A stretch of DNA of 64,000 nt from Thermogemmata fonticola (lineage in GTDB: Bacteria > Planctomycetota > Planctomycetia > Gemmatales > Gemmataceae). Shown one piece after another: positions 1 through 64,000 of the stretch. Within the stretch, counting starts at the first letter, position 1. Each line of letters starts with the position of its first letter. Under the pieces are notes generated by a model that saw only the letters and a program-made list of their open reading frames with translations, was not told the DNA's origin and made no database searches. The stretch is from the NCBI RefSeq assembly GCF_013694095.1, contig NZ_JACEFB010000019.1:1-64000 (forward strand), read 5' to 3'. The translations under genes and the position numbers were made by a program.

Positions 1-303
1 GTTTACCTGCCCAGGCAAACCTTGAGATCAAAGCATGCGATTATGGGATGATTCGAAAACAGGCAGAGGCTAAGGACAAGTTGCAATTTCGACGGTGAAT
101 CGAAAACTCTGCGGATAGGCCAAGGACAATCTCGTGCCAAAGCGCACTTTTTTCTGGGATGCGATCCGTGGATATTCTAGGATGATGGACAGCACGGCTT
201 TGCTGTTTCTGAAAGAAAAGTCGATTTGCAGAACACGTTCGGGCATACTTGGAGTCAGAGGTGAGCCGATCGACGCATCCTGAGGAATCGATCAAGAGGC
301 ATT
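1..303. other. Intergenic region upstream of hybrid kinase
   Basis: No credible gene is seen here. The first 20 bases form a near-perfect inverted repeat (GTTT-A-CCTG / CAGG-C-AAAC), which could be the terminator hairpin of a gene left of the window, although no strong T-run follows. The rest presumably carries the promoter of the kinase starting at 304. Confidence 0.4.
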
Positions 304-2271
304 ATGGCTGAGTTGGAGCGAACTCGAGTGACGCTACCCGCGGCGGTGGGCTGTCTTTATGAGCTGCGGCTGTATCCCGACGGCCGGCTGCATTATGACA
401 CCCTGTCCGGCAATTTAAAGGAGTTGACGGGGCTAAGCGATGCCGATGTGAACGCCTCATTTGCCAGCGGTCAATTTCCCCATATTCGCAATTTGTCTGA
501 GGATTTTCTGCCGTCGATTTACGAATCAGCGCGGCAATTGACACCCTGGGTCAGGGATTTGAACATCGTCAACCCACACACTCAGCGGGAGTTGTGGTTG
601 CGCATCCACGGGATACCGCGTCGTCTGGAGGATGGTAGCGTTGTCTGGTCCGGGCTGATGACGGACATCACGGACCTGAAACGCTCGGAGGCCCAACTGC
701 GGCAGGTGGTGGAAGCGCTCACTTTGAGCGAGGCACACTTGAAGGTCGCCTTGGACAGTGCCCGGATGTTCGCCTGGGACCTGGACCTGCGCACCGGGCG
801 TTGGGTAACTACCGCGCCACTGGAAGAGTTTTACGGAGTGCCGGCGGAGGAAATTGATTTTACTAGCGCAACAGGTTCGCTAGTAGCCGTACATCCGGAC
901 GATGTACCGGTGGTTGTGGCGGGGCGGCAGCGGGCCATCGAGACTGGAGAGCCGATGTGTTATGAGTTCCGGGGCCGCGTTCCAGCCGCCGACGGTTCGA
1001 CTCGTTGGTTCGCCACGCGAGGAACGGTCATTTATGACGACGCGGGCCGGCCTGTGCGGATTGTTGCCGTGACCAGTGACATCACGGAGCGGAAGCGGGC
1101 GGAGGCAGAACGGGAAGCATTTTATCGCCAAATGCTCGAAGCGCAGAAGTGGGAAAGCCTCGGAGTCTTGGCGGGTGGCGTCGCCCATGATTTCAACAAC
1201 CTCCTGACGGTTATCCTGGGAGGAGCCGGCTTGACACGCCGGGCGGTGGGAGCTTCCCCGGTGGTCAATATGTATCTGGATCAGATCGAACAAGCCTGCC
1301 ATCGCGCTGCGGAACTCTGCCGCCAACTGTTGGCTTATGCGGGACGTAGCCAACTGGCACGCACGGACAACGATGTCAACGCTGTGATACAGGCGGTAGT
1401 TGAGATGCTGTCTGGGCATTGCCGAGCGGGGCAGCAGTTGCGTATGCAACTGGCGCCGGATCTGCCTCTGATTCGGGCGGACCCTGCGCTGGTGCGGCAG
1501 GTGATTTTCAATCTCCTCACCAATGGATTGGAAGCTCTGGAAGGCCAGGCGGGAGTGGTGACCATCAGCACGGAGCGGCGGCAAATCCAAAAAGGAGAAG
1601 CGACGAAGGGCTTTGTGCTCTTGCCACCACCGGGGGAGTATGTATGCGTCTGTGTCCAGGATACCGGGATCGGAATTCCGCCGGAGTTGCACAGCCGCGT
1701 CTTCGACCCCTTTTTCTCGACCAAATTTGCTGGCCGTGGTTTGGGGTTGGCCGCTGTATTGGGAATTCTGCGCTCGCACCAAGGAGGTATCCGTCTGGAA
1801 TCCCAGATGGGTCAAGGCACGCTCCTGGAGATTTACTGGCCGATCACTCCGAGGGAAGTTGCTAAGCCGATGCAGATCGGCGAAGCCACGCCACTTGGCC
1901 CGCCCAAGGTTCTGGTGGTCGATGACGAGCTTTACATCCGAGAAGTTATCGCCTCGACGCTTCAGGAGATGGGTTACGAACCGTTGCTGGCCGCAGAAGC
2001 GGAAGGGGCATTGACACTCTGCCGCCAGTATTTGCCCCAGATTGTCCTCGCCGTGTTGGATGTGGTCATGCCCGGCATGTCCGGCGATCAACTGCTCAAA
2101 TCCCTGCGCCAGTTGTCCCCCGCCTTGCCGGTGATTATGACCAGCGGGTATACAGATGGCCGCATTCTGCCCAGCGGAGCCGATCGTATCACTTTCTTGC
2201 AAAAACCGTTTCGTCCGGAAGAGCTGATGGCCTTGGTGCGTCAGTTGCTCGGTAGCAAGGAAGCCGCATAA
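304..2271 (+). CDS. PAS-domain hybrid sensor histidine kinase with C-terminal receiver
   Basis: This is a 655-residue hybrid kinase that would autophosphorylate on His and pass phosphate to its own receiver. Residues 15-125 and about 145-265 are PAS/PAC modules, each ending in a DIT..(K/E)R(S/A)EA-type linker. The H-box GGVAHDFNNLL places the phosphorylated His at 295. The catalytic domain shows an N-box near 400-410 (FNLLTNGLEAL), the G1 box DTGIGI near 453 and a G2 box GRGLGLAAV near 477. The receiver (about 535-650) has the acidic pair D540-D541, phospho-acceptor D586 in LDVVMPGMSG, a conserved MTSG, and lysine in QKPF. No transmembrane segment is evident, so the sensor is probably cytoplasmic. 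The gene stands alone, and no output regulator lies beside it. The H-box type with DFNN is common in hybrid kinases with PAS input. Confidence 0.93.
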   Translation: MAELERTRVTLPAAVGCLYELRLYPDGRLHYDTLSGNLKELTGLSDADVNASFASGQFPHIRNLSEDFLPSIYESARQLTPWVRDLNIVNPHTQRELWLRIHGIPRRLEDGSVVWSGLMTDITDLKRSEAQLRQVVEALTLSEAHLKVALDSARMFAWDLDLRTGRWVTTAPLEEFYGVPAEEIDFTSATGSLVAVHPDDVPVVVAGRQRAIETGEPMCYEFRGRVPAADGSTRWFATRGTVIYDDAGRPVRIVAVTSDITERKRAEAEREAFYRQMLEAQKWESLGVLAGGVAHDFNNLLTVILGGAGLTRRAVGASPVVNMYLDQIEQACHRAAELCRQLLAYAGRSQLARTDNDVNAVIQAVVEMLSGHCRAGQQLRMQLAPDLPLIRADPALVRQVIFNLLTNGLEALEGQAGVVTISTERRQIQKGEATKGFVLLPPPGEYVCVCVQDTGIGIPPELHSRVFDPFFSTKFAGRGLGLAAVLGILRSHQGGIRLESQMGQGTLLEIYWPITPREVAKPMQIGEATPLGPPKVLVVDDELYIREVIASTLQEMGYEPLLAAEAEGALTLCRQYLPQIVLAVLDVVMPGMSGDQLLKSLRQLSPALPVIMTSGYTDGRILPSGADRITFLQKPFRPEELMALVRQLLGSKEAA

Positions 2272-2288
2272 TTGGCACTCTCCGCACT

Positions 2289-2304
2289 GCCCTTGTCCAA
2301 GGGC
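2289..2304 (+). terminator. Possible terminator hairpin after hybrid kinase
   Basis: GCCCTTG-TC-CAAGGGC is a perfect 7-bp stem starting 18 bases after the kinase stop codon. The tail is only moderately T-rich (gatgatattctctta), so intrinsic termination is plausible but not certain. Confidence 0.4.
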
Positions 2305-2456
2305 GATGATATTCTCTTATGCCAGTGGGAGGCTGTTTTCGGTTCCTGCTTCTTCCAACAAAGCTGACTGTTAGGGAAAGGGAGGCAAAGGGAGCATCAG
2401 GCTTGCTGGATCCTGCCTGACCACCCCTGCTTCGTACAGAATAGATTTTGACGGCG

Positions 2457-3509
2457 CTATTTCCCCAGGGCGGCGACGCGGCGTTTGAGTCCTTCTGGAG
2501 TGAACTCATCCGGTGCGAAAGTTGGTTCAAGATTGACGTTGCGGAAGTAGTAGCTGGCAAGGAGGTGGCCATCAGCGCGGTACAATTCGCTTCCCAGTTG
2601 CAGCCAGCGTTCGGCATCGAGGTAGATGCGCACGCGAACGACGCCCAAATCGGCTGGCTGATCGCCGGGTCGGATGTTGGGCGTGCCGCCAATCTCAAAA
2701 GGATCGACTTCCGGTTCGGGACAACTCCGTTCCAGGATGTGGCAGACGCGTCCATCGAGAAAATCGACGGCTTCGGTGGCGAGGTAATGGACCTGGAGCC
2801 GGCCGGCTTGGTGGCGCTGCTTCCAGACGGTGTAGGTTCGCAGCATGCCGCGATAAAGACCCGCATCGCGCACGCAGTAGCGAGAGGAGGAGCGAGCGCT
2901 TACGTCATTGAGAGCAATGTAGTGTTCGGGTCTTAGCAGGGCCTGCGGCCGGTAAGTTAGGATTTTATCTTTTCCACCTCCTTGTTCTTCGACAAAGAGC
3001 ACCCCGCGTACGGGACTACCAAGCACCTGGCGTGCACCTTCGCGCCAGATCATGCGGACCTGGATGTGAGTACGGCCCGATTCATCCGGCACATCGCCGC
3101 GAACAGCGAGGTCGATGACTTCCTGCACGGGTTCCTGCGGCGGCGCAGGTTGGCCGTATATCCGTTCCTTCTTGATCAGGGTGGCGGTCATGCCGTGTCG
3201 TACCTCCCGCTGGTAGCGTGCCAGGCACTTCTCCAGGGCTTCGACCGGCTGGTGATCGAGGAGCAGGCGCAGGAAGGCTTCCGCTTCGGGCAGGGGTTTC
3301 TGGTCGTCGTAAAACTCTTCGCCTTCTGCCAGGGGGGGAGCGGGACGGAACCAGGTCCAGCACGCCCACACCCCACCCGTTAGCACCAAAATGCTTCCAA
3401 GCAGTAAGTACCGCATCCTTCGTCCTTTCCTGGGGGGTGTCGAGCCGATGGCCTCGCCAACGGGGGCAGGAAACAGGGTGGCCGGTGGAGTCCAGTCCAT
3501 CTTACCCAT
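2457..3509 (-). CDS. Membrane-anchored DUF1571-like planctomycete protein
   Basis: This is a 350-residue protein read from an ATG at 3509, chosen because GGAGAG lies about six bases upstream; an in-frame ATG further upstream lacks such a site. A short Pro-rich cytoplasmic N-terminus is followed by one hydrophobic segment (around residues 32-52, YLLLGSILVLTGGVWACW) and a large extracytoplasmic domain. The body (CLARYQREVRHGMTATLIKKER..., later RVRIYLDAERWLQLGSELYR) resembles the DUF1571 family, whose members look like outer-membrane lipoprotein-sorting (LolA/LolB-like) folds in planctomycetes. That assignment is from pattern memory only. No operon partner: the neighbour on the left is convergent and the one on the right is divergent. 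Function unknown. Confidence 0.75.
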   Translation of the reverse strand: MGKMDWTPPATLFPAPVGEAIGSTPPRKGRRMRYLLLGSILVLTGGVWACWTWFRPAPPLAEGEEFYDDQKPLPEAEAFLRLLLDHQPVEALEKCLARYQREVRHGMTATLIKKERIYGQPAPPQEPVQEVIDLAVRGDVPDESGRTHIQVRMIWREGARQVLGSPVRGVLFVEEQGGGKDKILTYRPQALLRPEHYIALNDVSARSSSRYCVRDAGLYRGMLRTYTVWKQRHQAGRLQVHYLATEAVDFLDGRVCHILERSCPEPEVDPFEIGGTPNIRPGDQPADLGVVRVRIYLDAERWLQLGSELYRADGHLLASYYFRNVNLEPTFAPDEFTPEGLKRRVAALGK

Positions 3510-3865
3510 TTTGTCTCTCCGTGAAATGAATAAGGAATCTGCGGAAATTGTCCGCCCACTTCCCAATCCGACGCCGCTTACCCGGTCTGCATACTCGTGC
3601 TAGCTTGTCCCGCTGGGGCCGGACAAATGCAGTTGCATCCCGGACGGGCCGATAGTATCCAACATCGAGAAAAAAGCGAGAGGACTTGGACGACACCCCA
3701 AACACCTTTCGGAAACGCAGGGAACCGATTCGGTGGAACGGATTCGTGCCTGACTTGAGCTATCGAAGCGATTCCAGAGGATGTGCCGGCGAGAAACTGT
3801 CGCCCTGATCCGTTTGAAGATTTGGAATGCGGGCAGGCGCATGAGTGATGAGGAGTGAGACGGTT
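3510..3865. other. Divergent promoter region
   Basis: A 356-base spacer lies between the divergent DUF1571-like gene and the alpha/beta hydrolase gene. It must hold both promoters. I see no RNA gene, no convincing ORF and no repeat in it. Confidence 0.5.
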
Positions 3866-4717
3866 ATGGGACGTTGGGTAATCGGGTCAGTGGGAATCGG
3901 TCTATTGGCGACGGCCATCGCTTGGGCGGGTCCCTTGCGCTGGCGGGGAGAGAAGCACCAAGTATCACTTCCGCCTTCTGCGGTTCCGATTGTGCATCAG
4001 ACGTACTGCCTGGCTTGGTCAGCCGCCGCTGCGGAACCATCCCGCTTCCCAGCCGGCAAGCCTTTGGTGTGGGTGGTGGATGGTGCCGGAGACTTGAAAG
4101 GTTGCTCGACGGCTTTAGCGCATGCGAATGCCGTGGCAGGAAATCCGGTGGAATTGGCCGTATTTCCCTGGTCCCATGGCTATCGCCGCCTGCTGAAGGA
4201 TCAGATAGACGGCGGACATGCACGGCGGCAGGGAGCGCGCCTAGCTGAGGCGATTTGGGACCAGCGGCAGCGGCAGCCGGACCGGCGAATGGTCCTGGTG
4301 GCTCATAGCGCGGGTTGTGCCGTAGCTTTGGGAGCGGGTGATGTTCTCCCACCGGATAGCCTGGATCGTATCTTGTTGCTGGCTCCCAGCGTGTCCGCGG
4401 GTTATGATCTGCGCCCGACTTTACTCTCCGCACGGGAAGGAGTAGACGTTTTCTGCAGCAAGCGAGATTGGGTAGCCTTAGGCTTCGTTGTGCGGGTGGT
4501 GGGAACAACTGACAATTTCTGGTCGGGGACCGCCGCCGGCCGATGGGGCTTTCGCCAAGCCCAGCAGGCCGCCCAAGATCCTTTGATTGCCCGCCGCTTG
4601 CGGCAGCACTTCTGGTCTCCGGAGGTGGCGTGGACGGGGCATCACGGCGGCCATCATGGCATGCACGCTCCAGGATTCATCCATACCTTTCTCATGCCGT
4701 TGATCCTGGGTCAATGA
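3866..4717 (+). CDS. Secreted alpha/beta-hydrolase-like protein
   Basis: The 283-residue product begins with a hydrophobic signal or anchor (MGRWVIGSVGIGLLATAIAWAG). It carries the nucleophile-elbow sequence VLVAHSAGCAVALG, matching G/A-x-S-x-G of alpha/beta hydrolases, within a fold order consistent with that family (strand VWVVDGAGDL, then the elbow, then LLLAPSVSAGYDL). A His-rich stretch near the C-terminus (TGHHGGHHGMHAPGFIHTF) probably contains the catalytic His. Start at 3866 is preferred because AGGAG lies ten bases upstream; GTG at 3845 or ATG at 3848 would add six or seven residues. Substrate unknown. The gene is followed after 96 bases by the outer-membrane barrel gene on the same strand, so the two could be co-transcribed. 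Confidence 0.78.
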   Translation: MGRWVIGSVGIGLLATAIAWAGPLRWRGEKHQVSLPPSAVPIVHQTYCLAWSAAAAEPSRFPAGKPLVWVVDGAGDLKGCSTALAHANAVAGNPVELAVFPWSHGYRRLLKDQIDGGHARRQGARLAEAIWDQRQRQPDRRMVLVAHSAGCAVALGAGDVLPPDSLDRILLLAPSVSAGYDLRPTLLSAREGVDVFCSKRDWVALGFVVRVVGTTDNFWSGTAAGRWGFRQAQQAAQDPLIARRLRQHFWSPEVAWTGHHGGHHGMHAPGFIHTFLMPLILGQ

Positions 4718-4813
4718 CCCCTCCACCTCCGCCGTGCGTTTCATGGACCTGTCCGCTGTGAGGTTTGCAGGCGGATCACACGGTTCATCCGCTGCTTGCC
4801 AGGAGCCGAAGAT

Positions 4814-6097
4814 ATGCTGGTCAGAGCGAAACGGCGCAGTGATCGTGGGAACACGGTGGGAGTGCATCTGCTGCTAAGCCTGGGGGTATTGGGGGGTGTG
4901 GTGTTTTCGGGGACATTCCTCTGGGCTCAGGATACCTCGCCGCCTGGTGCTACGCCGCCGGCCAGCACGTTGGCTCCAACCCCGCCCTCTTCCGATGCTC
5001 CTCTGCCTCTAGTCCCTCCCCCAGCAACGACGGGTTCAGACGATCCCGCAACCGTTCCTGGCACGTCGTCTCCGCCGGGGCTGGAGTATGATCCCCGCTA
5101 TCTCTATCTGCCACCGGTAGCACCGCGGCGTGGTCCCGACGTATGTTACCCGCCGGGCCGCTGGTGGGTTCGCCCGGCCCTGGAGTTGGCCTGGTGGCCG
5201 GTTCCGCCCCTGCAACAGAACCTGCGCTTGGCCATCCCTGACCAAGATGGCTCGGCTTTCCTCGGCCCGTATCTGTTGACAGCCGGCCGCGATGTACCCA
5301 CGTTTCAAGCTGCGTTCTCTCTTAATGGGGGGTTCTGGCTGGATTCTCTCAACCGCTGGGGAGTGGAAGCGGGTTTGTTCGTGCTCGGCGGCAACGCCAC
5401 GATTTTTCCAGGTTACGCCCCGGAAATGCTCGTGCTCTTCCCGGACGGAGTGCGAGGTGGTGCGCCTCAGTTACTCGTCTTTCCACCGGGAACCCCTCTG
5501 CTCGACGTCTTCCCGCTCACCTACACCTCCTGGTACATCACGGCGGATGTGAACTACCGCCACAATTTGCTCTGCACACCGCAGTACCGCCTGGACCTGC
5601 TGTTGGGTTACCGTCATGCCTTCGCTCAGGACGAGTTATACTTCGGCGAACCGCCAGATGGGAGCACGGTTGATCAGCATCGCTTTAATCGTTTGGCAGC
5701 GTCCAATCCGTTCCACGGGGGGCAAGTGGGACTGGCGGGGGAATATCGTGGCGGGCCATGGTTCGTCGCGGGAGCGGTGAAAGTGGCCTGGGGAGTGGTC
5801 ACCCCGAAGATCGAAAGCACCGGCTTGTTCACCGGCACGTTCGCACCGGGACCGGCTGCCTGGCAACGCCCTGCGGGGCTAGATAGCCGCTGGGGAGAGC
5901 GTTTCGCCGTCCTGCCTGCGTTGGAGGTGACCGTGGGCCGGCAAGTGGGCAACCACCTCCGCTTGTATGCTGGCTATACCTTTCATTACCTGAGTCGCTC
6001 CATCCGCCTAGCCGACGCGTTGGATCCCCGGACCACTCCCCGACTGACAGACCTGTGGCTGCAATCCCTCAGCTTGGGTTTAGAGGCCCGCTTCTAA
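4814..6097 (+). CDS. BBP7-type outer-membrane beta-barrel protein
   Basis: The product has 427 residues from the ATG at 4814, which has AGGAG eight bases upstream. A signal peptide (LLLSLGVLGGVVFSGTFLWAQ) is followed by a low-complexity Pro/Ala/Thr linker to about residue 85. The rest alternates aromatic and small residues in barrel-like strands (GGFWLDSLNRWGVEAGLFVL, YRLDLLLGYRHAF, LRLYAGYTFHYLSRS) and ends LSLGLEARF with a terminal Phe, the usual outer-membrane insertion signal. This arrangement matches the BBP7 barrel family that is abundant in planctomycetes. Role in the envelope is not known. Confidence 0.82.
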   Translation: MLVRAKRRSDRGNTVGVHLLLSLGVLGGVVFSGTFLWAQDTSPPGATPPASTLAPTPPSSDAPLPLVPPPATTGSDDPATVPGTSSPPGLEYDPRYLYLPPVAPRRGPDVCYPPGRWWVRPALELAWWPVPPLQQNLRLAIPDQDGSAFLGPYLLTAGRDVPTFQAAFSLNGGFWLDSLNRWGVEAGLFVLGGNATIFPGYAPEMLVLFPDGVRGGAPQLLVFPPGTPLLDVFPLTYTSWYITADVNYRHNLLCTPQYRLDLLLGYRHAFAQDELYFGEPPDGSTVDQHRFNRLAASNPFHGGQVGLAGEYRGGPWFVAGAVKVAWGVVTPKIESTGLFTGTFAPGPAAWQRPAGLDSRWGERFAVLPALEVTVGRQVGNHLRLYAGYTFHYLSRSIRLADALDPRTTPRLTDLWLQSLSLGLEARF

Positions 6098-6241
6098 CAG
6101 GAAATGAAAGCACCAAAAATGCTGTGCCGCCGGCGATGATACCAGCGGCGACGAGCAGGTTTGGTTCTCTAAAAGCGAACCGAGGGGTGCGGTCAGATCG
6201 CAGCGATTGAGTCTGCGGTACGATAGAGCGAGCGAACTCCC

Positions 6242-7537
6242 TCACTTCTGGCTGCTTGGGGGGTCCACCAATCGGCCTAGGAACAGGATACTCCCGGTTT
6301 GCTGGTCACGAATCAGGAACAAGAAAGGCCGATCGGCTCGGAAAATCTTTGGAGTAGGACGCGTAGCACTTAGGGCGAACACAATCGCTGTGGCTGCTGC
6401 GGCTTCTGTCCCTTCTTCGTTGACTTCGACGAAGGCTTTGTGCAGCACATGGGAAATGAACAGCTTCTCCGGACCGCTGTGCATACCGCTAAAGTCGGCC
6501 TCCTTCGTCGTGAAAGCCTTCTTGATGCCCAGTGCTTTCAGCGGCTCGTTCAGCAAATACGGTTGTTGCATTTCTAACCGGAAGTGCGGCAAGAAGACCT
6601 CAACTTTCCCGGCAGGCCTCAAAGCGCCCAGAATCTGCGTCAACTTTTCAGCACTGAGTTGCTTTTCCAAATCCGGCAACCCGTCGTGCTTCCTCGGCAA
6701 GAGTATGGTCATGCTCAACCGTTTGCCGACATAAGGCAGGTCCAGAACCTGCAAGTCAGGAGTTTCTGCATACAAGCAGTCCTTGGGATTGGATTGGTAC
6801 ATCAAAGGCACCTTGACCTGACTGCCGTCGAGGCGGGTGAACGGCTGCTCCTGGGTTTTCTTTTTGTCGAACTGTGATAGCCAATCCCCTTTGAAGTAGA
6901 TGGCATTGGTCAGCACCGCCCTTGTGAGCGGTGTGATAGCTCTCGGGGGTATCAGGTCCTTGATCTTCTCACGGGTTTCATTTTCGACCCATTTGTTGAT
7001 TGTGTTGCGCGCTTGTTCTGGCTCAGAGATGAAATCCACGTCGAACAGTCCGGCTCGGAAATCTTGTTGGAGGAGCTTCTTATACTCCGCCCGCCAGGGA
7101 TAGCCCTGTTGAGCCCAAAGGGCGTTGGCAGTACTGAGGGTGAAACCTCGCTTGGCCGGGTCGCCTCCATTAAGGTCACGCAACAACGCACCAAAGGCGG
7201 CATAGGCCTGGTCGGGCAGATGCAAGGTGCGGATCATCTCGGCTTGTGTCTCACCGCGAGCACCGGCAGCGGCCATCGCCAACGCGGTGGAAATGCTAAA
7301 CGGCGAGAGGAAGTGGTTGCCTTTCGGGTCTTTCGCTACGAGTTGGGCATAGAGATTGAAAGCAAAGCGGGTGTTGCCTTCCACCAAAGGCCTCAATTGT
7401 TGCTGAGGTACCGCACGGGGTTCCTCCGTCCAGCCGCGGGGCGACGCGATCACCGCCAGGCTCACGACCAATCCTGACACCACTCCAAAGCCCCAAGTTC
7501 GGGCACATGTTGGATACCACCCAGGTTTTCGCTGCAT
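6242..7537 (-). CDS. Serpin-family protease inhibitor, secreted
   Basis: This is a full-length serpin of 431 residues. An N-terminal hydrophobic segment (about 17-32) suggests export. Serpin core features are clear: SPFSISTALAMAAAGARGET near 78-97, TNAIYFKGDW near 210-219, FLPHFRLE near 315-322, HKAFVEVNEEGTEAAAATA near 366-384, and FLFLIRDQQTGSILFLGRL near 405-422. The hinge E374-E375-G-T-E-A-A-A-A is of the inhibitory type, with small residues that allow loop insertion. Counting from P17 at E374 places the scissile bond at S390-A391. GGAGG seven bases upstream supports the start. Serpins trap serine or cysteine proteases irreversibly; the target is unknown. An S41 protease, itself not a classical serpin target, is the only protease of note in the window. 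Confidence 0.95.
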   Translation of the reverse strand: MQRKPGWYPTCARTWGFGVVSGLVVSLAVIASPRGWTEEPRAVPQQQLRPLVEGNTRFAFNLYAQLVAKDPKGNHFLSPFSISTALAMAAAGARGETQAEMIRTLHLPDQAYAAFGALLRDLNGGDPAKRGFTLSTANALWAQQGYPWRAEYKKLLQQDFRAGLFDVDFISEPEQARNTINKWVENETREKIKDLIPPRAITPLTRAVLTNAIYFKGDWLSQFDKKKTQEQPFTRLDGSQVKVPLMYQSNPKDCLYAETPDLQVLDLPYVGKRLSMTILLPRKHDGLPDLEKQLSAEKLTQILGALRPAGKVEVFLPHFRLEMQQPYLLNEPLKALGIKKAFTTKEADFSGMHSGPEKLFISHVLHKAFVEVNEEGTEAAAATAIVFALSATRPTPKIFRADRPFLFLIRDQQTGSILFLGRLVDPPSSQK

Positions 7538-7931
7538 AACAGGTCCTCCGTCGAGTTGACTCCCCTCAGTGGAGGGAGCGGTGTTCCTGATGTGGCTCTC
7601 GTAACCTCCCGCTACAGTATTCGACGAAGACGGACCGGTTTGGTTTTGTCACGGATATTTTGGTTTTGTCAAGGATGCGTTACGAGGAGATGGGGTGGAA
7701 ATACTTTGATCTAAAAGAAGCTCTGACTGCGGGAATAACTTTCTGTTTTAGAGCAGCGGGGCTTTTTTCCGCTTCGACCCGTGGCCTGTCCCCAAGGGGC
7801 AAAGATTGAAACATAAATAAAGAAGGCCGGGTGGCAGGCATCCCGTGAGCCTATCTTTGCCGCTCACGGCGCTCCCCGGCTCCCCCTGATTTTCGCTGTT
7901 GCAGTCGTAACCGATCCAAGGGCGGTGGGCT
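7538..7931. other. Intergenic region with 20-bp-period direct repeat
   Basis: The 394-base spacer between the PDZ gene and the serpin gene (both on the minus strand) shows no credible gene. It contains two copies of TTTGGTTTTGTCAMGGAT at 7639-7656 and 7659-7676, differing at one base, about 100-140 bases upstream of the serpin start. The spacing of two helical turns would fit a dimeric operator, but this is inference. Confidence 0.5.
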
Positions 7932-9374
7932 TTAGTCTTTCCTCTTTTCCCTGTCCTCCTTCGGAGCTGAATCTTTGTCACGGAGTCGAGGTTGTAATTG
8001 CTGGTTCTTCAAGCCCGGAAGCCCAATTTGCTGGAGCAATTCCTTGATCACGGGCCGGTATTTTTCGGGGACTTGGTCCAGCTTGTCCGCTTCCACTTTG
8101 TTGTCCCCATCGATGATGAGGATTTTTTCGATGGGTTTGGAGTCGTTCTGCGAGCCGGTGATGGTGTATTGAACGCCATCATCCACGGCCTTGATGGTGA
8201 ACTGTCCGTTCAAATACGTGATGGAAACACTGCGGGCTTTGCCACCGCCTGGCAGGGGGAAAGCTGGGTCCGGGAAGAGGGGGAATCTCTCGAAATCGAA
8301 ACCCGGCTCGATACCGCCCCGCCGTAGATCGGGAATGCGAGGACGCGGCCGATCTTCCCGCTTGATCTCTGGCAAGGTGATATCTTTCAGTTCCACGCGC
8401 TTGCCTTTGCGTAGGACTACCGCGGTGACTTTTTCCCCAGCCTTGATGGTTTGAACCAACCGGGCGAAGGCTTCGGGGTCATCCGGGACTGGCTTACCGG
8501 CGAATTCCAGCACAATGTCATGGACTTTGAAGCCCGCTTTTTCCGCCGGTGTGTCGGGGAGAACGTCCGTCACGAGAATGCCCCGGTCCGGCTCCAGCCC
8601 CAACTGCTCGGCCAAGGCTTCCGGAATCCGTTGCATGCGGATGCCCAGACGGGGGCGGTCTCCCGGCGCGGGGAAGAAGGGGAACAGGTCGTCTCCCAAT
8701 CCTGGGCCGACAAGAACACGGGGTTGGCCGATGGCTTGGAGCATCAGTTGTGTCGCTTCTTCCAGTTTGCGGATCGCTTCGGGGTCATTGGGATTTTCCA
8801 AAAGTTGGCGGAAGGCTTCCTCCCGTAGTTTCTGCGCTTTGTCGAACAGCTCCCGATCAATGCCTGGGATGTTGCCCGGTAAACGAGGCAGGACCAAGCC
8901 TGGGGGCATTATCACCCCTCCGTCCCCTGGCGGGAACAGAGGTCGACCGGGGCGATCCCGCGGCGGATCCAGGGGACGCACGGACGGACGCTCGGCTTGT
9001 AAAGTCCGGCCAATGAGCTGCTTTTCGACAGCTTCCAACTCCTTGCGGATGGCATCGACATTTTCCCCTTTGCGAGCCGCTGCTTCCACAGCTTCCCGTA
9101 AAGCTAGTAACTCCTTCGGGGGATTGGTTTGATCCGGTGCAATCTTCAATCCTTGCTGTAACGCCTTTTCCAAGTTCTGAAGTGCCTCTTGAATCTCTGT
9201 GACATTCACGCCGCGCTTGTCCGCCATCTGCACGGCATCCCGCAAGTCTGCTAATACCGCTGCTTTCGGCTCGTCCGCGGTGGACCAGGCGACACCCCAG
9301 CCGAGCAGGAGCGCCGCGCAACTTACCACCATCATTGCCGCTAGCCAACGTTGGACGTATTGCCTGTTCATCAT
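7932..9374 (-). CDS. Secreted coiled-coil/PDZ-domain protein
   Basis: The product is 480 residues from the second of two close ATGs (9374), which has AGGAGG at ideal spacing; the ATG at 9380 sits one base from it. A signal peptide (WLAAMMVVSCAALLLGWGVAWS) leads into helical, charged repeats at about 35-125 (ALREAVEAAARKGENVDAIRK and a similar earlier unit), a Pro-rich linker, another helical stretch, and one PDZ domain at about 240-330 (RPRLGIRM...GILVTDVLPDTPAEKAGFKVHDIVLEFAGKPV). No protease domain is attached, so it is not a DegP-type enzyme; the PDZ may bind C-termini of periplasmic proteins. The C-terminal part has a short domain with ITYLNGQFTIK and a highly charged tail. Confidence 0.85.
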   Translation of the reverse strand: MMNRQYVQRWLAAMMVVSCAALLLGWGVAWSTADEPKAAVLADLRDAVQMADKRGVNVTEIQEALQNLEKALQQGLKIAPDQTNPPKELLALREAVEAAARKGENVDAIRKELEAVEKQLIGRTLQAERPSVRPLDPPRDRPGRPLFPPGDGGVIMPPGLVLPRLPGNIPGIDRELFDKAQKLREEAFRQLLENPNDPEAIRKLEEATQLMLQAIGQPRVLVGPGLGDDLFPFFPAPGDRPRLGIRMQRIPEALAEQLGLEPDRGILVTDVLPDTPAEKAGFKVHDIVLEFAGKPVPDDPEAFARLVQTIKAGEKVTAVVLRKGKRVELKDITLPEIKREDRPRPRIPDLRRGGIEPGFDFERFPLFPDPAFPLPGGGKARSVSITYLNGQFTIKAVDDGVQYTITGSQNDSKPIEKILIIDGDNKVEADKLDQVPEKYRPVIKELLQQIGLPGLKNQQLQPRLRDKDSAPKEDREKRKD

Positions 9375-9912
9375 GTCCATGCCTCCTCTTCTACTGTTCC
9401 CACCGGTGCGATTCCCTTCGCCACTTGTATTAGATACGACGAGAGAATGCAACGTTTCGTTGGTCACAACTTCTAATTCTTGCGCAAAATCTTACCTTTT
9501 CCCTTATTGTCCATGTGGGGATACACTCGTGTCAACCGGAGGGATTGTGCAGGCAATAACATTATGCCAACTCCAGGTGTCCAAATAATCAGGTGCTGAG
9601 GGAGTGGGCCTGGATTGGGTGTGAGGATTCAGTGAGGACGAGCGTTCTTGAGTTATACGGATTGACTTTTCTCAGGAGGTGTGCTTGTGCGCTAGCTGAG
9701 GAGTCTTGACGCAAGGGCAGGGTATTTCCATGCTCGGAAGCGGACACCTGCGTTGAGTACTACTTATGGGCATGGGATTGATTGAGGGAAGCGATAGGAT
9801 GGATTGGAAGAGGGAGCGAATGAGGCCGCTGGTTGGCGGATGCTTGTGACGAGAGCGACAAGGAAGCTATAATTGTCTGCACGATGAGGTAATAAAAGGC
9901 CAGGGAGGGAGC
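9375..9912. other. Divergent intergenic region
   Basis: The 538-base spacer separates the PDZ gene (minus) from the PAS-GAF-receiver gene (plus). I find no convincing ORF or RNA. A purine-rich stretch at about 9780-9835 (gattgagggaagcg, gattggaagagggagcg) is weakly repeated. It presumably holds two promoters. Confidence 0.45.
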
Positions 9913-11823
9913 GTGTCAGACGCACCGCGGGTATTGCTGATTGGTCCTGCCCCTGGTTGGGAGCGGGAGATGTGGCCTCAGGCCGCCGTGGAACATGTAC
10001 CGGCAGAAGCGGCGGTGGTGGCCCAGCGTTTGCACGCGGGAAAATATGATGCGGTCATCGCACGCCCGGAAATTCTGACTCCGCTTTTGGAACGCTTCCA
10101 GCGGGATGAACTGATCCTGCAGAATATCGATAAAGGTCTGGCCGTCCTTGATGCTGAGGGGCGCATCCTCTGGGCCAATCCCACTCTGCGGCTTTACACC
10201 CAAGGGGATCCGGTGGGTCGGCCGTTCTTGGAGGCCTTGCAGGCGCGCGTAGCCGCCGTTGGGGACTTTCTGGACCCGCAACGCCGGGCGGAAGCAGATT
10301 GGCATTCCCCCAGCACTTCCCGTTTAGAAGATCCGCTCGGTCCTGCTCGTCAAGGCCGTGTCGTGCATTTGCGGTTGTTCTGCCCCACCTGTAGCGACCA
10401 GCCGTATCTGGAAGCCGACATTCGGCCTGTATTGGGGCCAGATGGCCAGGTCACGCAGTTGGTCGTTCTGCTCCGCAATGTCACGCCGGAAATTGTCCAA
10501 CAGCAGAAGCTCGACGCACTTCATCAAGCCGGACGGGAACTGGCGGGTCTGAGTCCAGAACAGTTGGCGGAAATGGATGTGCGCTCCCGGATTGAGCTAC
10601 TCAAGCAGAATCTCCGCCATTGCATCCACGACCTGCTGCACTACGACACCATTGAGGTCCGCCTCTTGGATCGCAAGACGGGGGAACTGATTCCCCTTTT
10701 GCAAGACGGGATGCTTCCGGAAGCGGCCCATCGCAAACTGTACGCCCGGCCCACAGATAACGGCGTAACTGGTTACGTGGCCTATACAGGCCGGAGTTAC
10801 CTTTGCCCGGATACCACCAAAGACCCGCTTTATCTTCAGGGTGCTCCTGGCGCGCGGAGTTCGATGACAGTGCCTTTGAAGTTTCACGATGAAGTCATCG
10901 GTACGCTCAATGTGGAAAGCCCGCGGGTCAACGGCTTTGGCCCAGAAGACTTGCAATTCACTGAGCTATTCAGTAAGGAGATCGCCGCAGCCCTCCATAC
11001 CCTGGATTTACTCAGCGCCCAGCAGATTTGTACCGCCTCCCAATCCATCGACGCCGTCAACAAAGAGATCGCCTTGCCGCTGGATGAGGTGGTGGCAGGT
11101 GCGAGTGTGCTCCTGGAGCAATTCCAGCCGACCCATCCAGAAGTGGCAGAGCGGTTGCGTAAGATGCGGGCCGCGGCGCGGGCCGTCAAGGAAGGGGTTG
11201 CCCAGGTCGGAAAGAACTTGCTCCTCGGTCCCCTAGCTCCCACCGGCGAAAGCCCGCTGCGCGGACGGCGCTTCCTCGTCATCGACTCCGACGAACAGAT
11301 GCGGCGGCAGGCCCATCTGGTGCTCAGCCGACTGGGAGCGATCGTGGAAACCGCTGCCACTGCGAGCGATGGCTTGGCAATGGCTGCCAGCTCGGATTAC
11401 GACGTCATCTTGCAGGAAGTCAAACCTCCTGATTTGGGCGGCTACGAATGCTATCGCCGCCTTCGGAGCGCCTCACCCCGTGCCCTGATTGCCATGACCA
11501 CGGGCTTCGGGTACGATACCGCTCACTCGATTCTCAAAGCCCGTGCCGATGGTATGAAGCACGTCCTCTACAAACCCTTCCGCCAGGATCAAATCCTGAA
11601 ACTGCTGCCTGACTTGCCTCCACCACTCGCGCCAACCCCTATCTCGCCCGCTGCTCCGGCCTCAACAGAGACCGACACCCCTCCGGCCTCACCCGCTCCT
11701 CCAGCGACCGAAACTTCCATGACGGCATCGAACGCCTTGCCGACTCCCAATCCCAGCCACCTGCCCCCGGCGTCATCCGCTGAGCCACAACCTTCCCCGA
11801 CCGTAACGGCTCCACCCAACTGA
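9913..11823 (+). CDS. PAS-GAF protein with degenerate H-box and pseudo-receiver
   Basis: The start is a GTG with GGGAGGGA just upstream; length is 636 residues. Order of parts: an N-terminal receiver-like stub (1-60), a PAS domain (about 65-190, GLAVLDAEGRILWANPTLRLY), a GAF domain (about 200-365, ending SMTVPLKFHDEVIGTLNVESP), a helical segment resembling a histidine-kinase dimerisation domain (370-440), a receiver domain (450-565) and a Pro/Thr/Ser-rich tail. In the helical segment the H-box reads AVNKEIALPL, with Lys384 where His is expected, and no ATPase domain follows. In the receiver the phospho-acceptor position is Glu502 (VILQEVKPPDLGG), while the acidic pocket (D458, D460), T529/T530 and K554 remain. 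The protein therefore looks like a scaffold or sensor without phosphotransfer chemistry. Nothing beside it identifies its partner. Confidence 0.88.
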   Translation: MSDAPRVLLIGPAPGWEREMWPQAAVEHVPAEAAVVAQRLHAGKYDAVIARPEILTPLLERFQRDELILQNIDKGLAVLDAEGRILWANPTLRLYTQGDPVGRPFLEALQARVAAVGDFLDPQRRAEADWHSPSTSRLEDPLGPARQGRVVHLRLFCPTCSDQPYLEADIRPVLGPDGQVTQLVVLLRNVTPEIVQQQKLDALHQAGRELAGLSPEQLAEMDVRSRIELLKQNLRHCIHDLLHYDTIEVRLLDRKTGELIPLLQDGMLPEAAHRKLYARPTDNGVTGYVAYTGRSYLCPDTTKDPLYLQGAPGARSSMTVPLKFHDEVIGTLNVESPRVNGFGPEDLQFTELFSKEIAAALHTLDLLSAQQICTASQSIDAVNKEIALPLDEVVAGASVLLEQFQPTHPEVAERLRKMRAAARAVKEGVAQVGKNLLLGPLAPTGESPLRGRRFLVIDSDEQMRRQAHLVLSRLGAIVETAATASDGLAMAASSDYDVILQEVKPPDLGGYECYRRLRSASPRALIAMTTGFGYDTAHSILKARADGMKHVLYKPFRQDQILKLLPDLPPPLAPTPISPAAPASTETDTPPASPAPPATETSMTASNALPTPNPSHLPPASSAEPQPSPTVTAPPN

Positions 11824-12096
11824 ATCTGTTCTCTACTGCGGGACCAATCCATTCCACTTGTGCCCGGTACCGTGCCTTTTGGGCTCCCCGGTTTCATTCC
11901 GGAAAGTTTGTCGCAATTCCTTCCCCCGAAACAAATCGTCCCTCCTTTATCCCTCGAGAGACCGGAGCGGTTGTTCTGTATCAGTCCGTTAGGCTTCTGT
12001 AGAAAACGCTTGGGCAATCGGTTAGGGGTGGAAGGCATCATTCTCCGCTCCGACGAGACGTGATGAGGAACGGGCATCTTCGGCTGAGGTGATTCC

Positions 12097-12999
12097 ATGG
12101 CGATCGTGATCCTGGGCAGTTATGACGACCAGCATGCCTGTCATATGTACCACTATCTCAAGGAGCGGTATGCAGCGGATGTGGAACTGGTGGATAGCCG
12201 CTGGTTCCCCACGCAGATGCACATCCACTACGTGCCGGTGAGTCGGGAGGGTTATCTGCGATTGCCGTCGGGCCGACGCTTGGCTTTGGCCGAAGTTCAA
12301 GCGGTCTATTGGCGTTGCTGTTACGGTGCGGCTGTACCTCCGTTGCCGGACCTGGATCAACGGTACATCGCGGAATACGATGCTCAAGGACTGCTCGACA
12401 GCATTCTCAAGGACCTGCCGGCTCGCTGGGTCAATAGTTGGCAGGCTCAACAACTTCATCGCACCAAGCCGGTGCAATTGGCGCGCGTGGCGCAGTTGGG
12501 GGTGGCCATTCCTGCTACGATTGTCACCAATGATCCCGCCCAAGTGAAGCAGTTCGCAGCAGAGCATCCCCGCAGTATTTTCAAGCCAGTGCAGGGGGGC
12601 GCCCATGCCCAGCGCCTGGAACCCCGCCATATGGACGAAGAGCATCTGGCCCATCTCCGTTTGGCCCCGGTAACCCTCCAAGAGGAAGTCCCTGGCACCA
12701 ATGTTCGCGTCTTTGTGGCTGGGAAAGAGGTGCTGGCCTGTGAAATCCGCACCTCGCATCTGGATTACCGGGATGATCCCTGCCCCCTCCTGCTTGTTCA
12801 CCAGCTTCCTCAAGAGATGATCAAGCAGTGCCGTCAGATTGCTGAAGCGCTGGAGTTGCTCTGGACCGGCATCGATTTTCGCCTAACACCGGAGGGACGA
12901 TACGTCTTTCTCGAAGCTAATCCGAGTCCAATGTTTCTAGGATTCGAGCAAGCGACGGGTCTGCCGCTGTCCGAGGCCCTCGCCGCTTTACTTCTCTAA
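12097..12999 (+). CDS. ATP-grasp ligase of graspetide (omega-ester peptide) type
   Basis: This 300-residue protein matches the RimK-like ATP-grasp ligases that cyclise graspetides (MvdC, MvdD and PsnB relatives). Signs of that group: N-terminal VILGSYDDQHACHMY, a DSRWFPTQMHIHY segment near 36-48 like the D-x-x-x-FP stretch of those ligases, EVQAVYWR near 65, NDPAQVKQF near 147, an ATP-binding IFKPVQGG near 164-171, VTLQEEVPGTNVRVFVAG near 193-210, and the Mg-binding end GRYVFLEANPSPMF near 267-280. The usual product of the family is an ester or amide between Thr/Ser/Lys and Asp/Glu side chains of a precursor. The gene faces, across 263 bases, the gene for a protein with six TTxxxxEE motifs, which is the motif cyclised in plesiocin-type peptides. 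Together they form a minimal biosynthetic locus. A RimK-like glutamate ligase is the alternative, less likely given the neighbour. Confidence 0.85.
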   Translation: MAIVILGSYDDQHACHMYHYLKERYAADVELVDSRWFPTQMHIHYVPVSREGYLRLPSGRRLALAEVQAVYWRCCYGAAVPPLPDLDQRYIAEYDAQGLLDSILKDLPARWVNSWQAQQLHRTKPVQLARVAQLGVAIPATIVTNDPAQVKQFAAEHPRSIFKPVQGGAHAQRLEPRHMDEEHLAHLRLAPVTLQEEVPGTNVRVFVAGKEVLACEIRTSHLDYRDDPCPLLLVHQLPQEMIKQCRQIAEALELLWTGIDFRLTPEGRYVFLEANPSPMFLGFEQATGLPLSEALAALLL

Positions 13000-13262
13000 C
13001 TTCAGTTCCCAACGGCAGACGCCTGGTTCCCCGTGCTGCTCGTAGTTCCGGAGGTGGAGGATCGCCTCGTAAAGCGCAAGAAAGCACAGGCTGGGTTACG
13101 TCCCTTGCTTGGCCTAAGAACGTCATACCGTGGGGGAGGAAGAGAAAACAGCGATGAAGGAGGTGCACGTATGTTTCCACCTCACCACGGCCATCGTAGG
13201 GCTAGCTCATGATGGCCGTCTGCCAGCCGGCGTGCTCCCTGGTTTATGACAGGAGTGTGGGA

Positions 13263-13817
13263 TCAACCTTTGCGAGGCGCGGGCGGGTTGCCTTCCTCGC
13301 CGAGTGCTCGAGTCGTTGGTTTGGGAGGGCCATCTTTGGGTTTCGGCGGGGGATTGCCTTCTTCACCCAAGGCCAAGGTGGTACGGGGTGGATTCCCTTC
13401 TTCGCCCAAGGCTTTGGTAGTGGGTCGGCCAGGATCTTTGGGTTTCGGCGGGGGATTGCCTTCCTCACCCAAGGCCAGGGTGGTACGGGGTGGGTTGCCT
13501 TCCTCGCCGAGGGCTAGAGTCGTGGGCTTGGGTTCCGGTTGGGGGTCCGTCGGGTTGGGTTTCGGCGGTGGGTTCCCTTCTTCCTTGAGGGCTAAGGTGG
13601 TGGGAGCAGGTGCTGGTTCCTGCTGGCCCGGCGGATGAGCGGGAGGTGGAACCGCATTGCCAGCCAACGGTAATGCCAACATTCCGGCGGACGCCGCCAA
13701 TAGGCGCTGGAGCCAATCCCGCCGGCTCACGGTTCCCTCAACGGGTCGATTCTCGCCGTTCGCCCCATCCTGACCTTCGCTTGGGGGAAGGATGATCCCA
13801 TCAAACGGATGACGCAT
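13263..13817 (-). CDS. Candidate graspetide precursor: Tat signal plus six TTxxxxEE cores
   Basis: The 184-residue product starts at the ATG at 13817, seven bases from AGGAGG (a GTG two codons upstream overlaps the ribosome site). Residues 1-30 are an acidic, Pro/Gly-containing segment. Residues 31-55 form a twin-arginine signal, SRRDWLQ followed by LLAASAGMLALPLAG and a likely cut after AGNA. The remainder is a Pro/Lys linker studded with six copies of TT-xAL-G/K-EE-GNPP: residues 73-80, 99-106, 112-119, 133-140, 146-153 and 168-175. All six keep both Thr and both Glu, while position 3 varies (L, K, R) and position 6 varies once (K). That pattern equals the TTxxxxEE core of plesiocin-group graspetides, in which the two Thr are esterified to the two Glu. 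The convergent neighbour is the matching ATP-grasp ligase. The alternative is a low-complexity exported protein with no modification. Confidence 0.82.
   Translation of the reverse strand: MRHPFDGIILPPSEGQDGANGENRPVEGTVSRRDWLQRLLAASAGMLALPLAGNAVPPPAHPPGQQEPAPAPTTLALKEEGNPPPKPNPTDPQPEPKPTTLALGEEGNPPRTTLALGEEGNPPPKPKDPGRPTTKALGEEGNPPRTTLALGEEGNPPPKPKDGPPKPTTRALGEEGNPPAPRKG
13320..13526. repeat. 102-bp tandem duplication inside the precursor gene
   Basis: Residues 98-131 and about 132-166 of the precursor are encoded by two adjacent near-copies with a 102-base (34-codon) offset. A 58-base stretch beginning at 13334 recurs at 13436 with two mismatches. Each copy contains two TTxxxxEE cores, so this duplication accounts for cores 2-5. 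Confidence 0.85.
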
Positions 13818-14584
13818 AGGCACTCCTCCTCGAACCTTCGTCGTTTTTCAGGGGTGATAGCAACGGCCCCTGTTGCTGCTCGCTGTCCGCCTCGTTCCCG
13901 CGAGTGTGGCCTCCCTGGATTTGGAGTAAATATCCAGGATTTCCCAGGGAAACCCCCAGTAGCAATGTTATGACGAACGACTCCCGGTGGCAGATTGGCC
14001 AATTCGTTCCCGTTGTTACAAAAGGGAACGCCGAGATTGGTTTCTTAAGTGAACCAATCATATTTAGAGTATGTCCTGATGCACGAGAGGGGAAGCGTAG
14101 TTTCCGCAGGCAGGGGCAGCTAGTCATCCCCGTGGAACTGAAGCTTGCGGACCAGCGCCGCTGAATTCAGATTGGATGCGGAGGGAAGTGCGGAACGCCC
14201 TCTGGTGATAAGGCCAGTAATCCAAACGTTGGGTTGGCGAAGTGGAAGAGTTCGCCTTGACAGGTTGAGGGTTTTTCCCTGATGCTGGGACACCCTGGGT
14301 AGGGCGGGGAAGAGCCGGGAGTGAAACCCGAGCTGCAGAGACGGACAGCGCTGCAAACAGCAGACCCAGCCCGGTAGCTCTTGGGCCAACGACTTCGGTC
14401 GGTGATGATCGTGGCGAACGACTTCGTTCGGTAACGGGAGAGAGAGCGAAGGTTCGCCTCAGGGGGTCTGAAACTTTCCTTCTCGGCTCAGGGTACACCT
14501 TGGCAAGCCGCCCGGTGTGGGGTGTCTGGCTATCCCCGGCGGACTTCTGGCTTGTGGGTCTCTATCAGGAAAGGAACCCGGACC
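13818..14584. other. Long intergenic region between precursor and secreted protein genes
   Basis: The 767-base divergent spacer carries no ORF I can support. It should hold the promoter of the six-core precursor (minus) and of the secreted protein at 14585 (plus). An imperfect direct repeat AACGACTTCGKTCGGT occurs at 14388-14403 and 14417-14432. The stretch around 14035-14075 is locally AT-richer. No tRNA or riboswitch-like structure was recognised. Confidence 0.45.
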
Positions 14585-15604
14585 ATGCTGCGTATCTTTT
14601 CTCCTCACAGGTTATGCTTGCTCTTTGGCGTCCTTGGACTGATGGCTGGTCTGCCCTTGGCCGCCCATGCTGCGGAACCGGACAAGCTCTTGCCTCAGGA
14701 ATCAGAGATTGTCATCCAGATCAATTTCAAGCAGATTCTGGAATCGGACCTGTTCAAAAAGTATGCCCTGGAGCAGCTTAAACAGGTGATGCAAAATCAG
14801 GATGCCAAGAAAATCCTGGATGAATTGGGGCTAGACCCTCTCAAGGACATTCACCGGATCATCGTCGCAGGAGAAATGAAAGGGCGCGATGACAGCCGCT
14901 ATTTGATGATCGGTTACGGCAGCTTTGATCCTGAAAAGTTGTTTGCTACAGCGGAGGCTTACTCCAAAAAGAATCCGGATCGCTTCAGCCTGATTCGGGA
15001 AGGGGAGACGGTGATGTTCAAGTTCCAGCCGGACAATGGGCAGTTGCCCGTCTACACCACCGTGCTGGACGACAAAACAGTGATCGCCGGTTCGGATAAG
15101 AAGATCATTCTCGATGCCGTGAACGTATCTAAGTCGGGTAGAAAGCCCAAATCAGCAATCAAACCAGAGTTGGCTGCTCTGATCAAAAAGATGGATGAGA
15201 AAGCATCTATGTATGTGTGTGCTCTGGTCAAAGGGAAGTTTGACGATGTCAACATTCCCCAAGGGGCGCCGGTGGACCTCAGCAAGTTCCAGGATTTGCT
15301 CCCCAAGATGGAGACCATGAGCATGACCTTGCGTATCGGCAAGGACGTCAAGATGGAAATCAGCATGGGGATGAACAACGAGGACAGCGCTGACGACATG
15401 AGCAAGGCTGTCAAGAATCTGCTCAACGATGTCAAGCCGCTGTTGCAATTGGCCACGGCAGCGGACCCCCGGACCAAGCCGCTGACGGACGTGGTCAATT
15501 CCATCAAGGTGAATACCAAGAGCAAAGAAGTTACTCTGACCGGCGAAATCAGCGAAGCCAACATCCAGCGGATGATCAAGCCGGAGGACGACGGCGGACG
15601 GTAA
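14585..15604 (+). CDS. Secreted planctomycete protein of unknown function
   Basis: The 339-residue product starts at the ATG at 14585, with an A/G-rich AGGAAAGGAA 9-12 bases upstream. A signal peptide (LCLLFGVLGLMAGLPLAAHAA) predicts export. The mature part is rich in Lys and Asp and has regularly spaced beta-strands alternating with helices (RIIVAGEMKGRDDSRYLMIGYG, then KTVIAGSDKKIILDAVN, then MTLRIGKDVKMEISMGM). This layout resembles hypothetical planctomycete proteins that describe repeated alpha-beta modules similar to DUF3352-like proteins, but I cannot assign a family. No catalytic motif or metal site is obvious. It stands alone between an intergenic region and a convergent kinase gene. 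Confidence 0.72.
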   Translation: MLRIFSPHRLCLLFGVLGLMAGLPLAAHAAEPDKLLPQESEIVIQINFKQILESDLFKKYALEQLKQVMQNQDAKKILDELGLDPLKDIHRIIVAGEMKGRDDSRYLMIGYGSFDPEKLFATAEAYSKKNPDRFSLIREGETVMFKFQPDNGQLPVYTTVLDDKTVIAGSDKKIILDAVNVSKSGRKPKSAIKPELAALIKKMDEKASMYVCALVKGKFDDVNIPQGAPVDLSKFQDLLPKMETMSMTLRIGKDVKMEISMGMNNEDSADDMSKAVKNLLNDVKPLLQLATAADPRTKPLTDVVNSIKVNTKSKEVTLTGEISEANIQRMIKPEDDGGR

Positions 15605-15855
15605 GGCTAGCTCGCATCGGGTATTTACCCCTGAAGGAAAAAGGGCGGAGGGCCATTCTTCGCTTCCGCTCTTGATTCGTCTACGATAGATAGACCGTAT
15701 CTGCTGGGACAACGCGCTTCCACTTGCAGGGGCAGGGAGTAACCTGTCCCTGTTTGATTTGGGATTGATAGTGCGCGGAGTGGAGTGATTCAGGGAGCCA
15801 AGGGTGGGAGTAGGTGAGGCGGAAGACCCAGCGTGGTGGAAGAGCGTGAGGAGTG

Positions 15856-17733
15856 TCAAGGGGGTAGGGATTCCGGGTGGCGGGCTTTGCGGAGGCGGTA
15901 GTATTTCCAGCCGGGGAGGAAAAACGAAAGGGCGGAGACAAAGCCAAAGAGAAGAACGCTGACCTGGGGAAGGAGGGTCATAGCGATGGCGGCGGCGAAA
16001 TTGAGGGCGGCCCAGAGGTAGAAGCGGCCCGAGAGAATACCGGCTTTCATAATCAGAATCATACCCGCGGCGACGGCGACTGCTGGAGAGAGAGTGAGGG
16101 GCGGCCAGCCGCCGACCCATTCGATGACAAACATGGCGATGCTGGCACAGACGCCGGCCGCCCAAGCGTGGGCAATCTGCCGCTCGACAAACAGGACTGG
16201 TCCGGCCGCCTTGCGCAATTGCCACAAGACGGTGGCCCAGGTCACCAAGCCCACCGACCACCATCCCAGATACCACACGTGGTGGTGCCAGCCGCTCCAG
16301 GCCATCAGTTGCGTCACCAGGCACAGCAGCAGGATCATGAGGCTGTGCCACATCCAGAGCCGACCCCAGTTTTCCAGCACTTCGACATGATGGGTTTCGC
16401 GGAAAAAGCGTGCCAGGAAGTAACGCAGGCCGCTGGGGGCAGCGTGGAGAGGGGCGCCGCTGAGATAGGCTTCCAGGTCGGCAGCCAAAGCGGCGGCAGT
16501 GGGATAGCGTAACTCCGGCGGCTTCTGAAGGCACTTCAAACAAATCAGCTCCAGTTCTCGATCGACGGTCGGATTGAGGTCACGCGGAGGGACCGGCTCC
16601 TGTTCCAGCACCAGCAGCAAAGTGTCTACCGGATGGGAAGCCTGGAAGGGCGGCCGCCCGGTGAGCAGTTCGTAGAGGATGGCGCCGAGGGAGTAAACAT
16701 CCGCGGCGGCGGTCAGTTCCTTACGCCCCGCCGCTTGTTCCGGGGCCATGTACGACGGTGTGCCCAGTACCATGCCGGTCCGTGTCAGGGATTCATCGGC
16801 GTCGATCCGTTTGGCTAGCCCGAAATCGGTGATCTTGGGGTGCCAGTGATCCAGTTCCCGCGGATCGAAGGACACTTCCGGAGAAGGAGCGGGAGGAGTG
16901 GCGAGCAAAATGTTCGAGGGTTTCAAATCCCGGTGCAGGACGTTTTGGTCATGGGCATGTTGCACAGCGCGTGCTACGGTGGCCAACAAGCGAGCGGCTG
17001 CATGGGGCGGAGCCGGGCCATAACGGCGGAGCCATTCCGCTAAGGTTATCCCTTCCAGATATTCCATGCATAGATAGGCTCGCCTTCCCACGAGACCCAC
17101 TTCGTACAGGGTCACAATGTGGGGGTGTTGCAGGCGGGCCACCGCCTCGGCTTCCATCTGGAAGCGGGATTGTTCCGTGACGCTGGAGCTGCCTTCATCG
17201 GTCAGCATCTTCAGAGCGACAAGCCGGGATAGGCTCTTCTGCCGGGCCAGATAGACCACGCCCATCCCGCCCCGCCCCAGAACTCGGAGCAGTTCATAAT
17301 CCCCAAAGGAACGAGGAAACGTTTCCTGCGTCTCTGACTCTGCGTCGGACGGAAATATCTCCGCGAGACTGGCCTTGTCCTGCCACAATTGTGTATTTGG
17401 GGGTGGTACCTGCGGGGTGGAGGAGAGAGAAGAGGGCGGGTATGGTCGGGAGACTGGCGGGTCCAGCGGAGGGGTGGAGAGACGCGAGTAGCAGTTCGCC
17501 ACTTGAGCGACGGCCCAGAGTTGCTCCAATTCGCTTGCTAGCTCCGGGTGCCGGCGAGCCAAAGCCTGGACATCCGCAGTTTGACCTACCCGCGCCGCTG
17601 CGTGGAGCTGTTCGAGCAACTGGGCCAATAGTTCATCGCGCTCGGAGCTATCCATTCGAGGATGCATCCCGCTTGGTCCCGCTCTTCCTTGTGTCGCTTT
17701 TCCCCGTGGCCTCCCTTTATCATCCTTCACCAT
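15856..17733 (-). CDS. Transmembrane Ser/Thr protein kinase
   Basis: The 625-residue protein has a helical N-terminal module (about 30-80, typical of planctomycete kinases), a Pro-rich linker, a kinase domain from about 146 to 410, and four or five hydrophobic helices from about 455 to 605. Catalytic marks are intact: glycine loop LGRGGMGVVY, ATP lysine K175 in VALKML, HRDLKPSN with D269, DFG at 303-305, and GTPSYMAPEQA. The kinase domain thus faces the cytoplasm and is anchored by its C-terminus. The start at 17733 lacks a clear ribosome site; ATG at 17667 (MHPRMDSS) or 17655 may be the true start. It belongs to the greatly expanded Hanks-type kinase family of planctomycetes; substrates are unknown. 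Confidence 0.93.
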   Translation of the reverse strand: MVKDDKGRPRGKATQGRAGPSGMHPRMDSSERDELLAQLLEQLHAAARVGQTADVQALARRHPELASELEQLWAVAQVANCYSRLSTPPLDPPVSRPYPPSSLSSTPQVPPPNTQLWQDKASLAEIFPSDAESETQETFPRSFGDYELLRVLGRGGMGVVYLARQKSLSRLVALKMLTDEGSSSVTEQSRFQMEAEAVARLQHPHIVTLYEVGLVGRRAYLCMEYLEGITLAEWLRRYGPAPPHAAARLLATVARAVQHAHDQNVLHRDLKPSNILLATPPAPSPEVSFDPRELDHWHPKITDFGLAKRIDADESLTRTGMVLGTPSYMAPEQAAGRKELTAAADVYSLGAILYELLTGRPPFQASHPVDTLLLVLEQEPVPPRDLNPTVDRELELICLKCLQKPPELRYPTAAALAADLEAYLSGAPLHAAPSGLRYFLARFFRETHHVEVLENWGRLWMWHSLMILLLCLVTQLMAWSGWHHHVWYLGWWSVGLVTWATVLWQLRKAAGPVLFVERQIAHAWAAGVCASIAMFVIEWVGGWPPLTLSPAVAVAAGMILIMKAGILSGRFYLWAALNFAAAIAMTLLPQVSVLLFGFVSALSFFLPGWKYYRLRKARHPESLPP

Positions 17734-17811
17734 TATGGTAGTGGTTATGGGAGGGGGGATTGGTCCGGTTTTGCGTCGGCGTCAGATCAAGGCAGGGTGT
17801 CCGACGCTGGG

Positions 17812-18321
17812 TCAGGGCAGGGTTTCCTCCGGAGCCGAGATAGAATCCTGGAGAGCGGCTAGCTGTTCGGCGTAGTCTCGCAGGGCAGCTTGGGCCGCCG
17901 ACGAGAACTCCGACGCTCCTTCGATGTCGAACCGCATGACACCGAACGGTTCCCGCGGATCGATGTAAACCCGCAGGTCCAGCCAGCGGCCTTGCAGCTC
18001 GTAGGTCAGCCAGCCGGCTTGGAGTGGTTCATAACGGCCTTCCGGAGGACCGACGAGGACAGTGGTGTCGGGACGCTCCGGAGTGACCAGGCGGCTGACT
18101 TGCCGGACAGTTTCCTTGAGTTGTTCGGCGACCAGGGGTGGAGGCGGGGCCAACTCCCAATCACGCTCTTCCAGCCGGTAGTAAGGAACAACTCCATCCA
18201 AGGTGTAACGTAACTCCAGGCGGCTTGCTCCGTCTTGCAAGGCGGTCAGAATCAATACATGTAAGTAGCGGTGAGCAGATGGTTCCGCCAGTAACTGCTC
18301 GGCTGAAACATAGCGGAGCAT
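17812..18321 (-). CDS. Small protein resembling the non-catalytic domain of GspE/PilB ATPases
   Basis: This 169-residue protein has no signal peptide and no Walker motif. The stretch VLILTALQDGASRLELRYTLDGVVPYY is arranged like the segment of type II/IV secretion ATPases that reads A...GASDIHLEP...YRIDGVL, and the middle contains LVAEQLKETVRQVSRL, as in those proteins. The second half (LDLRVYIDPREPFGVMRFDIEG) is unrelated to an ATPase core. I infer a stand-alone relative of that domain; confidence in the family is low, confidence that it is a gene is good. It is on the same strand as the kinase gene 78 bases downstream and may be co-transcribed with it. Confidence 0.7.
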   Translation of the reverse strand: MLRYVSAEQLLAEPSAHRYLHVLILTALQDGASRLELRYTLDGVVPYYRLEERDWELAPPPPLVAEQLKETVRQVSRLVTPERPDTTVLVGPPEGRYEPLQAGWLTYELQGRWLDLRVYIDPREPFGVMRFDIEGASEFSSAAQAALRDYAEQLAALQDSISAPEETLP

Positions 18322-18474
18322 GTTGAAACCTCAGTAAGTTTGCGGGGGATGGGGTGAAGTTGCCAGCGGCTTGCCCCGATCCTTCATGGGCCTGGATTTG
18401 CTGGTCCCAGGGAAAGCAGAAGGCGGCATTACCCTAGAGGTCAGCATCCCCCCTTTCAAGATTGGGGCAGTCTT

Positions 18475-21400
18475 TCAACGTTCTGGGGGTAGGCTCCATT
18501 GAGCCGGGGAGTTTGGGGGAGTATGCAAAGTGATGCGCAGGGGAGTTTTCCGCTGGGAGCGGTCGATCACGAAGGCTAAGGTGACTGGTCCCTGCGCGAG
18601 CTTCAAATCCGTGACACTTTGCAGAGCGATCGGTTGACCCTGGACGAACAAGGTCAGGCCGGTGGTGTCGTTGCAGCGGAGATGGAGGTGCCCGGGGCTG
18701 GTGATCAACAGGTGGGTGCGGACGACACTTTGCGGGGCGCTCTTGTTCCAGACGGTGAATGTGGGCACTTCTTGCAGAGGCAAATCTCCTTGAACCAAGG
18801 TATAGAGCGTGGTCCAGCTCAAGCGGGACTGGGGTAGTGCGGCGATGGCGACCCGTTCGCGCCGCAATTGCTGCAAATTCGCAGGTGTGGCTTCTAGCAC
18901 TTCCCACGTTCGGATGACCGGTTCGATCGAGGGGGCATAGGGTGTGCCGACCTTGCCTAACTGGGCCAGAAACGCGACTAGATCGAGCAATTCCTGTTGG
19001 CTGAGGGAGTCCACGAGTCCTTCCGGCATGAGGGAAGGAGCGGGCGTCCGTTCGAGGATGTCCGCCAGAGGTAGGGAGAGGATTTTGTCTTCTGGGGTCC
19101 GCAGGAAAAGCCGCCCTTCTGCCTGGCGGACGGGGATGCCCAAATAGACCTTTTCATCGGCTGTCACGATCCGTTGGGCGTGATACCCTTCCTTGACCGC
19201 TTTGTTGGGAATCAGCAAAGATTCGACCAGATAATCGACAGGGGCGCTGGCTCCGATACTGGACAGATCGGGGCCTACCTTTCCTCCGGCGCCAGCAATC
19301 GCATGGCAGGAGAAGCACTGTAACTCCTTGAGTCGGAAGATACGCTCGCCTTGGGCGGGGTTTCCCTGCCGGCTTGCAGCAGCGGCAAGAGCTTGGATTT
19401 GTTCGGGGGTTGGAGCAGGGCGGGGCTGATCCAGCCCTCCCGCACGCCGCAACGCTTCGCGCAGGGAAGGCAAGTCTTGGCCGGAGTTCCGGATAGCTTG
19501 CAGGCCGAGACGGGCGGCCTCGGGGGAAATTTTCGCTCCTTTCAACGCTTGGAGCAAAGCGGCGGGACCGCTGCGGCGCTGGAGAAAGGCAGTAAAGCCT
19601 CCGATTAGTTCCGGCGGCGGAGAGGTAAGTTGGCAAAGGGGAATTGCCCGTTGGGCGGCGGCTTGGAGGTCCAATTGCGACAAGGCGATGACAGCGTGGA
19701 TGCGGATGGCGGGGGATGAACCGTGCTCGGCGATCCGTTCCAAGTCCTGCTTGGCTTGCGGATCGGCGAAGGCGGCGAGGGCCGTGAAAACGGCGGGCAG
19801 GGTTGCTGGGGAAGGCGGCCTCTCAGGGGCAGAACTGGGGAGGGAGGGTCGGTGGGCCGGTTCCACGGCCGCCATAGCCCAGGCGCGCAAAGTGGAACGC
19901 AGAGCCTGGACCCGCCAGTGCCCCACGAGGCGGTACACCGCAGGTTCCTCTTCACCCAGGGGTAACAGAGCTTGGAGCAACCGCGCGGCCTCCGCGGGAG
20001 CCGGAATTTTGCGGGAGAGCACGCTTTCCTCCACTTGGCGCATGAGGCGGGCGGCCCGCTCCCAGGATTCCCCGGATGACCTTTGGCCCGGCGGAGTCGA
20101 AATCAGCCCGGCGGCGACCTCCAATGCCCGCTGCACATCCTCTGCTTCTCCGATACCGATCAGGAGCAGCAGGAGTTCATCCGCTTGGCGCGGATCGAGA
20201 GACTCGCGGCGGAGCAGTTGCCGCAAGGGGGTAAGGACTTCTCGGCTTCCGACAGCTTGCAGGGCAAAACTCAGGTGGGCGGTTCGGCCGGCGAAGGTCA
20301 AGCGTCCGGCTTGGAAGGCGGGGAGCCAGGAAGGAGCCAATTCGCGGACGGTCAGCCAGAGGGCGTAATCAAGCACGGGGTCCATCGGCTGGTCCAGCGC
20401 GAGCAGGGCAATTTCCACAGCCTGGGGATCGGCTAGGCGAGACAAGGCGCGGATCGCTTCCAGACGGACGCGGGGGGACTCATCCGTCACAGCACGACGG
20501 AGCCGTTGTAACTGCTCGGCCAGCGGTGCGGTGCTCTCCCCTGCGATTCGCACCGCAGCGGCTCGGATTGCGGGCAGCGGGGAAGACAAGGCTCGCAACA
20601 ACGTTTGCTCGGCCAGGCGGCGCTCCGCCTCCGTCCATCTGCCTTGAGCGTTCGCGGAAGGGGAGGTGCGGAACGCCCCGAGTCCCTGATAAAGCCACAG
20701 ACATTCCAGAAGTTGCTGGGGGTACTCAGGGGCTTTGGGGTCGAGGCGGCGGACGTGTTCGCTCAGAGCAGGTAGAACGGCTTCCGCGCCGCGCTCGAAA
20801 AGAACACGGCGGGCTTGGTCGCGCGTCCACTGTTCCGGGTCGGATAGCCGTTGCAACAGGGCCGCGTTTGAGGCGGAGACCAGTTCGGGCCGGGGGACTA
20901 AGGGCCGGTTGGCCACCGTGACACGCCAGATGCGACCGTGGGTTTTGTCCCGGCGCGGATCGCGGAAATCCACCTCGCCATGTTGGATGATCGGGTTATA
21001 CCAGTCGGCAATGTAGAGGGCGCCATCCGGTCCCATTTTGACATCCACAGGCCGAAAGGCGGGATGGCTGCTTTTGATCACTTCCGGCATCTCACGGCTG
21101 GCAAAAGTCGAGCCATTGTCAGAAACTTTGAACCGGCAGACCCGGTGGCCGCGGAAGTCGCAGGTAATGAGGTCGCCCTGCCAGTCGTCCGGGAAGTGCC
21201 GGCCGCTGATGATCTCCAAGCCGCAATGTTTTGGACTGCCCGGATTGAGGCCATGCAAGATACGCTGGGCATGGGGGCCTTGGGCGGTGGGATAATAGGC
21301 GCCGGGGATGCCGTGGGTGATCCCTTCCCCGTTGGCACCGTCCGTAAGGAACGATTGGCCGTAACGGTCGAATGCATGGCCCCAAGGGTTGATGAAGCCG

Positions 21401-22068
21401 CGCAGAAAGACTTCCAATTCACCCGTAGGGGGGCGGAAGCGCCAAGCACCGCCAGCATTGAGACGCTGGACGCCGTAGGGCGTCTCCACGTGCGAGTGGA
21501 TGTAAATCGATTGGTGGAAAAAGAGACTGCCGTCCGGTCCCCAGCGGAAGGTGTGCAGAATATGGTGGGTGTCCTCCGTACCAAAGCCTGACAGCAGGAC
21601 GCGGACGCGATCCGCTTTTCCCCCCGGCTTTGACGCGGAAAGATGGACCAACTCGGTGCTGTTAGCGACATAGGCCCCGCCGTCGCCTGGCAGAACCCCC
21701 GTAGGGATCAGCAATTTGTCGGCAAAAACGGTCGTTTTGTCAGCCCGGCCATCGCCGTTGGTGTCTTCCAAAATGATGATTTTGTCGTTGGCGGCTTCAC
21801 CCGGTCGGAGTTGTGGATAGGTTTCGCTGGTGGCTACCCACAGCCGGCCTTGTGGATCGAAGTTCATCTGGATGGGCTTGGCCAGCATCGGGTCCGCGGC
21901 AAAAAGCTGGACTTCCAGTCCCGGCGGGAGGACGAAGGTCCGGCGCTCCAGCTCCGGGTCAGGGTCCGGTACCTGGGCGTTGGCTTGGGCCCAGACTGCT
22001 CCTGGCGACAGAATACCTGCGACGATGAAGCTGCTGATCCAAACGATGCGAAATCGGTACATTGTCAT
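18475..22068 (-). CDS. PVC-type dehydrogenase/HEAT/cytochrome c protein
   Basis: The product has about 1197 residues from the ATG at 22068 (an ATG two codons later is equally possible). A signal peptide (WISSFIVAGILSPGAVWAQA) is followed by a six-bladed-propeller region similar to membrane-bound dehydrogenases (LPPGLEVQLFAADPMLAKP, KMGPDGALYIADWYNPII, ending about residue 430), a long HEAT-repeat helical region (to about 880), and a class I cytochrome c domain. The single haem site CFSCH lies at 19303-19317, about residue 918, with the axial Met probably in SLMPEG further on. A C-terminal beta-rich domain closes the protein. This architecture is a hallmark of Planctomycetes-Verrucomicrobia periplasmic oxidoreductases thought to act in carbohydrate degradation. 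An SGNH-like gene lies immediately upstream on the same strand. Confidence 0.93.
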   Translation of the reverse strand: MTMYRFRIVWISSFIVAGILSPGAVWAQANAQVPDPDPELERRTFVLPPGLEVQLFAADPMLAKPIQMNFDPQGRLWVATSETYPQLRPGEAANDKIIILEDTNGDGRADKTTVFADKLLIPTGVLPGDGGAYVANSTELVHLSASKPGGKADRVRVLLSGFGTEDTHHILHTFRWGPDGSLFFHQSIYIHSHVETPYGVQRLNAGGAWRFRPPTGELEVFLRGFINPWGHAFDRYGQSFLTDGANGEGITHGIPGAYYPTAQGPHAQRILHGLNPGSPKHCGLEIISGRHFPDDWQGDLITCDFRGHRVCRFKVSDNGSTFASREMPEVIKSSHPAFRPVDVKMGPDGALYIADWYNPIIQHGEVDFRDPRRDKTHGRIWRVTVANRPLVPRPELVSASNAALLQRLSDPEQWTRDQARRVLFERGAEAVLPALSEHVRRLDPKAPEYPQQLLECLWLYQGLGAFRTSPSANAQGRWTEAERRLAEQTLLRALSSPLPAIRAAAVRIAGESTAPLAEQLQRLRRAVTDESPRVRLEAIRALSRLADPQAVEIALLALDQPMDPVLDYALWLTVRELAPSWLPAFQAGRLTFAGRTAHLSFALQAVGSREVLTPLRQLLRRESLDPRQADELLLLLIGIGEAEDVQRALEVAAGLISTPPGQRSSGESWERAARLMRQVEESVLSRKIPAPAEAARLLQALLPLGEEEPAVYRLVGHWRVQALRSTLRAWAMAAVEPAHRPSLPSSAPERPPSPATLPAVFTALAAFADPQAKQDLERIAEHGSSPAIRIHAVIALSQLDLQAAAQRAIPLCQLTSPPPELIGGFTAFLQRRSGPAALLQALKGAKISPEAARLGLQAIRNSGQDLPSLREALRRAGGLDQPRPAPTPEQIQALAAAASRQGNPAQGERIFRLKELQCFSCHAIAGAGGKVGPDLSSIGASAPVDYLVESLLIPNKAVKEGYHAQRIVTADEKVYLGIPVRQAEGRLFLRTPEDKILSLPLADILERTPAPSLMPEGLVDSLSQQELLDLVAFLAQLGKVGTPYAPSIEPVIRTWEVLEATPANLQQLRRERVAIAALPQSRLSWTTLYTLVQGDLPLQEVPTFTVWNKSAPQSVVRTHLLITSPGHLHLRCNDTTGLTLFVQGQPIALQSVTDLKLAQGPVTLAFVIDRSQRKTPLRITLHTPPNSPAQWSLPPER

Positions 22069-22130
22069 GGCGATGTCATCCAGCGGTATCATCCAATCGT
22101 AGCACCTCATCGAGGGGATAGAGGGCCGGT

Positions 22131-22180
22131 GTGCCAGTATTTCTAGCAAAGCCAGTGTGCCAGTATCTCCAGCAAAGGCA
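22131..22180. repeat. Tandem direct repeat, 24 bp, period 26
   Basis: Two copies of a 24-base unit beginning GTGCCAGTAT occupy 22131-22154 and 22157-22180, with three mismatches. They lie between the stop of the SGNH-like gene and the start of the cytochrome gene. They may be an operator, an RNA-level element in a shared transcript, or a slippage product. Confidence 0.7.
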
Positions 22181-22186
22181 GAAGGT

Positions 22187-23230
22187 TCAGGGGCGTGCCA
22201 ATTGCTGGCGAAGCTGGTCGATGCGGGTCTCGGCTTGTTCGATGAGCGGGTCGAACGCCGCTACCTCTTTGGCATTCTTGCCTTGCTCGTGCTTGCGGAA
22301 GCCGAAGAGGTAGGTTTCGTTCTGGGGGCGCCAGCGGTGGAAGAACAGCGTGTTTTTTGCGACGATGGCCTCACGGAGGGGTTCGCAGCGTTCGGGGGAA
22401 TGTTGAGCCGGCGTTATGCCGAGAGCAGACAGGAACCAGGAGGCGGTGAGACGGTAACCGGTGGCGGTTAGATGCAGGCCATACTCGCTGACCGGTTCAG
22501 GGACATCAGAAAGTCGGGCGGCAGCAGCCTCCGCTTGCTCCAGGAGAGGATACAGATCCGCGCATACTAGACCTCGCCGGGCTGCAACCGCCTGAACGAC
22601 TTGCCCGTAGCGGCGGCGGTGCGCGTTGATGGCAGTCGGATCAAACCCGGCAAAAGGCCGCTGAGCCTGGGGTGTCAGTAGCACCATTCGCGCTCCAGAC
22701 GGCTGCAAGGCATCCAGCAGCTTTTCCAATCCTTTCTCGAAGTCGGCGAGTCCCGCCTCACCGGCGTAGGCTTCATTCCCGCCGTAGTGGAGCAGAATGA
22801 CGGTCGGCTGTAACGCCAACGTTTGGTCTACGATTTGGCGGAGGCGGTAAGTCGGATTGGCGAACTCGAAGCGGCCTCGCGATTCGCCGGTGACCGTATC
22901 CCCGCTCCATCCCAGATTGCGGACCCGCAGTCGCAAGTGACTATGGGCTGCCACCAAGGCCGTTTCCCAATAACCCCAGCGCTGCTCCCGCTCGATGAGC
23001 GTCCCGCCCAAAAGTACGATGCGATCACCGTCTTTGAGACGTAGCCTCTTACCCTCCGGCTTCTCGCTGCTGGCAGCAGAAACCTTCGCAGCCTGAAGAA
23101 GCGGAGAAGCGACAGCAGGTCCTGCCACAGACGGCCAGGATAGGTTCCCAGCAGTACCACTCTGCATCGCCGCGATGCTGAAAGCCAGGAGAGCGATGAG
23201 TATACAAGCTCCGGTGATACGCCTACGCAT
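22187..23230 (-). CDS. SGNH/GDSL-like exported protein with altered nucleophile block
   Basis: The 347-residue protein starts with a signal peptide ([19 protein letters not shown]). The SGNH fold is recognisable: block I region [17 protein letters not shown] (about 68-83), block II-like [11 protein letters not shown] (105-114), block [13 protein letters not shown] (148-157) and block [12 protein letters not shown] near 290-300. In block I the usual G-D-S is G-G-T, with Thr77 at the nucleophile position, so ordinary hydrolase chemistry is doubtful. In planctomycetes such proteins often occur with the cytochrome/dehydrogenase proteins, as here, where it lies 118 bases upstream on the same strand. 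Likely role: binding or deacetylation of polysaccharide side groups, unproven. Confidence 0.85.
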
Positions 23231-23349
23231 GATCCGGTCTCTCCGCTAGGACCAGGGAGGCGGCTCTTCGATGAGCAAGTGCCCCGCGGTTGGCCTGTGC
23301 AGTCCTATTATGCGTCAACCTGGCAGGGGATGCCACCCTGCACGGACCG

Positions 23350-24261
23350 CTATTTCTCGAAGAGAGCGGCGACAAAAGCTTCCGGATCGAACGGCTCCAG
23401 ATCATCAAGTTGCTCGCCGACTCCGACAAACTTGACTGGTAATCCCAATTTTTGCTTGATAGTGAAGATCGCGCCGCCTTTGGCTGTGCCATCCAGTTTG
23501 GTCAGTATGATGCCGGTGCAGTGGACGGATTTAGAGAATTGCTCGGCCTGAGCCAGGGCGTTCTGCCCCGTCGTGGCATCGAGCACCAGTAACACTTCAT
23601 GGGGGGCACCCGGAATCTGCCGGGCGACGACGTTATGGATTTTTTCCAGTTCTTTCATCAGGTGAGTCTGGGTGTGAAGCCGGCCAGCAGTATCGACGAT
23701 CAGGACATCGTAACCGCGGGCTTTGGCGCGCTCACAGGCATCGAACGCCACAGCGGCAGGGTTCGCTCCCTGTTGTTGCTTGACGATGTCGCAACCGAGG
23801 CGTTGAGCCCAGACTGTCAGTTGTTCCACGGCAGCAGCCCGGAAGGTGTCACAGGCAGCTAAAAGCACTTTCTTTCCTTGATCTTGCAGATATTTAGCCA
23901 GCTTGGCGATGGAGGTGGTCTTGCCCGAACCATTCACACCCGCGATCAGGATGACCGTGGGTCGAGTGGCGGACCAGCGAATCCCCCGATCCTCGTTCCC
24001 CAGAAGTTCCCGCAACTGCTGCTGGACGAAGGCTTCGACCTCTCCGGTGATCTCCTTGTCCCGGAAGGCCTGCCGCACGCGCTCCACGATCTGAGTGGTT
24101 GCCTGAGTTCCCACATCAGCTAAATACAAGCGTTTTTCCAGTTCATCGAGAAAAGCCTGATCGACCTTCCCCTTGCCCCGGAGCAGGTCGAAGACTCCGG
24201 CGAATACGCCTTTGGTCTTGGCCAATCCGGACCGGATTTTCTGCGAGAGCCAGCGTAACAT
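23350..24261 (-). CDS. ftsY: Signal recognition particle receptor FtsY
   Basis: FtsY is the membrane-associated SRP receptor GTPase that docks ribosome-nascent chain complexes at the translocon. The 303-residue protein contains the N domain (about 1-90) and the G domain with P-loop [15 protein letters not shown] (about 112), DTAGR (about 196), [10 protein letters not shown] (about 258) and a closing [22 protein letters not shown]. The acidic A domain found in E. coli is absent, as in many phyla; the N-terminus instead is a short basic/hydrophobic stretch ([18 protein letters not shown]) that could bind the membrane. It stands alone on the minus strand, with an unusual tandem repeat 180-255 bases upstream. 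Confidence 0.97.
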
Positions 24262-24687
24262 GAATGCCCTTCCGCCTGAGGCGATGATCTTAAAATCCCG
24301 GAAAACGAAAGCGGTGCCACCTCTCCCATCGGCGATCCTATTAGCGATGACGGCAGCATTCCTCCATCCGGGACATCTGTATCAATTTCCGTCTCGACTC
24401 ACCACTGTACAAACCGCTTCCTTCCTCGTTTCCTTCATTCCCCATTGTACTCCCTGGATCCGATTGCACTCTCTGATCCGCTCGTACTCCCCGGACCCTA
24501 TTGTACTCTCGGCGGGATGTCTCATGATGGCAGAGCGTCGATAGCTGTGAGGCGAGGCGGGGTGTGGCTCAGGGGACCAAGAGAAGAGATTGGGGGAGAA
24601 GTGAGGGGAGAAGCCGACCGGTTGTACGAATGGCCGAGGTTGGATGGACGGCGGACTGGCATGATCCGGCGAGTGGACCGGCGGCGG
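24262..24687. other. Intergenic region upstream of ftsY
   Basis: The 426-base spacer shows no gene. It contains the tandem array described separately at 24444-24516. The ftsY promoter should lie here, since ftsY is transcribed leftwards from 24261. Confidence 0.5.
24444..24516. repeat. Four imperfect tandem units of 17-19 bp
   Basis: The units ATTGTACTCCCTGGATCCG (24444-24462), ATTGCACTCTCTGATCCG (24463-24480), CTCGTACTCCCCGGACCCT (24481-24499) and ATTGTACTCTCGGCGGG (24500-24516) share a YTSGTACTC-like core. They lie upstream of ftsY and just downstream of the amidohydrolase-like gene's stop. Confidence 0.7.
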
Positions 24688-25593
24688 TCAGGGGGAAAGA
24701 AACTCTTCCGTATAGAGGGCGATGGCGGTGGCCAGGTCGCGGGCTGTTTGCCGCCATCGTCCCTGTTCTCGCAGGCGCAAGCCGATTTCTACCTGAATGG
24801 CATCGATGCCGTAATCGGTGTGGCTGCCATAGGTGGCGACGATGTACCCTCCCTGATAGTTGGAGATTTCGCGCGTTTTCACGTCGGCGAGGCAGTCCGG
24901 CAGGATTTTGTATCCTTGTCGTTGCAGATAGCCGAAGAGGCCATGTTTGCCGACCAGGGCAGCCCAACCGTGGCAGTCGAGGAGCCGCCGCACTGTCCGG
25001 CCATTGAGGGTGCCGCGGCAGATGGCTTCGGGGTATTCGCCTTGGCCGTGGATGTCCAGAAGTAGTCCGCAATGCCAGCGCCGTCGCACTTGCTGGCACG
25101 CCGCCGCTACGGAACGATGATAGTATTCATAGACAACCTTGGCGCTGCGGGACTCGTAAGCCCGTTCAGCGGGCCGATTCACATCGAGGAACTTGCGGTC
25201 AAAGCGGGCCAGAATGAGCCAGGGCTTACCGCGGAGTTGCCGTTCCAGCTCGATGACGCAGGCCGCCGCGAGTTCTGCAGTCCAAGCGTCCCGCACAGTT
25301 TGGAAGTCGGACAAACCGCGCCCTTGCCGTTCCACAGCTTGAGGAATCGGCAAGGTGCCGCCATGGGGCACGGACAGAATGATGGGCAAGGTCCCGTGTT
25401 CTACGGTGACCAGTTCGCGAAGCGTTTCTGGAGGCAGAGGTGGTTCCGCGGGGTCTGGCTGGAAATGAGCGAAAGCGGTAGACGGAACCCTATTCTCCGA
25501 GCTGACGAGATTATGGAACGGAGCATCTCCGCGGGAAATGAGAGGAGGAACCATCAGAGCCAGGGTCAGAGCGCGTATACCAGCAATGCGCAC
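24688..25593 (-). CDS. Exported N-formylglutamate amidohydrolase-like protein
   Basis: The start is a GTG at 25593 with GGAG eight bases upstream (a TTG two codons earlier is less likely). About 301 residues. An N-terminal hydrophobic segment (GIRALTLALMVPPLISRG) suggests secretion. The N-formylglutamate amidohydrolase/HutG superfamily is indicated by ILSVPHGG, the RFDRKFLDVNR stretch, and DIHGQG, which carry the expected zinc ligands and catalytic residues. Family members hydrolyse N-formyl or N-acyl glutamate and some act on other acyl substrates. No histidine-utilisation gene is nearby, so the natural substrate is open. It lies 48 bases downstream of leuC on the same strand and may share its transcript. 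Confidence 0.78.
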   Translation of the reverse strand: MRIAGIRALTLALMVPPLISRGDAPFHNLVSSENRVPSTAFAHFQPDPAEPPLPPETLRELVTVEHGTLPIILSVPHGGTLPIPQAVERQGRGLSDFQTVRDAWTAELAAACVIELERQLRGKPWLILARFDRKFLDVNRPAERAYESRSAKVVYEYYHRSVAAACQQVRRRWHCGLLLDIHGQGEYPEAICRGTLNGRTVRRLLDCHGWAALVGKHGLFGYLQRQGYKILPDCLADVKTREISNYQGGYIVATYGSHTDYGIDAIQVEIGLRLREQGRWRQTARDLATAIALYTEEFLSP

Positions 25594-25641
25594 AGGCAAA
25601 GCTCCACAAAGCTCAAGCGATAACGGGACCAGTGATGCCGG

Positions 25642-26949
25642 TCAGCTCAGCCAGTCGCGGGGATCAGCGATGGCACCGGCCAGGGCGCTTGCCGCAACCG
25701 TCAGGGGTGAAGCCAGGAAGACACGCGCCTCCTTGTGTCCCATCCGTCCGGGGAAATTGCGGTTGGTTGTGCTGATGCAGGAGAGGGGGGCGTTGAGCCG
25801 GCCGAAGGTGTCGGCAGGTCCTCCCAGGCACGCCGCGCAACTCGGATCGCCAATTTTCGCGCCGGCATTCAGGAAAATCTCCCGCAGGGTTTGGCCGTTG
25901 AGCCGCTCTCGGTCCAAACCTTGGGCCACCTCGGTCGTAGCCGGCACAACAAACGTATCAATCTTGACGCTCTTGCCTTGAAGCAGCCGGGCAGCCGCTC
26001 GGAAGTCGGTCAGCTTGCCACCCGTGCAACTGCCAATGTAGGCCCGGTCCAGCTTCGTTCCTTTGACCTGCGAAATCGGAGCCTTGTTGTCCGGGGAGTG
26101 AGGCTGAGCTACGAGAGGTTCCAATCGAGTGACATCGAAAACATACTCGGCGGCATAGCGAGCATCCGGGTCGGAATAGACCGGCGTAAAACTCTTACCG
26201 CTTTTATTGCGGCTGCGGACATAATCCAGGGTGACGGCATCCGGGGCAATGACGCCGTTTTTTCCGCCGGCCTCGATCACCATGTTACACAGGGTCATGC
26301 GCTCTTCAATGTTGAGGGCGAAGACCGCCTCACCGTCGAATTCCATCGCCTTGTAGGTTGCGCCATCACAGCCGATTTCGCCGATGACGGCGAGGATGAG
26401 GTCCTTGGCCATCAGGTAAGGGGGCAACTGTCCGTGGAAGATGAAGCGAAGTGTCGGCGGGACTTTCAGCCAAAGTTTGCCGGTACCCATGACGAAGCCC
26501 GCTTCGGTGTTGCCGATGCCCGTGGCAAACTCTCCAAATGCGCCGGCGGTACAAGTATGGCTATCCGTGCCCAGGAGCACTTCGCCGGGACGGGTGTGGC
26601 CTTCCTCCGGTAAGGCAATATGGCAGACCCCTTTGTACCGGGGCGTGCCGACATCGTAGAAGTATGGCAAGTCTTGTTCCCGTGCGAACTCCCGCAGAAT
26701 ATCCACATTCCGGTGGGCCATGGCATCCTGCGTGAAAATGTAATGGTCCGGTATAATGACCACTTTGTGGCGATCCCACACCTTGGCCTGCGGCCCGAAA
26801 TGTTTTTTGAAGACTCCGATAGTTCCTGGCCCGCAGACATCATGGGTCATCAACACATCGACGTTCACCCAGACATTCTCGCCCGGCTGAACACCCTCTT
26901 TTCCGGCGGCACGGGCCAGAATCTTTTCTGTCATCGTCATCGCTGGCAT
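25642..26949 (-). CDS. leuC: 3-isopropylmalate dehydratase large subunit (LeuC/HacA type)
   Basis: LeuC catalyses isomerisation of 2- to 3-isopropylmalate with a [4Fe-4S] cluster, in leucine synthesis. At 435 residues it fits the shorter LeuC2-type large subunit. Cluster ligands are visible as TDSHTC, GSCTGG and SCAACLGG; ANRNFPGRMG is represented by TTNRNFPGRMGHK near 380. The ribosome site AAGGAAGG precedes the ATG. No leuD follows or precedes it in the window, although the small subunit normally is adjacent, so it must be encoded elsewhere. A homoaconitase or related hydro-lyase activity cannot be excluded from sequence reading alone. Confidence 0.92.
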   Translation of the reverse strand: MPAMTMTEKILARAAGKEGVQPGENVWVNVDVLMTHDVCGPGTIGVFKKHFGPQAKVWDRHKVVIIPDHYIFTQDAMAHRNVDILREFAREQDLPYFYDVGTPRYKGVCHIALPEEGHTRPGEVLLGTDSHTCTAGAFGEFATGIGNTEAGFVMGTGKLWLKVPPTLRFIFHGQLPPYLMAKDLILAVIGEIGCDGATYKAMEFDGEAVFALNIEERMTLCNMVIEAGGKNGVIAPDAVTLDYVRSRNKSGKSFTPVYSDPDARYAAEYVFDVTRLEPLVAQPHSPDNKAPISQVKGTKLDRAYIGSCTGGKLTDFRAAARLLQGKSVKIDTFVVPATTEVAQGLDRERLNGQTLREIFLNAGAKIGDPSCAACLGGPADTFGRLNAPLSCISTTNRNFPGRMGHKEARVFLASPLTVAASALAGAIADPRDWLS

Positions 26950-27153
26950 AGACCGGACCCTTCCTTCGTGAACCGAGCTTGTCGGTGGGTTTGCGGGGTT
27001 CGTTGCCCCTTCGTGTTCTGCCGTTGTTGGCCTTTGCCGTCATTGTAGCAAGCGTTTGCCAGGGACGAGAGCAGGCTGTACTTACGCCTCGTGGTCAAGC
27101 CGCCGAAATTGGCTGCTATTTGGAACAACGTGGCGGATGGTCGCGGAGTCGCC

Positions 27154-27888
27154 TCAACCGGAAGAGGAGCCGGCGGAGGGGGATGGCGCTGGAGATTGTG
27201 GCGGGATGTGCTGCTGGAGAGCCTGACGGGCTAAACGTCCTAGGTAGATGGTCACTAAGACGGTTGCCGCCAAACCCAGCCCGAACAGGAACCATTCTCC
27301 GAGACTGCGTTGCTCGGTGGTGGCTCCTGCCCAGGTCCAGCGCCCCCAGTAGCCCAGATAGACGTAAAGGAAGGTTCCCGGCATCATCGCCAGGAAACTA
27401 GCGGCGGCACAAGGCCAGAAACGGATGGCCGTCAGGCCGTAGAGATAGTTCTGGAGGTTGAAAGGGATGGCCGGTGAAAGGCGGAGCAAGGCAACGAGGC
27501 GCCAGCCGCTTCGCCCCAAGGCACTATCCCAGTGCTGCCAAGCTGGCCGGTGCTTCAGGAAGCGTTCCACAGAGCCGCGCCCCAACCCACGGGCCAGGAG
27601 AAATGCGAGACTGGCCGACAGATTTGCCGCGATCGTACAGAGCACAAACCCCCACCCCAAGCCGAACCACGCTCCTCCTGCCACGGCCAGCGGCCAAGCT
27701 GGTAACAGTAACAGCACTGCCAGTATGTAGAACACCACAAAAAGCACCGCCGCGGCTGGACGATCCAGATTTTCCAACCCTCGATACGCCGCTAGCAACC
27801 AGCCGTTCTGCTCCAACCAGCGTCCTAGCAGGAGCGCCAGGAGGATTAGCAGCCCTACCAACGCGACTCGAAGATACCGCCGGAACAC
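27154..27888 (-). CDS. TVP38/TMEM64 (DedA-like) membrane protein
   Basis: The 244-residue integral membrane protein has about six hydrophobic segments, beginning YLRVALVGLLILLALLLG. The diagnostic core of the TVP38/TMEM64 SNARE-associated family is present: GGAWFGLGWGFVLCTIAANLSASLAFLLARGLGRG (about 90-120) and LLRLSPAIPFNLQNYLYGLT (about 153-172), the latter matching R-x-x-P-x-x-P-F/N-x-x-N-Y. This group includes proteins proposed to move or scramble phospholipids such as undecaprenyl phosphate carriers. The C-terminus is Pro/Ser-rich. Isolated gene. Confidence 0.88.
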   Translation of the reverse strand: MFRRYLRVALVGLLILLALLLGRWLEQNGWLLAAYRGLENLDRPAAAVLFVVFYILAVLLLLPAWPLAVAGGAWFGLGWGFVLCTIAANLSASLAFLLARGLGRGSVERFLKHRPAWQHWDSALGRSGWRLVALLRLSPAIPFNLQNYLYGLTAIRFWPCAAASFLAMMPGTFLYVYLGYWGRWTWAGATTEQRSLGEWFLFGLGLAATVLVTIYLGRLARQALQQHIPPQSPAPSPSAGSSSG

Positions 27889-28200
27889 CGTTCTTGTGAT
27901 CCTGATCTGACAATCCTAAGGGGGTGAGACTTCCCAGATGCTTCTTGCCATGGTCACGCTGGAAAGCTGCAAGGTAAAGCCTGCCCGCCTCTCAGTCGGC
28001 ATCAAGCTAAGGGACCAAGAGGTAGAAGATTGGGGCCTTATCGTCTGAGGTACCTACCTCACCGGCCTATTGTAAGGATTGCAAGGAGGATTCCAGCGCG
28101 CTTGGGCGGGTTCGGTTCAAGCTTGGTGGGGTTCAGAGCGGCACGGGTTCAATTCAGGGTGGATGCCAATGGGGCCGTCTATCCCCCGTTTGCTCCCGGT
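27889..28200. other. Intergenic region with perfect 16-bp palindrome
   Basis: The 312-base spacer holds no supported gene. TGAGGTA-CC-TACCTCA at 28046-28061 is a perfect inverted repeat with 7-bp arms, lying between the Gly-rich protein's stop and the TVP38 gene's start (158 bases upstream of that start). It may be an operator or a short terminator stem. Confidence 0.5.
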
Positions 28201-29820
28201 TCAGCGCCGACCACCGTTCTGGAAGGGATTGGGCCGTCCACTGGTCCGCTCATTGCGCTCGTTGCCGCCGTTGCGGGAGGAGTTATTGTTGCTCGCGGAA
28301 TCGTCCGGTGAGGAGCCAGGCAAGCGGACGGTCATGGCCGGTTCCTGCGGGGAAGTTGAACCGGGGCGGAAACCGCCAGTAGGAGGCCCGCCCCCTCGTC
28401 CACCGCGCCCGCCTCCGAAACTTCCGCCTCCGGCAAGCGACGGTGGTGTGCCTTCCATGATCGCCGTGATCCGGGCCTCTTCCTCTTTGAGGCGGCGATA
28501 GCGGAGCAGTTCATCGGCGGTCAACAGGCCATCCCGATTGAGGTCCATCTCCAGAAACTCTTCCATCGACTTGCCAGCTTTGATCCACTCGTGGAGGGAC
28601 ACTTGGCCGTCTTTGTTGGTATCATCGCTCTCGAACCAGTCCGGCAGTCCGTTGGGGAGCTTGCCGTAACGGAGGGCGACGGGTTTCGCTTCTTCCTGAG
28701 TCGCGCGGCCATCCCGATTGCGGTTGCGGGGGTCTTGGGGATTGTCGGGGTTGCCCCAGCTTGAGGAGCCACCCGCCCAAGGTGGGGGCCCGCCGCCGAA
28801 GCCGCCCCAGCCATTGCCGCCGCGATCGCCGCCGGAGTCACGCTCGCGTCCTCCGTTGCGTTCGCCCCAAGGAGGTGGTCCGCCGCCAAATCCGCTACCG
28901 CCTGGACCCGCCATTCCCATGCCTCCTCCAGCCATGCGCTGCATGTTCCGTTGGCTGAGGCTGATGAATTGCTCCTTAGTCATGATGCCGCTTTCGGGGA
29001 GCGGTTCGGTTCCGAAGCGTTCGGCCATCATCCGATTCATCCGGCGCACGGATTCGGGCAGCTTGCTCAAGTCAATCGTGTCTCCTGAGCTGCCGGTTTG
29101 CTGTTTGAGGACTTCCCAAAGCCGTTCGGGGTCCATTCCGCGCATCATGCCGCCAGGGGGTCCGCCTCCGAAGCTACCGGGAGGTCCGCCACCGAAGCCG
29201 CCAGCAGGTCCACCATTCCCCAAGCCGTTGGGTCCGCCTCCGAAGCTACCGGGAGGTCCGCCGCCAAAGCCGCCGGCCGGACCGCCAAACCCAGCGGGGG
29301 GACCGCCGCGGCCATCGGTGCCGCTCAGGGGGGCGGAGGGGCCAGCTCCTGGAGGAGTCGGAAAGCTGGTTGGGCCATTCCATGATGTGCTTGGGCCGCC
29401 GAAGGCACCCGGAGGTCCGCCTCCGAAGCTACCGGGAGGTCCGCTACCGAAGCTGCCGGGTTGGTAACCTCCACCGGAGGGGAAACCACTGCTCGAAGGA
29501 AAACCGCTGCCCCACGCGCCGCGATCACCCCCTTTGCCTTTTTTGCCTTTCCATTCCCCGGAGGGGAATCCGCTGCCCGGCTGGAACCCGTTGCCGGAGG
29601 GGAATCCGCTGCCTGGCTGGAATCCACCGCCGGAAGGAAATCCGCCGCCGGGCTGGAAACCACCGCCAGGTTGAAATCCCCCACCGCTGGGGGGAAAGGT
29701 ACCTTTCTCCCAACGTCCTTTCCTGCCGCCGGGGAATTGGAATTGCGCGGCGGCCTCGGAGCTGATAAGCACCAGGCCTGTTGCCAGAGCGAAGATAGAA
29801 AACGCACTGATCCACCGCAT
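28201..29820 (-). CDS. Secreted Gly/Pro-rich protein with EF-hand pair
   Basis: The start at 29820 is chosen for its ribosome site (GGGGA eight bases before) and for the signal peptide that follows (MRWISAFSIFALATGLVLISSEAAAQ). The mature 540-residue protein is dominated by repeats of GGGFPSG/GFQPG and later GGPPGSFGGGPPG, covering about residues 35-250. A helical segment then precedes two EF-hand loops near the C-terminal third, DTNKDGQVSLHEW and DLNRDGLLTADEL, which have the calcium-ligand spacing. The tail is again Gly/Arg-rich. EF-hand proteins of this kind are common among planctomycete exported proteins. Function is unknown; calcium binding is the only testable prediction. Confidence 0.8.
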   Translation of the reverse strand: MRWISAFSIFALATGLVLISSEAAAQFQFPGGRKGRWEKGTFPPSGGGFQPGGGFQPGGGFPSGGGFQPGSGFPSGNGFQPGSGFPSGEWKGKKGKGGDRGAWGSGFPSSSGFPSGGGYQPGSFGSGPPGSFGGGPPGAFGGPSTSWNGPTSFPTPPGAGPSAPLSGTDGRGGPPAGFGGPAGGFGGGPPGSFGGGPNGLGNGGPAGGFGGGPPGSFGGGPPGGMMRGMDPERLWEVLKQQTGSSGDTIDLSKLPESVRRMNRMMAERFGTEPLPESGIMTKEQFISLSQRNMQRMAGGGMGMAGPGGSGFGGGPPPWGERNGGRERDSGGDRGGNGWGGFGGGPPPWAGGSSSWGNPDNPQDPRNRNRDGRATQEEAKPVALRYGKLPNGLPDWFESDDTNKDGQVSLHEWIKAGKSMEEFLEMDLNRDGLLTADELLRYRRLKEEEARITAIMEGTPPSLAGGGSFGGGRGGRGGGPPTGGFRPGSTSPQEPAMTVRLPGSSPDDSASNNNSSRNGGNERNERTSGRPNPFQNGGRR

Positions 29821-30201
29821 GATGATTTCCCCAGCCGAAGGCACGGATAGCTCCCTCTTCCATAGATCATAACGGACCTGCGGCGAAGTTGTCACGCCCT
29901 TGTTGCGCAAGTCTCATGCCGTTCTCAGAAATTCGGAAATCATTTTATCAGTGATCATATTTTCATATCATGCTATTCCACTGGAGGGAGCAGTGGAACC
30001 CGCGGTGGCCGTTAGGGATGCGGTCGGGGGCAAGATGGGAGGAGGATGGGGTTCTCTAGGAGTAAATGCCCCAGTGATACTGCGAGCGTCTCCGGCAAGA
30101 TCACGTCCTTTGTTACCGCGATCCGGGAGGACAGATCCAGGTGGATAGCCAGGAGCAGCCAGAAGGGCGGGAAAGATGGCCGTAGAGAGGCGGCGCACGG
30201 A
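29821..30201. other. Intergenic region
   Basis: The 381-base spacer lies between two minus-strand genes. An AT-rich patch at about 29930-29985 (cattttatcagtgatcatat) is a good promoter candidate for the Gly-rich EF-hand gene. Nothing else recognised. Confidence 0.45.
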
Positions 30202-31674
30202 TCATGGACCGCTGTGGGTCAGGTCCAATTCGATTTGCTCGCCGGGGCGGAAGGGAACCTTTTGCGTGAGGGATTCACGTTGACCGTTGCGGACATATTC
30301 CACCCGGAGCAAATAGGCGTACTCTTGCCCGACCGGGAGCGGCGGAGTGCGGAAGCGGCGAACGGTTTGCGGACTGGAAGGCAGGGGTTGGTCGTTGACA
30401 AACAGTGTGGCACCCGCAGGCAGTTTGACGATCAGCGTGGCGGAGGCTGTGGTGGAATTTCGCGAGAGAGAGGTTGCCGGCTGCGAGAATGCCGCGGGCT
30501 GGCCGAAATGGGCCGTAGTACTGCTGGCAGGTGCGCCCGACGGCTGGCTGGCCGTCTTTCCCGGCTCCGGGCCGGATCGTTGCTGTTGGGAAGAGGGATC
30601 AGAGTGAGGCGAAGTGGCGGGTTGGGAATGAGCGGGCGGCTCCTTCTCTCCGCTGGTAGAAGTAGCAGTAGTCCCCTCCGAACGGGTAGGTGTGGGGCTA
30701 CGAGGCTTGTCCGGTGCCGGGGGACTACCCGCTAGATGCTCGAGGGATCGAACCTCGCCCTCGGAAGCATTGCGGGCTGTCAGATCGGTGAAAGTGACTT
30801 GCACCGTCTCACCTGGGCGGACTTTGACGAGCCGGCTGATGCTGACTGTTTCCCCCTGTCGCTCATATTCCACACGGAAGCGATAAGTGTACTCGCGCTC
30901 CGGGGGAAGCGGCGGAGTGATAAAAGTACGCTCTGCACCGGTTTGCCGCAGTTGTCGATTTTCTGCAAAGAGCCGGGCATCGGCCGGCAGGCGAACGACC
31001 ACTGTTCCGCGCTGGCCAGCAGAAGCCATTGCGGTGGGAACTGCCGGAAAACCAGCCGATGGGGAGATTGCGGGACCCCCGCGAGCAGAACCCGGAGGCG
31101 GAGCCGCCTCGGGCGGAGCATACGGGATCGTAGGAGGAGGAACACTCGGCAGTGGCGCGGCGCCGCCAGGCGTATCGAACTGGGGCGGTGGAGCCAACGG
31201 AATCAATCCTCCTTGGCAGGAGGTGCCGCCGTTGAACGTTGGAGTGTATTGCAAGCTCGGACTACCGTAACAAGCGAGAGCGGCGGAACCATAGCCTCCG
31301 GTAGGATAGGCTGATCCCCAGCAGCCGTAGCTGAACGAACCATAGCAACCGTAGCACGCAGCGGAGTAAGAAGCTCCCTGGCAACCGCTGCGGTCAAAGA
31401 TACGACGCAGGCGTGCCAACAAGCCTTCACCCTGGCAGCCGTTGCAGCCGGCAGGGTATGAAGTTCCATAACAACCGACGCTATAGGCGGCACCGCTGCA
31501 CCCCCCCGCAAAGACCCTGCCGCGACACCCTCCCTCACAGCCGTACCGTGGGGCCGCGGACATTCCCTGGCATCCTGCTGTACTCCAGCGTGCCCAAAGG
31601 TCGCGGAAAAAGCCGTGGAATCCCGGCGCCTCAGGAAGTGTTGCCCAAGCTGACATCAAAACCAGACTGTACAT
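30202..31674 (-). CDS. Cys/Tyr/Gly-rich protein with two TIGR03000 domains
   Basis: The 490-residue protein has two parts. The first 150 residues are unusually rich in Cys, Tyr and Gly, with many short GCYG/GCxG motifs (VGCYGTSYPAGCNGCQG, ACYGCYGSFSYGC). From about 225 and again from about 410 lie two TIGR03000 domains, beta-rich units with the planctomycete-specific pattern VVxLPADAxLFxxxxxLxxTGxxRxFxTPPLPxxxxYxYxxxVEYxRxGxxxxxxxxVxVRPGExxxVxF. A Pro/Ser/Thr linker joins them. Signal peptide is weak at the N-terminus (MYSLVLMSAWATLP). TIGR03000 proteins are thought to be envelope or surface proteins. Nothing suggests an enzyme. Confidence 0.85.
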   Translation of the reverse strand: MYSLVLMSAWATLPEAPGFHGFFRDLWARWSTAGCQGMSAAPRYGCEGGCRGRVFAGGCSGAAYSVGCYGTSYPAGCNGCQGEGLLARLRRIFDRSGCQGASYSAACYGCYGSFSYGCWGSAYPTGGYGSAALACYGSPSLQYTPTFNGGTSCQGGLIPLAPPPQFDTPGGAAPLPSVPPPTIPYAPPEAAPPPGSARGGPAISPSAGFPAVPTAMASAGQRGTVVVRLPADARLFAENRQLRQTGAERTFITPPLPPEREYTYRFRVEYERQGETVSISRLVKVRPGETVQVTFTDLTARNASEGEVRSLEHLAGSPPAPDKPRSPTPTRSEGTTATSTSGEKEPPAHSQPATSPHSDPSSQQQRSGPEPGKTASQPSGAPASSTTAHFGQPAAFSQPATSLSRNSTTASATLIVKLPAGATLFVNDQPLPSSPQTVRRFRTPPLPVGQEYAYLLRVEYVRNGQRESLTQKVPFRPGEQIELDLTHSGP

Positions 31675-32009
31675 GGCTGCGTGCTCCAGGAAGTCTGGGT
31701 AAGTTGCAACGCCTCGCTATTGGCAAGGTAAAGGCGCCGCCAAAAGCGGTCAAAGTGGCTTGAGGAATTCTTTACAACTTGTTTCGATCGCCTTTGTGTC
31801 CTTTCCGTTTCTTAGGCGCCCTGGGTACAATCGGTAGAATCGTGACAACATCCGGGAGGGTGGTACCGCTCGGCTATTTCTGGCGGAAGGGCAGTACCGC
31901 TCTGGTATTTCTGGAGCGGTGTTGCTATGCCAGTCCCGGAGAATGTTCCGTGCTCTGGGAGAATGCTCCGCGTCTTGCTACAGTGGCCCAGTGACGAAGG
32001 GAACCAGCC
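31675..32009. promoter_or_regulatory. Divergent spacer upstream of ctp protease with two sets of direct repeats
   Basis: The 335-base region separates the TIGR03000 gene (minus) and the S41 protease gene (plus). It contains a 21-base unit starting GTACCGCTC at 31863-31883 and 31894-31914 (two mismatches, period 31) and, nearer the protease gene, GGAGAATGYTCCG at 31938-31950 and 31958-31970 (one mismatch, period 20). The second unit is itself a near-palindrome (GGAG...CTCC in its second copy). These lie 40-150 bases upstream of the protease start, so an operator role is plausible but unproven. Confidence 0.5.
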
Positions 32010-33404
32010 ATGCCCTTGCGCAATCTCTTCTGGGTTCTGGTGATTCCCGGTCTGGTGGTTCTGATGCTGGCTTTGGGAGCAACAGCACCGCCGCCGGATC
32101 GGGATTACCAGTTGATCCGCCAGATCGCCGCTGTCCTGGCCGAAGTCGACGCCCATTACGTGCGGGAGCTGTCAGACGACGAATGGCAGCAACTTGTCGA
32201 AAACATGATCAACGGCGGGTTGCACAGCCTCGATCCCAACTCCCAGTATTTCAACGCCCGCCAGTTGCAACTGTTCGAGTCTGAGAGTGAAGGAAGCTTC
32301 GGAGGGATTGGAGTTCGGTTCGTGCGGGATGAGAAGACGCAGTTGCCGCGCGTGGAGTACCCGATGCTCGGCACTCCGGCCTACGAGGCGGGATTGATGA
32401 CGGGCGACCTGATTGTGGCGGTGGATGGGGAACCTACCGAGGGCTGGAGCAGCGAGCAGACGCAGAAGCGAATCATGGGAGAACCGGGCACTTCAGTTAG
32501 CTTGACCATTCGCCGGCCAGGGCGACAACCGCCGGAGTTCACTGTGACTTTGATCCGCCGGCGGGTAGAGCTGCATACGGTTGCGGGAGTGGCGCGCCGC
32601 CCGGAAGACCCCTTGAAATGGGAATGGTTCGTGGATGCCCCCCACAAAATTGCTTTGATCCGGGTGCAGCAGTTCAACGTCCGCACTGGCTCTGAGGTGC
32701 GGGCTGCCGTTGAAGAGATCGAAGCCGCGGGTGCGCGCGGGCTAATCCTGGACCTGCGCGACAATCCCGGCGGACTGCTCACCCAAGCCATTGAAGTCGC
32801 GGACCTGTTCCTCGAAGAAGGCGTGATCGTCACGACTCGTGATCGCCAGGGAGGAGAAAAGGTTTTCAAAGCCCGCAAGTCTGGCACCCTGTTTCTCCCT
32901 GCGGATCAGAAGCCGATCGTGGTCCTGATCAATAATCGTTCCGCCAGCGCCAGTGAAATCGTGGCCGCCGCCTTGCAGGACCATCATCGCGCTGCCATCT
33001 GTGGTGAACGGAGTTTCGGCAAAGGAAGTGTTCAAAGCGTTTTCCGTTTGCCTCCGGATCAGAAAACGGCTGTCAAACTGACCACGCAAACCTACTGGCG
33101 GCCCAGCGGCAAAAATATCGATCGTCCCTCGGCGCCTCGCGAGCGGCCCGATGAATGGGGCGTCCATCCTGACAAAGACCTGGAGGTGGCCACAACCACC
33201 GAGGAAAAAATCCGCTACGAATACGAAATGGAAAAACTCCGCTTTGTGCCTGGTCGGCCCGACGTCGTCGGTCCGCAGCCGCCGCCGTTTCCCGTTCCTG
33301 TGCCCCAGAAAAACGGCAAGCCGCTCTGGGATGAAAGCCAACCGTTCCAGGATCGCCCCCTGCTGCGCGCCTTGGAATATCTCCGCGCCCAGCTCCGCCG
33401 CTAA
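32010..33404 (+). CDS. S41-family carboxyl-terminal processing protease
   Basis: Ctp proteases cleave the C-termini of extracytoplasmic proteins. The 464-residue protein has an N-terminal signal anchor (LFWVLVIPGLVVLMLALGA), a helical cap, a PDZ domain (about 90-180, SFGGIGVRFVRDEK...GLMTGDLIVAVDGEP) and the S41 core. Catalytic residues read as Ser313 in NNRSASASEIVAAALQD and Lys338, 25 residues later, in SFGKGSVQ, the usual Ser-Lys dyad spacing. LDLRDNPGGLLTQAIEVADLFL is the conserved core preceding it. A basic, Pro-rich tail follows from about 360. Candidate substrates are not evident here. Confidence 0.95.
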   Translation: MPLRNLFWVLVIPGLVVLMLALGATAPPPDRDYQLIRQIAAVLAEVDAHYVRELSDDEWQQLVENMINGGLHSLDPNSQYFNARQLQLFESESEGSFGGIGVRFVRDEKTQLPRVEYPMLGTPAYEAGLMTGDLIVAVDGEPTEGWSSEQTQKRIMGEPGTSVSLTIRRPGRQPPEFTVTLIRRRVELHTVAGVARRPEDPLKWEWFVDAPHKIALIRVQQFNVRTGSEVRAAVEEIEAAGARGLILDLRDNPGGLLTQAIEVADLFLEEGVIVTTRDRQGGEKVFKARKSGTLFLPADQKPIVVLINNRSASASEIVAAALQDHHRAAICGERSFGKGSVQSVFRLPPDQKTAVKLTTQTYWRPSGKNIDRPSAPRERPDEWGVHPDKDLEVATTTEEKIRYEYEMEKLRFVPGRPDVVGPQPPPFPVPVPQKNGKPLWDESQPFQDRPLLRALEYLRAQLRR

Positions 33405-33826
33405 GACAATGCAGCGGACAGCTTCCAACATTCTCCGCCCAGACCCGCCGGGACCTGAACGAGCGGCACAGGAGGAGTGGAGCGGGTGCCGTTTGCACGT
33501 CGCGCTGTTTGCGGCATCGAGCGGATTCTCGCTAGGATGCGACGCCGGGGGTAGATCGGCAGAAAGAGGAGATGTGGCGGAAACCGGCAGTCGAGTCGAG
33601 AAGTTATCGCCGGTGTGCTCCCCGGTCTGGCCGGACGTGCGAAACTGGCCGCTTGCCTGCCATGCCGCGGGGTTGTAAAGTCTGCGATAGCTACAGGGTG
33701 TCCAGCTTAGCTGGACCAGGGTTGGGCCTGCGTGGGATCAACCGCGTCGTTCGGGGTGAGGCGCGGGCGGCTGCGAACCAGAACCCACTCTTGGAATCAT
33801 TCCGTGACTTTCCCGGAGAATAAGCC
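33405..33826. other. Intergenic region with hairpin palindrome
   Basis: The 422-base spacer shows no supported gene. GTCCAGC-TTA-GCTGGAC at 33700-33716 is a perfect palindrome with 7-bp arms, 110 bases before the next gene. It could be an operator or an attenuator-like hairpin. Confidence 0.5.
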
Positions 33827-35002
33827 ATGGGTTTCCGCCAGACACCGCAACACAAGAACGGGAAGGGGAGCTATCACCAGATCGGCCTGGTCCGGGGTCA
33901 GTTCGGAAACATTCCGGAGCCGGAGTGGTTGAAGTTTATTGCGGAGACCGGCTTCGACGGTTGGGAAGAGGCGTCCTGGGAATTGGATTTGCGCCGCTGT
34001 GATACCGACGAGGGAGCGAAGGCGTATGCCGAGGAGCGGGTGGCTTTGGCCCGGCAGTATGGCTTGGAAATTTTTACTGTAGCGGTGCATCTGCAAGGCC
34101 AGGCGTTGGGGGATGAACCGAGCGTCAAAACGCTCAACTTCTGTTCCAGCAAGGGTCAGGCACGGGCGGCCTACCGGGCCTGGCGGCAGGCGGGAAATCA
34201 GCCCCCGCGTACCGATCCCTATTACGTGCCGCCGGAAGTGGGCAAGCTGATCCACGAGGAAGCCCAACGGGACTTGCTGGCCTGCGTGCGCTATGCCGGC
34301 CACCTCTCCCGCCTGCAAAATCGTAAGGTGGCCTTGCCGGGCTTTGTCGGTAGCCCCGCCCATTGTTGGAGCCATTGGTTCCTGTTCCCGCCTTTACCCA
34401 CGGAGATGGAAGGGTACAAGATACCGGATGTCCGTCAGGTGTCTCTGGAATTGCTGGTGGAACGCTTCGGGCCGGTCTGGGATCTGTGCAAGCAGTACGG
34501 GGTGACCTTTGATTTGGAATGCCATCCCAGCGAGCGCGCCATGGGGGACCTGGAAAGCGCCAGTGATTACATCAACTACATGTGCAAGGCGGGGTATGAA
34601 GGCGTCGTCGGCTTCAACCTCGACGGCTCGCATATGGAATGGCAGAACGTGTCAGTAATTCAATTCATCCGGGAGTTTGCAGACTTCATCCATTGTGCCC
34701 ATATCAAGGGAGTGTGGGTGGCGCGGGAGCATTGCCGGGCGGGGCTGTTGGGCGGCCATCGCCCGATGGGTCACTGGGCCAACGGCTGGAACTTTGTGAC
34801 GGCAGGCAGTGCCCGCGATGCCAACAGCGTTGAGGAGATTTTCATCGAATTGAACCGTGTGGGCTACGATGGCGCAGTTTCGATCGAATGGGAAGACAAC
34901 GATGCCCATCAGCTTGCGGGAGCCAAGGCAGCGCTAGCCAATTGCCGGCGGGCCGATCTTCCGCCTTCGGGCATGCGGCATGACGAAATGCTCAAAGGCT
35001 GA
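33827..35002 (+). CDS. Sugar phosphate isomerase/epimerase-like TIM-barrel protein
   Basis: The 391-residue cytoplasmic protein has the alternating strand-helix order of a TIM barrel related to xylose isomerase. Likely metal-site regions are VTFDLECHPSER, VGFNLDGSHMEWQ, IHCAHIKGVWV and VSIEWEDND, which provide Glu, Asp, His and Glu in the usual order. GGAG eight bases before the ATG supports the start. Planctomycetes carry many such paralogues, so the substrate cannot be named. The gene is followed after about 60 bases by nuoN on the same strand, with which it may be co-transcribed. Confidence 0.9.
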   Translation: MGFRQTPQHKNGKGSYHQIGLVRGQFGNIPEPEWLKFIAETGFDGWEEASWELDLRRCDTDEGAKAYAEERVALARQYGLEIFTVAVHLQGQALGDEPSVKTLNFCSSKGQARAAYRAWRQAGNQPPRTDPYYVPPEVGKLIHEEAQRDLLACVRYAGHLSRLQNRKVALPGFVGSPAHCWSHWFLFPPLPTEMEGYKIPDVRQVSLELLVERFGPVWDLCKQYGVTFDLECHPSERAMGDLESASDYINYMCKAGYEGVVGFNLDGSHMEWQNVSVIQFIREFADFIHCAHIKGVWVAREHCRAGLLGGHRPMGHWANGWNFVTAGSARDANSVEEIFIELNRVGYDGAVSIEWEDNDAHQLAGAKAALANCRRADLPPSGMRHDEMLKG

Positions 35003-35061
35003 TCCTGGCTCTTCTCTGTCGCAGCCGGTCTTCCGTTTCCCTCCTGCTGGCGGTGATCCCT

Positions 35062-36612
35062 ATGTTCCCGACTCCGGCCCAGTTGGATGCCTTGACCTGG
35101 TCGCTCGGCAGCAGCTTGCTGCAGTTTGTGCCGGAGTTGGTGCTCTGCGCGGGGATCATCACACTCCTCTTTTTACGCCTTCTGCCGGGGGGAGAACGTC
35201 ATACCAGTGCCACGACCGCCGCGGCTTTCGTGGTCGTGGCCTTGCTGCTGGCGGCATATCAGGTCAGCGAAGAAGCTTATGCAGGAAGCATATTCCAGGG
35301 GATGCTGCTGGCTGACCCCTTGGGCGGCGTCATGAGGCTGGTCCTACTGGGCGGCAGCCTGCTGGTGATCCTGCTCACCCGTTGGTCGAACTTAAGCGAA
35401 CCGTGGGATGCTGTGGACCTGCAGGTGCTCTTGTTCGGCAGCACCCTGGGCTTGATGCTCATGGTCCAGGCCCATCATCTGCTGATGTTATTCATCGCGG
35501 TGGAGATGGCAGGGGTGCCTTCGTATGCCTTAGCGGGCTTTCCGAAGCTGTGGCGCCGGGGCAGTGAAGCAGCGCTCAAATTCGCCATCTTCGGAGCGGC
35601 GGCCAGCGGCCTGATGCTTTACGGAATCACCTTGCTGTGCGGTGTGTTCGGTACCGGCTATTTGCCCAACATTCTGGATGGGATCACGCGTCGCGGGATC
35701 GACTTGCCGGTTGCGGCGGGGGCGGCGCTGCTCTTCATCGGTTTGGGCTTTAAGCTGTCGGTGGTGCCGTTCCACTTCTGGTGTCCGGACGTGTTTGAGG
35801 GGGCAGCCGCCGAGGTGGCCGCCTTTCTGGGAACAGTGTCCAAGGCTGCCACAGCGACGGTGCTGCTCCGCCTGGTTCACTCTCTTCAGCAGTTACAACC
35901 GGATGCCAGCCAGCTTCCCATGACGGTGGGATTGCCTCTGGGAGTCGTCGCCGCCTTGAGCATGACCGTGGGCAACCTCGCCGCCTTCGGGCAGACCCAT
36001 CTCCAGCGGCTGCTCGCCTACTCCACGATTGCCCATGCCGGCTACATTCTGCTGGGCATCGCTGTCATGACCCCAGTAGCGTTGCAAGCGGTGTTGTATT
36101 ACCTGATGGCATATGTGCTGATGAATCTCGGCGCTTTCGCCAGTGTGGCCTGGGTCCGGCAAGCCACGGGCCGATTGGATTTGGAAGGAATCCGCGGCTT
36201 GGTCTTCCGCCATCCTCTGCCGGCTGTAGCGCTGGCGATTTTTGCCGCCTCGCTGTTGGGCTTGCCGCCGCTGGTGGGTTTCGCCGCAAAGTTCCAGCTC
36301 TTCTTGGCAGTTTACGAAGCGGGGCAGTCCGCCCCGGCCACCGCACCGTTCCTAGCAACTGGTTGGTATGTCCTCCTGGCTCTCGCCTTGGCCAACACCG
36401 TCTGTAGCGCCTATTACTACCTCCGCATTATCCGTTGGATGACTTTCGACGAACCGCTGCCTGTCCGAGGGGAAGCCAGTTCGGTTCAGCAGACACCCTC
36501 CTTCGCCGGAACCGTCTATCTGCTTTTGCTCGGTGCAGCGGTTTTCCTGCTGGGGGTTTACTGGTCTCCGCTGATCCGCTTGTGTCAGATAGCAGCCCAG
36601 ATGTTTGTTTGA
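35062..36612 (+). CDS. nuoN: NADH-quinone oxidoreductase subunit N
   Basis: NuoN is one of three antiporter-like proton-pumping subunits of respiratory complex I. The 516-residue product has about 13-14 hydrophobic segments. Recognisable positions include the conserved EMAGVPSYALAGF helix, the lysine-bearing FPKLWRRGSEAALKFAIFGAAAS stretch, GLGFKLSVVPFHFWCPDVFEGA and LLAYSTIAHAGYILLG, which carry the charged residues of the proton channel. Start at 35062 is preferred over GTG at 35053. It is not beside other nuo genes: nuoI, nuoA and nuoB lie 13-16 kb away on the opposite strand, and nuoM, nuoL and the rest are outside the window. Confidence 0.95.
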   Translation: MFPTPAQLDALTWSLGSSLLQFVPELVLCAGIITLLFLRLLPGGERHTSATTAAAFVVVALLLAAYQVSEEAYAGSIFQGMLLADPLGGVMRLVLLGGSLLVILLTRWSNLSEPWDAVDLQVLLFGSTLGLMLMVQAHHLLMLFIAVEMAGVPSYALAGFPKLWRRGSEAALKFAIFGAAASGLMLYGITLLCGVFGTGYLPNILDGITRRGIDLPVAAGAALLFIGLGFKLSVVPFHFWCPDVFEGAAAEVAAFLGTVSKAATATVLLRLVHSLQQLQPDASQLPMTVGLPLGVVAALSMTVGNLAAFGQTHLQRLLAYSTIAHAGYILLGIAVMTPVALQAVLYYLMAYVLMNLGAFASVAWVRQATGRLDLEGIRGLVFRHPLPAVALAIFAASLLGLPPLVGFAAKFQLFLAVYEAGQSAPATAPFLATGWYVLLALALANTVCSAYYYLRIIRWMTFDEPLPVRGEASSVQQTPSFAGTVYLLLLGAAVFLLGVYWSPLIRLCQIAAQMFV

Positions 36613-36621
36613 CAAGGGGGT

Positions 36622-36663
36622 CTCTGGCTGGCCAAAAGGAAATGATGCCTCTGGCTAGCCGAA
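36622..36663. repeat. Direct repeat between nuoN and tatD, period 27
   Basis: CTCTGGCTGGCCAAA at 36622-36636 recurs as CTCTGGCTAGCCGAA at 36649-36663 (two mismatches). Both copies sit in the 71-base spacer between the nuoN stop and the tatD start. Confidence 0.6.
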
Positions 36664-36683
36664 TGATCGGGCCGTGAAGGATC

Positions 36684-37457
36684 ATGTTTTTTGACACCCA
36701 TACCCACCTGTTCGATGAGCGGTTTCAGCCGGATTTACCTACCGTTTTGGAACGGGCCAGCACCGCGGGGGTTAGCCGCATTCTCTGCCTGGGGATCGAC
36801 CGGGAGAGCAATCATACGGCGGTCCAACTCGCCCAGAAATATCCGCAGGTTTGGGCTGCAGTAGGGCTGCATCCGAATTATTTGCAGGCGGTCCAGCCAG
36901 GAGATTGGGATGACGTCGTCCGGTTGGCCGAGCGGGAACCGCGCGTTGTGGCCATCGGGGAAACCGGGCTGGATCGTTACTGGAAGGATACTCCGCTTCC
37001 CGTTCAAGAAACTTACTTTCAATATCACCTGGATTTGGCCCGTCGCTTGGGTAAGCCTGTGGTGATCCATTGCCGGGAAGCTCAGGAACAGGTCGTGCGT
37101 CTCCTCCGTCAAGAGTATGACCGGCATGGTCCGATCCGCGGGATTATGCATGCCTTTAGTGGCGATCGCATCACCGCTCAAAACTGCTGGGAGATGGGAC
37201 TGCATATCTCCTTCGCGGGGATGGTGACCTACCCGAAGGCGGACTCCTTGCGGCAGGTTGTACCAGAAGTACCGCTGGAGCGGTTGCTTTTGGAAACCGA
37301 CTCCCCCTATTTGCCTCCCCAACCGGTGCGGGGGCGCCGGAATGAACCCGCCTTTCTGGTTCACACGGCCCAACAGATCGCCAGCCTGAGGGGACTGACC
37401 TGCGAACAACTCGCGGAGGTCACCACAGCCAATGCCCGTGCCCTCTTCGGCATCTGA
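36684..37457 (+). CDS. tatD: TatD-family metal-dependent DNase
   Basis: TatD proteins are metal-dependent 3'-5' exonucleases or DNases of the amidohydrolase superfamily. The 257-residue length is typical. Metal-binding motifs are FDTHTHLFDERF (N-terminus), AIGETGLDRYW (about 92-102), VIHCREAQ (about 132), HAFSGD (about 155) and LLETDSPYLPPQP (about 203). GAAGG lies just upstream of the ATG. Its position 71 bases after nuoN suggests a shared transcript, which is probably incidental. Confidence 0.95.
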   Translation: MFFDTHTHLFDERFQPDLPTVLERASTAGVSRILCLGIDRESNHTAVQLAQKYPQVWAAVGLHPNYLQAVQPGDWDDVVRLAEREPRVVAIGETGLDRYWKDTPLPVQETYFQYHLDLARRLGKPVVIHCREAQEQVVRLLRQEYDRHGPIRGIMHAFSGDRITAQNCWEMGLHISFAGMVTYPKADSLRQVVPEVPLERLLLETDSPYLPPQPVRGRRNEPAFLVHTAQQIASLRGLTCEQLAEVTTANARALFGI

Positions 37458-37620
37458 TGAGCAGGAGCGGCGTTTGACTGGGACCAGGGGAAGATGCGGC
37501 TGTGGCGCCGGAAACAAAGCAAAGGGATGGATCGACCTTCCCCAGACATTAGAGAGGTTAGACCCTCGCTCGTACCACTCAAGTTTCTCTGGGGGGGAAG
37601 TATCTGGCAAGGATGGACCG

Positions 37621-37938
37621 TCATTCATCGACGACATCTTCCAGGCGGGAGATGGCCACAACCTCACTGCGGCGGATCAACACGCGCTTGCGGTTGCGCT
37701 TGATCCCTGTGGCGACCGACTCCGCGATGTAATTTTCACGGGTGGTGTCCGTGTCCCGCAGATCGTGCAAGTCGGCATTTCGGACCTCGATGTAATACTC
37801 GTCGTAACGGACCAGGCGCCCGAGGCAGACGTAGGGACTGACCAGGTCGATCACGACTTTGGCATCGAGGAGTTCGTCGAGCATGGAAGCCATCGGAGGA
37901 ACCGAGGGCGATTGGGGCCGAGGAATATCCGCGTTCAT
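37621..37938 (-). CDS. Conserved small planctomycete protein
   Basis: The 105-residue protein starts at the ATG at 37938, with AAGGA six bases upstream. The N-terminal 20 residues are Pro/Ser-rich; then MLDELLDAKVVIDLVSPYVCLGRLVRYDEYYIEVRNADLHDL reads like an Sm-like or small beta-barrel fold (a strand pair V-x-L-V ... V-G-x-x...Y-x-x-Y-I-E), and the tail contains KRNRKRVLIRRSEVVAISRLEDV. It looks like a stand-alone Lsm-type domain protein that may bind RNA or another protein. No catalytic residues are evident. It is divergent from the RNase D gene, 80 bases away, which is a suggestive but weak association. Confidence 0.78.
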   Translation of the reverse strand: MNADIPRPQSPSVPPMASMLDELLDAKVVIDLVSPYVCLGRLVRYDEYYIEVRNADLHDLRDTDTTRENYIAESVATGIKRNRKRVLIRRSEVVAISRLEDVVDE

Positions 37939-38018
37939 GGTGGTCCTTCGCGCCAACGCCAGGGAACGAAAAAGCTCAAAAGGCTGTATCGGCCAACGAA
38001 CATTGGTTTACAATTATT

Positions 38019-39569
38019 ATGGTAATGAGGGGGGTGTGGAAGGGGGCAGGAATCCTCAGCGAACCCAATGCGAGACGACCCGTGGCGCTGCAACTGAACC
38101 TCAAGCCGTCCGAAGTGATGGTTACCAATGCACGGGAGTGGTCGGCTTGTCGGGAGCATTTGGCTCAAGCCAGTGTCGTGGGTCTGGATACCGAGTTTGT
38201 TGGGGAAGGCCGGCATCGGCCGGAATTGTGTCTGGTTCAGATCGCCACGCCGGAAACCCTCTATGTAATCGACCCATACGCTGTGGGGCGGCTGGAGGGT
38301 CTGTGGGAGCTATTGCAGGACCCACGCCGTTTGGTGGTGGTTCACGCCGGCAAAGAAGACATACGCATCTGCCAGCATCATGCTCAGCAACCGCCGGCCC
38401 GTATTTTCGACATTCAGCTCGCTGCTGGCCTATCAGGTCTGGATTATCCTTTGGGCTATGGCAAGCTGGTCGAAGAACTCTTTGGGGTCGCGATGAATAA
38501 GGAGCTGACGCTGAGCAATTGGCGCCAGCGCCCGCTCACCCAGTCCCAATTGCGTTATGCCTTCGATGACGTGCGGTATTTGTTGCCGGCGTATGTTCTG
38601 TTGCAGGGACGGCTTCAGCAGCAGCAGCGGGAAAGCTGGGCGGAGGAGGAGTTTGCCGCGTTGGTTCAGCGCGCCTTGGCCGAGGATCAGGGAGCGGAGA
38701 ACTGGCGGCGGGTCAAAGGGCTGGGCCGCTTGGATCGGCAGGGCTTGGCCATCGTGAAAGAGCTGTACCAGTGGCGGGAGGAGTGGAGCCAGCGATGGAA
38801 TCGTCCCTCCCGGCACGTGTTATCGGATCATTTGCTCGTGCGGATCGCTCGGCTCAAACCCCGCTGCCGCAAGGAACTCGCTTCGTTGCGAGGCGTGCCG
38901 CAGAATGCCGTGGCGGAGATTCTGGAAGTGATTCAGCAGGCTTTGGCTCTGCCACCGGCGGCTTGTCCTGCACCCACGCCGCGCATCCATGAAACCGCCG
39001 AAGTGGTTGCCGTCAGTCAGCTTTTGCAGATTGTCCTGCATGAATGGTGCTCCCGCCACCAGGTGGCCAGCAATCTGGCAGCCACGCCTGCGGACCTGAA
39101 AGCCTTCGCTTACTATCAACTGGCGCGGCGGCCAGCTCCAGAAATGCCTTTATTCCGCGGTTGGCGTGCCCAAGCCCTTCTGCCCGAACTCCAGGCCGTG
39201 CTGGAAGGGCGGCGCTGGGTGGCGGTCAATCCGCATCGCTCCCACGGCTTTCCCTTGCGAATCATCGCTTGGGACGATCCCACTGGTCTCCCCTTTCCTC
39301 ACCCTGCCCCTACTCCCCAGCATTCACTCGCGCCTCTAGCGGATGCTGATGGTCCAGGGTTTCCCTCTTCGGACGCGGCGGCAGATACGACACCCATCCC
39401 GGTCCATCGTTGTTCGACATCGCCGGATGCTTCTACGCCAGAGGACGATATCCGACTCCCCCTGACGTCGGTGCCGGGGGATGGGGTATCTTCCTCTCTT
39501 CCCGTTGGTTCTGTAGCATCCTCTGAGGAAGTTACCGTTTCTCCATCATCACGTAGAACACCGAGCTGA
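38019..39569 (+). CDS. rnd: Ribonuclease D
   Basis: RNase D is a DEDD-family 3'-5' exoribonuclease that trims tRNA precursors. The exonuclease motifs are VVGLDTEFVGE (DxE, near 55), HAGKEDIRICQ (near 105, the second Asp) and FDDVRYLLPAYVLLQ (near 187, the last Asp with the Tyr). An HRDC domain follows (about 225-310). The C-terminal 100 residues are a Pro/Ser/Thr-rich disordered tail. The reading frame opens at 38019 without a clear ribosome site; a GTG near 38082 could be the true start. The tail is longer than in E. coli RNase D. Confidence 0.93.
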   Translation: MVMRGVWKGAGILSEPNARRPVALQLNLKPSEVMVTNAREWSACREHLAQASVVGLDTEFVGEGRHRPELCLVQIATPETLYVIDPYAVGRLEGLWELLQDPRRLVVVHAGKEDIRICQHHAQQPPARIFDIQLAAGLSGLDYPLGYGKLVEELFGVAMNKELTLSNWRQRPLTQSQLRYAFDDVRYLLPAYVLLQGRLQQQQRESWAEEEFAALVQRALAEDQGAENWRRVKGLGRLDRQGLAIVKELYQWREEWSQRWNRPSRHVLSDHLLVRIARLKPRCRKELASLRGVPQNAVAEILEVIQQALALPPAACPAPTPRIHETAEVVAVSQLLQIVLHEWCSRHQVASNLAATPADLKAFAYYQLARRPAPEMPLFRGWRAQALLPELQAVLEGRRWVAVNPHRSHGFPLRIIAWDDPTGLPFPHPAPTPQHSLAPLADADGPGFPSSDAAADTTPIPVHRCSTSPDASTPEDDIRLPLTSVPGDGVSSSLPVGSVASSEEVTVSPSSRRTPS

Positions 39570-39715
39570 GCCAGGACGCGGGAGAGACGAGTTTTGTTCC
39601 GGTGTAGCTACATACTACGGACTCCCCGAAACAAAGGAGGGAATGCTAGCCCGGATGGCTCTAAGAGAGTCTGCATTGCCATAAGTCCGCCGCTTGCTGT
39701 TCCGCGGAGTCGCAT

Positions 39716-41188
39716 ATGAGTCAGTTGCTCAAATGTCCCAATCCGAGTTGCTCGTATGTCTTTGATGCCACTGGCTTGCCAGCCGGGATGGTACTGGTTT
39801 GTCCGCGATGTACTATGCGTTTTGCCCTGGGGCCTTTGCCGTCGACCGCTCCGCAGACGGGAGTCAATCCTGCGGTACCTGGCGGCGGTCCTTCGTCGGC
39901 GAATTTTCCCGCCCCTGCTCCAGGGGGATCGCCTGTTATCGCTCCGCCACCAGCGGCCGTTTCTTCGGGGCCGGTGCCTGCAAATGTGATCGTTTCGCCT
40001 CTTGATGCGGCAAACACACCCCGCCGTTCCGTGGATTGGCTGAAAACATCCCTTCTAACTCTGCTGGTGTTGGGGGCCATCGGCCTGGCAGGTTACGCCG
40101 TTTATTACAATCTCAATTTGAATCAGACGCGCCGGACGGACAGCGCCTTGCATTACCGCGATTTCAATCTCGCTCTGACACCCCTGGGCGAGCCTTGGGT
40201 ACCGGCCGACGATCTGCGTGCTCAGTTGGGATCGCCCGTGTTTGCGGCGTATCAACGGGAGGAACCCGCAGCGGTTGTCCTCCTGGCAGCCCGCAACTTC
40301 GACAAGCGCAATCCGCGTTTCGATGAGCTGGAGGAGATTTTGCGGCGCTTGCTCCGTCGAATTGTGGAAGCCGACACACTCACGCTGATGCCTCCGGAAG
40401 AACAGGATCAGAAGTGGATGGGTTTGGATCTGAAAGGCTATCGTTTCCGTGCCCAAGCACGGGATGATCAGTCGGTCATCAGCGGTCAAGCCTATTATGC
40501 AGCACACCAAGGAGTCGCATACTGGTTCATCGGCTGGACCAGCGAGGCCGCTTACGAACAAGTGAAGCCGGAATTTGCTCACTGGCGATCCCGGTGCCGC
40601 TCCCTCGGACTGCGGGACAACTGGCAACCCACCTTACCCTCTGCTGTGCCTTACAAAAATCTCGAAGTGGGCTACAGTTTCTCCGACCTGGCTCAGATGT
40701 GGAAGGAAGAAACCGATGAGGAAACGATCAAAGCCCGCGATCCCCAAGCGGACAAATATCTGAGCCTCAAGCTGCATGCTCCTGGCCAGCGCCGCGATCT
40801 GCCCAAGGAGGCGTTCCTCCTGGTTTATGTATTGCCGGGAGGCGGAGAACCGCTTCAGGTGGCCCGCGAGTACGTCGAAGACAGCCGGAGGCAGGAGCTA
40901 CGCGCCGCCAATCCGGACTTGAAGGTGGAGTTTCAGGAACGGACCGAACCACCCGAAGGCGAACCCCCCGTTGGCGGCATTGAGACTGCTGCTCCCATCC
41001 TGCGATTACGCAGCACGGTGAAGAATGCTCTCGATCAGAACCGTTTACATGTACTTTCCGCAGTGCGAGTGGCGGATGGCCGGGTCGTGGCGATGCACGT
41101 CTGGTGCAACTGGAATGACCGTCTCGCCTTGGAACAGATGATGATCCAGATCGCCAGTACCCTCCGGGCCGAAGGCGGCGGCCAATAG
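39716..41188 (+). CDS. Zinc-ribbon membrane-anchored protein of unknown function
   Basis: The 490-residue protein begins with a zinc ribbon (Cys7, Cys12, Cys29, Cys32: CPNPSC and CPRC) similar to the MJ0042-type finger found at the N-terminus of many planctomycete proteins. A Pro/Ala-rich linker (about 40-105) leads to one transmembrane helix (about 112-130) and an extracytoplasmic domain of about 350 residues. That domain has alternating strands and helices (GVAYWFIGWTSEAAYEQ, DKYLSLKLHAPGQRRD) with no recognised family. The finger presumably stays in the cytoplasm. GGAG at good spacing supports the start. Confidence 0.82.
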   Translation: MSQLLKCPNPSCSYVFDATGLPAGMVLVCPRCTMRFALGPLPSTAPQTGVNPAVPGGGPSSANFPAPAPGGSPVIAPPPAAVSSGPVPANVIVSPLDAANTPRRSVDWLKTSLLTLLVLGAIGLAGYAVYYNLNLNQTRRTDSALHYRDFNLALTPLGEPWVPADDLRAQLGSPVFAAYQREEPAAVVLLAARNFDKRNPRFDELEEILRRLLRRIVEADTLTLMPPEEQDQKWMGLDLKGYRFRAQARDDQSVISGQAYYAAHQGVAYWFIGWTSEAAYEQVKPEFAHWRSRCRSLGLRDNWQPTLPSAVPYKNLEVGYSFSDLAQMWKEETDEETIKARDPQADKYLSLKLHAPGQRRDLPKEAFLLVYVLPGGGEPLQVAREYVEDSRRQELRAANPDLKVEFQERTEPPEGEPPVGGIETAAPILRLRSTVKNALDQNRLHVLSAVRVADGRVVAMHVWCNWNDRLALEQMMIQIASTLRAEGGGQ

Positions 41189-41278
41189 AGACGCCCATCT
41201 TCGGAACGTGGAGGGCAAAGGCCAACAGAGCGAGCAAGTTCCGATAAGCTGGGCGGTCTCGTGTAGGAATGAACCGAG

Positions 41279-42067
41279 CTACCATTGCGGCGGCCACTGC
41301 CCGGAAAGAATGATTTGTTCCCATTCTTCTTGCAGCGGCCAGCGGACGGCACAGGTGCCGAAATCGGCCATGTACTGGTATTGCTGGAGGCGATCGATGG
41401 CCCGCTGGATAATAGCCCGATCTTTACGGAAGATGGGGCCGTGACTGGGGAGCAGGAACTCGGCGTCGTCGTCTCGAATGCGTTCCAGAGAGCGGATGAA
41501 ATCGGGAATGTGGGAGCCATGATGGGCATCGATGACTCCCACGCAGCTATCCCTGTAGATGTTATCTCCGCTGAAGAGCAGGGAACCGAGTTTGAAGCTG
41601 AGTTGTCCTGGTGTGTGGCCGGGGGTGTGCCACACATGCAGACGGAGCTTGCCCACCCGGATCACGTCTCCCTCCTGAAGTTTGATGTCGATCTTGCACG
41701 GGGGCATGGGCACATGGAAATTCTGGGCCGAGATATGGGCATAGGTTTCAACAGCATCCCCGGCTTCGATGGCCGCCGCCGCACGGGGATGGGCTGCCGT
41801 TCGAGTCCGCAGGCGCTCCCGCGCCCGGGCCAACGCCTGGACGTGATCCACATCGGCATGCGTCGCCACGATCATCTTGCACTTTGACAGTGGGAAATCC
41901 AAGGCTCGGATCAGTTCGATCACCTCATCGAGGGTTTCTTCTTCCCCGATGTCGAGCAAAAGCCACTCCTGACCTCCATCCAGCAAATAAAGGTTGACGC
42001 CGAACGACCGCCCAGCTTGCAAGTTCAGCTCGATAACACCTGGAAAAATATACTTGCGTTCCAGCAT
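41279..42067 (-). CDS. MBL-fold metallo-hydrolase
   Basis: The 262-residue cytoplasmic enzyme belongs to the metallo-beta-lactamase fold superfamily. Metal-site motifs are VATHADVDHVQA (an HxDxDH form of the usual HxHxDH), WHTPGHTPGQLSF, LLFSGDNIYRD and LPSHGPIF. The substitution of Asp for the second His in motif 1 is known from several subgroups and fits one or two metal ions. The substrate is not clear; thioester hydrolases such as glyoxalase II share this fold, but the spacing is not diagnostic. It stands alone, convergent with the zinc-ribbon gene. Confidence 0.92.
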   Translation of the reverse strand: MLERKYIFPGVIELNLQAGRSFGVNLYLLDGGQEWLLLDIGEEETLDEVIELIRALDFPLSKCKMIVATHADVDHVQALARARERLRTRTAAHPRAAAAIEAGDAVETYAHISAQNFHVPMPPCKIDIKLQEGDVIRVGKLRLHVWHTPGHTPGQLSFKLGSLLFSGDNIYRDSCVGVIDAHHGSHIPDFIRSLERIRDDDAEFLLPSHGPIFRKDRAIIQRAIDRLQQYQYMADFGTCAVRWPLQEEWEQIILSGQWPPQW

Positions 42068-42310
42068 ACCGGACCGACTCCCCCTGCCGAGATGACAGCT
42101 ATAGTGATGTTAGGTACCTGACCGTTGGCTTCAACCACATTTCCGCCTCAACCTCATCGGCTGCTACTGCGTTGCTCCGCCTGGTCCTCGACCCTGCTGG
42201 AGCCAAAGATCGGCTAGCACGTCCACCCTCGCTGGAATCGAATCCGAACCTCGATTATCTTTCAGGAGGAATGACAGCGTCGGATCATGGTGGTCCTATG
42301 TCAACGGGTT

Positions 42311-43519
42311 TTATGTTCGGGCGGCGGATAGGGTTTTAGATAGGGCCTCGGCCTGAGTGGCGAAGCGGTACAGTATCTCGGCGGCAGGTTCGAGTTGGTC
42401 CAGGTCGATCCACTCGTCGCGCGTATGGGCCTGGGCAATATCGCCGGGTCCGAAAACGATGGCAGGGATGCCAGCTTGAGACAATGTGGCGGCATCGGTG
42501 CCGAAAGGGACCGCCTGGACCGTATGATGTCCGACCACCGCGTCGATGATCTGTCCGAAGCGCTCCACCCATTCCATCGAGGCTTGCGGCGACAGCGGCG
42601 GGCAAGGAGAATGAGCGGTTTGTAAAGTGAACGGAACATCCGTTCCGACTGCGTGTCGCAGCCAGGCGAGCAGGTCGGCTTCGGCTTCGGCCACCGTCTC
42701 GCCGGGAATGAGCCGCCGATCAATCTCGATGCGGCAGAAGTCCGGGATGGTATTGGGCGAGACTCCGCCTTGGATCCGTCCCACGGCCAAGGTTCGTGGT
42801 CCCAGCAGCGGGTCGGCAGGACGCTGGCGCAATCGCTCGGCGTATTGTTCCAGGGCTAGCAGGATGCGACTCATCCGATAAATGGCATTGATGCCGTCTT
42901 CCGGGCGCGAGCTATGGCAGGCCCGGCCTGTTGTCTCCAAGGTCCAGCGGATCACGCCTTTGTGAGCCGAGACGATGTGGAGCCGGGTTGGTTCGGCGAC
43001 GATCGCCACGTGTGGCCGGCCTTGCCGGAAACCGGAACGGACCAGGGCTTGGACTCCCAGAAAGCTGTGCTCCTCATCGACGGTCAAGGCCAGGGTGACG
43101 CGGGCTGACCCTGCGGGACGTTCCCGGACCAGTCGGACAAACGCGGCCAGCATAACGGCCAGCCCTGCCTTGACATCACACGCCCCGCGTCCATACAGCC
43201 GGTTGCCCTCTCGCTGGGCGGCAAATGGCTCAATCGTCATCCCATCGACAGGCACGGTGTCCTGATGGGCCTCGAACAGGAGATGGCAGGGAGCGGGATG
43301 CCCCGGATCGTAGTGGGCCAGCAAGTTATCCCGGCCCGGTTGCACGGTTTGCCGTTCTACGATGCAATTCAGCCCTTGGAGCAGATGAGCTACATAGTCT
43401 GTCACTCGATGCTCATAGAGAATATCCGCAGGCAAATCTGAGCGGCCCATCGGATTGACCGAGGGTCGACGCACGAGTTCCGCGAGCAGTTCCGGCAAGG
43501 GAGGCAACGTCAAAATCAC
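42311..43519 (-). CDS. M20-family zinc peptidase or deacylase (ArgE/DapE/ACY1-like)
   Basis: The start is a GTG at 43519 with a GGGGG site nine bases before. The 402-residue protein has the M20 architecture: metal-binding motifs LFEAHQDTVPVDGM (about 80), GRGACDVKAGLAVMLAAF (about 110), TVDEEHSFLGVQ (about 150), and EPTRLHIVSAHKG (about 175), then a dimerisation domain and a C-terminal FGTDAATLSQAGIPAIVFGPG. This fits acetylornithine deacetylase, succinyl-diaminopimelate desuccinylase and aminoacylase relatives. Without adjacent biosynthetic genes the substrate cannot be settled. Confidence 0.92.
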   Translation of the reverse strand: MILTLPPLPELLAELVRRPSVNPMGRSDLPADILYEHRVTDYVAHLLQGLNCIVERQTVQPGRDNLLAHYDPGHPAPCHLLFEAHQDTVPVDGMTIEPFAAQREGNRLYGRGACDVKAGLAVMLAAFVRLVRERPAGSARVTLALTVDEEHSFLGVQALVRSGFRQGRPHVAIVAEPTRLHIVSAHKGVIRWTLETTGRACHSSRPEDGINAIYRMSRILLALEQYAERLRQRPADPLLGPRTLAVGRIQGGVSPNTIPDFCRIEIDRRLIPGETVAEAEADLLAWLRHAVGTDVPFTLQTAHSPCPPLSPQASMEWVERFGQIIDAVVGHHTVQAVPFGTDAATLSQAGIPAIVFGPGDIAQAHTRDEWIDLDQLEPAAEILYRFATQAEALSKTLSAART

Positions 43520-43802
43520 GCAAATACCCCCGACAGGCTCATCCTGCTAAGTTGCCCGGACGCCCGGCAGCAAGGCTATGCGGGCGACAGCGGCAAGGTA
43601 CATAAAGGGTAGCAGGACTTGGGGGTGTTTTCCATAGGCTTGCAGTCAAGGAAAATAATCGGCCAACCCAGTCCAGCGAATGCAGAGGGTTCCCAAAATC
43701 AGAGGCAGCCCGCCGCCGGGCTATCGCCGCTTGGGGTATTTCTCCACCCTAACTTGGAAAAACCGCTGTGCCCTGGGGTCAAGGCCTGTCCCTGCCTCGA
43801 CC

Positions 43803-44999
43803 TCAACGTTGGTAGAGAGGCAAGATGCCTTTTTCCAGTTGCAGAATGGCCAGATTGACGGAAGTGGTAAAGACGGGGCCAATGTAGCCGCTGGTCCAGG
43901 AGCCATCGTTCGATTGCTGTTCGAGGAGATAGGGGAAGACCGCTTTCTTGTATTTGCTCCAGGTCAGCCAGTTTTCTTTCGGCTCGTTGGGGAAGAGTTG
44001 CCCGTAGCGGTCATCTCCGAGGATATAGACCATCTGCGCGAAGTAGTAGCTTTGGTATTCGTCATGGGCTTGGCGGCCTTGGGCGATGGGAATGTGATCT
44101 TTGCAGAACTTGATCCATTTTTTCGCCAGTTCGCTATTGTATTGGCCCGCGCTGAAACCGCAGGTGACGGCGGCGCAGGTCAGCGGGGGCCGCTCCTGGC
44201 CGGCCATCGCCACGCCGCCGGAGTTGGCGTAGCTGTAGATGATGCCCCCCTTGGGTGTAGTACAGGCTTCCAGATAAGCCACGGCTTTATCGATCGCTTC
44301 TTTGGGAACCGCAATGCCGGCGTTGCGGGCGGCGCGCAGAGCCTGCAATTGCGTCACGGTGACGGAGCCTTCGTCGAAATTATTGCGTTCCGTGGCGCTG
44401 ACGTAGCCCCAGCCGCCGACCTCGACCTCTTTCCCCTCCGGCTTGCGATGCCGCTTGCTGGTTTGGGCCTTACAGGTGAAATCGACCGCCTTTTTGATGG
44501 CCCGCTCAAGCCGCGCCCGCTGTTCTGGGTCTTCTTCTTCCCCATATAAGCAAGCCAGGAACATTAGAGCGTATCCGTGGCCGTGCATGTAACTGCCGAA
44601 GTTTCCGCCCGCTGCATCACCGATCAGGCCATTGGCTTGGAGCCGGGCGGGGGAGAGGAACCACTCCATCGCCTTTTGCAACTGGTCGGAATACTTCCCT
44701 TCCTTGAGGTTGCTTCCCTCCATCAGGAAGGCCATTCCCGCCAGTGCGGTCATGGCGACGCGGTATTGTCCCCCTTGAGCGGACCAGGAGCCATCGCGCG
44801 CTTGGGTGCGCTTGAGCCATTCCAGGCCGCGCTCCACAGCGGCTTCCACCCGTTTGTCCAGGTCGGCCTCCTTGTCCTTGGTCGCAGGTTGCGGTTGTGC
44901 CGCCACAGGGCCTAAGCTCAGCCCGACTAATGCTGCCAAACCGACCCACGCCCATCTCTTGCCTCGACCCCTCACACTGGTCCCGGACTGCCCACGCAT
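43803..44999 (-). CDS. Exported prenyltransferase/squalene-cyclase repeat protein
   Basis: The 398-residue product begins at 44999 with AGGAGG eight bases upstream. A signal peptide (WVGLAALVGLSLGPVAAQ) is followed by an alpha/alpha-barrel-like repeat domain: GLEWLKRTQARDGSWSAQ, HGYALMFLACLYG, AVAYLEACTTPKGG, LLEQQSNDGSWTSG. QW-type motifs (DGSW) resemble those of squalene cyclases and complement-like proteins, yet no DxDD or DxxD catalytic motif is obvious, so it probably is a structural or binding repeat protein. Planctomycetes have many such exported copies. The neighbour is divergent. Confidence 0.85.
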   Translation of the reverse strand: MRGQSGTSVRGRGKRWAWVGLAALVGLSLGPVAAQPQPATKDKEADLDKRVEAAVERGLEWLKRTQARDGSWSAQGGQYRVAMTALAGMAFLMEGSNLKEGKYSDQLQKAMEWFLSPARLQANGLIGDAAGGNFGSYMHGHGYALMFLACLYGEEEDPEQRARLERAIKKAVDFTCKAQTSKRHRKPEGKEVEVGGWGYVSATERNNFDEGSVTVTQLQALRAARNAGIAVPKEAIDKAVAYLEACTTPKGGIIYSYANSGGVAMAGQERPPLTCAAVTCGFSAGQYNSELAKKWIKFCKDHIPIAQGRQAHDEYQSYYFAQMVYILGDDRYGQLFPNEPKENWLTWSKYKKAVFPYLLEQQSNDGSWTSGYIGPVFTTSVNLAILQLEKGILPLYQR

Positions 45000-45363
45000 G
45001 TCCTTGCCCTCCTCGGGTGTTTCAAGCGCCCCACTTGGCCGGCTCGGACGAACATCACAGGCAGAACCAACCGGCTAAACGGGGCCAGCCGCCTTTCACC
45101 CGCTCAGCGTTCGGAATATATAACGACTCACTGCCAGTTGCTATAACAACCTTGTTCAGGCGGGAAGGTAACAACTCCACTCCGGAGAACGGTTCCCGTT
45201 GAGTCCGGAGAGCGGTTCTTAATGAGGCGGTACTACCGAAAGATATTGTATCGCCTAAACTATCCGATGCGGAATATGGGGGAATAAGACCACTGCGAGA
45301 GGGTAAGCGTGGCGGCACCCAGGGGCAAACTAGATCGATGCAAACACGGTAGGAGTATCCCAA
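45000..45363. promoter_or_regulatory. Divergent promoter region with 23-bp tandem repeat
   Basis: The 364-base spacer between the squalene-cyclase-repeat gene (minus) and yceH (plus) holds no gene. Two abutting 23-base units begin TCCGGAGARCGGTTC at 45181-45203 and 45204-45226, with several differences in their second half. A downstream AT-rich patch (about 45235-45275) is a promoter candidate for yceH. Confidence 0.5.
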
Positions 45364-46323
45364 ATGACAGAACCGAATCGCCTCCCCCTGGAATGGAGCG
45401 AGCCTGATCCAACGGCTGAACCGTCCCCGTCGGCGGGGTCATCCGGGCACTCATCGGCCGCTTCCCCAGCGGGGTCAGAGGGCCAGTCGGCGGCGGAAGC
45501 TTCACATCCAGCCTCCACTGAAGCAGAGGCAGCGGCGCCGGCTTCAACTGTCCCGGCTCCGCCTTCCTGGGAGCCACTCACTCCCCTGGAACGGCGTATT
45601 CTCGGCGTTCTCGTCGAGAAGCAGAAAACACTTTCCTATGCTTATCCCCTGTCATTGAACAGCCTGGTGCTGGGTTGCAATCAAAAGGACAACCGCGACC
45701 CAGTGATGCATGTGACGGAAGAGGAAGTGGAAGCGACCCTGGAAGAACTCATCCGCAAGGACCTCGTGGAAGCGGTGCAGGGTGGACGAGTCACGCACTA
45801 CCGCCACAAGCTCTATGAGAAATGGACACCCGATGGCAAGGAACTCGCCGTTTTGGCAGAATTGCTGCTGCGGGGAGCACAAAGCCGGGGTTTATTGCGA
45901 GCGCGGGCTTCCCGGATGGACCGAATCTCCAATGCAGAAGAGCTGGATGGGATATTGCAACGACTGGCTCAACGGCGGCTGGTCGTGTTCCTGACCCCTC
46001 CGCAACGCCGTGGCGCAGTGGTCACTCACGGCTTTCACACGCCGGAGGAGTTGGCTCGACTGTCTCAAACCGTGGCAGCCGAGGAAGCGGACCAGGAAGG
46101 CGGGCCGCCGGACCGTACCGTGCCATCCCCGGCTGCATCCGAACTTGCTAGCACCGTCGGAAAAACACGCATGGCGCGGCCTGCGCTCCAGGAGCAATTG
46201 GAAACTTTGACGGCGGCAGTCCAGGAATTGCAACGCCGGGTCGAACGCCTCGAAGCGCTATTGGGCCAAAGTGGCGGGGCAGCCGCTCCAGATACCGCTT
46301 CTCACTCCACTTCCTCCGTCTGA
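45364..46323 (+). CDS. yceH: YceH/DUF480-family protein
   Basis: The 319-residue protein has an unusual 75-residue low-complexity Ser/Ala/Pro leader, then the DUF480/YceH core: LTPLERRILGVLVEKQKT, PLSLNSLVLGCNQKDNRDPVM, VEATLEELIRKDLV and ERRIL-type winged-helix repeats through about residue 210. A Pro/Ser linker and a C-terminal coiled coil (LEQLETLTAAVQELQRRVERLEALL, about 270-300) finish it. The family is widely conserved in bacteria with two winged-helix domains; its function is unknown. AGGAG nine bases upstream supports the start. Confidence 0.92.
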   Translation: MTEPNRLPLEWSEPDPTAEPSPSAGSSGHSSAASPAGSEGQSAAEASHPASTEAEAAAPASTVPAPPSWEPLTPLERRILGVLVEKQKTLSYAYPLSLNSLVLGCNQKDNRDPVMHVTEEEVEATLEELIRKDLVEAVQGGRVTHYRHKLYEKWTPDGKELAVLAELLLRGAQSRGLLRARASRMDRISNAEELDGILQRLAQRRLVVFLTPPQRRGAVVTHGFHTPEELARLSQTVAAEEADQEGGPPDRTVPSPAASELASTVGKTRMARPALQEQLETLTAAVQELQRRVERLEALLGQSGGAAAPDTASHSTSSV

Positions 46324-46360
46324 ACTGAACGGCTTTCTCACTCGACTTTCTCCGTCGGAA
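46299..46360. repeat. Direct repeat overlapping the yceH 3' end
   Basis: A 26-base unit TTCTCACTCSACTTYCTCCGTCKGAA appears at 46299-46324 (covering the last codons and stop of yceH) and at 46335-46360, with three mismatches; period 36. Confidence 0.6.
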
Positions 46361-46818
46361 GAGTGCGGTCGGGATAGTGCGGTGGAAACGCCGGACAGTG
46401 CCGCCCGCCCGTTACTGCCTTCGTCGCCAGTGCGCAGTTGCGTGAAGATGACGAGACAGGACGAGGTTGCTGGTCCTATCGTTTTTTCTGCCAAAAGAGT
46501 GAATGCATCGAGTCTGAGCTGCGGAGAGGCCAAGTCGGATGGAGTTGCTCCGTCATGTCCAGATTTTCAATGCTAAGGTTTTGTTAGCTTGATCCTGTGT
46601 TTTCGGTGTGATGGAAAGGCATCATGCCGGGTGAGGGGGCGCGGCTAGTTGCTGAGAAGGGAGCGGAGCTGAGGAATTGCGGCAGGCAACTGAGATTGTC
46701 TCGTGTGGCCTGGAGAGGTGAAATAGAAAATTGATTGAGGTTCTGAGACACGGTAAAACAGGGATTGGAGCGTAGGTGCAGTTTCTGGTATTCGGGCACA
46801 TGCCGGGGATGCGGCATC
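46324..46818. other. Intergenic region downstream of yceH
   Basis: The 495-base stretch contains the second copy of the repeat above and otherwise no gene or RNA that I can support. The stretch 46690-46790 is AT-richer and may carry the promoter of the next gene. Confidence 0.45.
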
Positions 46819-47559
46819 ATGGATAGCCAGCGATGGAATCGGTCCACGGATCCCTACGAATTGTTGGAATACCTCTTCCCGATGCGCGGGATGGATAGTA
46901 CGGAACCCCAGCCGCGCTCATCACGGCTGTATTATCTGGCCTGTGGCCGTCGAGCATGGTATGTCCTGCCGGGAGTGTGCCAGGCGCTCCTCGTGTTAGG
47001 CGAGCGGCTCTATCATCCGTGGAACGTCGACACGGCTCTCCGCGACCAGCTTTATCCGTTGGCCGAAGAGTTGATTCATGCCCGTGGGGAGGCGGAACGT
47101 GTCAATCGGTTGGCCCAGCGGCTAGTGGGGGGAGGATGGAGCCTGCCTAACCATCTCTTCCTGACCCGCGATATTCCTCATGAGGAATGGCAGATTTATG
47201 CGGAGTTGATCTTTGCCCCTTACAATCCCCGGACTCCGCCCTTCCGGCGAATTCCCGCCGAGTATCATTCGGTCGAGTTGCTCCGGGATGTCTTTGCACC
47301 GCCTGATGTCGCTGCCCGCCGCTGGATTCCTGTCCCATGGCGAACGGAGACTGTCCGGCGACTGGCTCAGAAAGCCTACGATTCCTGCGATCGCCTTGAC
47401 TTCCTCATTCTCGCCGACGCTCTGGAGGAAGCGGGATGCCAGTGTGCCGTCACTTTGCAGCACCTGCGCGGCAAACACCCTCACATTCGGGGATGCTGGG
47501 TCTTGGAGTGGCTCCTGGAGCCGGAAAGGCGTAAAGGGCGTCCACCCACCCGCTCCTGA
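46819..47559 (+). CDS. Gemmata-type protein with DALEEAG...RGCWVL C-terminal signature
   Basis: The 246-residue protein starts at the ATG at 46819. Its middle (about 20-190) is of unknown family: YYLACGRRAWYVLPGVCQALLVLGERLYHP, with a VLGRGGGWSLPNH-like segment and no membrane or signal sequence. The C-terminus reads FLILADALEEAGCQCAVTLQHL followed by RGCWVLEWLL, a short domain shared by many Gemmata proteins, often with TIGR02996-type repeats. It is therefore a lineage-specific cytoplasmic protein; no enzymatic motif is visible. Confidence 0.75.
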   Translation: MDSQRWNRSTDPYELLEYLFPMRGMDSTEPQPRSSRLYYLACGRRAWYVLPGVCQALLVLGERLYHPWNVDTALRDQLYPLAEELIHARGEAERVNRLAQRLVGGGWSLPNHLFLTRDIPHEEWQIYAELIFAPYNPRTPPFRRIPAEYHSVELLRDVFAPPDVAARRWIPVPWRTETVRRLAQKAYDSCDRLDFLILADALEEAGCQCAVTLQHLRGKHPHIRGCWVLEWLLEPERRKGRPPTRS

Positions 47560-48031
47560 AGGCGGAGCGTTCTCCCTTCCGATCCGAACGGTCGGTCCAC
47601 ATTCCATCGGCGAGCGTCAGACTATTCCCCCTCTACCCGATCATCGCCTGGTTCTGGTTTCAAACAATCACAACGCTATTCCAGTCCCAGACATCGGAAT
47701 GCCAGAGTAGTTCCCGATTTACGGTGGTCAGAACCCCCGTGTTGATCCAAGGAGTTCCACGTGGAGCAGTACCGAGTGATGAATTTTTTGTGTTATTACT
47801 GTGAAATTACTATCAGAGAAAGTGAAGATAAAGCTCTTGGTAATTTCACATGAATTTCACTTCAGACATTTGCCTGTGCAGTAAATAAACAAAGTCAAGA
47901 TTACTGGGCGGTATTGCTGTTGGAGTGACGTTCCAGCGAATACCAGCCTAACTTGATGGGGCTACTCCAATCCAGGGTGGTCCTGGAGAAGGTAAGTGGC
48001 CTGAGTGGTTCGCTTTTAGGGGGAGACAGAC
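47560..48031. promoter_or_regulatory. AT-rich spacer with perfect 10-bp inverted repeat
   Basis: The 472-base region upstream of the DUF1559 gene is locally AT-rich. GTGAAATTAC at 47801-47810 is exactly mirrored by GTAATTTCAC at 47840-47849 (29-base loop), and TGAATTTCAC follows at 47851-47860. The arrangement could bind a dimeric regulator or fold in RNA. A ribosome site (GGGGAGA) precedes the GTG start at 48032. Confidence 0.5.
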
Positions 48032-49138
48032 GTGCAGAGTCGCCGTGGTTTTACCCTGATCGAGTTGCTGGTGGTGATTGCGATTATCGCAATCCTGATC
48101 GGCCTGTTGCTGCCGGCGGTGCAAAAAGTGCGGGAAGCCGCCGCACGCATGACGTGCCAGAACAATCTCAAGCAGATCGGTTTGGCGATCCACAATTTCC
48201 ACTCGGCTCAAGGACGGTTCCCCCGTTCGGGCGAGCATCTGGTAACCATCGGAGGTGTGGTTTACAAAACACAATGTTTACACAGTCCGTTAACAATGAT
48301 TCTGCCGTACATTGAGCAGGAGAATGTGTATCGTCAGTTCAATTTGCAATTTCGTTACAATGAAGGTCCCAATGCCTTGCTGGCGGCGGGGGGTCAAGGT
48401 CCTGGAGCGGTCATTAAGACTTACTTGTGCCCCAGCCAGAGTTTGCGGCAGAACGATCGCGATGCGGAGGGATATGCCGCTTCAGATTATGCAATCCTGC
48501 CGTACGTGGAGATCAGTACGGCGGCGTCCACTCTGACGGGCTTGCCGGCGGGACGATTCAACTCGGCTATGTCCTCCTCAGCCTATCCGAGTAACTTTTA
48601 CCAGTTTTATACCCCGGCCGCTGCCGACGTGTCCCCCTCAAAATCGTTGCAACTGCTGCCCTCGACTGCACTGGCAGCCATGGGATTCGATCCTTTCCGT
48701 GGCGGGGCGACGCTCAATATGTGTATCGACGGAACAAGCAATTCGATTCTCGTTTACGAGGATGCCGGCCGCAATGAGACCATGCACCCGGATTACAATC
48801 CGAGTTGGTACACTCTGGCGGGCAGCTTTCCGCCCAACTCTTATCTGGACCCTGTAGATGGCCATGGGCGGCGGCACTGGCGTTGGGCTGAGCCAGACAA
48901 CACCTCCGGCTGCTCCAAAACCATCAATAACAATCCTTCACCCCGTGGCGGTCCGCCCACTTGTCCCTGGATTTATCACGACTGTGGTCCCAATAACGAG
49001 TGGTTCAGCTTCCACAGCGGCGGGGCCAATGCTTGCATGGCCGATGGCAGTGTGCGCTTCTTCCGCGATACAATCTCCCTGCGGACCGTATACTCTCTGA
49101 GCACTCGCGACGGCGGTGAAATCTTCAACGAAGAATGA
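48032..49138 (+). CDS. DUF1559-family pseudopilin-like protein
   Basis: The start is a GTG with GGGGAGA nine bases upstream; length 368. A type IV prepilin-like N-terminus, [34 protein letters not shown], has the FTLIE cleavage site followed by the hydrophobic helix. The rest is the DUF1559 domain ([18 protein letters not shown] region, then the C-terminal [21 protein letters not shown]). These proteins occur in dozens of copies per planctomycete genome and probably assemble into extracellular or periplasmic fibres. The lipoprotein gene starts 46 bases downstream, as is often seen. Confidence 0.95.
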
Positions 49139-49184
49139 ACTTCCCTTCCCAGAGATGGCCTTGGACACTGGCGGAGGACAGAGC

Positions 49185-49634
49185 ATGACGAACAGAGCCA
49201 TGACGGACAAGCGACCCCTTCCGAAGGCGCTGGGTCGAATGCTGGGAATGGGACTGCTGGCAGGATTGCTCGCAGCAGTGGGATGTGCGGGAGAACGCAA
49301 GCCGATTGTTCCGGTGCGTGGTACGATCCGCTTTTCTGACGGCCAACCCCTACCCGCAGGGACGACCCTGAAGTTTGAGCCAGCCGAGGGACGAACGGGA
49401 ACGGCCACGGCGACAGTGGAGGCGGGCGGCAGCTTTCAAGCCATTCATGTCTCCGGTCGTTCCGGCGTTGAAATTGGCAAATACATGGTTCAGGTCTTCC
49501 CCCCTCGCGAGGCGGAAAAAGAGTTCTACAAGTATGTCAGTCGAGAAGCCGCGGAAGGGTCGCTGATTGCCGAAGTGCGCGAAGGGACGGAAAACCTACA
49601 ACTGACCTTACCAAAAACAGGCCGTTCTCCGTGA
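49185..49634 (+). CDS. Small lipoprotein downstream of DUF1559 gene
   Basis: The 149-residue product starts at the ATG at 49185, with GGAGG eight bases before it. A lipobox-like segment ends LAAVGC|AGERKP, giving a lipid-modified Cys around residue 26. The mature part is a single beta-sandwich-like domain (VPVRGTIRFSDGQPLPAGTTLKFEP, GKYMVQVFPPRE), like the carboxypeptidase-regulatory or transthyretin-like folds. Such proteins commonly follow DUF1559 genes in this lineage, suggesting co-assembly on the surface. Confidence 0.82.
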   Translation: MTNRAMTDKRPLPKALGRMLGMGLLAGLLAAVGCAGERKPIVPVRGTIRFSDGQPLPAGTTLKFEPAEGRTGTATATVEAGGSFQAIHVSGRSGVEIGKYMVQVFPPREAEKEFYKYVSREAAEGSLIAEVREGTENLQLTLPKTGRSP

Positions 49635-49781
49635 CCCCGCGTAGCGTAGGGTTGTAGCGGCTGGCAATGCCCTTGTTGCTCAGAAGGAAAGTCTGCTGGG
49701 CAGGAAGGGTTTTTAGCTGGCCAATGTTTCCTCAAGCTCCTGCGTTCGGAGGAAGAGAGGCCGAGTTCAGGGAAGGGAAGA

Positions 49782-50396
49782 TCACTTTACAGGAACGGCT
49801 CGCTCCTTATTGGCCTTGAGGAATTCAACTGCTTTGGCAGGTTCTGCTAGTTCTGGGGGCAACTGCGGGCGGCCCGTCCGCTGAGGGATCAGTTCCTCTC
49901 CTGTTTGGCCTTTTTTGTGAAACTCTTTCATGCGGCGGATTTTGTCTTGCACCCGCATCAGTCCTTCCAACAGGGCCTCCGGTCGTGGGGGGCAGCCCGG
50001 CACATAAACGTCCACGGGAACGACCAGATCGACGCCTTTGACCACGTTGTAACCGTACTTGTAATACGGTCCCCCGCCGCAGGTGCACGCTCCCATAGCG
50101 ATGACGAACTTCGGGTCCGGCATCTGCTCGTAGAGGCGGCGGACCCGCTCGGCCATCTTCATGTTGACGGTTCCCGCCACGATCATCAGGTCCGCTTGCC
50201 GGGGAGTGGCTCGGAAAGCTCCTGCACCGAAACGGTCGATGTCATACCGCGGGGCGCCCGTGGCCATCATCTCAATCGCGCAGCAGGCCAGGCCGAAGGT
50301 CAACGGCCAGAGACTCGACTCACGCGCCCAATTGATGGCGTACTCCAGACTGGTAACGACCAAGCCGTCTTCCAGACGTCCTTCAAGCAAGCCCAT
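49782..50396 (-). CDS. nuoB: NADH-quinone oxidoreductase subunit B
   Basis: NuoB carries the terminal [4Fe-4S] cluster N2 of complex I, next to the quinone site. The 204-residue protein contains the ligand pattern LACCAIEMM (two adjacent Cys), GACTCGGG and [11 protein letters not shown]. The C-terminal extension after about residue 165 ([23 protein letters not shown]) is longer than in E. coli. It is the third gene of a minus-strand group nuoI-nuoA-nuoB, with a 109-base gap after nuoA. nuoC and nuoD, its usual partners, are absent from the window. Confidence 0.96.
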
Positions 50397-50505
50397 GATG
50401 GCGGACTCCGGTTAAGGTCGGTGCAGGCCGGGATTTCCAGAACATCGTGGATTCAACCGTTAGCAGTTACGATTAATTGTAGGTAGGAACAGTTGGGATG
50501 TTTCT

Positions 50506-51090
50506 TCAGGCAGCGGTAGTACTAACCTCCTGAGGAGAAGCGGCTGAGGTAGCGACAACAGGCGGGGAGGCGGGGGACAAGGTCGGCTCCGGTGTTTGCT
50601 GGGCCGCTGTACTGCGAACCCAGTACAGATCGCCGCGTCTCCACAGGTAGGCATAACCCACGAGGAGCACGCCGAAAAAGACGGCCAGATCCGCCAGGGC
50701 GAGGGTGGCAAACCGCTGCAAGGCATCCGCCGTGGGCAAGACGGCCTCTGGCTCAGGAGGGTGAAGCTGCAACTGACGGGCGGCTGCCTGACGTTCGGCC
50801 AGGGGGAGCGTTGGGTCTGCCGCGCGCTGCGCACTGCCAAAGATCACTGCCCAGGGGAAAAAGAAGGCGATCTCGACATCAAACACGACAAACAGCAGGG
50901 CCACGACGTAAAAACGCAGATCAAACTGCACCCAGGCGCTGCCCACAGGTTGCTCCCCGCATTCGTACACCTGCGTCTTCATGGGATTGGGGCGATCGGG
51001 GCGAATCAATCGGCCTAGGAGCAGATTCAACCCCAAGAGGGCCGCCCCAACGCTGACGAAGATGAGAACGACCAGCACCACCTCCGGCAT
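50506..51090 (-). CDS. nuoA: NADH-quinone oxidoreductase subunit A
   Basis: NuoA is a three-helix membrane subunit near the quinone-binding region of complex I. The 194-residue product has helices at about 5-25 (VVLVVLIFVSVGAALLGLNLLLG), 65-90 (FYVVALLFVVFDVEIAFFFPWAV, containing the conserved FDVE) and about 145-165. The motif KTQVYECGEQPVGSAWVQFDLRFY is the conserved loop. A non-conserved insertion (about 95-130) and a Pro/Ser/Ala-rich tail make it longer than the usual 120-150 residues. GGAGG lies eight bases before the ATG. Confidence 0.95.
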   Translation of the reverse strand: MPEVVLVVLIFVSVGAALLGLNLLLGRLIRPDRPNPMKTQVYECGEQPVGSAWVQFDLRFYVVALLFVVFDVEIAFFFPWAVIFGSAQRAADPTLPLAERQAAARQLQLHPPEPEAVLPTADALQRFATLALADLAVFFGVLLVGYAYLWRRGDLYWVRSTAAQQTPEPTLSPASPPVVATSAASPQEVSTTAA

Positions 51091-51159
51091 GGCAGATTCC
51101 TCCGCTCCATCATACTTTGGCGTGGATGGATGCCGCCTCGCTATCTTGATCCGCCACCC

Positions 51160-51765
51160 TCAGGAGCGTCCCTCGCTTGGTGCTCCCGGCTTTCCTCCCG
51201 ACCCCTCGGAAGTGGAACCGTCCGCAGGGGTGCCGCTGGCTGCCGGCGCTTGCTTCGTCCACACCGGCAAGGTGATCCGCTTGGATTCCTGCACTGCGGT
51301 CGGGTTGAGCGTATCCTGGCCCCAAGCCACATCCAGCGGTAATTTGGCAAAATCGACAATGCAACCGTCCCGGCTGTACGTGCTCAGATCGTACGTGGAA
51401 CTCATGAACAAGCAGTCGACGGGGCAAGGGTCCACACACAGGGCGCAGAACATGCACTTGGTGTAATCGATCTTGAACCCTTTGATCACGAAGCCTTTCA
51501 GAGGGGGTGGGGCTTTTTCCTTTTCAATATAGATGCAGTCGACGGGACAGGCTCGTGCACACTTGTCACAACCGATGCAGGTTGTCAAATCGAAGCGATG
51601 AAAGCCCCGATAGCGCGGGCGAATGGGAACCGGGCGTTCGGGGTACTGAAAATAAGCCGTGAAAGGGCGGCGGACATAGGACTGCACAAAGGTGTGCAAC
51701 GTGACATACATGCTGCGGGCAATGGTGCTGACGGCCAGGCCGACATTGCGGAACCAGGTACGCAT
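51160..51765 (-). CDS. nuoI: NADH-quinone oxidoreductase subunit I
   Basis: NuoI holds two [4Fe-4S] clusters (N6a, N6b). The 201-residue protein has an amphipathic N-terminal helix and the paired ferredoxin motifs CIGCDKCARACPVDC and CMFCALCVDPCPVDC. The C-terminus (after about 165) adds a Pro/Ser/Gly-rich tail not present in E. coli NuoI. It opens the nuoI-nuoA-nuoB group on the minus strand, with a ribosome site GGAGAGG close to the ATG and a 69-base gap to nuoA. The order and company are unlike the canonical nuoA-N operon. Confidence 0.96.
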   Translation of the reverse strand: MRTWFRNVGLAVSTIARSMYVTLHTFVQSYVRRPFTAYFQYPERPVPIRPRYRGFHRFDLTTCIGCDKCARACPVDCIYIEKEKAPPPLKGFVIKGFKIDYTKCMFCALCVDPCPVDCLFMSSTYDLSTYSRDGCIVDFAKLPLDVAWGQDTLNPTAVQESKRITLPVWTKQAPAASGTPADGSTSEGSGGKPGAPSEGRS

Positions 51766-52034
51766 AGAACCTCTCCAAGGGTAGTCCGGGCTGGACCCAA
51801 GCAGGGCATGCTCCTTCGCCGGAACTGCTGGCCGTTGGCCTTGTCCTTACGCGGAGCGAGACCCGCCCTAATGTCATCATAGCCCCTTGGACCGGCTCTG
51901 TCGTCAGCATGAGGCAAAACTCGCGGCGGGATCACAGGAAGCCGGGGGGTATCAAGCGGGTGGTTCCGAGGATGAAAATCCGCATTCCTCCAGGGAAGGA
52001 ATCGGCGACGCATCGGCTGGTCTTTGGGCGGTGC

Positions 52035-53318
52035 TCAGGGTGACACAGCAGCGACGGCGAGTTCCTGGAGCACTTGCCGCATCGGGGAAGCATCGGCGTT
52101 GGGCAAACCCGTTCGCTGAATGAGCAGGATGATGAACAAGTCCCGCTGAGGGTCGATCCACCCTTGGGTGCCAAAAGCGCCGCCGTGGCCGTAGCTGCCG
52201 GCTGAGAGCATGCTCGTGACTCCTTGCGGTTGGCGCACAACGGCCCAGCCGTAGCCGAAGCCCATGCCCTCCACAAAACCGGTTTTCAACTCACCTGTTT
52301 GGAGCCGGGTCATTTCGGCGACTGCTTTGGGACTGAGAATGCGGGTACCATCGAGTTCCCCCTGGCGCAGCATCATACGGTAGAAGCGAGCCAAGTCCGC
52401 TCCGCTGCTGACCAAGCCGCCCGCGGGCACGGGATGGCGAGGTTGTGGTACCAAGGCGATGAGGGTATTCGGATTGGGTACAAGCCGCCCATTTTTGTCC
52501 AGACCGTAGGTCACCGCCAGGCGGCGCATCTGTTCAGAAGTGGGTGCGAAGGTCGTGTCATACATTCCTAAGGGCAGAAAGATCCGCTGACGGAGGAACT
52601 CTTCGTAACGTTGACCGCTGACCACTTCAATCAGCCGGCCCAGGGTGTCAATGCCGGGGTTGGAGTAGCTCCAGCGCGTGCCGGGATCGAATTGCAGAGG
52701 GGAAAGGGCGGCGGCTAAAGTAGTCTCGGCCAGGGTTCGGTGCCGCCGCACATAAACATCATTGACGCCGGGGGGATAGGGGGCCAAACCCGCCGTATGG
52801 GTGAGGAGGTCCCGGACCTTAATCGGTCGCTGAGGGGGGCGGAGTACCACACGCTGGGGGGACTGTTCGACCAAGACCATCGAGCGGCTGAATTCCGGCA
52901 GATATTTGGCCACGTCGTCGTCCGGGTGCAGTTTCCCTTCATCGACGAGGATCATGACCGCAACGGCGGTGATGGGCTTGGTCATGGAGGCGATGCGGAA
53001 GAGGGCATCTTTGGGCATCGGCGCGCGGGCTTCCCGATCGCGCCAGCCGACCGCTTCGTGATGGATAATTCCCCCGGAGCGCCCCACCACGGTGACAGCC
53101 CCGGCGATCTCCCCTTGCTGGACGAACCGTTGCAGAGCCGGCGCAATGGCCGCGAGCTTCTCCGGATGGAGCACCGCCTTCGGAGCCGGTAACGGCTGTT
53201 GGGCCGGAATCCCCTGCGCTTGGGGAGGCTGTCCTGAGGAGGAGGCCGCCGCCGCTGCGAGTACGCAAACCAGCAGAGCTAGCCCCACAAATCGCCGAAG
53301 CCAAAACCACGATGTCAT
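52035..53318 (-). CDS. Exported serine hydrolase of the class C beta-lactamase/esterase group
   Basis: The ATG at 53318 has GGGGAG eight bases upstream; 427 residues. A signal peptide (LRRFVGLALLVCVLAAAAASSSG) predicts export. Catalytic motifs: Ser-x-x-Lys as RIASMTKPITAV (about 100), Tyr-x-Asn as WSYSNPGIDTLG (about 200) and a late HGGAFGTQGWIDP near 390 in the place of the KTG/HxG box. These fit the beta-lactamase-related (Pfam beta-lactamase) group, including esterases and D-Ala-D-Ala-type peptidases. A true beta-lactamase cannot be asserted from reading alone. Confidence 0.92.
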   Translation of the reverse strand: MTSWFWLRRFVGLALLVCVLAAAAASSSGQPPQAQGIPAQQPLPAPKAVLHPEKLAAIAPALQRFVQQGEIAGAVTVVGRSGGIIHHEAVGWRDREARAPMPKDALFRIASMTKPITAVAVMILVDEGKLHPDDDVAKYLPEFSRSMVLVEQSPQRVVLRPPQRPIKVRDLLTHTAGLAPYPPGVNDVYVRRHRTLAETTLAAALSPLQFDPGTRWSYSNPGIDTLGRLIEVVSGQRYEEFLRQRIFLPLGMYDTTFAPTSEQMRRLAVTYGLDKNGRLVPNPNTLIALVPQPRHPVPAGGLVSSGADLARFYRMMLRQGELDGTRILSPKAVAEMTRLQTGELKTGFVEGMGFGYGWAVVRQPQGVTSMLSAGSYGHGGAFGTQGWIDPQRDLFIILLIQRTGLPNADASPMRQVLQELAVAAVSP

Positions 53319-53545
53319 GATCCCATCTCCCCGAAAGTTCTGAAAGTTAGAGTGCCGTGAAACCATTTGCTACTGCACATCAAACCCATCCTGTGGCTTT
53401 CCCACCCAGTGCTGAAGCAGTTGTTCCCTTCGGTCCATCAACCGAGGCGGCCGAGTGCGGCGTTGCAGTTGTTGCTACTGTGGGGATGGCGTGGGATGAT
53501 GGCCACAGGGAAGAAAGTTTTTGCTCGTCAGAGACTTTCCCGCTC

Positions 53546-54646
53546 TTAAAGGCTTTCCCGGAGTTGACGGAGGCGATCCCGCTGGGAGAGGAGGCGTTCC
53601 TCATCTTTGAGGGTCTGGAAGATGTCTAGCAGCCGGACCGCCGCTTTGTGGGCCTCGTATTTATCCGTGTTATAAACTGTTTCCACCCACAAATAGGCCC
53701 ACATGGCGTCGCGCAAGCGCTGGGGGTCCTGGCGATAGAGTTCGCCCAAGATGTTGAAAGCAGTCGCTCGCACCTGGGGATCAGTCAGTTTATCCAGACG
53801 CTGCTCGATCTGCTTGGCCAGTTTGTCGATGGCGGCGGGAGATAGTCCTTGTCGGGCTTCCTGGATGGCCAGGTCATACAGTTCCAGGCGGTCGCGGGCG
53901 CTTCCCAGCTTGGCATCTTTGAGGGCAGCGCTCAGGGCACTGGCGGCGGCAGCATAATTTTTGCTGCGGAAGAGCGCGTCAACTTGCTGAATGGCCGCTT
54001 CGAGCCGCAAATCCGCGGGCAGATCGCTGAGTTTGGAAATACTCGACCAGAGGCGGGCGGCTGCGTCATACTGGCCGAGTTCGACCTGAAGGCGGCTGGC
54101 CGTTCGGGCCGCGAGCCAGACTTCCCAGCCGCTGGTATGCGTCGTCAGAAAACTGTCCCACTCCTTGAGGGCGGCTTCGGCTAGCTCTTTCCAGCGGGGG
54201 CTGTCCGCTTCGAGATCAGCTAGGCGGGTCGCAATGAGCGCCAGGCGGTATTCCAAGTGGCGCCGGGCGGCCGGGTCCTTGGCCTTTTTCAGCAGATCTG
54301 CGTAAGTCGTTCGCGCTGCATCGTAATCCTTTTTCGTCTTCTTGTCCTCATTGTTGAAGGCAGCCTTGAAAGAGATGCGGTCCACATCGGGTAGATCGCC
54401 AGGTTCGATGCGGAGAATCTCTTCAAAGTTGAGCAGGGTGGCTTTCTTGTCGCTGGAGACCAGTTGCAGGCCGTTCTTGGTCAACATCAGTTTGCCCGTG
54501 AGGGTGCGGGTGCTGCCATCCTTTCGGTCCCGGATTTCCACCCGATCCAGGGTCGGAGCTTGAGCCAGCACTACCGAGCCGGAGAGTAAGGCGAGGCACC
54601 CGCCGCACGTGAGCATCAACCGCAGCAGCCACGGGGAATGTCGCAT
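53546..54646 (-). CDS. Secreted helical repeat (TPR-like) protein
   Basis: Start at 54646 with AGGAG eight bases before it; 366 residues. A signal peptide (LLRLMLTCGGCLALLSGSVVLAQ) is followed by a short beta domain (about 30-80) and then helix pairs of TPR-like character (YDAAARLWSSISKLSDLP, IQQVDALFRSKNYAAAASALSAAL). No enzymatic motif is visible. It follows, after 145 bases, the larger 1214-residue repeat protein on the same strand; the pair is likely co-transcribed and may act together in the envelope. Confidence 0.8.
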   Translation of the reverse strand: MRHSPWLLRLMLTCGGCLALLSGSVVLAQAPTLDRVEIRDRKDGSTRTLTGKLMLTKNGLQLVSSDKKATLLNFEEILRIEPGDLPDVDRISFKAAFNNEDKKTKKDYDAARTTYADLLKKAKDPAARRHLEYRLALIATRLADLEADSPRWKELAEAALKEWDSFLTTHTSGWEVWLAARTASRLQVELGQYDAAARLWSSISKLSDLPADLRLEAAIQQVDALFRSKNYAAAASALSAALKDAKLGSARDRLELYDLAIQEARQGLSPAAIDKLAKQIEQRLDKLTDPQVRATAFNILGELYRQDPQRLRDAMWAYLWVETVYNTDKYEAHKAAVRLLDIFQTLKDEERLLSQRDRLRQLRESL

Positions 54647-54790
54647 CGGAGATTCTCCTAGGAGAAGGACCATCATAACACCGTATCAGCCGTGGAATGA
54701 GCTTATTTTATTTCGGTGACGCCATTGTAGGGCCATGCTGCTCAGCCGCTCTTCCTGACGAGTGAGGGAAGTGGAAGCGGTGAGCGCCGC

Positions 54791-57700
54791 TTACTGGGGT
54801 GGGGGTTGCAAGAAAAGTTTCCCCCCGTTGTCCTGGTAGGCCTTTTTGACGATCGGTTCATTCGAAAGGAGTTCGTAGTAGCGGTTCCAGGTTTCGGGGA
54901 GGATGATGCTGTGGCCCTGGGCTTCCTGCTCGGCGATTTTGTTGGTGATTTCCATTTCGGCGATGCGCCGGCCCACCGTTTCCAGACTGCGCTGGAGAGC
55001 CTGATCTTTCTGAAGCTGTTTATTAGCGGCGATGAGGACGCGCTGCACTTCGTAGAAGGCGTCGAAGAAGGCGCTTTTGACGCGGCGGACTTGTTCCGCG
55101 GGGGTATCCTCGTTGAGTCGCTGTACTTCTGCGCGAGCGTACTGGAAAAGGGTGGTCCATTCATTGAGGGCGTTGCGCCACAGGAGATTGGCCTTTTTCA
55201 GGTCGCCTTCGCTAGCAGCCTTCGCCGCTTGGGCTTCGTAGGTGTAGGCCAACTCGCGGCGCAGGTCCAGACTGGTAAAGCCCCAGCCGCGGTTCTTCTG
55301 ATCCCCGATGGCCTTGACGAGGAGCGCTTCGGCCTCTTGAAGTTTGCCTGATTGCCGCAAGCAGCGGGCCTGGATCAACGTAGCCACGCGGTAGTCGCGG
55401 CAGGCATCCTGGAAGCGAGTGCGGACCTGATTGTCGGCAATTTTTGTGACATCGACCTGCCACCACTCCGTGTTGCTCTCGATTCCCGGCAGGTCCGCCA
55501 CTTTCGGGACTTCGATTTTTCGAGCTTCTTGCAAGGCGTTGTCGTAGTCTCCGATGGTGGCGAGGGTTTGGGCGATAAACAGGATTGTGCGGGGTGATAA
55601 GTTTTGGCTGCTGCGCAGTTCTTGAAGGACGAGTTGGACTCCTTTTGACAGGACTTCCGCTTCAGCCTCGCGCTTCTGGCTCTGGAGTCGGGAGAGGCGG
55701 ACGGCGAGTTGCCGGGCCAACTGTTCGTACATGTCCTGGCTGGTTTCGATGGTCAGGCCGAATTTTTTGAGAGCCTCGAGGCGTCGCTTGGCTTCGTCGA
55801 TATTCCCTTGCTGCACGGCGAGGCGGAAGCCGAGCAGGCCGATCTCCCGCCGGGTCCGGTCGCAGGTGGCGGCTAAATTGGCGATTTGGGCCTTTTGCCG
55901 TTTGACAGCTTCATCGTCTCCGGGATCGCCTTCGCCTGTGCTCCACTGTTTGAGCTGATCGGTTAGGAGAGGCCCGAGGCGGAGCAGCTCGTCCACGATG
56001 GGGCGGAGGGTTTTTTCCGCTTCATCCAGTTGGGGCGGTTCCTGATCCAACAGTCGGGCGATGCGGATGAGGCTAGCACGCAACTGGAGGTCGCGGGCGA
56101 GCAGTTGTGCTTCCCGACCGTCAAGGTTGAGGGTTCCTTTCTTGTCCGGTGGGTTGGTTTGTAATCCTTTGAAGGTCGTCAAGTCTTTGAGGAGTTTATC
56201 CGCCAGGGCCAAGGCGCGTTCGTAGCCGGGTTGCTTTTTCTCGGCTTGGGGCTGGAAACGATCTTGGAGGAGATAGAGTTGGCCGAGTCGGGCCTGGACC
56301 TGGTAGTATTCGCGCACCTGTTCACCGCTGGCAGCCGCCACAGGAACGGGAAGCTGACTGAGGTCCTTCACGGTGCGCTGGTACACTTCCTGTTTGTCTT
56401 TATCGGAAAGTGGAGACTGTTCGTTAGTCAGGAGGTTGACAGCGAGAAAGGCCTGGATGAGACGGGCTTGAGAGATTTGAGAAAAGCCGGGGCGGACGCG
56501 GATGATGAGCTTGTAGGCTTCGCGTTCCTGGTGGTCATCGATGAGCAGAAGGGCCAGACGCAGGCGGATCGCATCGGTAATCGGTTCATCCGGGAAACGC
56601 TGGTCGAGATACTGGGCCAGGCGCAGGGCATGGCTACGGTCAATTTGGCGGAGCCGTTGCAGTTGTTCCTGGAATTGCTGGGCCGCGGTCGGGTCAGACA
56701 GATCAGGCTTGAGATGGGCCGTGGCAGCGAGATAACCATTGATAGCGAGCAGGCCGGCAGCAGCCAGTTTATGGCTGGGTGCTCGCATATGGCGGGCGAT
56801 GTGTTCGCCTAGAACTGCAGCCCGCTGAGGTTCGCCGCTGGTGAGATAGAAGAAGACCAGGCGCAGCATGTTATCCATGACATCATTCGGGTTGTCCTGG
56901 AGTGTGGCGAGTTGGTGGGCACGTTCCAGGAGGGTCACCACGATCCGGCGTTGAGCCGTGAGCCGGAGAGCGGCGGCGCGCCGCTGGAGTTCCGCACCCA
57001 ACAAGGCCCAGGCACGCCCTTGGTCCTTCAGCTCCCGGACTCGTTCTTGCCAGCGAGACTCGGAGCCAGCGCTTTGTTCTTCCAGCTCACGCAAGCGGGC
57101 CAGTTGGACGATGGCGGCCACATGGGCTTCCTCGAAGGTCTGGTATTGTTGGATCGGCCGCACCGTTTCGCCGATGAGCCTCCGCAGGACATAGAGGCGG
57201 TAGCGCTCGGCCCGGCCCTGGTAGTCGTTGGGTTGCTGGCTGAGGAGGCGGTAATGTTTTTCGGCTTCCTGGTACAGGGCGCGGGCGCGGGGTGGCAATT
57301 CCGGCATTTTGCCGCCCCCTTTGGGCGGAGCAGGCAGGAGCAAGTCGGCACGGACTTGGAGGGTGAAGGCCAAATAGAAACGGACGGCCCACTGTTCATC
57401 CTGGGACGAGACGCGGCGACGCTGCCCATAACGCTCCAGCCACTGCCGCAGGCGTGAGGCCACCGTTTCCAATTGTGTAGGATTGCGTTCCCGCAAGGCG
57501 TTCAGATAATCCCTGCGCAACTGGAAGAACTCGGCCAACCGCTTCCCATCCAAGGCCTCTGCCAGATTGGTCTTGAGGATGGCGGCGAATTCGGCTTCCG
57601 CTTCCTTAGGCTTGCCCATTTCAAAGAGGGTTTCCGCTTTCCAGGCGCGCGCAATCCAGGCGCTTCGGCCACTGGACGGCCCCGTGGCGAGTTGCTCGAA

Positions 57701-58435
57701 TTTTTTCAGGGCCTTTTCACGGTGATCGCTGCGGAGTTTGGTATCTTGCGGGGTGTCGCCCAATACAGTTTCGGCCAGGCGGGAGAGGTTGATACCGGCT
57801 CGTAATTCGGCGTCAAAAATTTCCTGGTTCAAGCGGCGCTTTTCCAGGGGAGAGATACCGCCGGCGTCGGCTTGGGCTTTGAGTAGTTTTGCCGCCTCAT
57901 CGTATCGCTTGGCTGCATCCTGAAACAGCGGGGCGGCCTTTTCCGCCTCTTTCCGCCGCTGTTGCAAAGCCCGTTCGCGCTCTTGCATGATGCGATCGAA
58001 ATCGGGCGAACCTTCGGGAGGAAGGGGCGGGAGTTCGATCCGCAAGCTGCGGCTGAGCTGGGCCTGAGCTTGCACGGCTAGCACGTCGGCCAGGGCAAGA
58101 TTGGCTTCCACGGCGCGCGGATGCTTAGTTTGGGCTTGCAGGAATTGGTCCAGGCGCAAGCGGGCTTCCCCAAGTAAGCTGTCGCGCTTGCCTTCCTCGG
58201 CTTGTTCCTGAGCTTCAGCCAGCAAGCATAGTGCCTGTTCTAGGGGCAGGGCCTTCTGATCTTCGGGAGAAAGGCGTTTTTCCACTTCCTGGAGGTATTC
58301 CAGGGCTAAGTCGGCTCGGCCGCTCTGGCGCAAGCCGCGGGCCAACTCGAAGGGGGACGGCGGCTCGGCCCGGCTCAAACCCACCAGCGTCACGATCAAG
58401 ACTATTCCCCATCCCAAACGCCGACGATCGTACAT
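54791..58435 (-). CDS. Large secreted TPR-repeat protein
   Basis: The 1214-residue product begins with a signal peptide (LGWGIVLIVTLVGLSRAEP) and is otherwise almost wholly alpha-helical, with repeated units of TPR style, for example FELARGLRQSGRADLALEYLQEVEKRL near the N-terminus and YRVATLIQARCLRQSGKLQEAEALL near 1020. No catalytic domain is seen. A ribosome site GGGAGG precedes the ATG. Very large exported TPR proteins are common in planctomycetes and may scaffold envelope complexes. The next gene downstream, also exported and helical, is probably its functional neighbour. Confidence 0.85.
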   Translation of the reverse strand: MYDRRRLGWGIVLIVTLVGLSRAEPPSPFELARGLRQSGRADLALEYLQEVEKRLSPEDQKALPLEQALCLLAEAQEQAEEGKRDSLLGEARLRLDQFLQAQTKHPRAVEANLALADVLAVQAQAQLSRSLRIELPPLPPEGSPDFDRIMQERERALQQRRKEAEKAAPLFQDAAKRYDEAAKLLKAQADAGGISPLEKRRLNQEIFDAELRAGINLSRLAETVLGDTPQDTKLRSDHREKALKKFEQLATGPSSGRSAWIARAWKAETLFEMGKPKEAEAEFAAILKTNLAEALDGKRLAEFFQLRRDYLNALRERNPTQLETVASRLRQWLERYGQRRRVSSQDEQWAVRFYLAFTLQVRADLLLPAPPKGGGKMPELPPRARALYQEAEKHYRLLSQQPNDYQGRAERYRLYVLRRLIGETVRPIQQYQTFEEAHVAAIVQLARLRELEEQSAGSESRWQERVRELKDQGRAWALLGAELQRRAAALRLTAQRRIVVTLLERAHQLATLQDNPNDVMDNMLRLVFFYLTSGEPQRAAVLGEHIARHMRAPSHKLAAAGLLAINGYLAATAHLKPDLSDPTAAQQFQEQLQRLRQIDRSHALRLAQYLDQRFPDEPITDAIRLRLALLLIDDHQEREAYKLIIRVRPGFSQISQARLIQAFLAVNLLTNEQSPLSDKDKQEVYQRTVKDLSQLPVPVAAASGEQVREYYQVQARLGQLYLLQDRFQPQAEKKQPGYERALALADKLLKDLTTFKGLQTNPPDKKGTLNLDGREAQLLARDLQLRASLIRIARLLDQEPPQLDEAEKTLRPIVDELLRLGPLLTDQLKQWSTGEGDPGDDEAVKRQKAQIANLAATCDRTRREIGLLGFRLAVQQGNIDEAKRRLEALKKFGLTIETSQDMYEQLARQLAVRLSRLQSQKREAEAEVLSKGVQLVLQELRSSQNLSPRTILFIAQTLATIGDYDNALQEARKIEVPKVADLPGIESNTEWWQVDVTKIADNQVRTRFQDACRDYRVATLIQARCLRQSGKLQEAEALLVKAIGDQKNRGWGFTSLDLRRELAYTYEAQAAKAASEGDLKKANLLWRNALNEWTTLFQYARAEVQRLNEDTPAEQVRRVKSAFFDAFYEVQRVLIAANKQLQKDQALQRSLETVGRRIAEMEITNKIAEQEAQGHSIILPETWNRYYELLSNEPIVKKAYQDNGGKLFLQPPPQ

Positions 58436-59074
58436 GCCCTATGCCCCTCCCTTGTGCCCCAGTCTTTGGAATGCCCGGATGGCGAGCCTTTCCTGAGGCG
58501 AATGTCCGCCTCTTGAATCCGGCATCATGAGAATTCGTCCCTCTCCTCTCCCCTCAGGACGGGTAAGGGATTGGATTAGCGACAAGACAGGAAAGTTCCC
58601 CTATTGCCCATTGTGGTATGCAGTGTTCGACGGGTCAACCAGTCCTGCCGAAGCTCACTCCTTCTGCGAGTTGGTGTCCCATACTTGGAGAGAAGTTTTG
58701 CGTGTTGGCGTCCTGTACCCGTATTGGCGTCACGTGGAAGGCAGAAGCCGGACTGACCACAAACAAGCCGGCATGGTTCGTGGTCTGCGCGCGGAAACCC
58801 CAGTGCCATCGGCAACTCCCAACTTCCAAGGGGCGGGCAGATTCCTCTGGCGGGATCGGCAGGTTTCGACTATGAAGGTGCGGAGTTTGAGGATAAGCGA
58901 TCTCAGACCTTAGGGAGCAGCCGCAGGCAGGTTGTGGCAGTATGCGACACTAGCCGTCCGGCGGTTCGCCCAATTGCGGCAGCGACCTGGAAGTCAGAAA
59001 GTCTCCGACCGGCGGCCTTACTAGCGGCCTCGGCCAAGCTAGCGGCATTTCCACGTGGGAAAGGGAGAGGACGA
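58436..59074. other. Divergent intergenic region
   Basis: The 639-base spacer separates the large TPR gene (minus) from the YCF48-like gene (plus). The frame of the latter stays open upstream to about 58934, but no ribosome site supports that earlier ATG. No RNA gene, repeat or other ORF is convincing. Confidence 0.45.
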
Positions 59075-62000
59075 ATGGAACGAATGGAATCGCGCTATGC
59101 ACGATTGGAGAGCGAGCGCAGCGGACGGAATCGCGGCGTGAGGGAGGCGGGAGCGGCAGTTTGGCAGAGAGGTTGGAAGCGGTGGGTGATTCTAGCGGCG
59201 ATTGTTGTCTGGGGAGTGTGTGGCGAGGGGAGCGGTCGAACTCCGGTGCCGGGAGCACCGCCGCCTTACGAAGATGCCACCCTTTACGGCATCTATTTCG
59301 TGGATGCCGACGAGGGCTGGGCAGTGGGTGATGAAGGGGTGATCTGGCATTCGGTGGATGGCGGGAAGAGCTGGGAGCGGCAGAAGTCGGGAACGCGGGC
59401 GAGCTTGCGGGGTGTGCACTTTTTGACGCCGTACACCGGTTGGGCGGTGGGTCGGCGCGAGGAACTGGGTGTCGGTGCGGTGGGAGTCATCTTGCAGACC
59501 CGCGATGGGGGATGGCACTGGGAGGAGCTAGGTTGGCATCAGTTACCACCGTTGCATGGGGTGCGCTTCTTCGATGAGCGGCATGGCGTGGTCTGGGGAG
59601 ATGGCAGTGCGGCATTTCCCAGCGGGGTCTTCATCACTCACGATGGCGGCAAAAGCTGGCAAGGTGTGCCGGAAACCGCCTGGCCGCTGTGTCGGGGAGC
59701 AGCCTTTCGACCTGACGGGACGCAGGGGTTGATCGTCGGCTTGGGCGGGCGATGGGGATGCCTGGAACCGAAGAGCGGGCGAGTCCGGATCGGGGAACGG
59801 GACACTGGGCCTTCCCGGAACTGGTATGCCGCCGCGGATGACGGTCAGATGCCGGGGGCGGGAACTTGGTACATGGTGGGGGATGGCGGAGCCATCCGCC
59901 GGAGCCAGGACGGCGGGCAGAGCTGGCACAGTTTGGTACCGGACCTGCCGAAAGAGGCTTTAGCCGTCTGTGACTTCCGGGCCTGTGCTGCTTTTGGCAA
60001 GCATGTCTGGGTAGCGGGGCGTGCGGGCCGAGTGGTGCTCTACAGCCCCGATCGCGGCCAGAGTTGGCAGCGGCAGCGGCTGGAAGTGCCCCTGAGTATC
60101 CACGGGATGTATTTCCTCACGGATCAGATCGGTTGGCTGGTGGGGGAAATGGGAGTCATTCATGGGACGACTGACGGCGGGAAAACCTGGAAGGTCCAGC
60201 GTGTGGGGGGAACACGGGCGGCAGCTCTGAGTGTGCACGCTCGCGCCCAGCAGTTGCCCCTGGAACATGTAGCCGTGTGGGGAGGCGGACAGGGCTATCG
60301 CTGTGCAGCGGTGGTGGTGACCCGGGCCACGGAATCTTCCGCTGGAATCTGGCAGCAGGCGGAGGAGGAACGCTGGCGGCAAGCCTGGCGGGAGAGCGGC
60401 GGCGTGGCTTTGAACCGGGAGTGGGCCTTCCCCTTGCCTCTGCACGCCCAGGACCTGACCCCGCGGCAACTCCTCGCCTTCTGGGACCGCTATCAGGGAG
60501 CACCAGCTCAGGACGCGCTATTGCGGCGGCTGGTCTTCGCCCTTCGCCAGTGGCAGCCAGAAGTAGTTCTAGCCGATGCCGTCGACCCCCGTGGTCCCGC
60601 CGGAGAGCGTTTGATCCTCCAGGCAATTCACGAGGCCTTTCGCCGAGCAGCCGATCCGGAGTCTTTCCCAGAACAGTGGCGGATTTTGGGTGTGGAACCC
60701 TGGGCAGCCCGGCGACTCTACGCCCTGACCCTTGGGGTGGATGACAGCGTGGATTCATCGGCTTCTGGGTCGGGCAGCGTTACCAGCCCTCTGGAAGCGA
60801 CAGCAGTGCATCCCCACGTAGGCGAGGCCCCGGCGGATATGATCGCAGAGGCCGCTCGGCACATCGGCCGCTTCCCTTGGCCGCGGCGAGGATGGACGCT
60901 GGTCGCCCACCGGCGCTCCGACGTGAGGTCAGGAGCATCGGCAGGGGGAGGGGCAGATCGCCTAACTCCGGCAGTTTCCCCCTCGGATGTCTGGCAGGGA
61001 ATCGAATTGACCGCGGGAGGAGCAGCCCGGCGCCCTCCAGCGGCTTGGCGGGCTTCGGGAGAAATCACCGAGGAACAGCAGCGTCTGGTCCTGGTGCGCC
61101 GCCGGTTGGAACGATTGTGCTCTCCCGCGGGTCCGGCTGGGGTGGACGAGACATCCTGGTTGGCCGCATGCCAGCGCGAACTGCGGCAGTTGCCGGAGAT
61201 GGAGGCGCCGCGCTGGGCCGTGCTGCTGGCGGAGCGCTGTCATCACGCCGGTGAGTGGCGCAAAGCCCAGGCTTTGTACCAATGGGTGGGGGAGCAATGG
61301 CCGGCTCATCCTGCAGCTCTGGCGGCCGCCCGCTGGTTATTGCGCTACGAAGTCGGCATAGAAACCCAGCAGCAACTCTGGCCGAATTCCGGCGTCGTAC
61401 CCGCGGCAGCCTCTCGTGAAATCCCAGGTATGACTTGGCTGCATCCCGCTTCAAACGACCGTCGTGGAGTGGATTTCACTGCGATCGATTGGGACGAGCG
61501 CTCGCCGTTGTTTCGCCTCCATCGCCATCTGGAGCAGGAGTTGCGCTGGACAGCTTGGGGACCGCTCCAAGCAGAGGACCCCGCTATCCGCCTCAGTCTT
61601 TTGGCAGCTCGAAGACATCTGGGCCGGACGGACCAAGCGGTTCAACTGGCACGCCGCTGGTTGCCTTCGATCCCGGAAAAAGCCTCGGCCTGGGCGGCAA
61701 TCGACCCGGCCCATGCTGCCCTAGCAGCGGAGGTCTGGCTGGTTGAACCCCGGCGGTTCCTCACACCGCCTCTGCCTATCGTGACTGCCCGGCGGACCGA
61801 GACTCGCCCCTTGCTGGACGGCCAACTGGAAGACACTTGCTGGCAGCATGCCGAAGCGATACCGCTTCGTTCGTATGAAGCGGACCAAAATATTTCCGAA
61901 CGCAACTGGCAGACGGTTGCTCGTTTTTCTTGGGATGATCAGTACCTTTACCTGGCCGTGCGCTGTGCCCATCCAGTTGGCCACCGGCAGGAGCCGATCC

Positions 62001-62371
62001 GGCCTCGCCCGCGGGATGCAGATGTGCGGGGACGCGATCGGGTCGAAATCCTCCTGGACCTGGACCGGGATGGCCAGACGGCTTACCGCTTCCGCATCGA
62101 TCAACGCGGTGCCCCCGCCGAAGATTGCTCGGGTGATCCCCGGTGGAACCCCAAATACTATTTGGCCAGTCAAGCTCAGGAACACGCTTGGGTAGTTGAA
62201 TGGGCTATTCCCTGGAAGGAACTCGGTCTGGAACGCCCGCCGCGGGGAGGAGTGTGGGCCTTACAAGTGCTCCGAGTCATTCCTGGACAGACGGTGTTGC
62301 AACTGGCCCCAGCTCCCGGAGCGGAGATTTCCCGGACCCCTGCCGCGCTGCTTCGCTTCCTCACGGATTAG
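59075..62371 (+). CDS. Exported YCF48-like beta-propeller protein with C-terminal CBM9-like domain
   Basis: Start at 59075 (GAGAGG four bases upstream); 1098 residues. After a basic leader, a hydrophobic segment (WVILAAIVVWGVCG) anchors or exports it. Residues about 60-400 contain at least five photosystem-II-stability-factor (YCF48) type repeats, recognisable by GWAVGDEGVIWHSVDGGKSW, GWAVGRREE..., THDGGKSWQGV, SQDGGQSWHSL and VIHGTTDGGKTW. A long helical, Trp/Arg-rich middle follows. From about 960 the sequence PLLDGQLEDTCWQHAEAIPL ... DQYLYLAVRCAHP ... RVEILLDLDRDGQTAYRFRID is a CBM9/DOMON-like sandwich. The function is unknown, probably surface binding. Its stop codon coincides with the first base of an Rhs-like fragment. 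Confidence 0.85.
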   Translation: MERMESRYARLESERSGRNRGVREAGAAVWQRGWKRWVILAAIVVWGVCGEGSGRTPVPGAPPPYEDATLYGIYFVDADEGWAVGDEGVIWHSVDGGKSWERQKSGTRASLRGVHFLTPYTGWAVGRREELGVGAVGVILQTRDGGWHWEELGWHQLPPLHGVRFFDERHGVVWGDGSAAFPSGVFITHDGGKSWQGVPETAWPLCRGAAFRPDGTQGLIVGLGGRWGCLEPKSGRVRIGERDTGPSRNWYAAADDGQMPGAGTWYMVGDGGAIRRSQDGGQSWHSLVPDLPKEALAVCDFRACAAFGKHVWVAGRAGRVVLYSPDRGQSWQRQRLEVPLSIHGMYFLTDQIGWLVGEMGVIHGTTDGGKTWKVQRVGGTRAAALSVHARAQQLPLEHVAVWGGGQGYRCAAVVVTRATESSAGIWQQAEEERWRQAWRESGGVALNREWAFPLPLHAQDLTPRQLLAFWDRYQGAPAQDALLRRLVFALRQWQPEVVLADAVDPRGPAGERLILQAIHEAFRRAADPESFPEQWRILGVEPWAARRLYALTLGVDDSVDSSASGSGSVTSPLEATAVHPHVGEAPADMIAEAARHIGRFPWPRRGWTLVAHRRSDVRSGASAGGGADRLTPAVSPSDVWQGIELTAGGAARRPPAAWRASGEITEEQQRLVLVRRRLERLCSPAGPAGVDETSWLAACQRELRQLPEMEAPRWAVLLAERCHHAGEWRKAQALYQWVGEQWPAHPAALAAARWLLRYEVGIETQQQLWPNSGVVPAAASREIPGMTWLHPASNDRRGVDFTAIDWDERSPLFRLHRHLEQELRWTAWGPLQAEDPAIRLSLLAARRHLGRTDQAVQLARRWLPSIPEKASAWAAIDPAHAALAAEVWLVEPRRFLTPPLPIVTARRTETRPLLDGQLEDTCWQHAEAIPLRSYEADQNISERNWQTVARFSWDDQYLYLAVRCAHPVGHRQEPIRPRPRDADVRGRDRVEILLDLDRDGQTAYRFRIDQRGAPAEDCSGDPRWNPKYYLASQAQEHAWVVEWAIPWKELGLERPPRGGVWALQVLRVIPGQTVLQLAPAPGAEISRTPAALLRFLTD

Positions 62372-63192
62372 GCAGCGCCTACGATTGGCGCTATCTGCAT
62401 CAGGGTGGACGGTACGATGTCACCAGCGGTCTGTATCACTTCCGTTTCCGCGACTATTCCCCCACCCTCGGCCGCTGGACGAGCCTCGATCCCCTCTCCT
62501 ACGCCGCGGGAGATGTGAACCTCTACCGGGCACTAGGAAATAACTCTCTGATTCGGCTCGATCCCTACAGCTTAGCTTGGTCATGGGGTGGGGCTGTTGG
62601 TGGCATGCTTTCAGGTGGTAATGTTGGAGCAGGAGTTGGTGCAACCGTGGGGGCGCCATTTTTTGGAATTAGTGCGTTACCCGGTGCGATTGCCGGTGCT
62701 GTGGTTGGTGGAATTGGAGGCTTTATTGCCGGTGGTGCATTATCTGAACCAGCTTATACCGCCATGAGCGGCAACCCTGACCCGCAACTGTCGTCGTGGG
62801 AAGAAGCATGTATGGGCATAATCATAGGAGGACCTGTTGGAGTGGTTGCAGGAATTTTAGGACCAGCCAGTTGGTCGCTTTATACCGGTGCATTTTGGGC
62901 TTCGCCTTTTGCCTACACCCTAGGGATTGCAACTCCAGGAGCAACGCTACCCGTTTCTCATTGGGGTAGCAATCAGATCCAATCGGGATCGTGGGTTATG
63001 GTGGGGCGACCCGATTTTGTAAGCTGGTTTTTATCCGGTAAATGGCAGTGGTGGGGGAGTAATCGGTATGCTTCACTGTCTCAGGTAGTTACTATTGAGG
63101 TTCATCCTGGCAACGTTGTAATGCCTTGGACCGGTGGTGCTCCATGGTGGGAGTGGTGGAAGGCAATCTTGGGGCAGCGGATGATTAGGTAA
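62371..63192 (+). pseudogene. Rhs core fragment with displaced C-terminal tip
   Basis: The frame carries the C-terminal part of an Rhs core (RYDVTSGLYHFRFRDYSPTLGRWTSLDPLSYAAGDVNLYRALGNN) and then a unique tip. No start codon for the Rhs part is available after the preceding gene's stop; the frame merely runs on upstream inside that gene. The tip has a Gly/Ala-rich hydrophobic stretch (about 62580-62760, like a membrane-crossing element of toxin tips) and a C-terminal 100-residue domain rich in Trp (GKWQWWGSNRY, WWEWWKAILG) that I do not recognise. Base composition turns AT-richer from 62570. It resembles an orphan Rhs-CT module of the type that replaces toxin tips by recombination. Confidence 0.72.
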
Positions 63193-63262
63193 GCTAAACT
63201 AACAGTTTGTAATGTATCGACATCTAATAAATAGTTTTGTAACATTAAGTAATCTGTAAAGT

Positions 63263-63580
63263 ATGAATGCACAGCAGACAGTAGAATCGACGGCCTATTG
63301 GGTGCAGGTGACAGGATCACTATGTTTTCTGTTTCCCGGTATTTTCTTAGTAGCATGCAATTGGTTACTAGTTATCATCTATTGGGTGAAAGGACGCTGC
63401 AGTTCACTTGCACCTCCCATCGGCGGCTTTTGCATGTTTATCGGGTTGTTGTGCTTCCCTTCTACTTTTCTAAAATCTGTTAGCTGGATAGGACTACTTG
63501 TTGATCCAGGAACAACTGTTCTGGTAATCGCAGTACTTAAGTATTGGCGAGGGCGAGCAGACAAGGATCGAGCGCATTAA
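63263..63580 (+). CDS. Small membrane protein, candidate immunity protein of the Rhs tip
   Basis: The 105-residue protein has three hydrophobic segments (SLCFLFPGIFLVACNWLLVIIYW, GGFCMFIGLLCFPSTFL, IGLLVDPGTTVLVIAVLKYW) and a basic tail. It follows the Rhs tip by 70 bases on the same strand in an AT-rich, low-GC patch, the usual position of an immunity gene for an Rhs toxin tip. I do not recognise the family. The TAAAGT before ATG is not a good ribosome site, so the start is tentative. Confidence 0.62.
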   Translation: MNAQQTVESTAYWVQVTGSLCFLFPGIFLVACNWLLVIIYWVKGRCSSLAPPIGGFCMFIGLLCFPSTFLKSVSWIGLLVDPGTTVLVIAVLKYWRGRADKDRAH

Positions 63581-63600
63581 ACGTCGATGGTCGCTCATAG

Positions 63601-64000
63601 GTACCCTTGGACGCCAATTTCACCGTGACGGCGGTGGTGGATGACAGTGGGGAGGTGGTCGAGCGTTACATCTACGATCCTTTCGGCCAGGCGACGGTGC
63701 TGGATGGGGAATGGAATGTTCGGTCCGGTGGCAGAGCCTACGATTGGCACTATCGGCATGAGGGTGGACGGTACGATGTCACCAGTGGTCTGTACCACTT
63801 CCGCCACCGCGACTATTCCCCCACCCTCGGCCGCTGGACGAGCCTCGATCCCCTCTCCTACGCCGCCGGAGATGTCAACCTCTACCGCTCCCTCGGCAAT
63901 GACCCGATCAACTCCCTCGATCCAAGCGGCCTGGAGGAGGTAGTGCCGTACTATGACGTCACGCTTGCCTTGGTACCGGCAGCATCAAACCCAGGTGGGC
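63601..64000 (+). pseudogene. Second Rhs core fragment, runs off the window
   Basis: After a stop at 63598-63600 the frame opens as V-P-L-D-A-N-F-T and includes VVDDSGEVVERYIYDPFGQATV, then GRYDVTSGLYHFRHRDYSPTLGRWTSLDPLSYAAGDVNLYRSLGND and LDPSGLEEVV, the conserved end of an Rhs core. No start codon with a ribosome site is present, so it looks like another displaced tip rather than a complete gene. Its own tip begins near 63930 and continues beyond the window. Confidence 0.75.

Follow-up and report, generated by a model that had tools for sequence, protein, structure and literature searches.

A probable plesiocin-like graspetide locus with a six-core precursor and a predicted Tat-type signal in the planctomycete Thermogemmata fonticola

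TTxxxxEE graspetides are already known from plesiocin, for which TTxxxxEE is the core motif and in which esters join Thr1 to Glu8 and Thr2 to Glu7. Group 2 of the graspetides is the plesiocin group. In Plesiocystis pacifica, plesiocin derives from the PsnA2/PsnB pair, i.e., from a precursor with tandem TTxxxxEE cores and a single ATP-grasp ligase. Precursors of graspetides in general often have Gly-doublet leaders and are usually shorter than the precursor described here. Plesiocin is described as tetravalent, with two esters per unit (PMC12291112), and group 2 loci often come with NHLM transporters (PMC13097080). Every graspetide that had been characterised by 2022 is a protease inhibitor, and graspetide leaders have been summarised by the pattern 'Phhx(1,2)h' (PMC8939145).

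In fuscimiditide and the graspimiditides (ThfA/ThfB), a short leader tag that contains PF, namely RPFG in ThfA, is the proposed recognition element that directs the ligase ThfB (PMC13003496); ThfB can also cyclise protein-sized inserts and tandem cores (PMC12291112). The resemblance to the present locus lies in these traits, but the cores of that system are stem-loops, an aspartimide is formed via a methyltransferase, and the accessible part of the source describes no export signal. The microviridin and AMdnA multi-core systems (MdnB/MdnC, AMdnC) share the ATP-grasp macrocyclase fold and have multiple cores per precursor (PMC5934393), but they differ in the core (TxKxPSD), in the leader (PFFARFL), in the use of two ligases in microviridin, and in their separate clade in the ligase tree. 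RODEO graspetide groups 34 and 35 often have long precursors with repeating motifs, and group 35 consists of synthetase and precursor only (PMC13097080); the two groups could include the planctomycete family. In a search of the literature that covered mostly open-access main texts, we found no description of planctomycete members, of Tat-type leaders or of the domain fusions presented below; within the same scope, 'graspetide' was never joined with 'planctomycetes', and ALGEEGG, AIGEEGG and AVGEEGG appeared nowhere.

The window, i.e., the whole stretch of 64,000 nucleotides that was analysed, contains a ligase gene and a precursor gene that together very probably specify a plesiocin-like graspetide, because of the six core motifs, the family and fold of the ligase, and the co-occurrence of ligase and precursor across genomes. 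A sequence-only reading had placed the two genes and counted six intact motifs (TTLALKEE, three copies of TTLALGEE, TTKALGEE and TTRALGEE); both open reading frames and all six motifs were found where it had located them:

12097-12999, forward strand: graspetide ATP-grasp ligase (macrocyclase), 300 aa (NCBIfam, PDB, AlphaFold/Foldseek, conserved residues)
13263-13817, reverse strand: precursor protein, 184 aa, start ATG at 13817 (open reading frame and homologous precursors in relatives)
13797-13817, reverse strand: leader tag MRHPFDG, residues 1-7, putative ligase recognition element (conservation, pattern search)
13653-13727, reverse strand: predicted twin-arginine (Tat-type) signal SRRDWLQRLLAASAGMLALPLAGNA, residues 31-55 (RR conservation)
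13578-13601, reverse strand: core 1, TTLALKEE, residues 73-80 (motif scan, as for all cores)
13500-13523, reverse strand: core 2, TTLALGEE, residues 99-106
13461-13484, reverse strand: core 3, TTLALGEE, residues 112-119
13398-13421, reverse strand: core 4, TTKALGEE, residues 133-140
13359-13382, reverse strand: core 5, TTLALGEE, residues 146-153
13293-13316, reverse strand: core 6, TTRALGEE, residues 168-175

The mechanically listed reading frame of the precursor starts at a GTG, 6 bases upstream of the ATG at 13817. The ATG is preceded by GAGGAGGAG, a ribosome-binding-like site, and it is the better start, yielding the conserved MRHPF N-terminus. Most of the cores lie within TTxALGEEGNPP units, and the linkers are Pro-rich. 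When the sequence from residue 61 to the end was shuffled 100,000 times, two motifs arose in 5 shuffles and never more than two, against the six observed; chance repetition was therefore rejected as the source of the motifs. Recent DNA duplication was rejected as well, because synonymous codons vary among the repeats (ACC, ACG and ACT for Thr, GAA and GAG for Glu), which argues that the repeats are kept alike at the protein level. Searches of Pfam, NCBIfam and the PDB with the precursors returned no precursor family, the PDB matches being chance Pro-rich ones.

As judged from its sequence and its predicted structure, the ligase is a graspetide-type ATP-grasp enzyme of the macrocyclase lineage, with a far weaker relation to RimK. 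Among NCBIfam models, it scored 161.7 bits with TIGR04187 (SAV_5884-type maturase), 101 with MvdD, 92 with MvdC and 45 with rimK_fam. The curated cut-offs of TIGR04187 and rimK_fam, 350 and 143.4 bits respectively, both exceed these scores, and because the former does so by far, we regard the ligase as a divergent member. A phmmer search of the PDB placed PsnB, the plesiocin ligase, at the top (E=3e-31), with RimK at E=0.05. The AlphaFold model (mean pLDDT 94.5), when used as a Foldseek query, likewise retrieved PsnB-precursor complexes first, and PsnB, PruB, Mdn, AMdnB and Cdn ligases filled ranks 1-32, ahead of the first RimK. By sequence and by fold, PsnB is the best solved relative, at about 30% identity. 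Residues K124, K163, R204, R225, D260, E273 and N275 are invariant in an alignment of 30 homologues, and the same residues are found in PsnB in the PDB phmmer alignment. The family motifs that the sequence-only reading had pointed out, DSRWFPTQ and FLEANPSP among them, are all present, and its assignment of the protein to the graspetide ligases is supported by these scores, E-values and fold ranks; the outcome that it had named as refuting, a fall into RimK or another non-graspetide group, did not occur.

A tree of ligases, built by a quick search with SH-aLRT supports only and with a long RimK outgroup branch, places the window ligase inside a planctomycete clade (support 96), outside RimK and among ligases flanked by genes for TTxxxxEE precursors, which is the placement the earlier reading had proposed to check. 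The planctomycete clade is adjoined by one of cyanobacterial and gammaproteobacterial ligases (96) and by the Mdn clade (100), and PsnB falls outside the clades of ligases with HPF-tagged precursors. Relative to PsnB, these HPF-ligase clades group with the Mdn clade, on a branch with SH-aLRT 99 in a tree whose base is not resolved. In addition to this position of its ligase, the window locus differs from that of plesiocin in that its precursor has an HPF tag, a Tat-type signal and six cores on Pro-rich linkers, and in that there is no transporter gene.

Ligase and precursor occur together across genomes. Within the family, 8 of 95 genomes carry the ligase, and exactly these 8 carry the precursor (Fisher p ~8e-12, uncorrected for shared ancestry); across the phylum, 11 of 392 genomes were positive with the precursor profile, and all of them belong to the 21 ligase-positive genomes (p ~5e-16, likewise uncorrected). 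This pairing does not need linkage, because in one genome (G001) about 88 kb separates ligase and precursor. Singulisphaera acidiphila DSM 18658 has a linked pair (L023). Ligase and precursor are also the sole widely recurring genes at 23 planctomycete loci. At these loci no conserved third gene was found, other clusters being antisense ligase frames or present in at most 7 loci, and no protease, transporter or immunity gene recurred with the pair. The convergent order of the two genes, which had been described as atypical, was confirmed. In the named set of planctomycete pairs, 12 are divergent, 5 operonic and 1 convergent, and among planctomycetes the convergent order was seen in this genus only, including the congener G073. 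Upstream of the ligase, at 8028-11619 of the window, a gene with a PDZ-like stretch (recognised by eye) and a PAS/GAF/response-regulator gene lie in an order that is kept in G073.

The precursor has a conserved N-terminal leader element, as is the rule in the graspetide class, namely the HPF of residues 1-7, which is invariant among the aligned precursors and is not an exact fit to the Phhx(1,2)h pattern of PMC8939145. The start-codon pattern M[R/Q]HPF[D/E]G occurred in 7 of the 95 family genomes, all of them ligase-positive, and in none of the 87 ligase-negative ones; the backward control gave 0. Because the element is conserved, is confined to ligase-positive genomes within the family, and has a precedent in RPFG, we infer that HPF is the recognition tag of the ligase. 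In the genome of T. fonticola itself, a search by one start-codon pattern, by the precursor sequence and by the profile found no tagged protein besides the window precursor.

Downstream of this tag lies the putative export signal. Its RR is invariant in the aligned planctomycete precursors, and HPF followed by RR-x-hydrophobic stretch is found in 23 of 23 planctomycete-type leaders versus 0 of 38 cyanobacterial/gammaproteobacterial ones. The setting in the former is mostly [S/T/D/G/P]-R-R-x-hydrophobic, and the Tat pattern (R-R-x-hydrophobic, a hydrophobic stretch and an A-x-A-like cut site) holds over the 23 leaders, with cut sites assigned by eye. Since the window precursor scored 13.3 bits with the Tat model TIGR01409, below the cut-off of 16.7, it is the RR conservation that carries the Tat assignment. 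The genome encodes TatC and, elsewhere than at the locus, one C39-peptidase-like protein. Cyanobacterial and gammaproteobacterial precursors (e.g., L039, L057 and L091) share the HPF tag and the core TTxA[LVI]GEEGG, and their ligases are mostly 38-50% identical; in contrast, these precursors are short and have short leaders with no RR signal, and in 32 of the 38 a G-[G/A/S] doublet is present in residues 25-42, before the cores. A long precursor with predicted export had been judged atypical of described loci; among planctomycetes the arrangement is shared lineage-wide. One of the 23 RR leaders (L031) comes from a metagenome-assembled genome titled Rhizobium sp. Q54; its ligase falls in the planctomycete clade, and the contig is probably a mis-binned planctomycete one.

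When named genomes were scanned with the ligase alignment, 80 loci were obtained from Planctomycetota (Planctomycetia and Phycisphaerae), Cyanobacteria and Gammaproteobacteria. Most have a nearby reading frame that starts M-x(n)-HPF and contains TTxAxGEEG-like cores, and the combination of tag and core is shared from planctomycetes to Cellvibrio. From these, 227 full [T/S]Tx4EE cores were collected, 115 from planctomycetes and 112 from elsewhere. The pattern itself fixes positions 1, 2, 7 and 8, where constancy is not evidence, but among the positions that the strict pattern leaves open, alanine at 4 and glycine at 6 and 9 are nearly constant too. The most variable is position 3 (3.1 bits in planctomycetes), which is L, K or R in the window and is dominated by L, Q, R, Y, K, F and M in relatives. 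In L136 (G199, near 2640859-2641357), an HPF-RR leader is out of frame with the six cores, which reflects a frameshift, a sequencing error or a programmed event.

Our preferred reading, which we hold to be quite probable, is that of a two-gene plesiocin-like graspetide system in which the precursor is bound through its HPF tag, stapled, exported by Tat and, most simply, used as a multi-headed serine-protease inhibitor. That is, the ligase would recognise the N-terminal tag, as its conservation and the RPFG precedent suggest. In the cytoplasm, and at the expense of ATP, Glu side chains would be activated and joined by the ligase to Thr hydroxyls. Each TTxxxxEE core would thereby receive two nested esters, Thr1-Glu8 and Thr2-Glu7 by analogy with plesiocin, and the whole protein as many as 12 (-216 Da), if the pair behaves as its family membership predicts. 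The stapled, compact protein would then leave via Tat, and cleavage of the signal near residue 55, to judge by the conserved RR signal, would remove the tag. Outside the cytoplasm, six stapled loops would be strung on Pro-rich linkers. Inhibition of serine proteases by this product, the weakest step, is the simplest function to propose, because core position 3 is hypervariable and characterised graspetides are protease inhibitors. If the products are inhibitors, the residues that occur at that position (L, K, R, F, Y and Q) would constitute a natural library of multi-specificity inhibitors.

This scheme must be weighed against other explanations of the same genes. The ligase might be a RimK/LysX-like amino-acid ligase, by which the repeat protein would be extended at its Glu side chains or C-terminus, with no cross-linking. 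The two types belong to the same ATP-grasp superfamily, and a weak similarity to RimK is detectable (45 bits with rimK_fam, and E ~1e-15 in Foldseek). However, the solved graspetide macrocyclases all rank above RimK in sequence and in fold, graspetide maturase models score above rimK_fam, and the six window repeats keep their Thr pair just as strictly as their Glu pair, which would be needless for glutamylation; we rejected this explanation as highly improbable. It is no more credible that the precursor is an ordinary Pro-rich, low-complexity secreted protein near an unrelated ATP-grasp gene, given that the two genes co-occur in both genome sets (95 and 392), also where they are not linked, and that tag and core recur from planctomycetes through Cellvibrio. 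What speaks for it is the Pro-rich composition, the convergent instead of operonic order, and the distance of about 88 kb in G001.

Export by Sec instead of Tat, for a gene pair that is otherwise as proposed, appears unlikely to us. It would account for the sub-threshold TIGR01409 match, and the hydrophobic stretches of some signals are not especially low in hydrophobicity (mean Kyte-Doolittle up to ~1.9 over 17 residues); but all 23 planctomycete-type leaders have the RR, and stapling must precede export because it needs ATP, so that the protein to be exported would be compact, which suits Tat. Finally, by the same chemistry, the esters may serve to stiffen a secreted structural or surface protein, for the cell envelope or for domain display, and not to inhibit proteases. 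Fusions in which cores precede and/or follow a whole domain (WD40, 3-keto-disaccharide hydrolase, tandem ferredoxin-like or, as recognised by eye, HEAT/TPR-like) point in this direction, as do the Pro-rich spacers and the lack of a Gly-doublet release signal ahead of the cores in the window precursor. We consider this a serious alternative, though a less probable one: it does not explain why position 3, in a core that is otherwise near-fixed, ranges over residues typical of protease P1, and the window protein itself has no fused domain.

The fusions just mentioned come from relatives, where some planctomycete precursors bear whole domains (WD40, 3-keto-disaccharide hydrolase) and some are encoded far from the ligase. 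In G033, the start-codon pattern search revealed two more tagged proteins on contigs other than that of the ligase: one, of 506 aa, combines an HPF-RR tag and degenerate cores with a WD40 propeller detected by Pfam (L165:1501-3018), and the other has cores, its C-terminal region resembling the one in the precursor linked to the ligase. In G409, too, there is a second precursor, on another contig, and in L078 a 3-keto-disaccharide hydrolase domain is flanked by two core blocks. In L029, L033, L034, L035 and L149, the Tat-type signal is separated from the cores by a conserved domain of about 165 aa, which in its predicted model looks like a tandem ferredoxin-like fold. When this domain was used as the query of a fold search against the PDB, no match below E=0.001 was obtained; since the subtilase (PCSK9) prodomain was listed with probability 0.99 and E=0.03, we retain the reading that the domain may be an inhibitor-I9.

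The attachment of the tag-signal-core region to globular domains in these planctomycetes suggests that parts of larger secreted proteins can be stapled too. Whether the planctomycete enzyme would be a general stapler of Tat-secreted proteins, with a portable M-x-HPF tag marking dispersed substrates (WD40, hydrolase-like and HEAT/TPR-like proteins among them) for ester formation before folded export, is in our estimate an evenly balanced question. If so, graspetides would reach beyond small secreted peptides to Tat-exported, multi-core, multidomain proteins, and a tag of a few residues would tell the ligase which protein to staple; this would be protein-scale modification instead of small-peptide production. 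Direct tests are possible both of the tag, which is HPF here and RPFG in fuscimiditide, and of the link to export.

Additional graspetide-type genes were observed in planctomycetes. The genome G033, which has an HPF-type ligase, also encodes a second ATP-grasp ligase of the microviridin clade (L010, G033:C35). Precursors in L106, L135, L139 and L145 (G243, G138, G255 and G272, respectively) have a second type of leader, with an N-terminus of approximately K[KR][LRF]F[IV]E[EG]LE[QY]R in place of HPF, and carry up to 20 TTxAxGEE cores. In the tree, the ligases of this second leader set in L106-L108 and L110 lie near PsnB, outside the HPF clades.

Follow-up and report, generated by a model that had tools for sequence, protein, structure and literature searches.

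A graspetide precursor gene and its ATP-grasp partner

The window (that is, the whole 64,000-nt stretch of DNA analyzed) contains, on the minus strand at positions 13266–13817, a gene for a 184-residue graspetide precursor (ATG at 13815–13817; stop codon at 13263–13265) and, convergent with it on the plus strand at 12097–12999, a gene for a 300-residue ATP-grasp graspetide synthetase. A ribosome-binding site, AGGAGG, is seen in the DNA on the minus strand at 13825–13830, 7 nt upstream of the precursor ATG; a GTG start at 13823, given in the ORF listing, is disfavored because its distance to AGGAGG would be insufficient. The ATP-grasp enzyme matches TIGR04187 (ATP-grasp ribosomal peptide maturase; E 2.4e-47, under the strict 350-bit cut-off) and also TIGR04184/85, and a profile built from its relatives has as its best match PDB 7drm (E 5.2e-59), which we take to be the plesiocin synthetase PsnB. 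The enzyme is present in single copy: a paralog was looked for in the window genome and was not found. TTxxxxEE is the core pattern of plesiocin-type (group 2) graspetides. The cores of the window precursor meet this pattern, a graspetide-type ATP-grasp ligase is encoded with the precursor, as membership of the graspetides requires, and homologous precursors adjoin related ATP-grasp genes.

The translated precursor consists of a short N-terminal motif, a spacer, a signal-peptide-like segment, and six cores, all on the minus strand. The motif, MRHPF (residues 1–5; 13803–13817), is an instance of MxHPF, in which M, H, P, and F are invariant. The spacer (residues 8–30; 13728–13796) differs in sequence and length among homologs. 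The segment at 13653–13727 translates exactly to SRRDWLQRLLAASAGMLALPLAGNA, with S as residue 31 of 184 and with twin arginine codons (residues 32–33) at 13719–13724; a signal peptidase I cut is predicted after its last residue, residue 55. The cores, which were read in the translated precursor, are TTLALKEEGNPP (core 1, 13566–13601), TTLALGEEGNPP (core 2, 13488–13523; core 3, 13449–13484; and core 5, 13347–13382), TTKALGEEGNPP (core 4, 13386–13421), and TTRALGEEGNPP (core 6, 13281–13316). All six have the form TTxALxEEGNPP, with Thr and Glu at fixed spacing, and are conserved in relatives. A twin-arginine signal between the N-terminus and the cores had been proposed for this precursor from the window alone, and its presence and placement are confirmed; the proposal that the N-terminal 30 residues are acidic holds only mildly (5 acidic and 2 basic residues). 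An Rfam search around the locus matched no RNA element, and a PDB search with the precursor or a related leader for a leader-bound structure gave chance matches only.

The segment has the features of a Tat substrate, that is, an [S/T]RRx-hydrophobic-hydrophobic motif, a hydrophobic region, and an A-x-A-type cut site, but its score is lower than the cut-off of the NCBIfam model TIGR01409 (TAT_signal_seq; a weak match, 13.3 bits for a cut-off of 16.7). In a scan of the whole genome for Tat-like sites, the window site ranked 16th of 38, slightly under the cut-off and amid clear Tat-type sequences such as TRREFL and SRREFL. A long n-region ahead of RR, as here, is less usual for Tat signals. The window genome has one TatC (E 1.1e-51). 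The cores of the window precursor are short and rich in proline; the degree of folding, and with it any requirement for Tat, would therefore depend on the inferred cross-links. We conclude that the evidence for a Tat signal from the window sequence alone is moderate, and that the strong evidence comes from comparison with relatives.

Conservation of the twin-arginine segment

For this comparison, related ATP-grasp enzymes were collected from relatives and from 84,980 species genomes, precursors were read in the flanking DNA, and unlinked precursors were recovered by a leader profile, which contains RR and is thus biased towards RR; the hits of this profile (in G024 and G488) were accepted on MxHPF and cores. 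Both had been absent from the first precursor search because their genes are distant from the ATP-grasp gene: the precursor gene L158 of G024 lies ~88 kb from it and L154 of G488 lies elsewhere in the assembly, which suggests that the ligase probably acts in trans. The resulting Tat-type set comprises 26 precursors from 24 genomes, that is, 23 genomes of Planctomycetota (Gemmataceae, Isosphaeraceae, Planctomycetaceae, and Phycisphaerae, including the cultured Singulisphaera acidiphila DSM 18658, locus L058) and one short contig labeled Rhizobium. The latter (L066; Rhizobium sp., 3.9 kb) carries a planctomycete-type ATP-grasp gene and a Tat-type precursor, and reflects mis-binning or transfer.

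In all 26 precursors, a hydrophobic stretch comes after RR, with L, F, V, or I at position +4 in every case and with S or T before RR in 17. The only invariant residues in an alignment of 21 leaders are M1, H3, P4, F5, and the RR pair. By eye, RR plus a hydrophobic segment is present in 21/21 leaders; a strict automatic rule finds it in 18, and the remaining three narrowly miss the rule's requirement for 13 uncharged residues. In 500 runs with shuffled leaders, such segments averaged 0.34 per 21 leaders and never exceeded 3. A chance origin of RR is ruled out by these shuffles and by the conservation in the alignment. The arginine codons vary between precursors, which indicates that RR is conserved as amino acids. 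Some leaders match NCBIfam Tat models, with TIGR01409 matching only 7/21 at E<=1, and TatC is present in 14 of 15 Tat-type genomes, none having been seen in the draft genome G476. The original prediction held that homologs lacking RR, or a lack of conservation of the segment between relatives, would refute it; neither was encountered.

One alternative hypothesis takes the segment for a Sec signal, or for an N-terminal membrane anchor that stays uncleaved, with incidental arginines; the cores would then be cyclized after export, never be cyclized, or remain tethered to the membrane. The hydrophobic stretch is signal-peptide-like, as this hypothesis would have it; a signal-peptidase-like site lies 19–36 residues past RR in 23 of the 26 precursors, with no clear site in the other three; and the Tat-model score of the window precursor is under the cut-off. 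However, Sec requires positive charge only, and KR, RK, or KK was never seen in place of RR before the hydrophobic segment in the Tat-type leaders. The [ST]RRx-hydrophobic-L context, the requirement of ATP-grasp enzymes for cytoplasmic ATP, and the folded domains of several homologs, which would fit Tat, likewise speak against a Sec signal or anchor, and we consider either one unlikely. The earlier interpretation of the segment as a Tat signal is supported; cyclization before export, transport by Tat, and cleavage remain inferences.

One precursor, in the single-contig genome G084 (L024, 10782–11343, plus strand), has an apparent frameshift between Tat signal and cores and represents either a broken gene or a sequencing error.

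Two export modules in related precursors

A contrast set of ~40 precursors, found in cyanobacteria and in one gammaproteobacterium and with ATP-grasp enzymes ~40–50% identical to that of the window, shares with the Tat-type set the MxHPF start and the same cores (TTxAxGEEGG). In 16 double-glycine-type precursors M, H, P, and F of MxHPF are again invariant. Between MxHPF and cores, most precursors of the contrast set have a double-glycine leader, DLxxxELExxDLxFEExLxxEEAxQVxGG, and none of the ~40 has RR plus a hydrophobic segment (0/40). Strong C39 peptidase-transporters (E<1e-30, in an ORF of >700 aa) are present in 10/10 contrast-set genomes tested vs. 1/15 Tat-type genomes, the sole exception being G039; in the window genome, the only C39 match is a weaker one, to an ORF of 218 aa. 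An NHLM-type transporter often co-occurs with group 2 graspetides (PMC13097080). No ABC-type ORF was found near the ATP-grasp gene in 22 Tat-type loci, such that the criterion for an NHLM/PCAT-type transporter is not met, and a dedicated transporter was looked for at the window locus and was not found. In the ATP-grasp tree, the cyanobacterial and gammaproteobacterial enzymes form one clade (support 100/99). The contrast in leaders, together with the distribution of C39 transporters, indicates, at the level of sequence comparison, that one export module has been exchanged for another, with MxHPF at the N-terminal side and the cores at the other side conserved. The root of the tree is uncertain, and the direction of the exchange is unsettled.

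The same comparison bears on a second alternative hypothesis, namely that RR and the hydrophobic helix are part of a ligase-binding leader and have no role in export. AlphaFold models the segment as a short helix with low confidence, and leader helices of the microviridin type bind ATP-grasp enzymes (PMC8939145). Against this, the relatives with ~40–50% identical ATP-grasp enzymes keep MxHPF and cores without the segment; the distance from HPF to RR ranges from 10 to 55 residues among Tat-type precursors; and what is kept in the segment is hydrophobicity and a cleavage-like site, not sequence. We regard this hypothesis as barely tenable, and the segment as solely a ligase leader is disfavored by the existence of relatives without it.

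The only leader element common to both the Tat-type and the double-glycine sets is MxHPF, for which reason MxHPF is probably the tag recognized by the ligase. The inference has no binding data behind it, and it agrees with the report that conserved leader motifs track ATP-grasp phylogeny and lie mostly within the first 30 residues (PMC8939145). The suggestion that the N-terminal 30 residues serve as ligase-recognition element is thus strengthened but narrowed to residues 1–5, which occur in both leader types; the remainder is variable. The two sets provide a natural comparison in which one tag and one core type are combined with two export modules, Tat and double-glycine.

Folded domains, the proposed route, and known systems

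Precursors of the Tat-type set differ in what accompanies the signal and the cores. The window precursor, L057, L058, L061, L062, L063, and L065 consist of signal, cores, and linkers only. In L117 (32–1195, minus strand), cores stand on both sides of a 3-keto-disaccharide hydrolase domain (PF06439, E 3.6e-47); in L159 (1918–3858, plus strand; genome G039), the MxHPF and Tat leader is followed by degenerate cores and then by a WD40 beta-propeller; in L059, L060, and L158, cores precede a helical domain; and L064, L068, L069, L070, and L154 have in common a domain placed after the signal and ahead of the cores. In the predicted structure of L068, this shared domain has pLDDT ~90, and signal and cores are disordered. 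The domain resembles a ferredoxin-like fold in doubled form and is weakly similar to subtilisin propeptides and to Inhibitor_I9; the likeness to subtilisin propeptides (best Z 8.2) is suggestive only. The top Foldseek matches of the L068 domain extend over two domains, at high rmsd, and are not taken here as evidence of homology. Genome G039 carries three precursors, L159, L060, and L157.

Precursors with such domains plausibly fold before export, which would fit Tat better than Sec. They also raise the possibility that the system does not primarily make a peptide natural product, but cross-links inhibitor-like or stabilizing loops onto larger Tat-exported surface proteins, of which the window precursor would be a reduced case. 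Cores that flank a hydrolase domain, follow a confidently predicted domain (the L068 group), or precede a propeller or helical domain favor this possibility, and the precursors with signal, cores, and linkers only count against it. We entertain it tentatively, leaning slightly the other way, and note that it is compatible with, not opposed to, the modular-precursor route set out below. In its broadest form, on which we judge the evidence evenly balanced, graspetide cross-linking in Planctomycetota would modify whole Tat-exported proteins (candidates being the hydrolase, beta-propeller, and inhibitor-like domains), which would be marked by the tag, stapled in the cytoplasm at their repeat tails, and exported folded, with signal peptidase I as leader peptidase and with no dedicated transporter. 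Macrocyclization of full-size proteins has so far been a matter of engineering, by means of a promiscuous synthetase (PMC12291112); the folded domains of these precursors suggest that it also occurs naturally.

With a Tat signal as export module, the simplest reading, which is an inference, is that the chain is cross-linked in the cytoplasm, exported once shaped, and freed by signal peptidase I. Under this proposal, the ATP-grasp ligase would bind MxHPF in the cytoplasm and would join Thr to Glu side chains in each core, such that the cores become rigid hairpins like those of plesiocin; Tat would export the cross-linked chain, with which Sec would be expected to cope poorly; and signal peptidase I would cleave after ...AGNA, such that a single cut would shed both ligase tag and export signal and leave a mature chain of ~129 residues with six cross-linked cores. 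The Tat signal would substitute for the usual peptidase-transporter route of the cyanobacterial relatives. We consider it likely that the precursor is a modular graspetide precursor that is cross-linked in the cytoplasm, exported by Tat, and released by signal peptidase I; its parts are read directly, and ligase recognition, the linkages, and the order of events are inferred. Plesiocin is a hairpin-repeat, multivalent inhibitor of serine proteases, the potency of which rises with the number of cyclized motifs (PMC13097080). By analogy with plesiocin, from which the activity is inferred, the product probably acts in the periplasm or at the cell surface as a multivalent inhibitor of serine proteases.

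The system resembles that of plesiocin and other group 2 graspetides (Plesiocystis pacifica; ligase PsnB) in having one ATP-grasp enzyme, repeated cores, and 7drm as closest solved ATP-grasp structure, but differs from it in that the leader is MxHPF plus a Tat signal. The cyanobacterial MxHPF-DLxxxELE...GG precursors (L075, L080, L089, and L093) likewise have the MxHPF start, cores, and a related ATP-grasp enzyme, but with a double-glycine leader for a C39 peptidase-transporter and no Tat signal. Microviridins (MdnB/MdnC, MvdC/MvdD) share ATP-grasp omega-ester chemistry and a leader motif, PFFARFL, near the N-terminus, but have two ligases, a lactam in addition to lactones, and a different core, and their ATP-grasp enzymes match only distantly. 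LFIEDL is a leader motif, and a literature search on it returned no relevant paper. Tat-exported cofactor enzymes, too, have a twin-arginine signal and mature in the cytoplasm before export; in the window family, by contrast, maturation is presumed to be ligase cross-linking of repeats, and the ligase tag stands upstream of the signal.

Graspetides and Tat signals are each known. The original prediction knew of no described graspetide with a Tat leader, and the open-access literature searched contained no paper on graspetides or microviridins together with twin-arginine signals and no natural Tat-led RiPP precursor; overlap with a recent survey of >20,000 graspetides (PMC13097080) is unchecked. 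For engineered lanthipeptides, the Tat route has been the subject of speculation only (PMC5686179). If the proposed route is correct, a natural RiPP precursor takes the route of pre-folded proteins. The enzyme that removes graspetide leaders is unknown, a stated gap (PMC8939145); a general export signal just before the cores predicts a specific answer, namely that the precursor leaves by Tat and is then cut by signal peptidase I.

Long plesiocin-like TTMALGEEG arrays occur in other Planctomycetota (L017, 7043–8122, plus strand; L016, 3283–3876, minus strand; genomes G240 and G279). The only readable leader of these arrays (G240) is KKKLFIEELEQR, without a Tat signal, and the ATP-grasp is 38–39% identical.

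Follow-up and report, generated by a model that had tools for sequence, protein, structure and literature searches.

The window analysed here, 64,000 bases of Thermogemmata fonticola, is the first part of a 71,425-base contig in a genome of 4.8 Mb and 61 contigs. Near its right edge, two Rhs core ends flank a tip-coding frame and a small gene, directly behind a gene unrelated to Rhs:

58934–62371, + strand: unrelated upstream gene, 1145 aa, with YCF48-like/sortilin repeats (PF14870, 9.9e-19) and a C-terminal CBM9-like domain (PF06452, 1.2e-11) in Pfam
62371–62564, + strand: Rhs core end, copy 1 (TIGR03696), 5′-truncated, without a start codon before GTG 62515
62578–62934, + strand: first part of the tip, a glycine-zipper-like hydrophobic region, two helical hairpins predicted at low confidence
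62935–63192, + strand: second part of the tip, an 85-aa Trp-rich C-terminal domain plus stop; candidate toxin domain, based on its members, their alignment, leave-one-out searches and the model of a homologue from genome G323
63217–63245, + strand: weak sigma-70-like promoter match 5′ of the small gene (9/12 positions, not above chance)
63263–63580, + strand: candidate immunity gene for a 105-aa inner-membrane protein, three predicted spans, N-out/C-in by charge
63607–63929, + strand: Rhs core end of the next cassette (TIGR03696), containing repeat copy 2 (63730–63923)

The core-end repeat (62371–62564 vs. 63730–63923) covers 194 nt at 87% identity with a start-to-start distance of 1359, far beyond chance, and both copies match TIGR03696 (Rhs_assc_core) above the cut-off (4.9e-13 and 3.2e-19), bearing out the first-pass annotation, which had described two like core ends 1359 bases apart. 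The AT-rich stretch and the small three-helix membrane protein that it had placed between them are likewise present: G+C falls to 0.446 at 63000–63499, compared with 0.62–0.69 over most of the upstream gene, and the 105-aa product of 63263–63580 has three hydrophobic segments. The Trp-rich tip is an open frame with 11 Trp in its final 85 residues, but what had been taken for a single tip consists of two parts.

Homology to the Rhs core sets in at the stop codon of the 1145-aa gene, and the tip frame is open to its stop at 63190–63192. The first in-frame start after the stop of the upstream gene, GTG 62515, falls within the core end, so the tip is a fragment without a proper start; an ATG at 62200 belongs to a different frame that overlaps the upstream gene. 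Promoter-like matches in the region number 5, vs. 3.8 ± 2.4 expected.

The array extends past the right edge of the window. The tip of the next cassette starts at about 63930 and runs over the edge, its later part lying in a different frame, and is followed by an intact 182-codon gene. After a further core copy (C19:65842) come a third tip, additional small frames and a DUF1559 protein, and the far end of the array consists of a core scrap and then an NAD-kinase-like gene, named by eye from its translation. Genome-wide there are 20 matches to TIGR03696, 18 of them above the cut-off, and one core end is common to differing tips across the genome. A full-length rhs gene of 2406 codons, the only one among the stretches fetched, lies on another contig (C1:45476–52696) and is followed by more cassettes in the same orientation; the 700 N-terminal residues scanned match FG-GAP repeats and nothing else. 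Of the two things that the first-pass annotation proposed to look for beyond the right edge, further cassettes lie on this contig and a full-length rhs gene on a separate one. Given the 20 core-end matches and the full-length rhs gene with its cassettes on C1, the locus is one among several dispersed orphan arrays.

Comparable orphan modules of the rhs-CT/rhsI and cdiA-CT/cdiI types have been described for E. coli EC93 and EC869 and for Salmonella Typhimurium LT2; they share with the present locus an array of common core-end fragments, a tip without a start, a small downstream gene and a sharp border of homology between core and tip (PMC3150448; PMC3967940). In orphan CT/immunity pairs the toxin is reported to lack start signals and the immunity gene to be expressible (PMC3150448), and an orphan toxin can be activated by recombination with the main rhs gene (PMC3967940). 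Unlike the E. coli and Salmonella modules, the array in this planctomycete adjoins the 3′ end of an unrelated gene, has no full-length carrier on its contig and belongs to a genome in which one of the 20 core-end matches lies in a full-length gene. The features of a displaced cassette seen here are a core end before a variable tip, a tip without start or export part, a small downstream gene linked to the tip elsewhere, and a full-length carrier with the same core. The succession of core end, tip, small gene and next core end had been read in the first-pass annotation as a displaced Rhs-CT/immunity layout, and this reading gains from the recurrence of the pair as a unit in other genomes, also behind a carrier lacking an Rhs core match. 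We consider it reasonably likely that the locus is an "orphan" (displaced) Rhs-CT/immunity cassette, silent where it stands, carrying a candidate new toxin domain and a putative membrane immunity protein.

For the ~80–85-residue domain that ends the tip we use the working name WVM-GQR domain, coined here. A first search of 41 genomes turned up a related tip in G014 (contig SYLG01000009.1 of a public MAG of a Planctomycetia bacterium), which belongs to another genus of the same family, is 59% identical and has the same gene order. Profile searches found the domain in G323 and G320 (392 genomes), in G554 and G509 (397 and 296 genomes) and, in two copies of which one is partial, in G883 (130 genomes); both phylum searches had the same draw size of 392 genomes and listed the same genomes. 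Searches by group returned 2/102 for the order, 1/75 for the class of G320 and 2/117 for the order of G554. Among 72,556 plasmid records the domain occurs in one, from Oscillatoria nigro-viridis PCC 7112, where it ends a long Rhs protein. The total is nine copies in eight genomes or records, namely seven planctomycetes (the window, G014, G323, G320, G554, G509 and G883) and the Oscillatoria plasmid. The domain is rare among the sampled planctomycetes yet widely scattered.

In leave-one-out tests, profiles of six members picked up the seventh in 7/7 cases (E 5.4e-11 to 4.2e-29), a result that demonstrates recovery and not the true background of tips, the top "unrelated" hit being the G883 tip, itself a member. 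Eight residues are invariant in the eight aligned members: W10, W20, V21, G24, V56, P64, K76 and Q81 (positions as in the window domain). The sequences follow a pattern like [HR]WG..G...G[SD]WVM.G......[WY]..SGKW, plus a C-terminal WP.G....KG.LGQR, with the H/R of the first strand replaced by S in some members. Three further candidates (G381, G046 and G008) were rejected as members, their similarity being confined to the hydrophobic, glycine-rich stretch or to a broken remnant.

The carriers of the domain vary. The long protein whose C-terminus it forms in G509 has no Rhs match in NCBIfam, which argues that it is not tied to Rhs and that the domain and its neighbour move between carriers. In G320 the frame continues for ~90 codons beyond the domain. 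In G323, G320, G554 and G509 the region before the domain is unrelated or built in another way, and the long glycine-zipper-like hairpin is found in the window and in G014. By itself, such a hydrophobic stretch could also be an entry device.

Neither the tip domain nor its partner matched a family over the curated cut-off in Pfam or NCBIfam, or clearly in PHROGs; what the tip hits in PHROGs (best 4.9e-4) falls in the core border and the glycine-rich part, outside the Trp-rich domain. A PDB sequence search with the domain profile gave weak unrelated hits alone (best E 0.28). The tip had been called unfamiliar in the first-pass annotation, and no match to a known non-toxin family appeared in any of these four collections. 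Viral contigs scanned with the tip, and phages searched by tblastn, yielded no relative. A likeness of the domain to the EF-Tu toxin TreTu or to an ADP-ribosyltransferase was considered and dropped, given the missing Pfam match, the variation of the first-strand R/H to S and the lack of a link in the TreTu literature consulted.

The G323 domain, modelled with five other members as alignment, adopts a beta-beta-alpha-beta-alpha-beta arrangement (pLDDT 83, pTM 0.71). A model of the whole window tip, at pLDDT 51 too poor for structure searching, has two helical hairpins followed by the same order of elements in the final 85 residues. With the modelled domain, Foldseek returned no convincing match (best E 4.6 in the PDB and 1.0 in BFVD), and none of the 11 chains aligned by VIA-align reached Z 2. 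So small a beta/alpha fold, predicted in place of membrane helices, also allows for an enzyme or for a domain that blocks a soluble target, an observation that counts against our best reading. Literature searches with motif spellings of the domain found no paper, although it may have been described under other names. The literature searched on Rhs or polymorphic toxins in Planctomycetes or Planctomycetota yielded catalogues and surveys and, judged by titles and the opening of abstracts, no study of a system of this kind. None of the libraries searched contains the tip domain or its partner, and the system is a new family within a known type.

At all nine domain copies, the gene that follows in the same orientation codes for a hydrophobic protein of 94–166 aa. 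Three hydrophobic segments were called in 7/9 of these neighbours and two in the others (G014 and G883b), using Kyte-Doolittle hydropathy at a threshold of 1.6 and not a trained topology predictor. As a control, 16 other Rhs tips of the genome had, within 400 nt, no three-segment and two two-segment neighbours (Fisher p = 2.7e-5 for neighbours with at least two segments, domain copies vs. control tips, uncorrected for relatedness). The Oscillatoria neighbour lies ~480 nt off, beyond the 400 nt of the control, leaving 8/9 under the control's rule.

Leave-one-out profiles place six of the nine neighbours in one homologous family (those of the window, G014, G320, G554 and both G883 copies; E ≤ 1.1e-8), and the other three are not detectably related to them by the same profiles (G323, 0.089; G509, none; Oscillatoria, 34). 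The charge pattern of these three also differs from that of the family. Within the family, N33, S48, G54, P66, W75, D81 and G83 are kept, and in 6/6 members loop 1 and the C-tail are positive and the N-tail and loop 2 near neutral. This distribution suggests an N-out/C-in topology for the 105-aa partner, with loop 1 and the C-tail inside and the P66–W75 loop outside. In seven genomes, a profile built from six partners gave no significant hit other than beside a tip, the extra hits (E 0.05–0.08) lying within large frames. In those seven genomes there is accordingly no significant case of the small protein without any tip, an occurrence that would have told against the pairing first proposed.

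We infer toxicity, immunity and a site of action for the cassette from this arrangement and from known systems. The tip would be silent where it lies, and recombination via the shared core end could place it on a full-length Rhs carrier. The small gene, with its own start, could be expressed and would protect the cell; the small membrane protein probably protects against the toxin tip. On delivery, the glycine-zipper part would insert into or cross the inner membrane of the target, where the ~85-residue Trp-rich domain would harm the cell by depolarisation or by blocking a membrane-bound target. The three-span protein would bind the toxin within the membrane, on the periplasmic side, where the predicted topology puts its most conserved residues (P66, W75, D81 and G83).

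That a membrane-spanning partner points to a membrane-active toxin, as the first-pass annotation had suggested, is plausible by analogy and agrees with the pattern reported for channel-forming effectors (PMC12744356). Immunity proteins of CDI ionophores are described as small, very hydrophobic and polymorphic (PMC11630599), and Lipocone toxins acting in the membrane or periplasm as paired with membrane or lipoprotein immunities (PMC12419801). Because channel formers, CDI ionophores and Lipocone toxins pair with membrane-type immunities, the toxin would most likely act on the inner membrane from within the periplasm. In the model, however, the domain is a beta/alpha fold and not a helical bundle.

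The known membrane-acting systems resemble the cassette in part. CdiA-CT toxins of the EC93 ionophore type likewise combine a variable entry part and a C-terminal toxin part with a small, very hydrophobic immunity protein, ~30% identity being reported within an immunity group; they differ in having a five-helix bundle and a two-helix hairpin immunity of 72–100 residues, as opposed to a beta/alpha domain and mostly three spans here (PMC11630599). Neither counterpart was found: the G323 homologue is modelled as beta-beta-alpha-beta-alpha-beta in place of the five-helix bundle, and in place of an N-in/C-in hairpin there are three segments in 7/9 neighbours and an N-out/C-in charge pattern in 6/6 family members. 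Tse5/Tsi5 of Pseudomonas aeruginosa, with a pore-forming Rhs tip, is alike in that action of the tip at the inner membrane is proposed for both. Neither by sequence nor by fold did a link to Tse5 emerge: the profile has no PDB sequence match, and the toxin part is not resolved in the Tse5 structure (PMC11630599), so that a comparison of folds has little to say. Here the tip ends in a Trp-rich beta/alpha domain and the carrier N-terminus shows FG-GAP repeats only (700 residues scanned). EsxX/ExiCD of Staphylococcus aureus, an LXG system, shares a glycine zipper in the toxic end and a polytopic membrane immunity (PMC12744356), but that immunity is described as two six-span proteins together with a soluble pair, the carrier is another one, and no library family connects the two systems. 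Tox-WTIP is similar as a small, predicted non-enzymatic domain ending Rhs and other carriers (Zhang et al. 2012; PMC3482391). Its definition there rests on two membrane helices that carry RxxR and Wx[ST]IP, and the C-terminal domain of the window has neither the motifs nor the architecture. Membership in Tox-WTIP was rejected, the motif being absent from the tip and the modelled domain not being two helices.

We tentatively propose, with more doubt than confidence, that the WVM-GQR domain represents a new class of antibacterial toxins directed at membranes: not a helical pore former but a compact, Trp-rich domain of beta/alpha fold, it would act on the inner membrane at its periplasmic face, with a dedicated three-span immunity family, on Rhs and at least one non-Rhs carrier, from Planctomycetota to Cyanobacteriota. 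Counting against the reading of the locus as a displaced cassette with a membrane-acting tip, 3/9 neighbours show no detectable relation to the other six, the full-length carrier lies on a different contig, and no recombination of the tip onto it was observed.

It is conceivable, at about one chance in a handful, that the domain instead has a cytoplasmic target as an enzyme or inhibitor, and that the partner halts entry at the inner membrane. The compact modelled fold behind a variable hydrophobic part, a possible entry device, is compatible with this, and Zhang et al. 2012 suggest that the two-helix Imm-CdiI and Imm17 might prevent uptake (PMC3482391). However, K and Q are the only polar residues among the invariant ones and no catalytic set is evident, the first-strand H/R varying to S. 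Immunities to cytoplasmic toxins are described as mostly soluble (PMC3482391), and the immunity of channel-forming effectors as almost always a polytopic membrane protein (PMC12744356).

The killer could also be the glycine-zipper stretch (62578–62934) as a pore former, with the Trp-rich domain as an adaptor recognised by the immunity protein. The long hairpin of the window and G014 fits such a role, and EsxX is reported to be a glycine-zipper toxin that depolarises membranes and has a polytopic immunity (PMC12744356). We regard it as unlikely, however, since the C-terminal domain alone is common to all copies, and the membrane partner is present even where the preceding stretch is unrelated or of another build (G323, G320, G554 and G509). 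Similarly improbable in our estimate is a dead relic, a truncated core joined to the end of an unrelated gene, with a toxin lacking a start and frame-shifted neighbours. The missing start before GTG 62515, the different frames of the core and tip of the next cassette and the mere core scrap at the far end agree with decay, but the tip frame is fully open with 8/8 conserved positions retained and the partner gene is intact; in E. coli EC93, moreover, the orphan immunity gene is reported to be expressed while the toxin is not (PMC3150448). That the domain and the membrane protein form some other secreted or envelope module hitch-hiking behind Rhs cores agrees with the lack of a match to a characterised toxin family in any member, but is very improbable given hallmarks of polymorphic toxins described in PMC3482391 (C-terminal position, change of carrier, a recombination boundary at the core end and a small downstream partner).

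Under the preferred reading of a displaced cassette with a membrane-acting tip, the locus adds a toxin-domain candidate and a putative membrane immunity family missing from the main family libraries, from the little-studied Rhs arsenals of planctomycetes. The small constructs, of 85 and 105 residues, would be convenient for studying membrane immunity. The warhead domain recurs beside a small membrane protein across several distant bacteria, and the domain/partner pair is seen to move between carriers and phyla.

The 4.8-Mb source genome (G000) contains 20 Rhs core-end matches, on contigs C1, C2, C10, C12, C16, C17, and C19, one of which lies in a full-length gene. Orphan Rhs arrays are dispersed over this genome. 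The following features contain or follow Rhs tips on C19 (stretch L026) and C1 (stretch L027):

C19:63601-64805 (L026:1601-2805), next cassette after the window's tip/partner pair
C19:66837-67613 (L026:4837-5613), DUF1559-like protein 1 (PF07596, 2.8e-15)
C1:36337-37035 (L027:6337-7035), minus strand, DUF1559-like protein 2, resembling the C19 protein by eye

The core frame of the next cassette ends at contig position 64254; its likely tip goes on in a different frame, and the 182-codon gene that comes after it is intact: the putative immunity is retained and the candidate toxin disrupted. The two related DUF1559-like proteins are encoded downstream of Rhs tips, at or near the immunity position; because DUF1559 is very common in planctomycetes, this could be chance placement.

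Parts of the window's Rhs tip have counterparts or look-alikes in other genomes:

L039:976-1686, glycine-zipper pattern, G381
L041:1438-3045, minus strand, glycine-zipper pattern, G046
L063:749-2039, tandem tip-domain copies, G883
L051:1498-3279, minus strand, tip-domain carrier, G509

The G381 and G046 proteins are unrelated and show the same pattern as the glycine-zipper stretch of the tip, probably a convergent low-complexity similarity. The Trp-rich tip domain and its membrane partner occur in G883 as two consecutive copies, one with a 5′-truncated tip, near a PIN-like toxin-antitoxin pair (named by eye). The G509 carrier, which is long and rich in Ala and has no Rhs match, ends in the tip domain; the next gene, which overlaps it, encodes a small membrane protein, and a second, similar N-terminal sequence lies directly downstream, so that this is perhaps another polymorphic toxin array.
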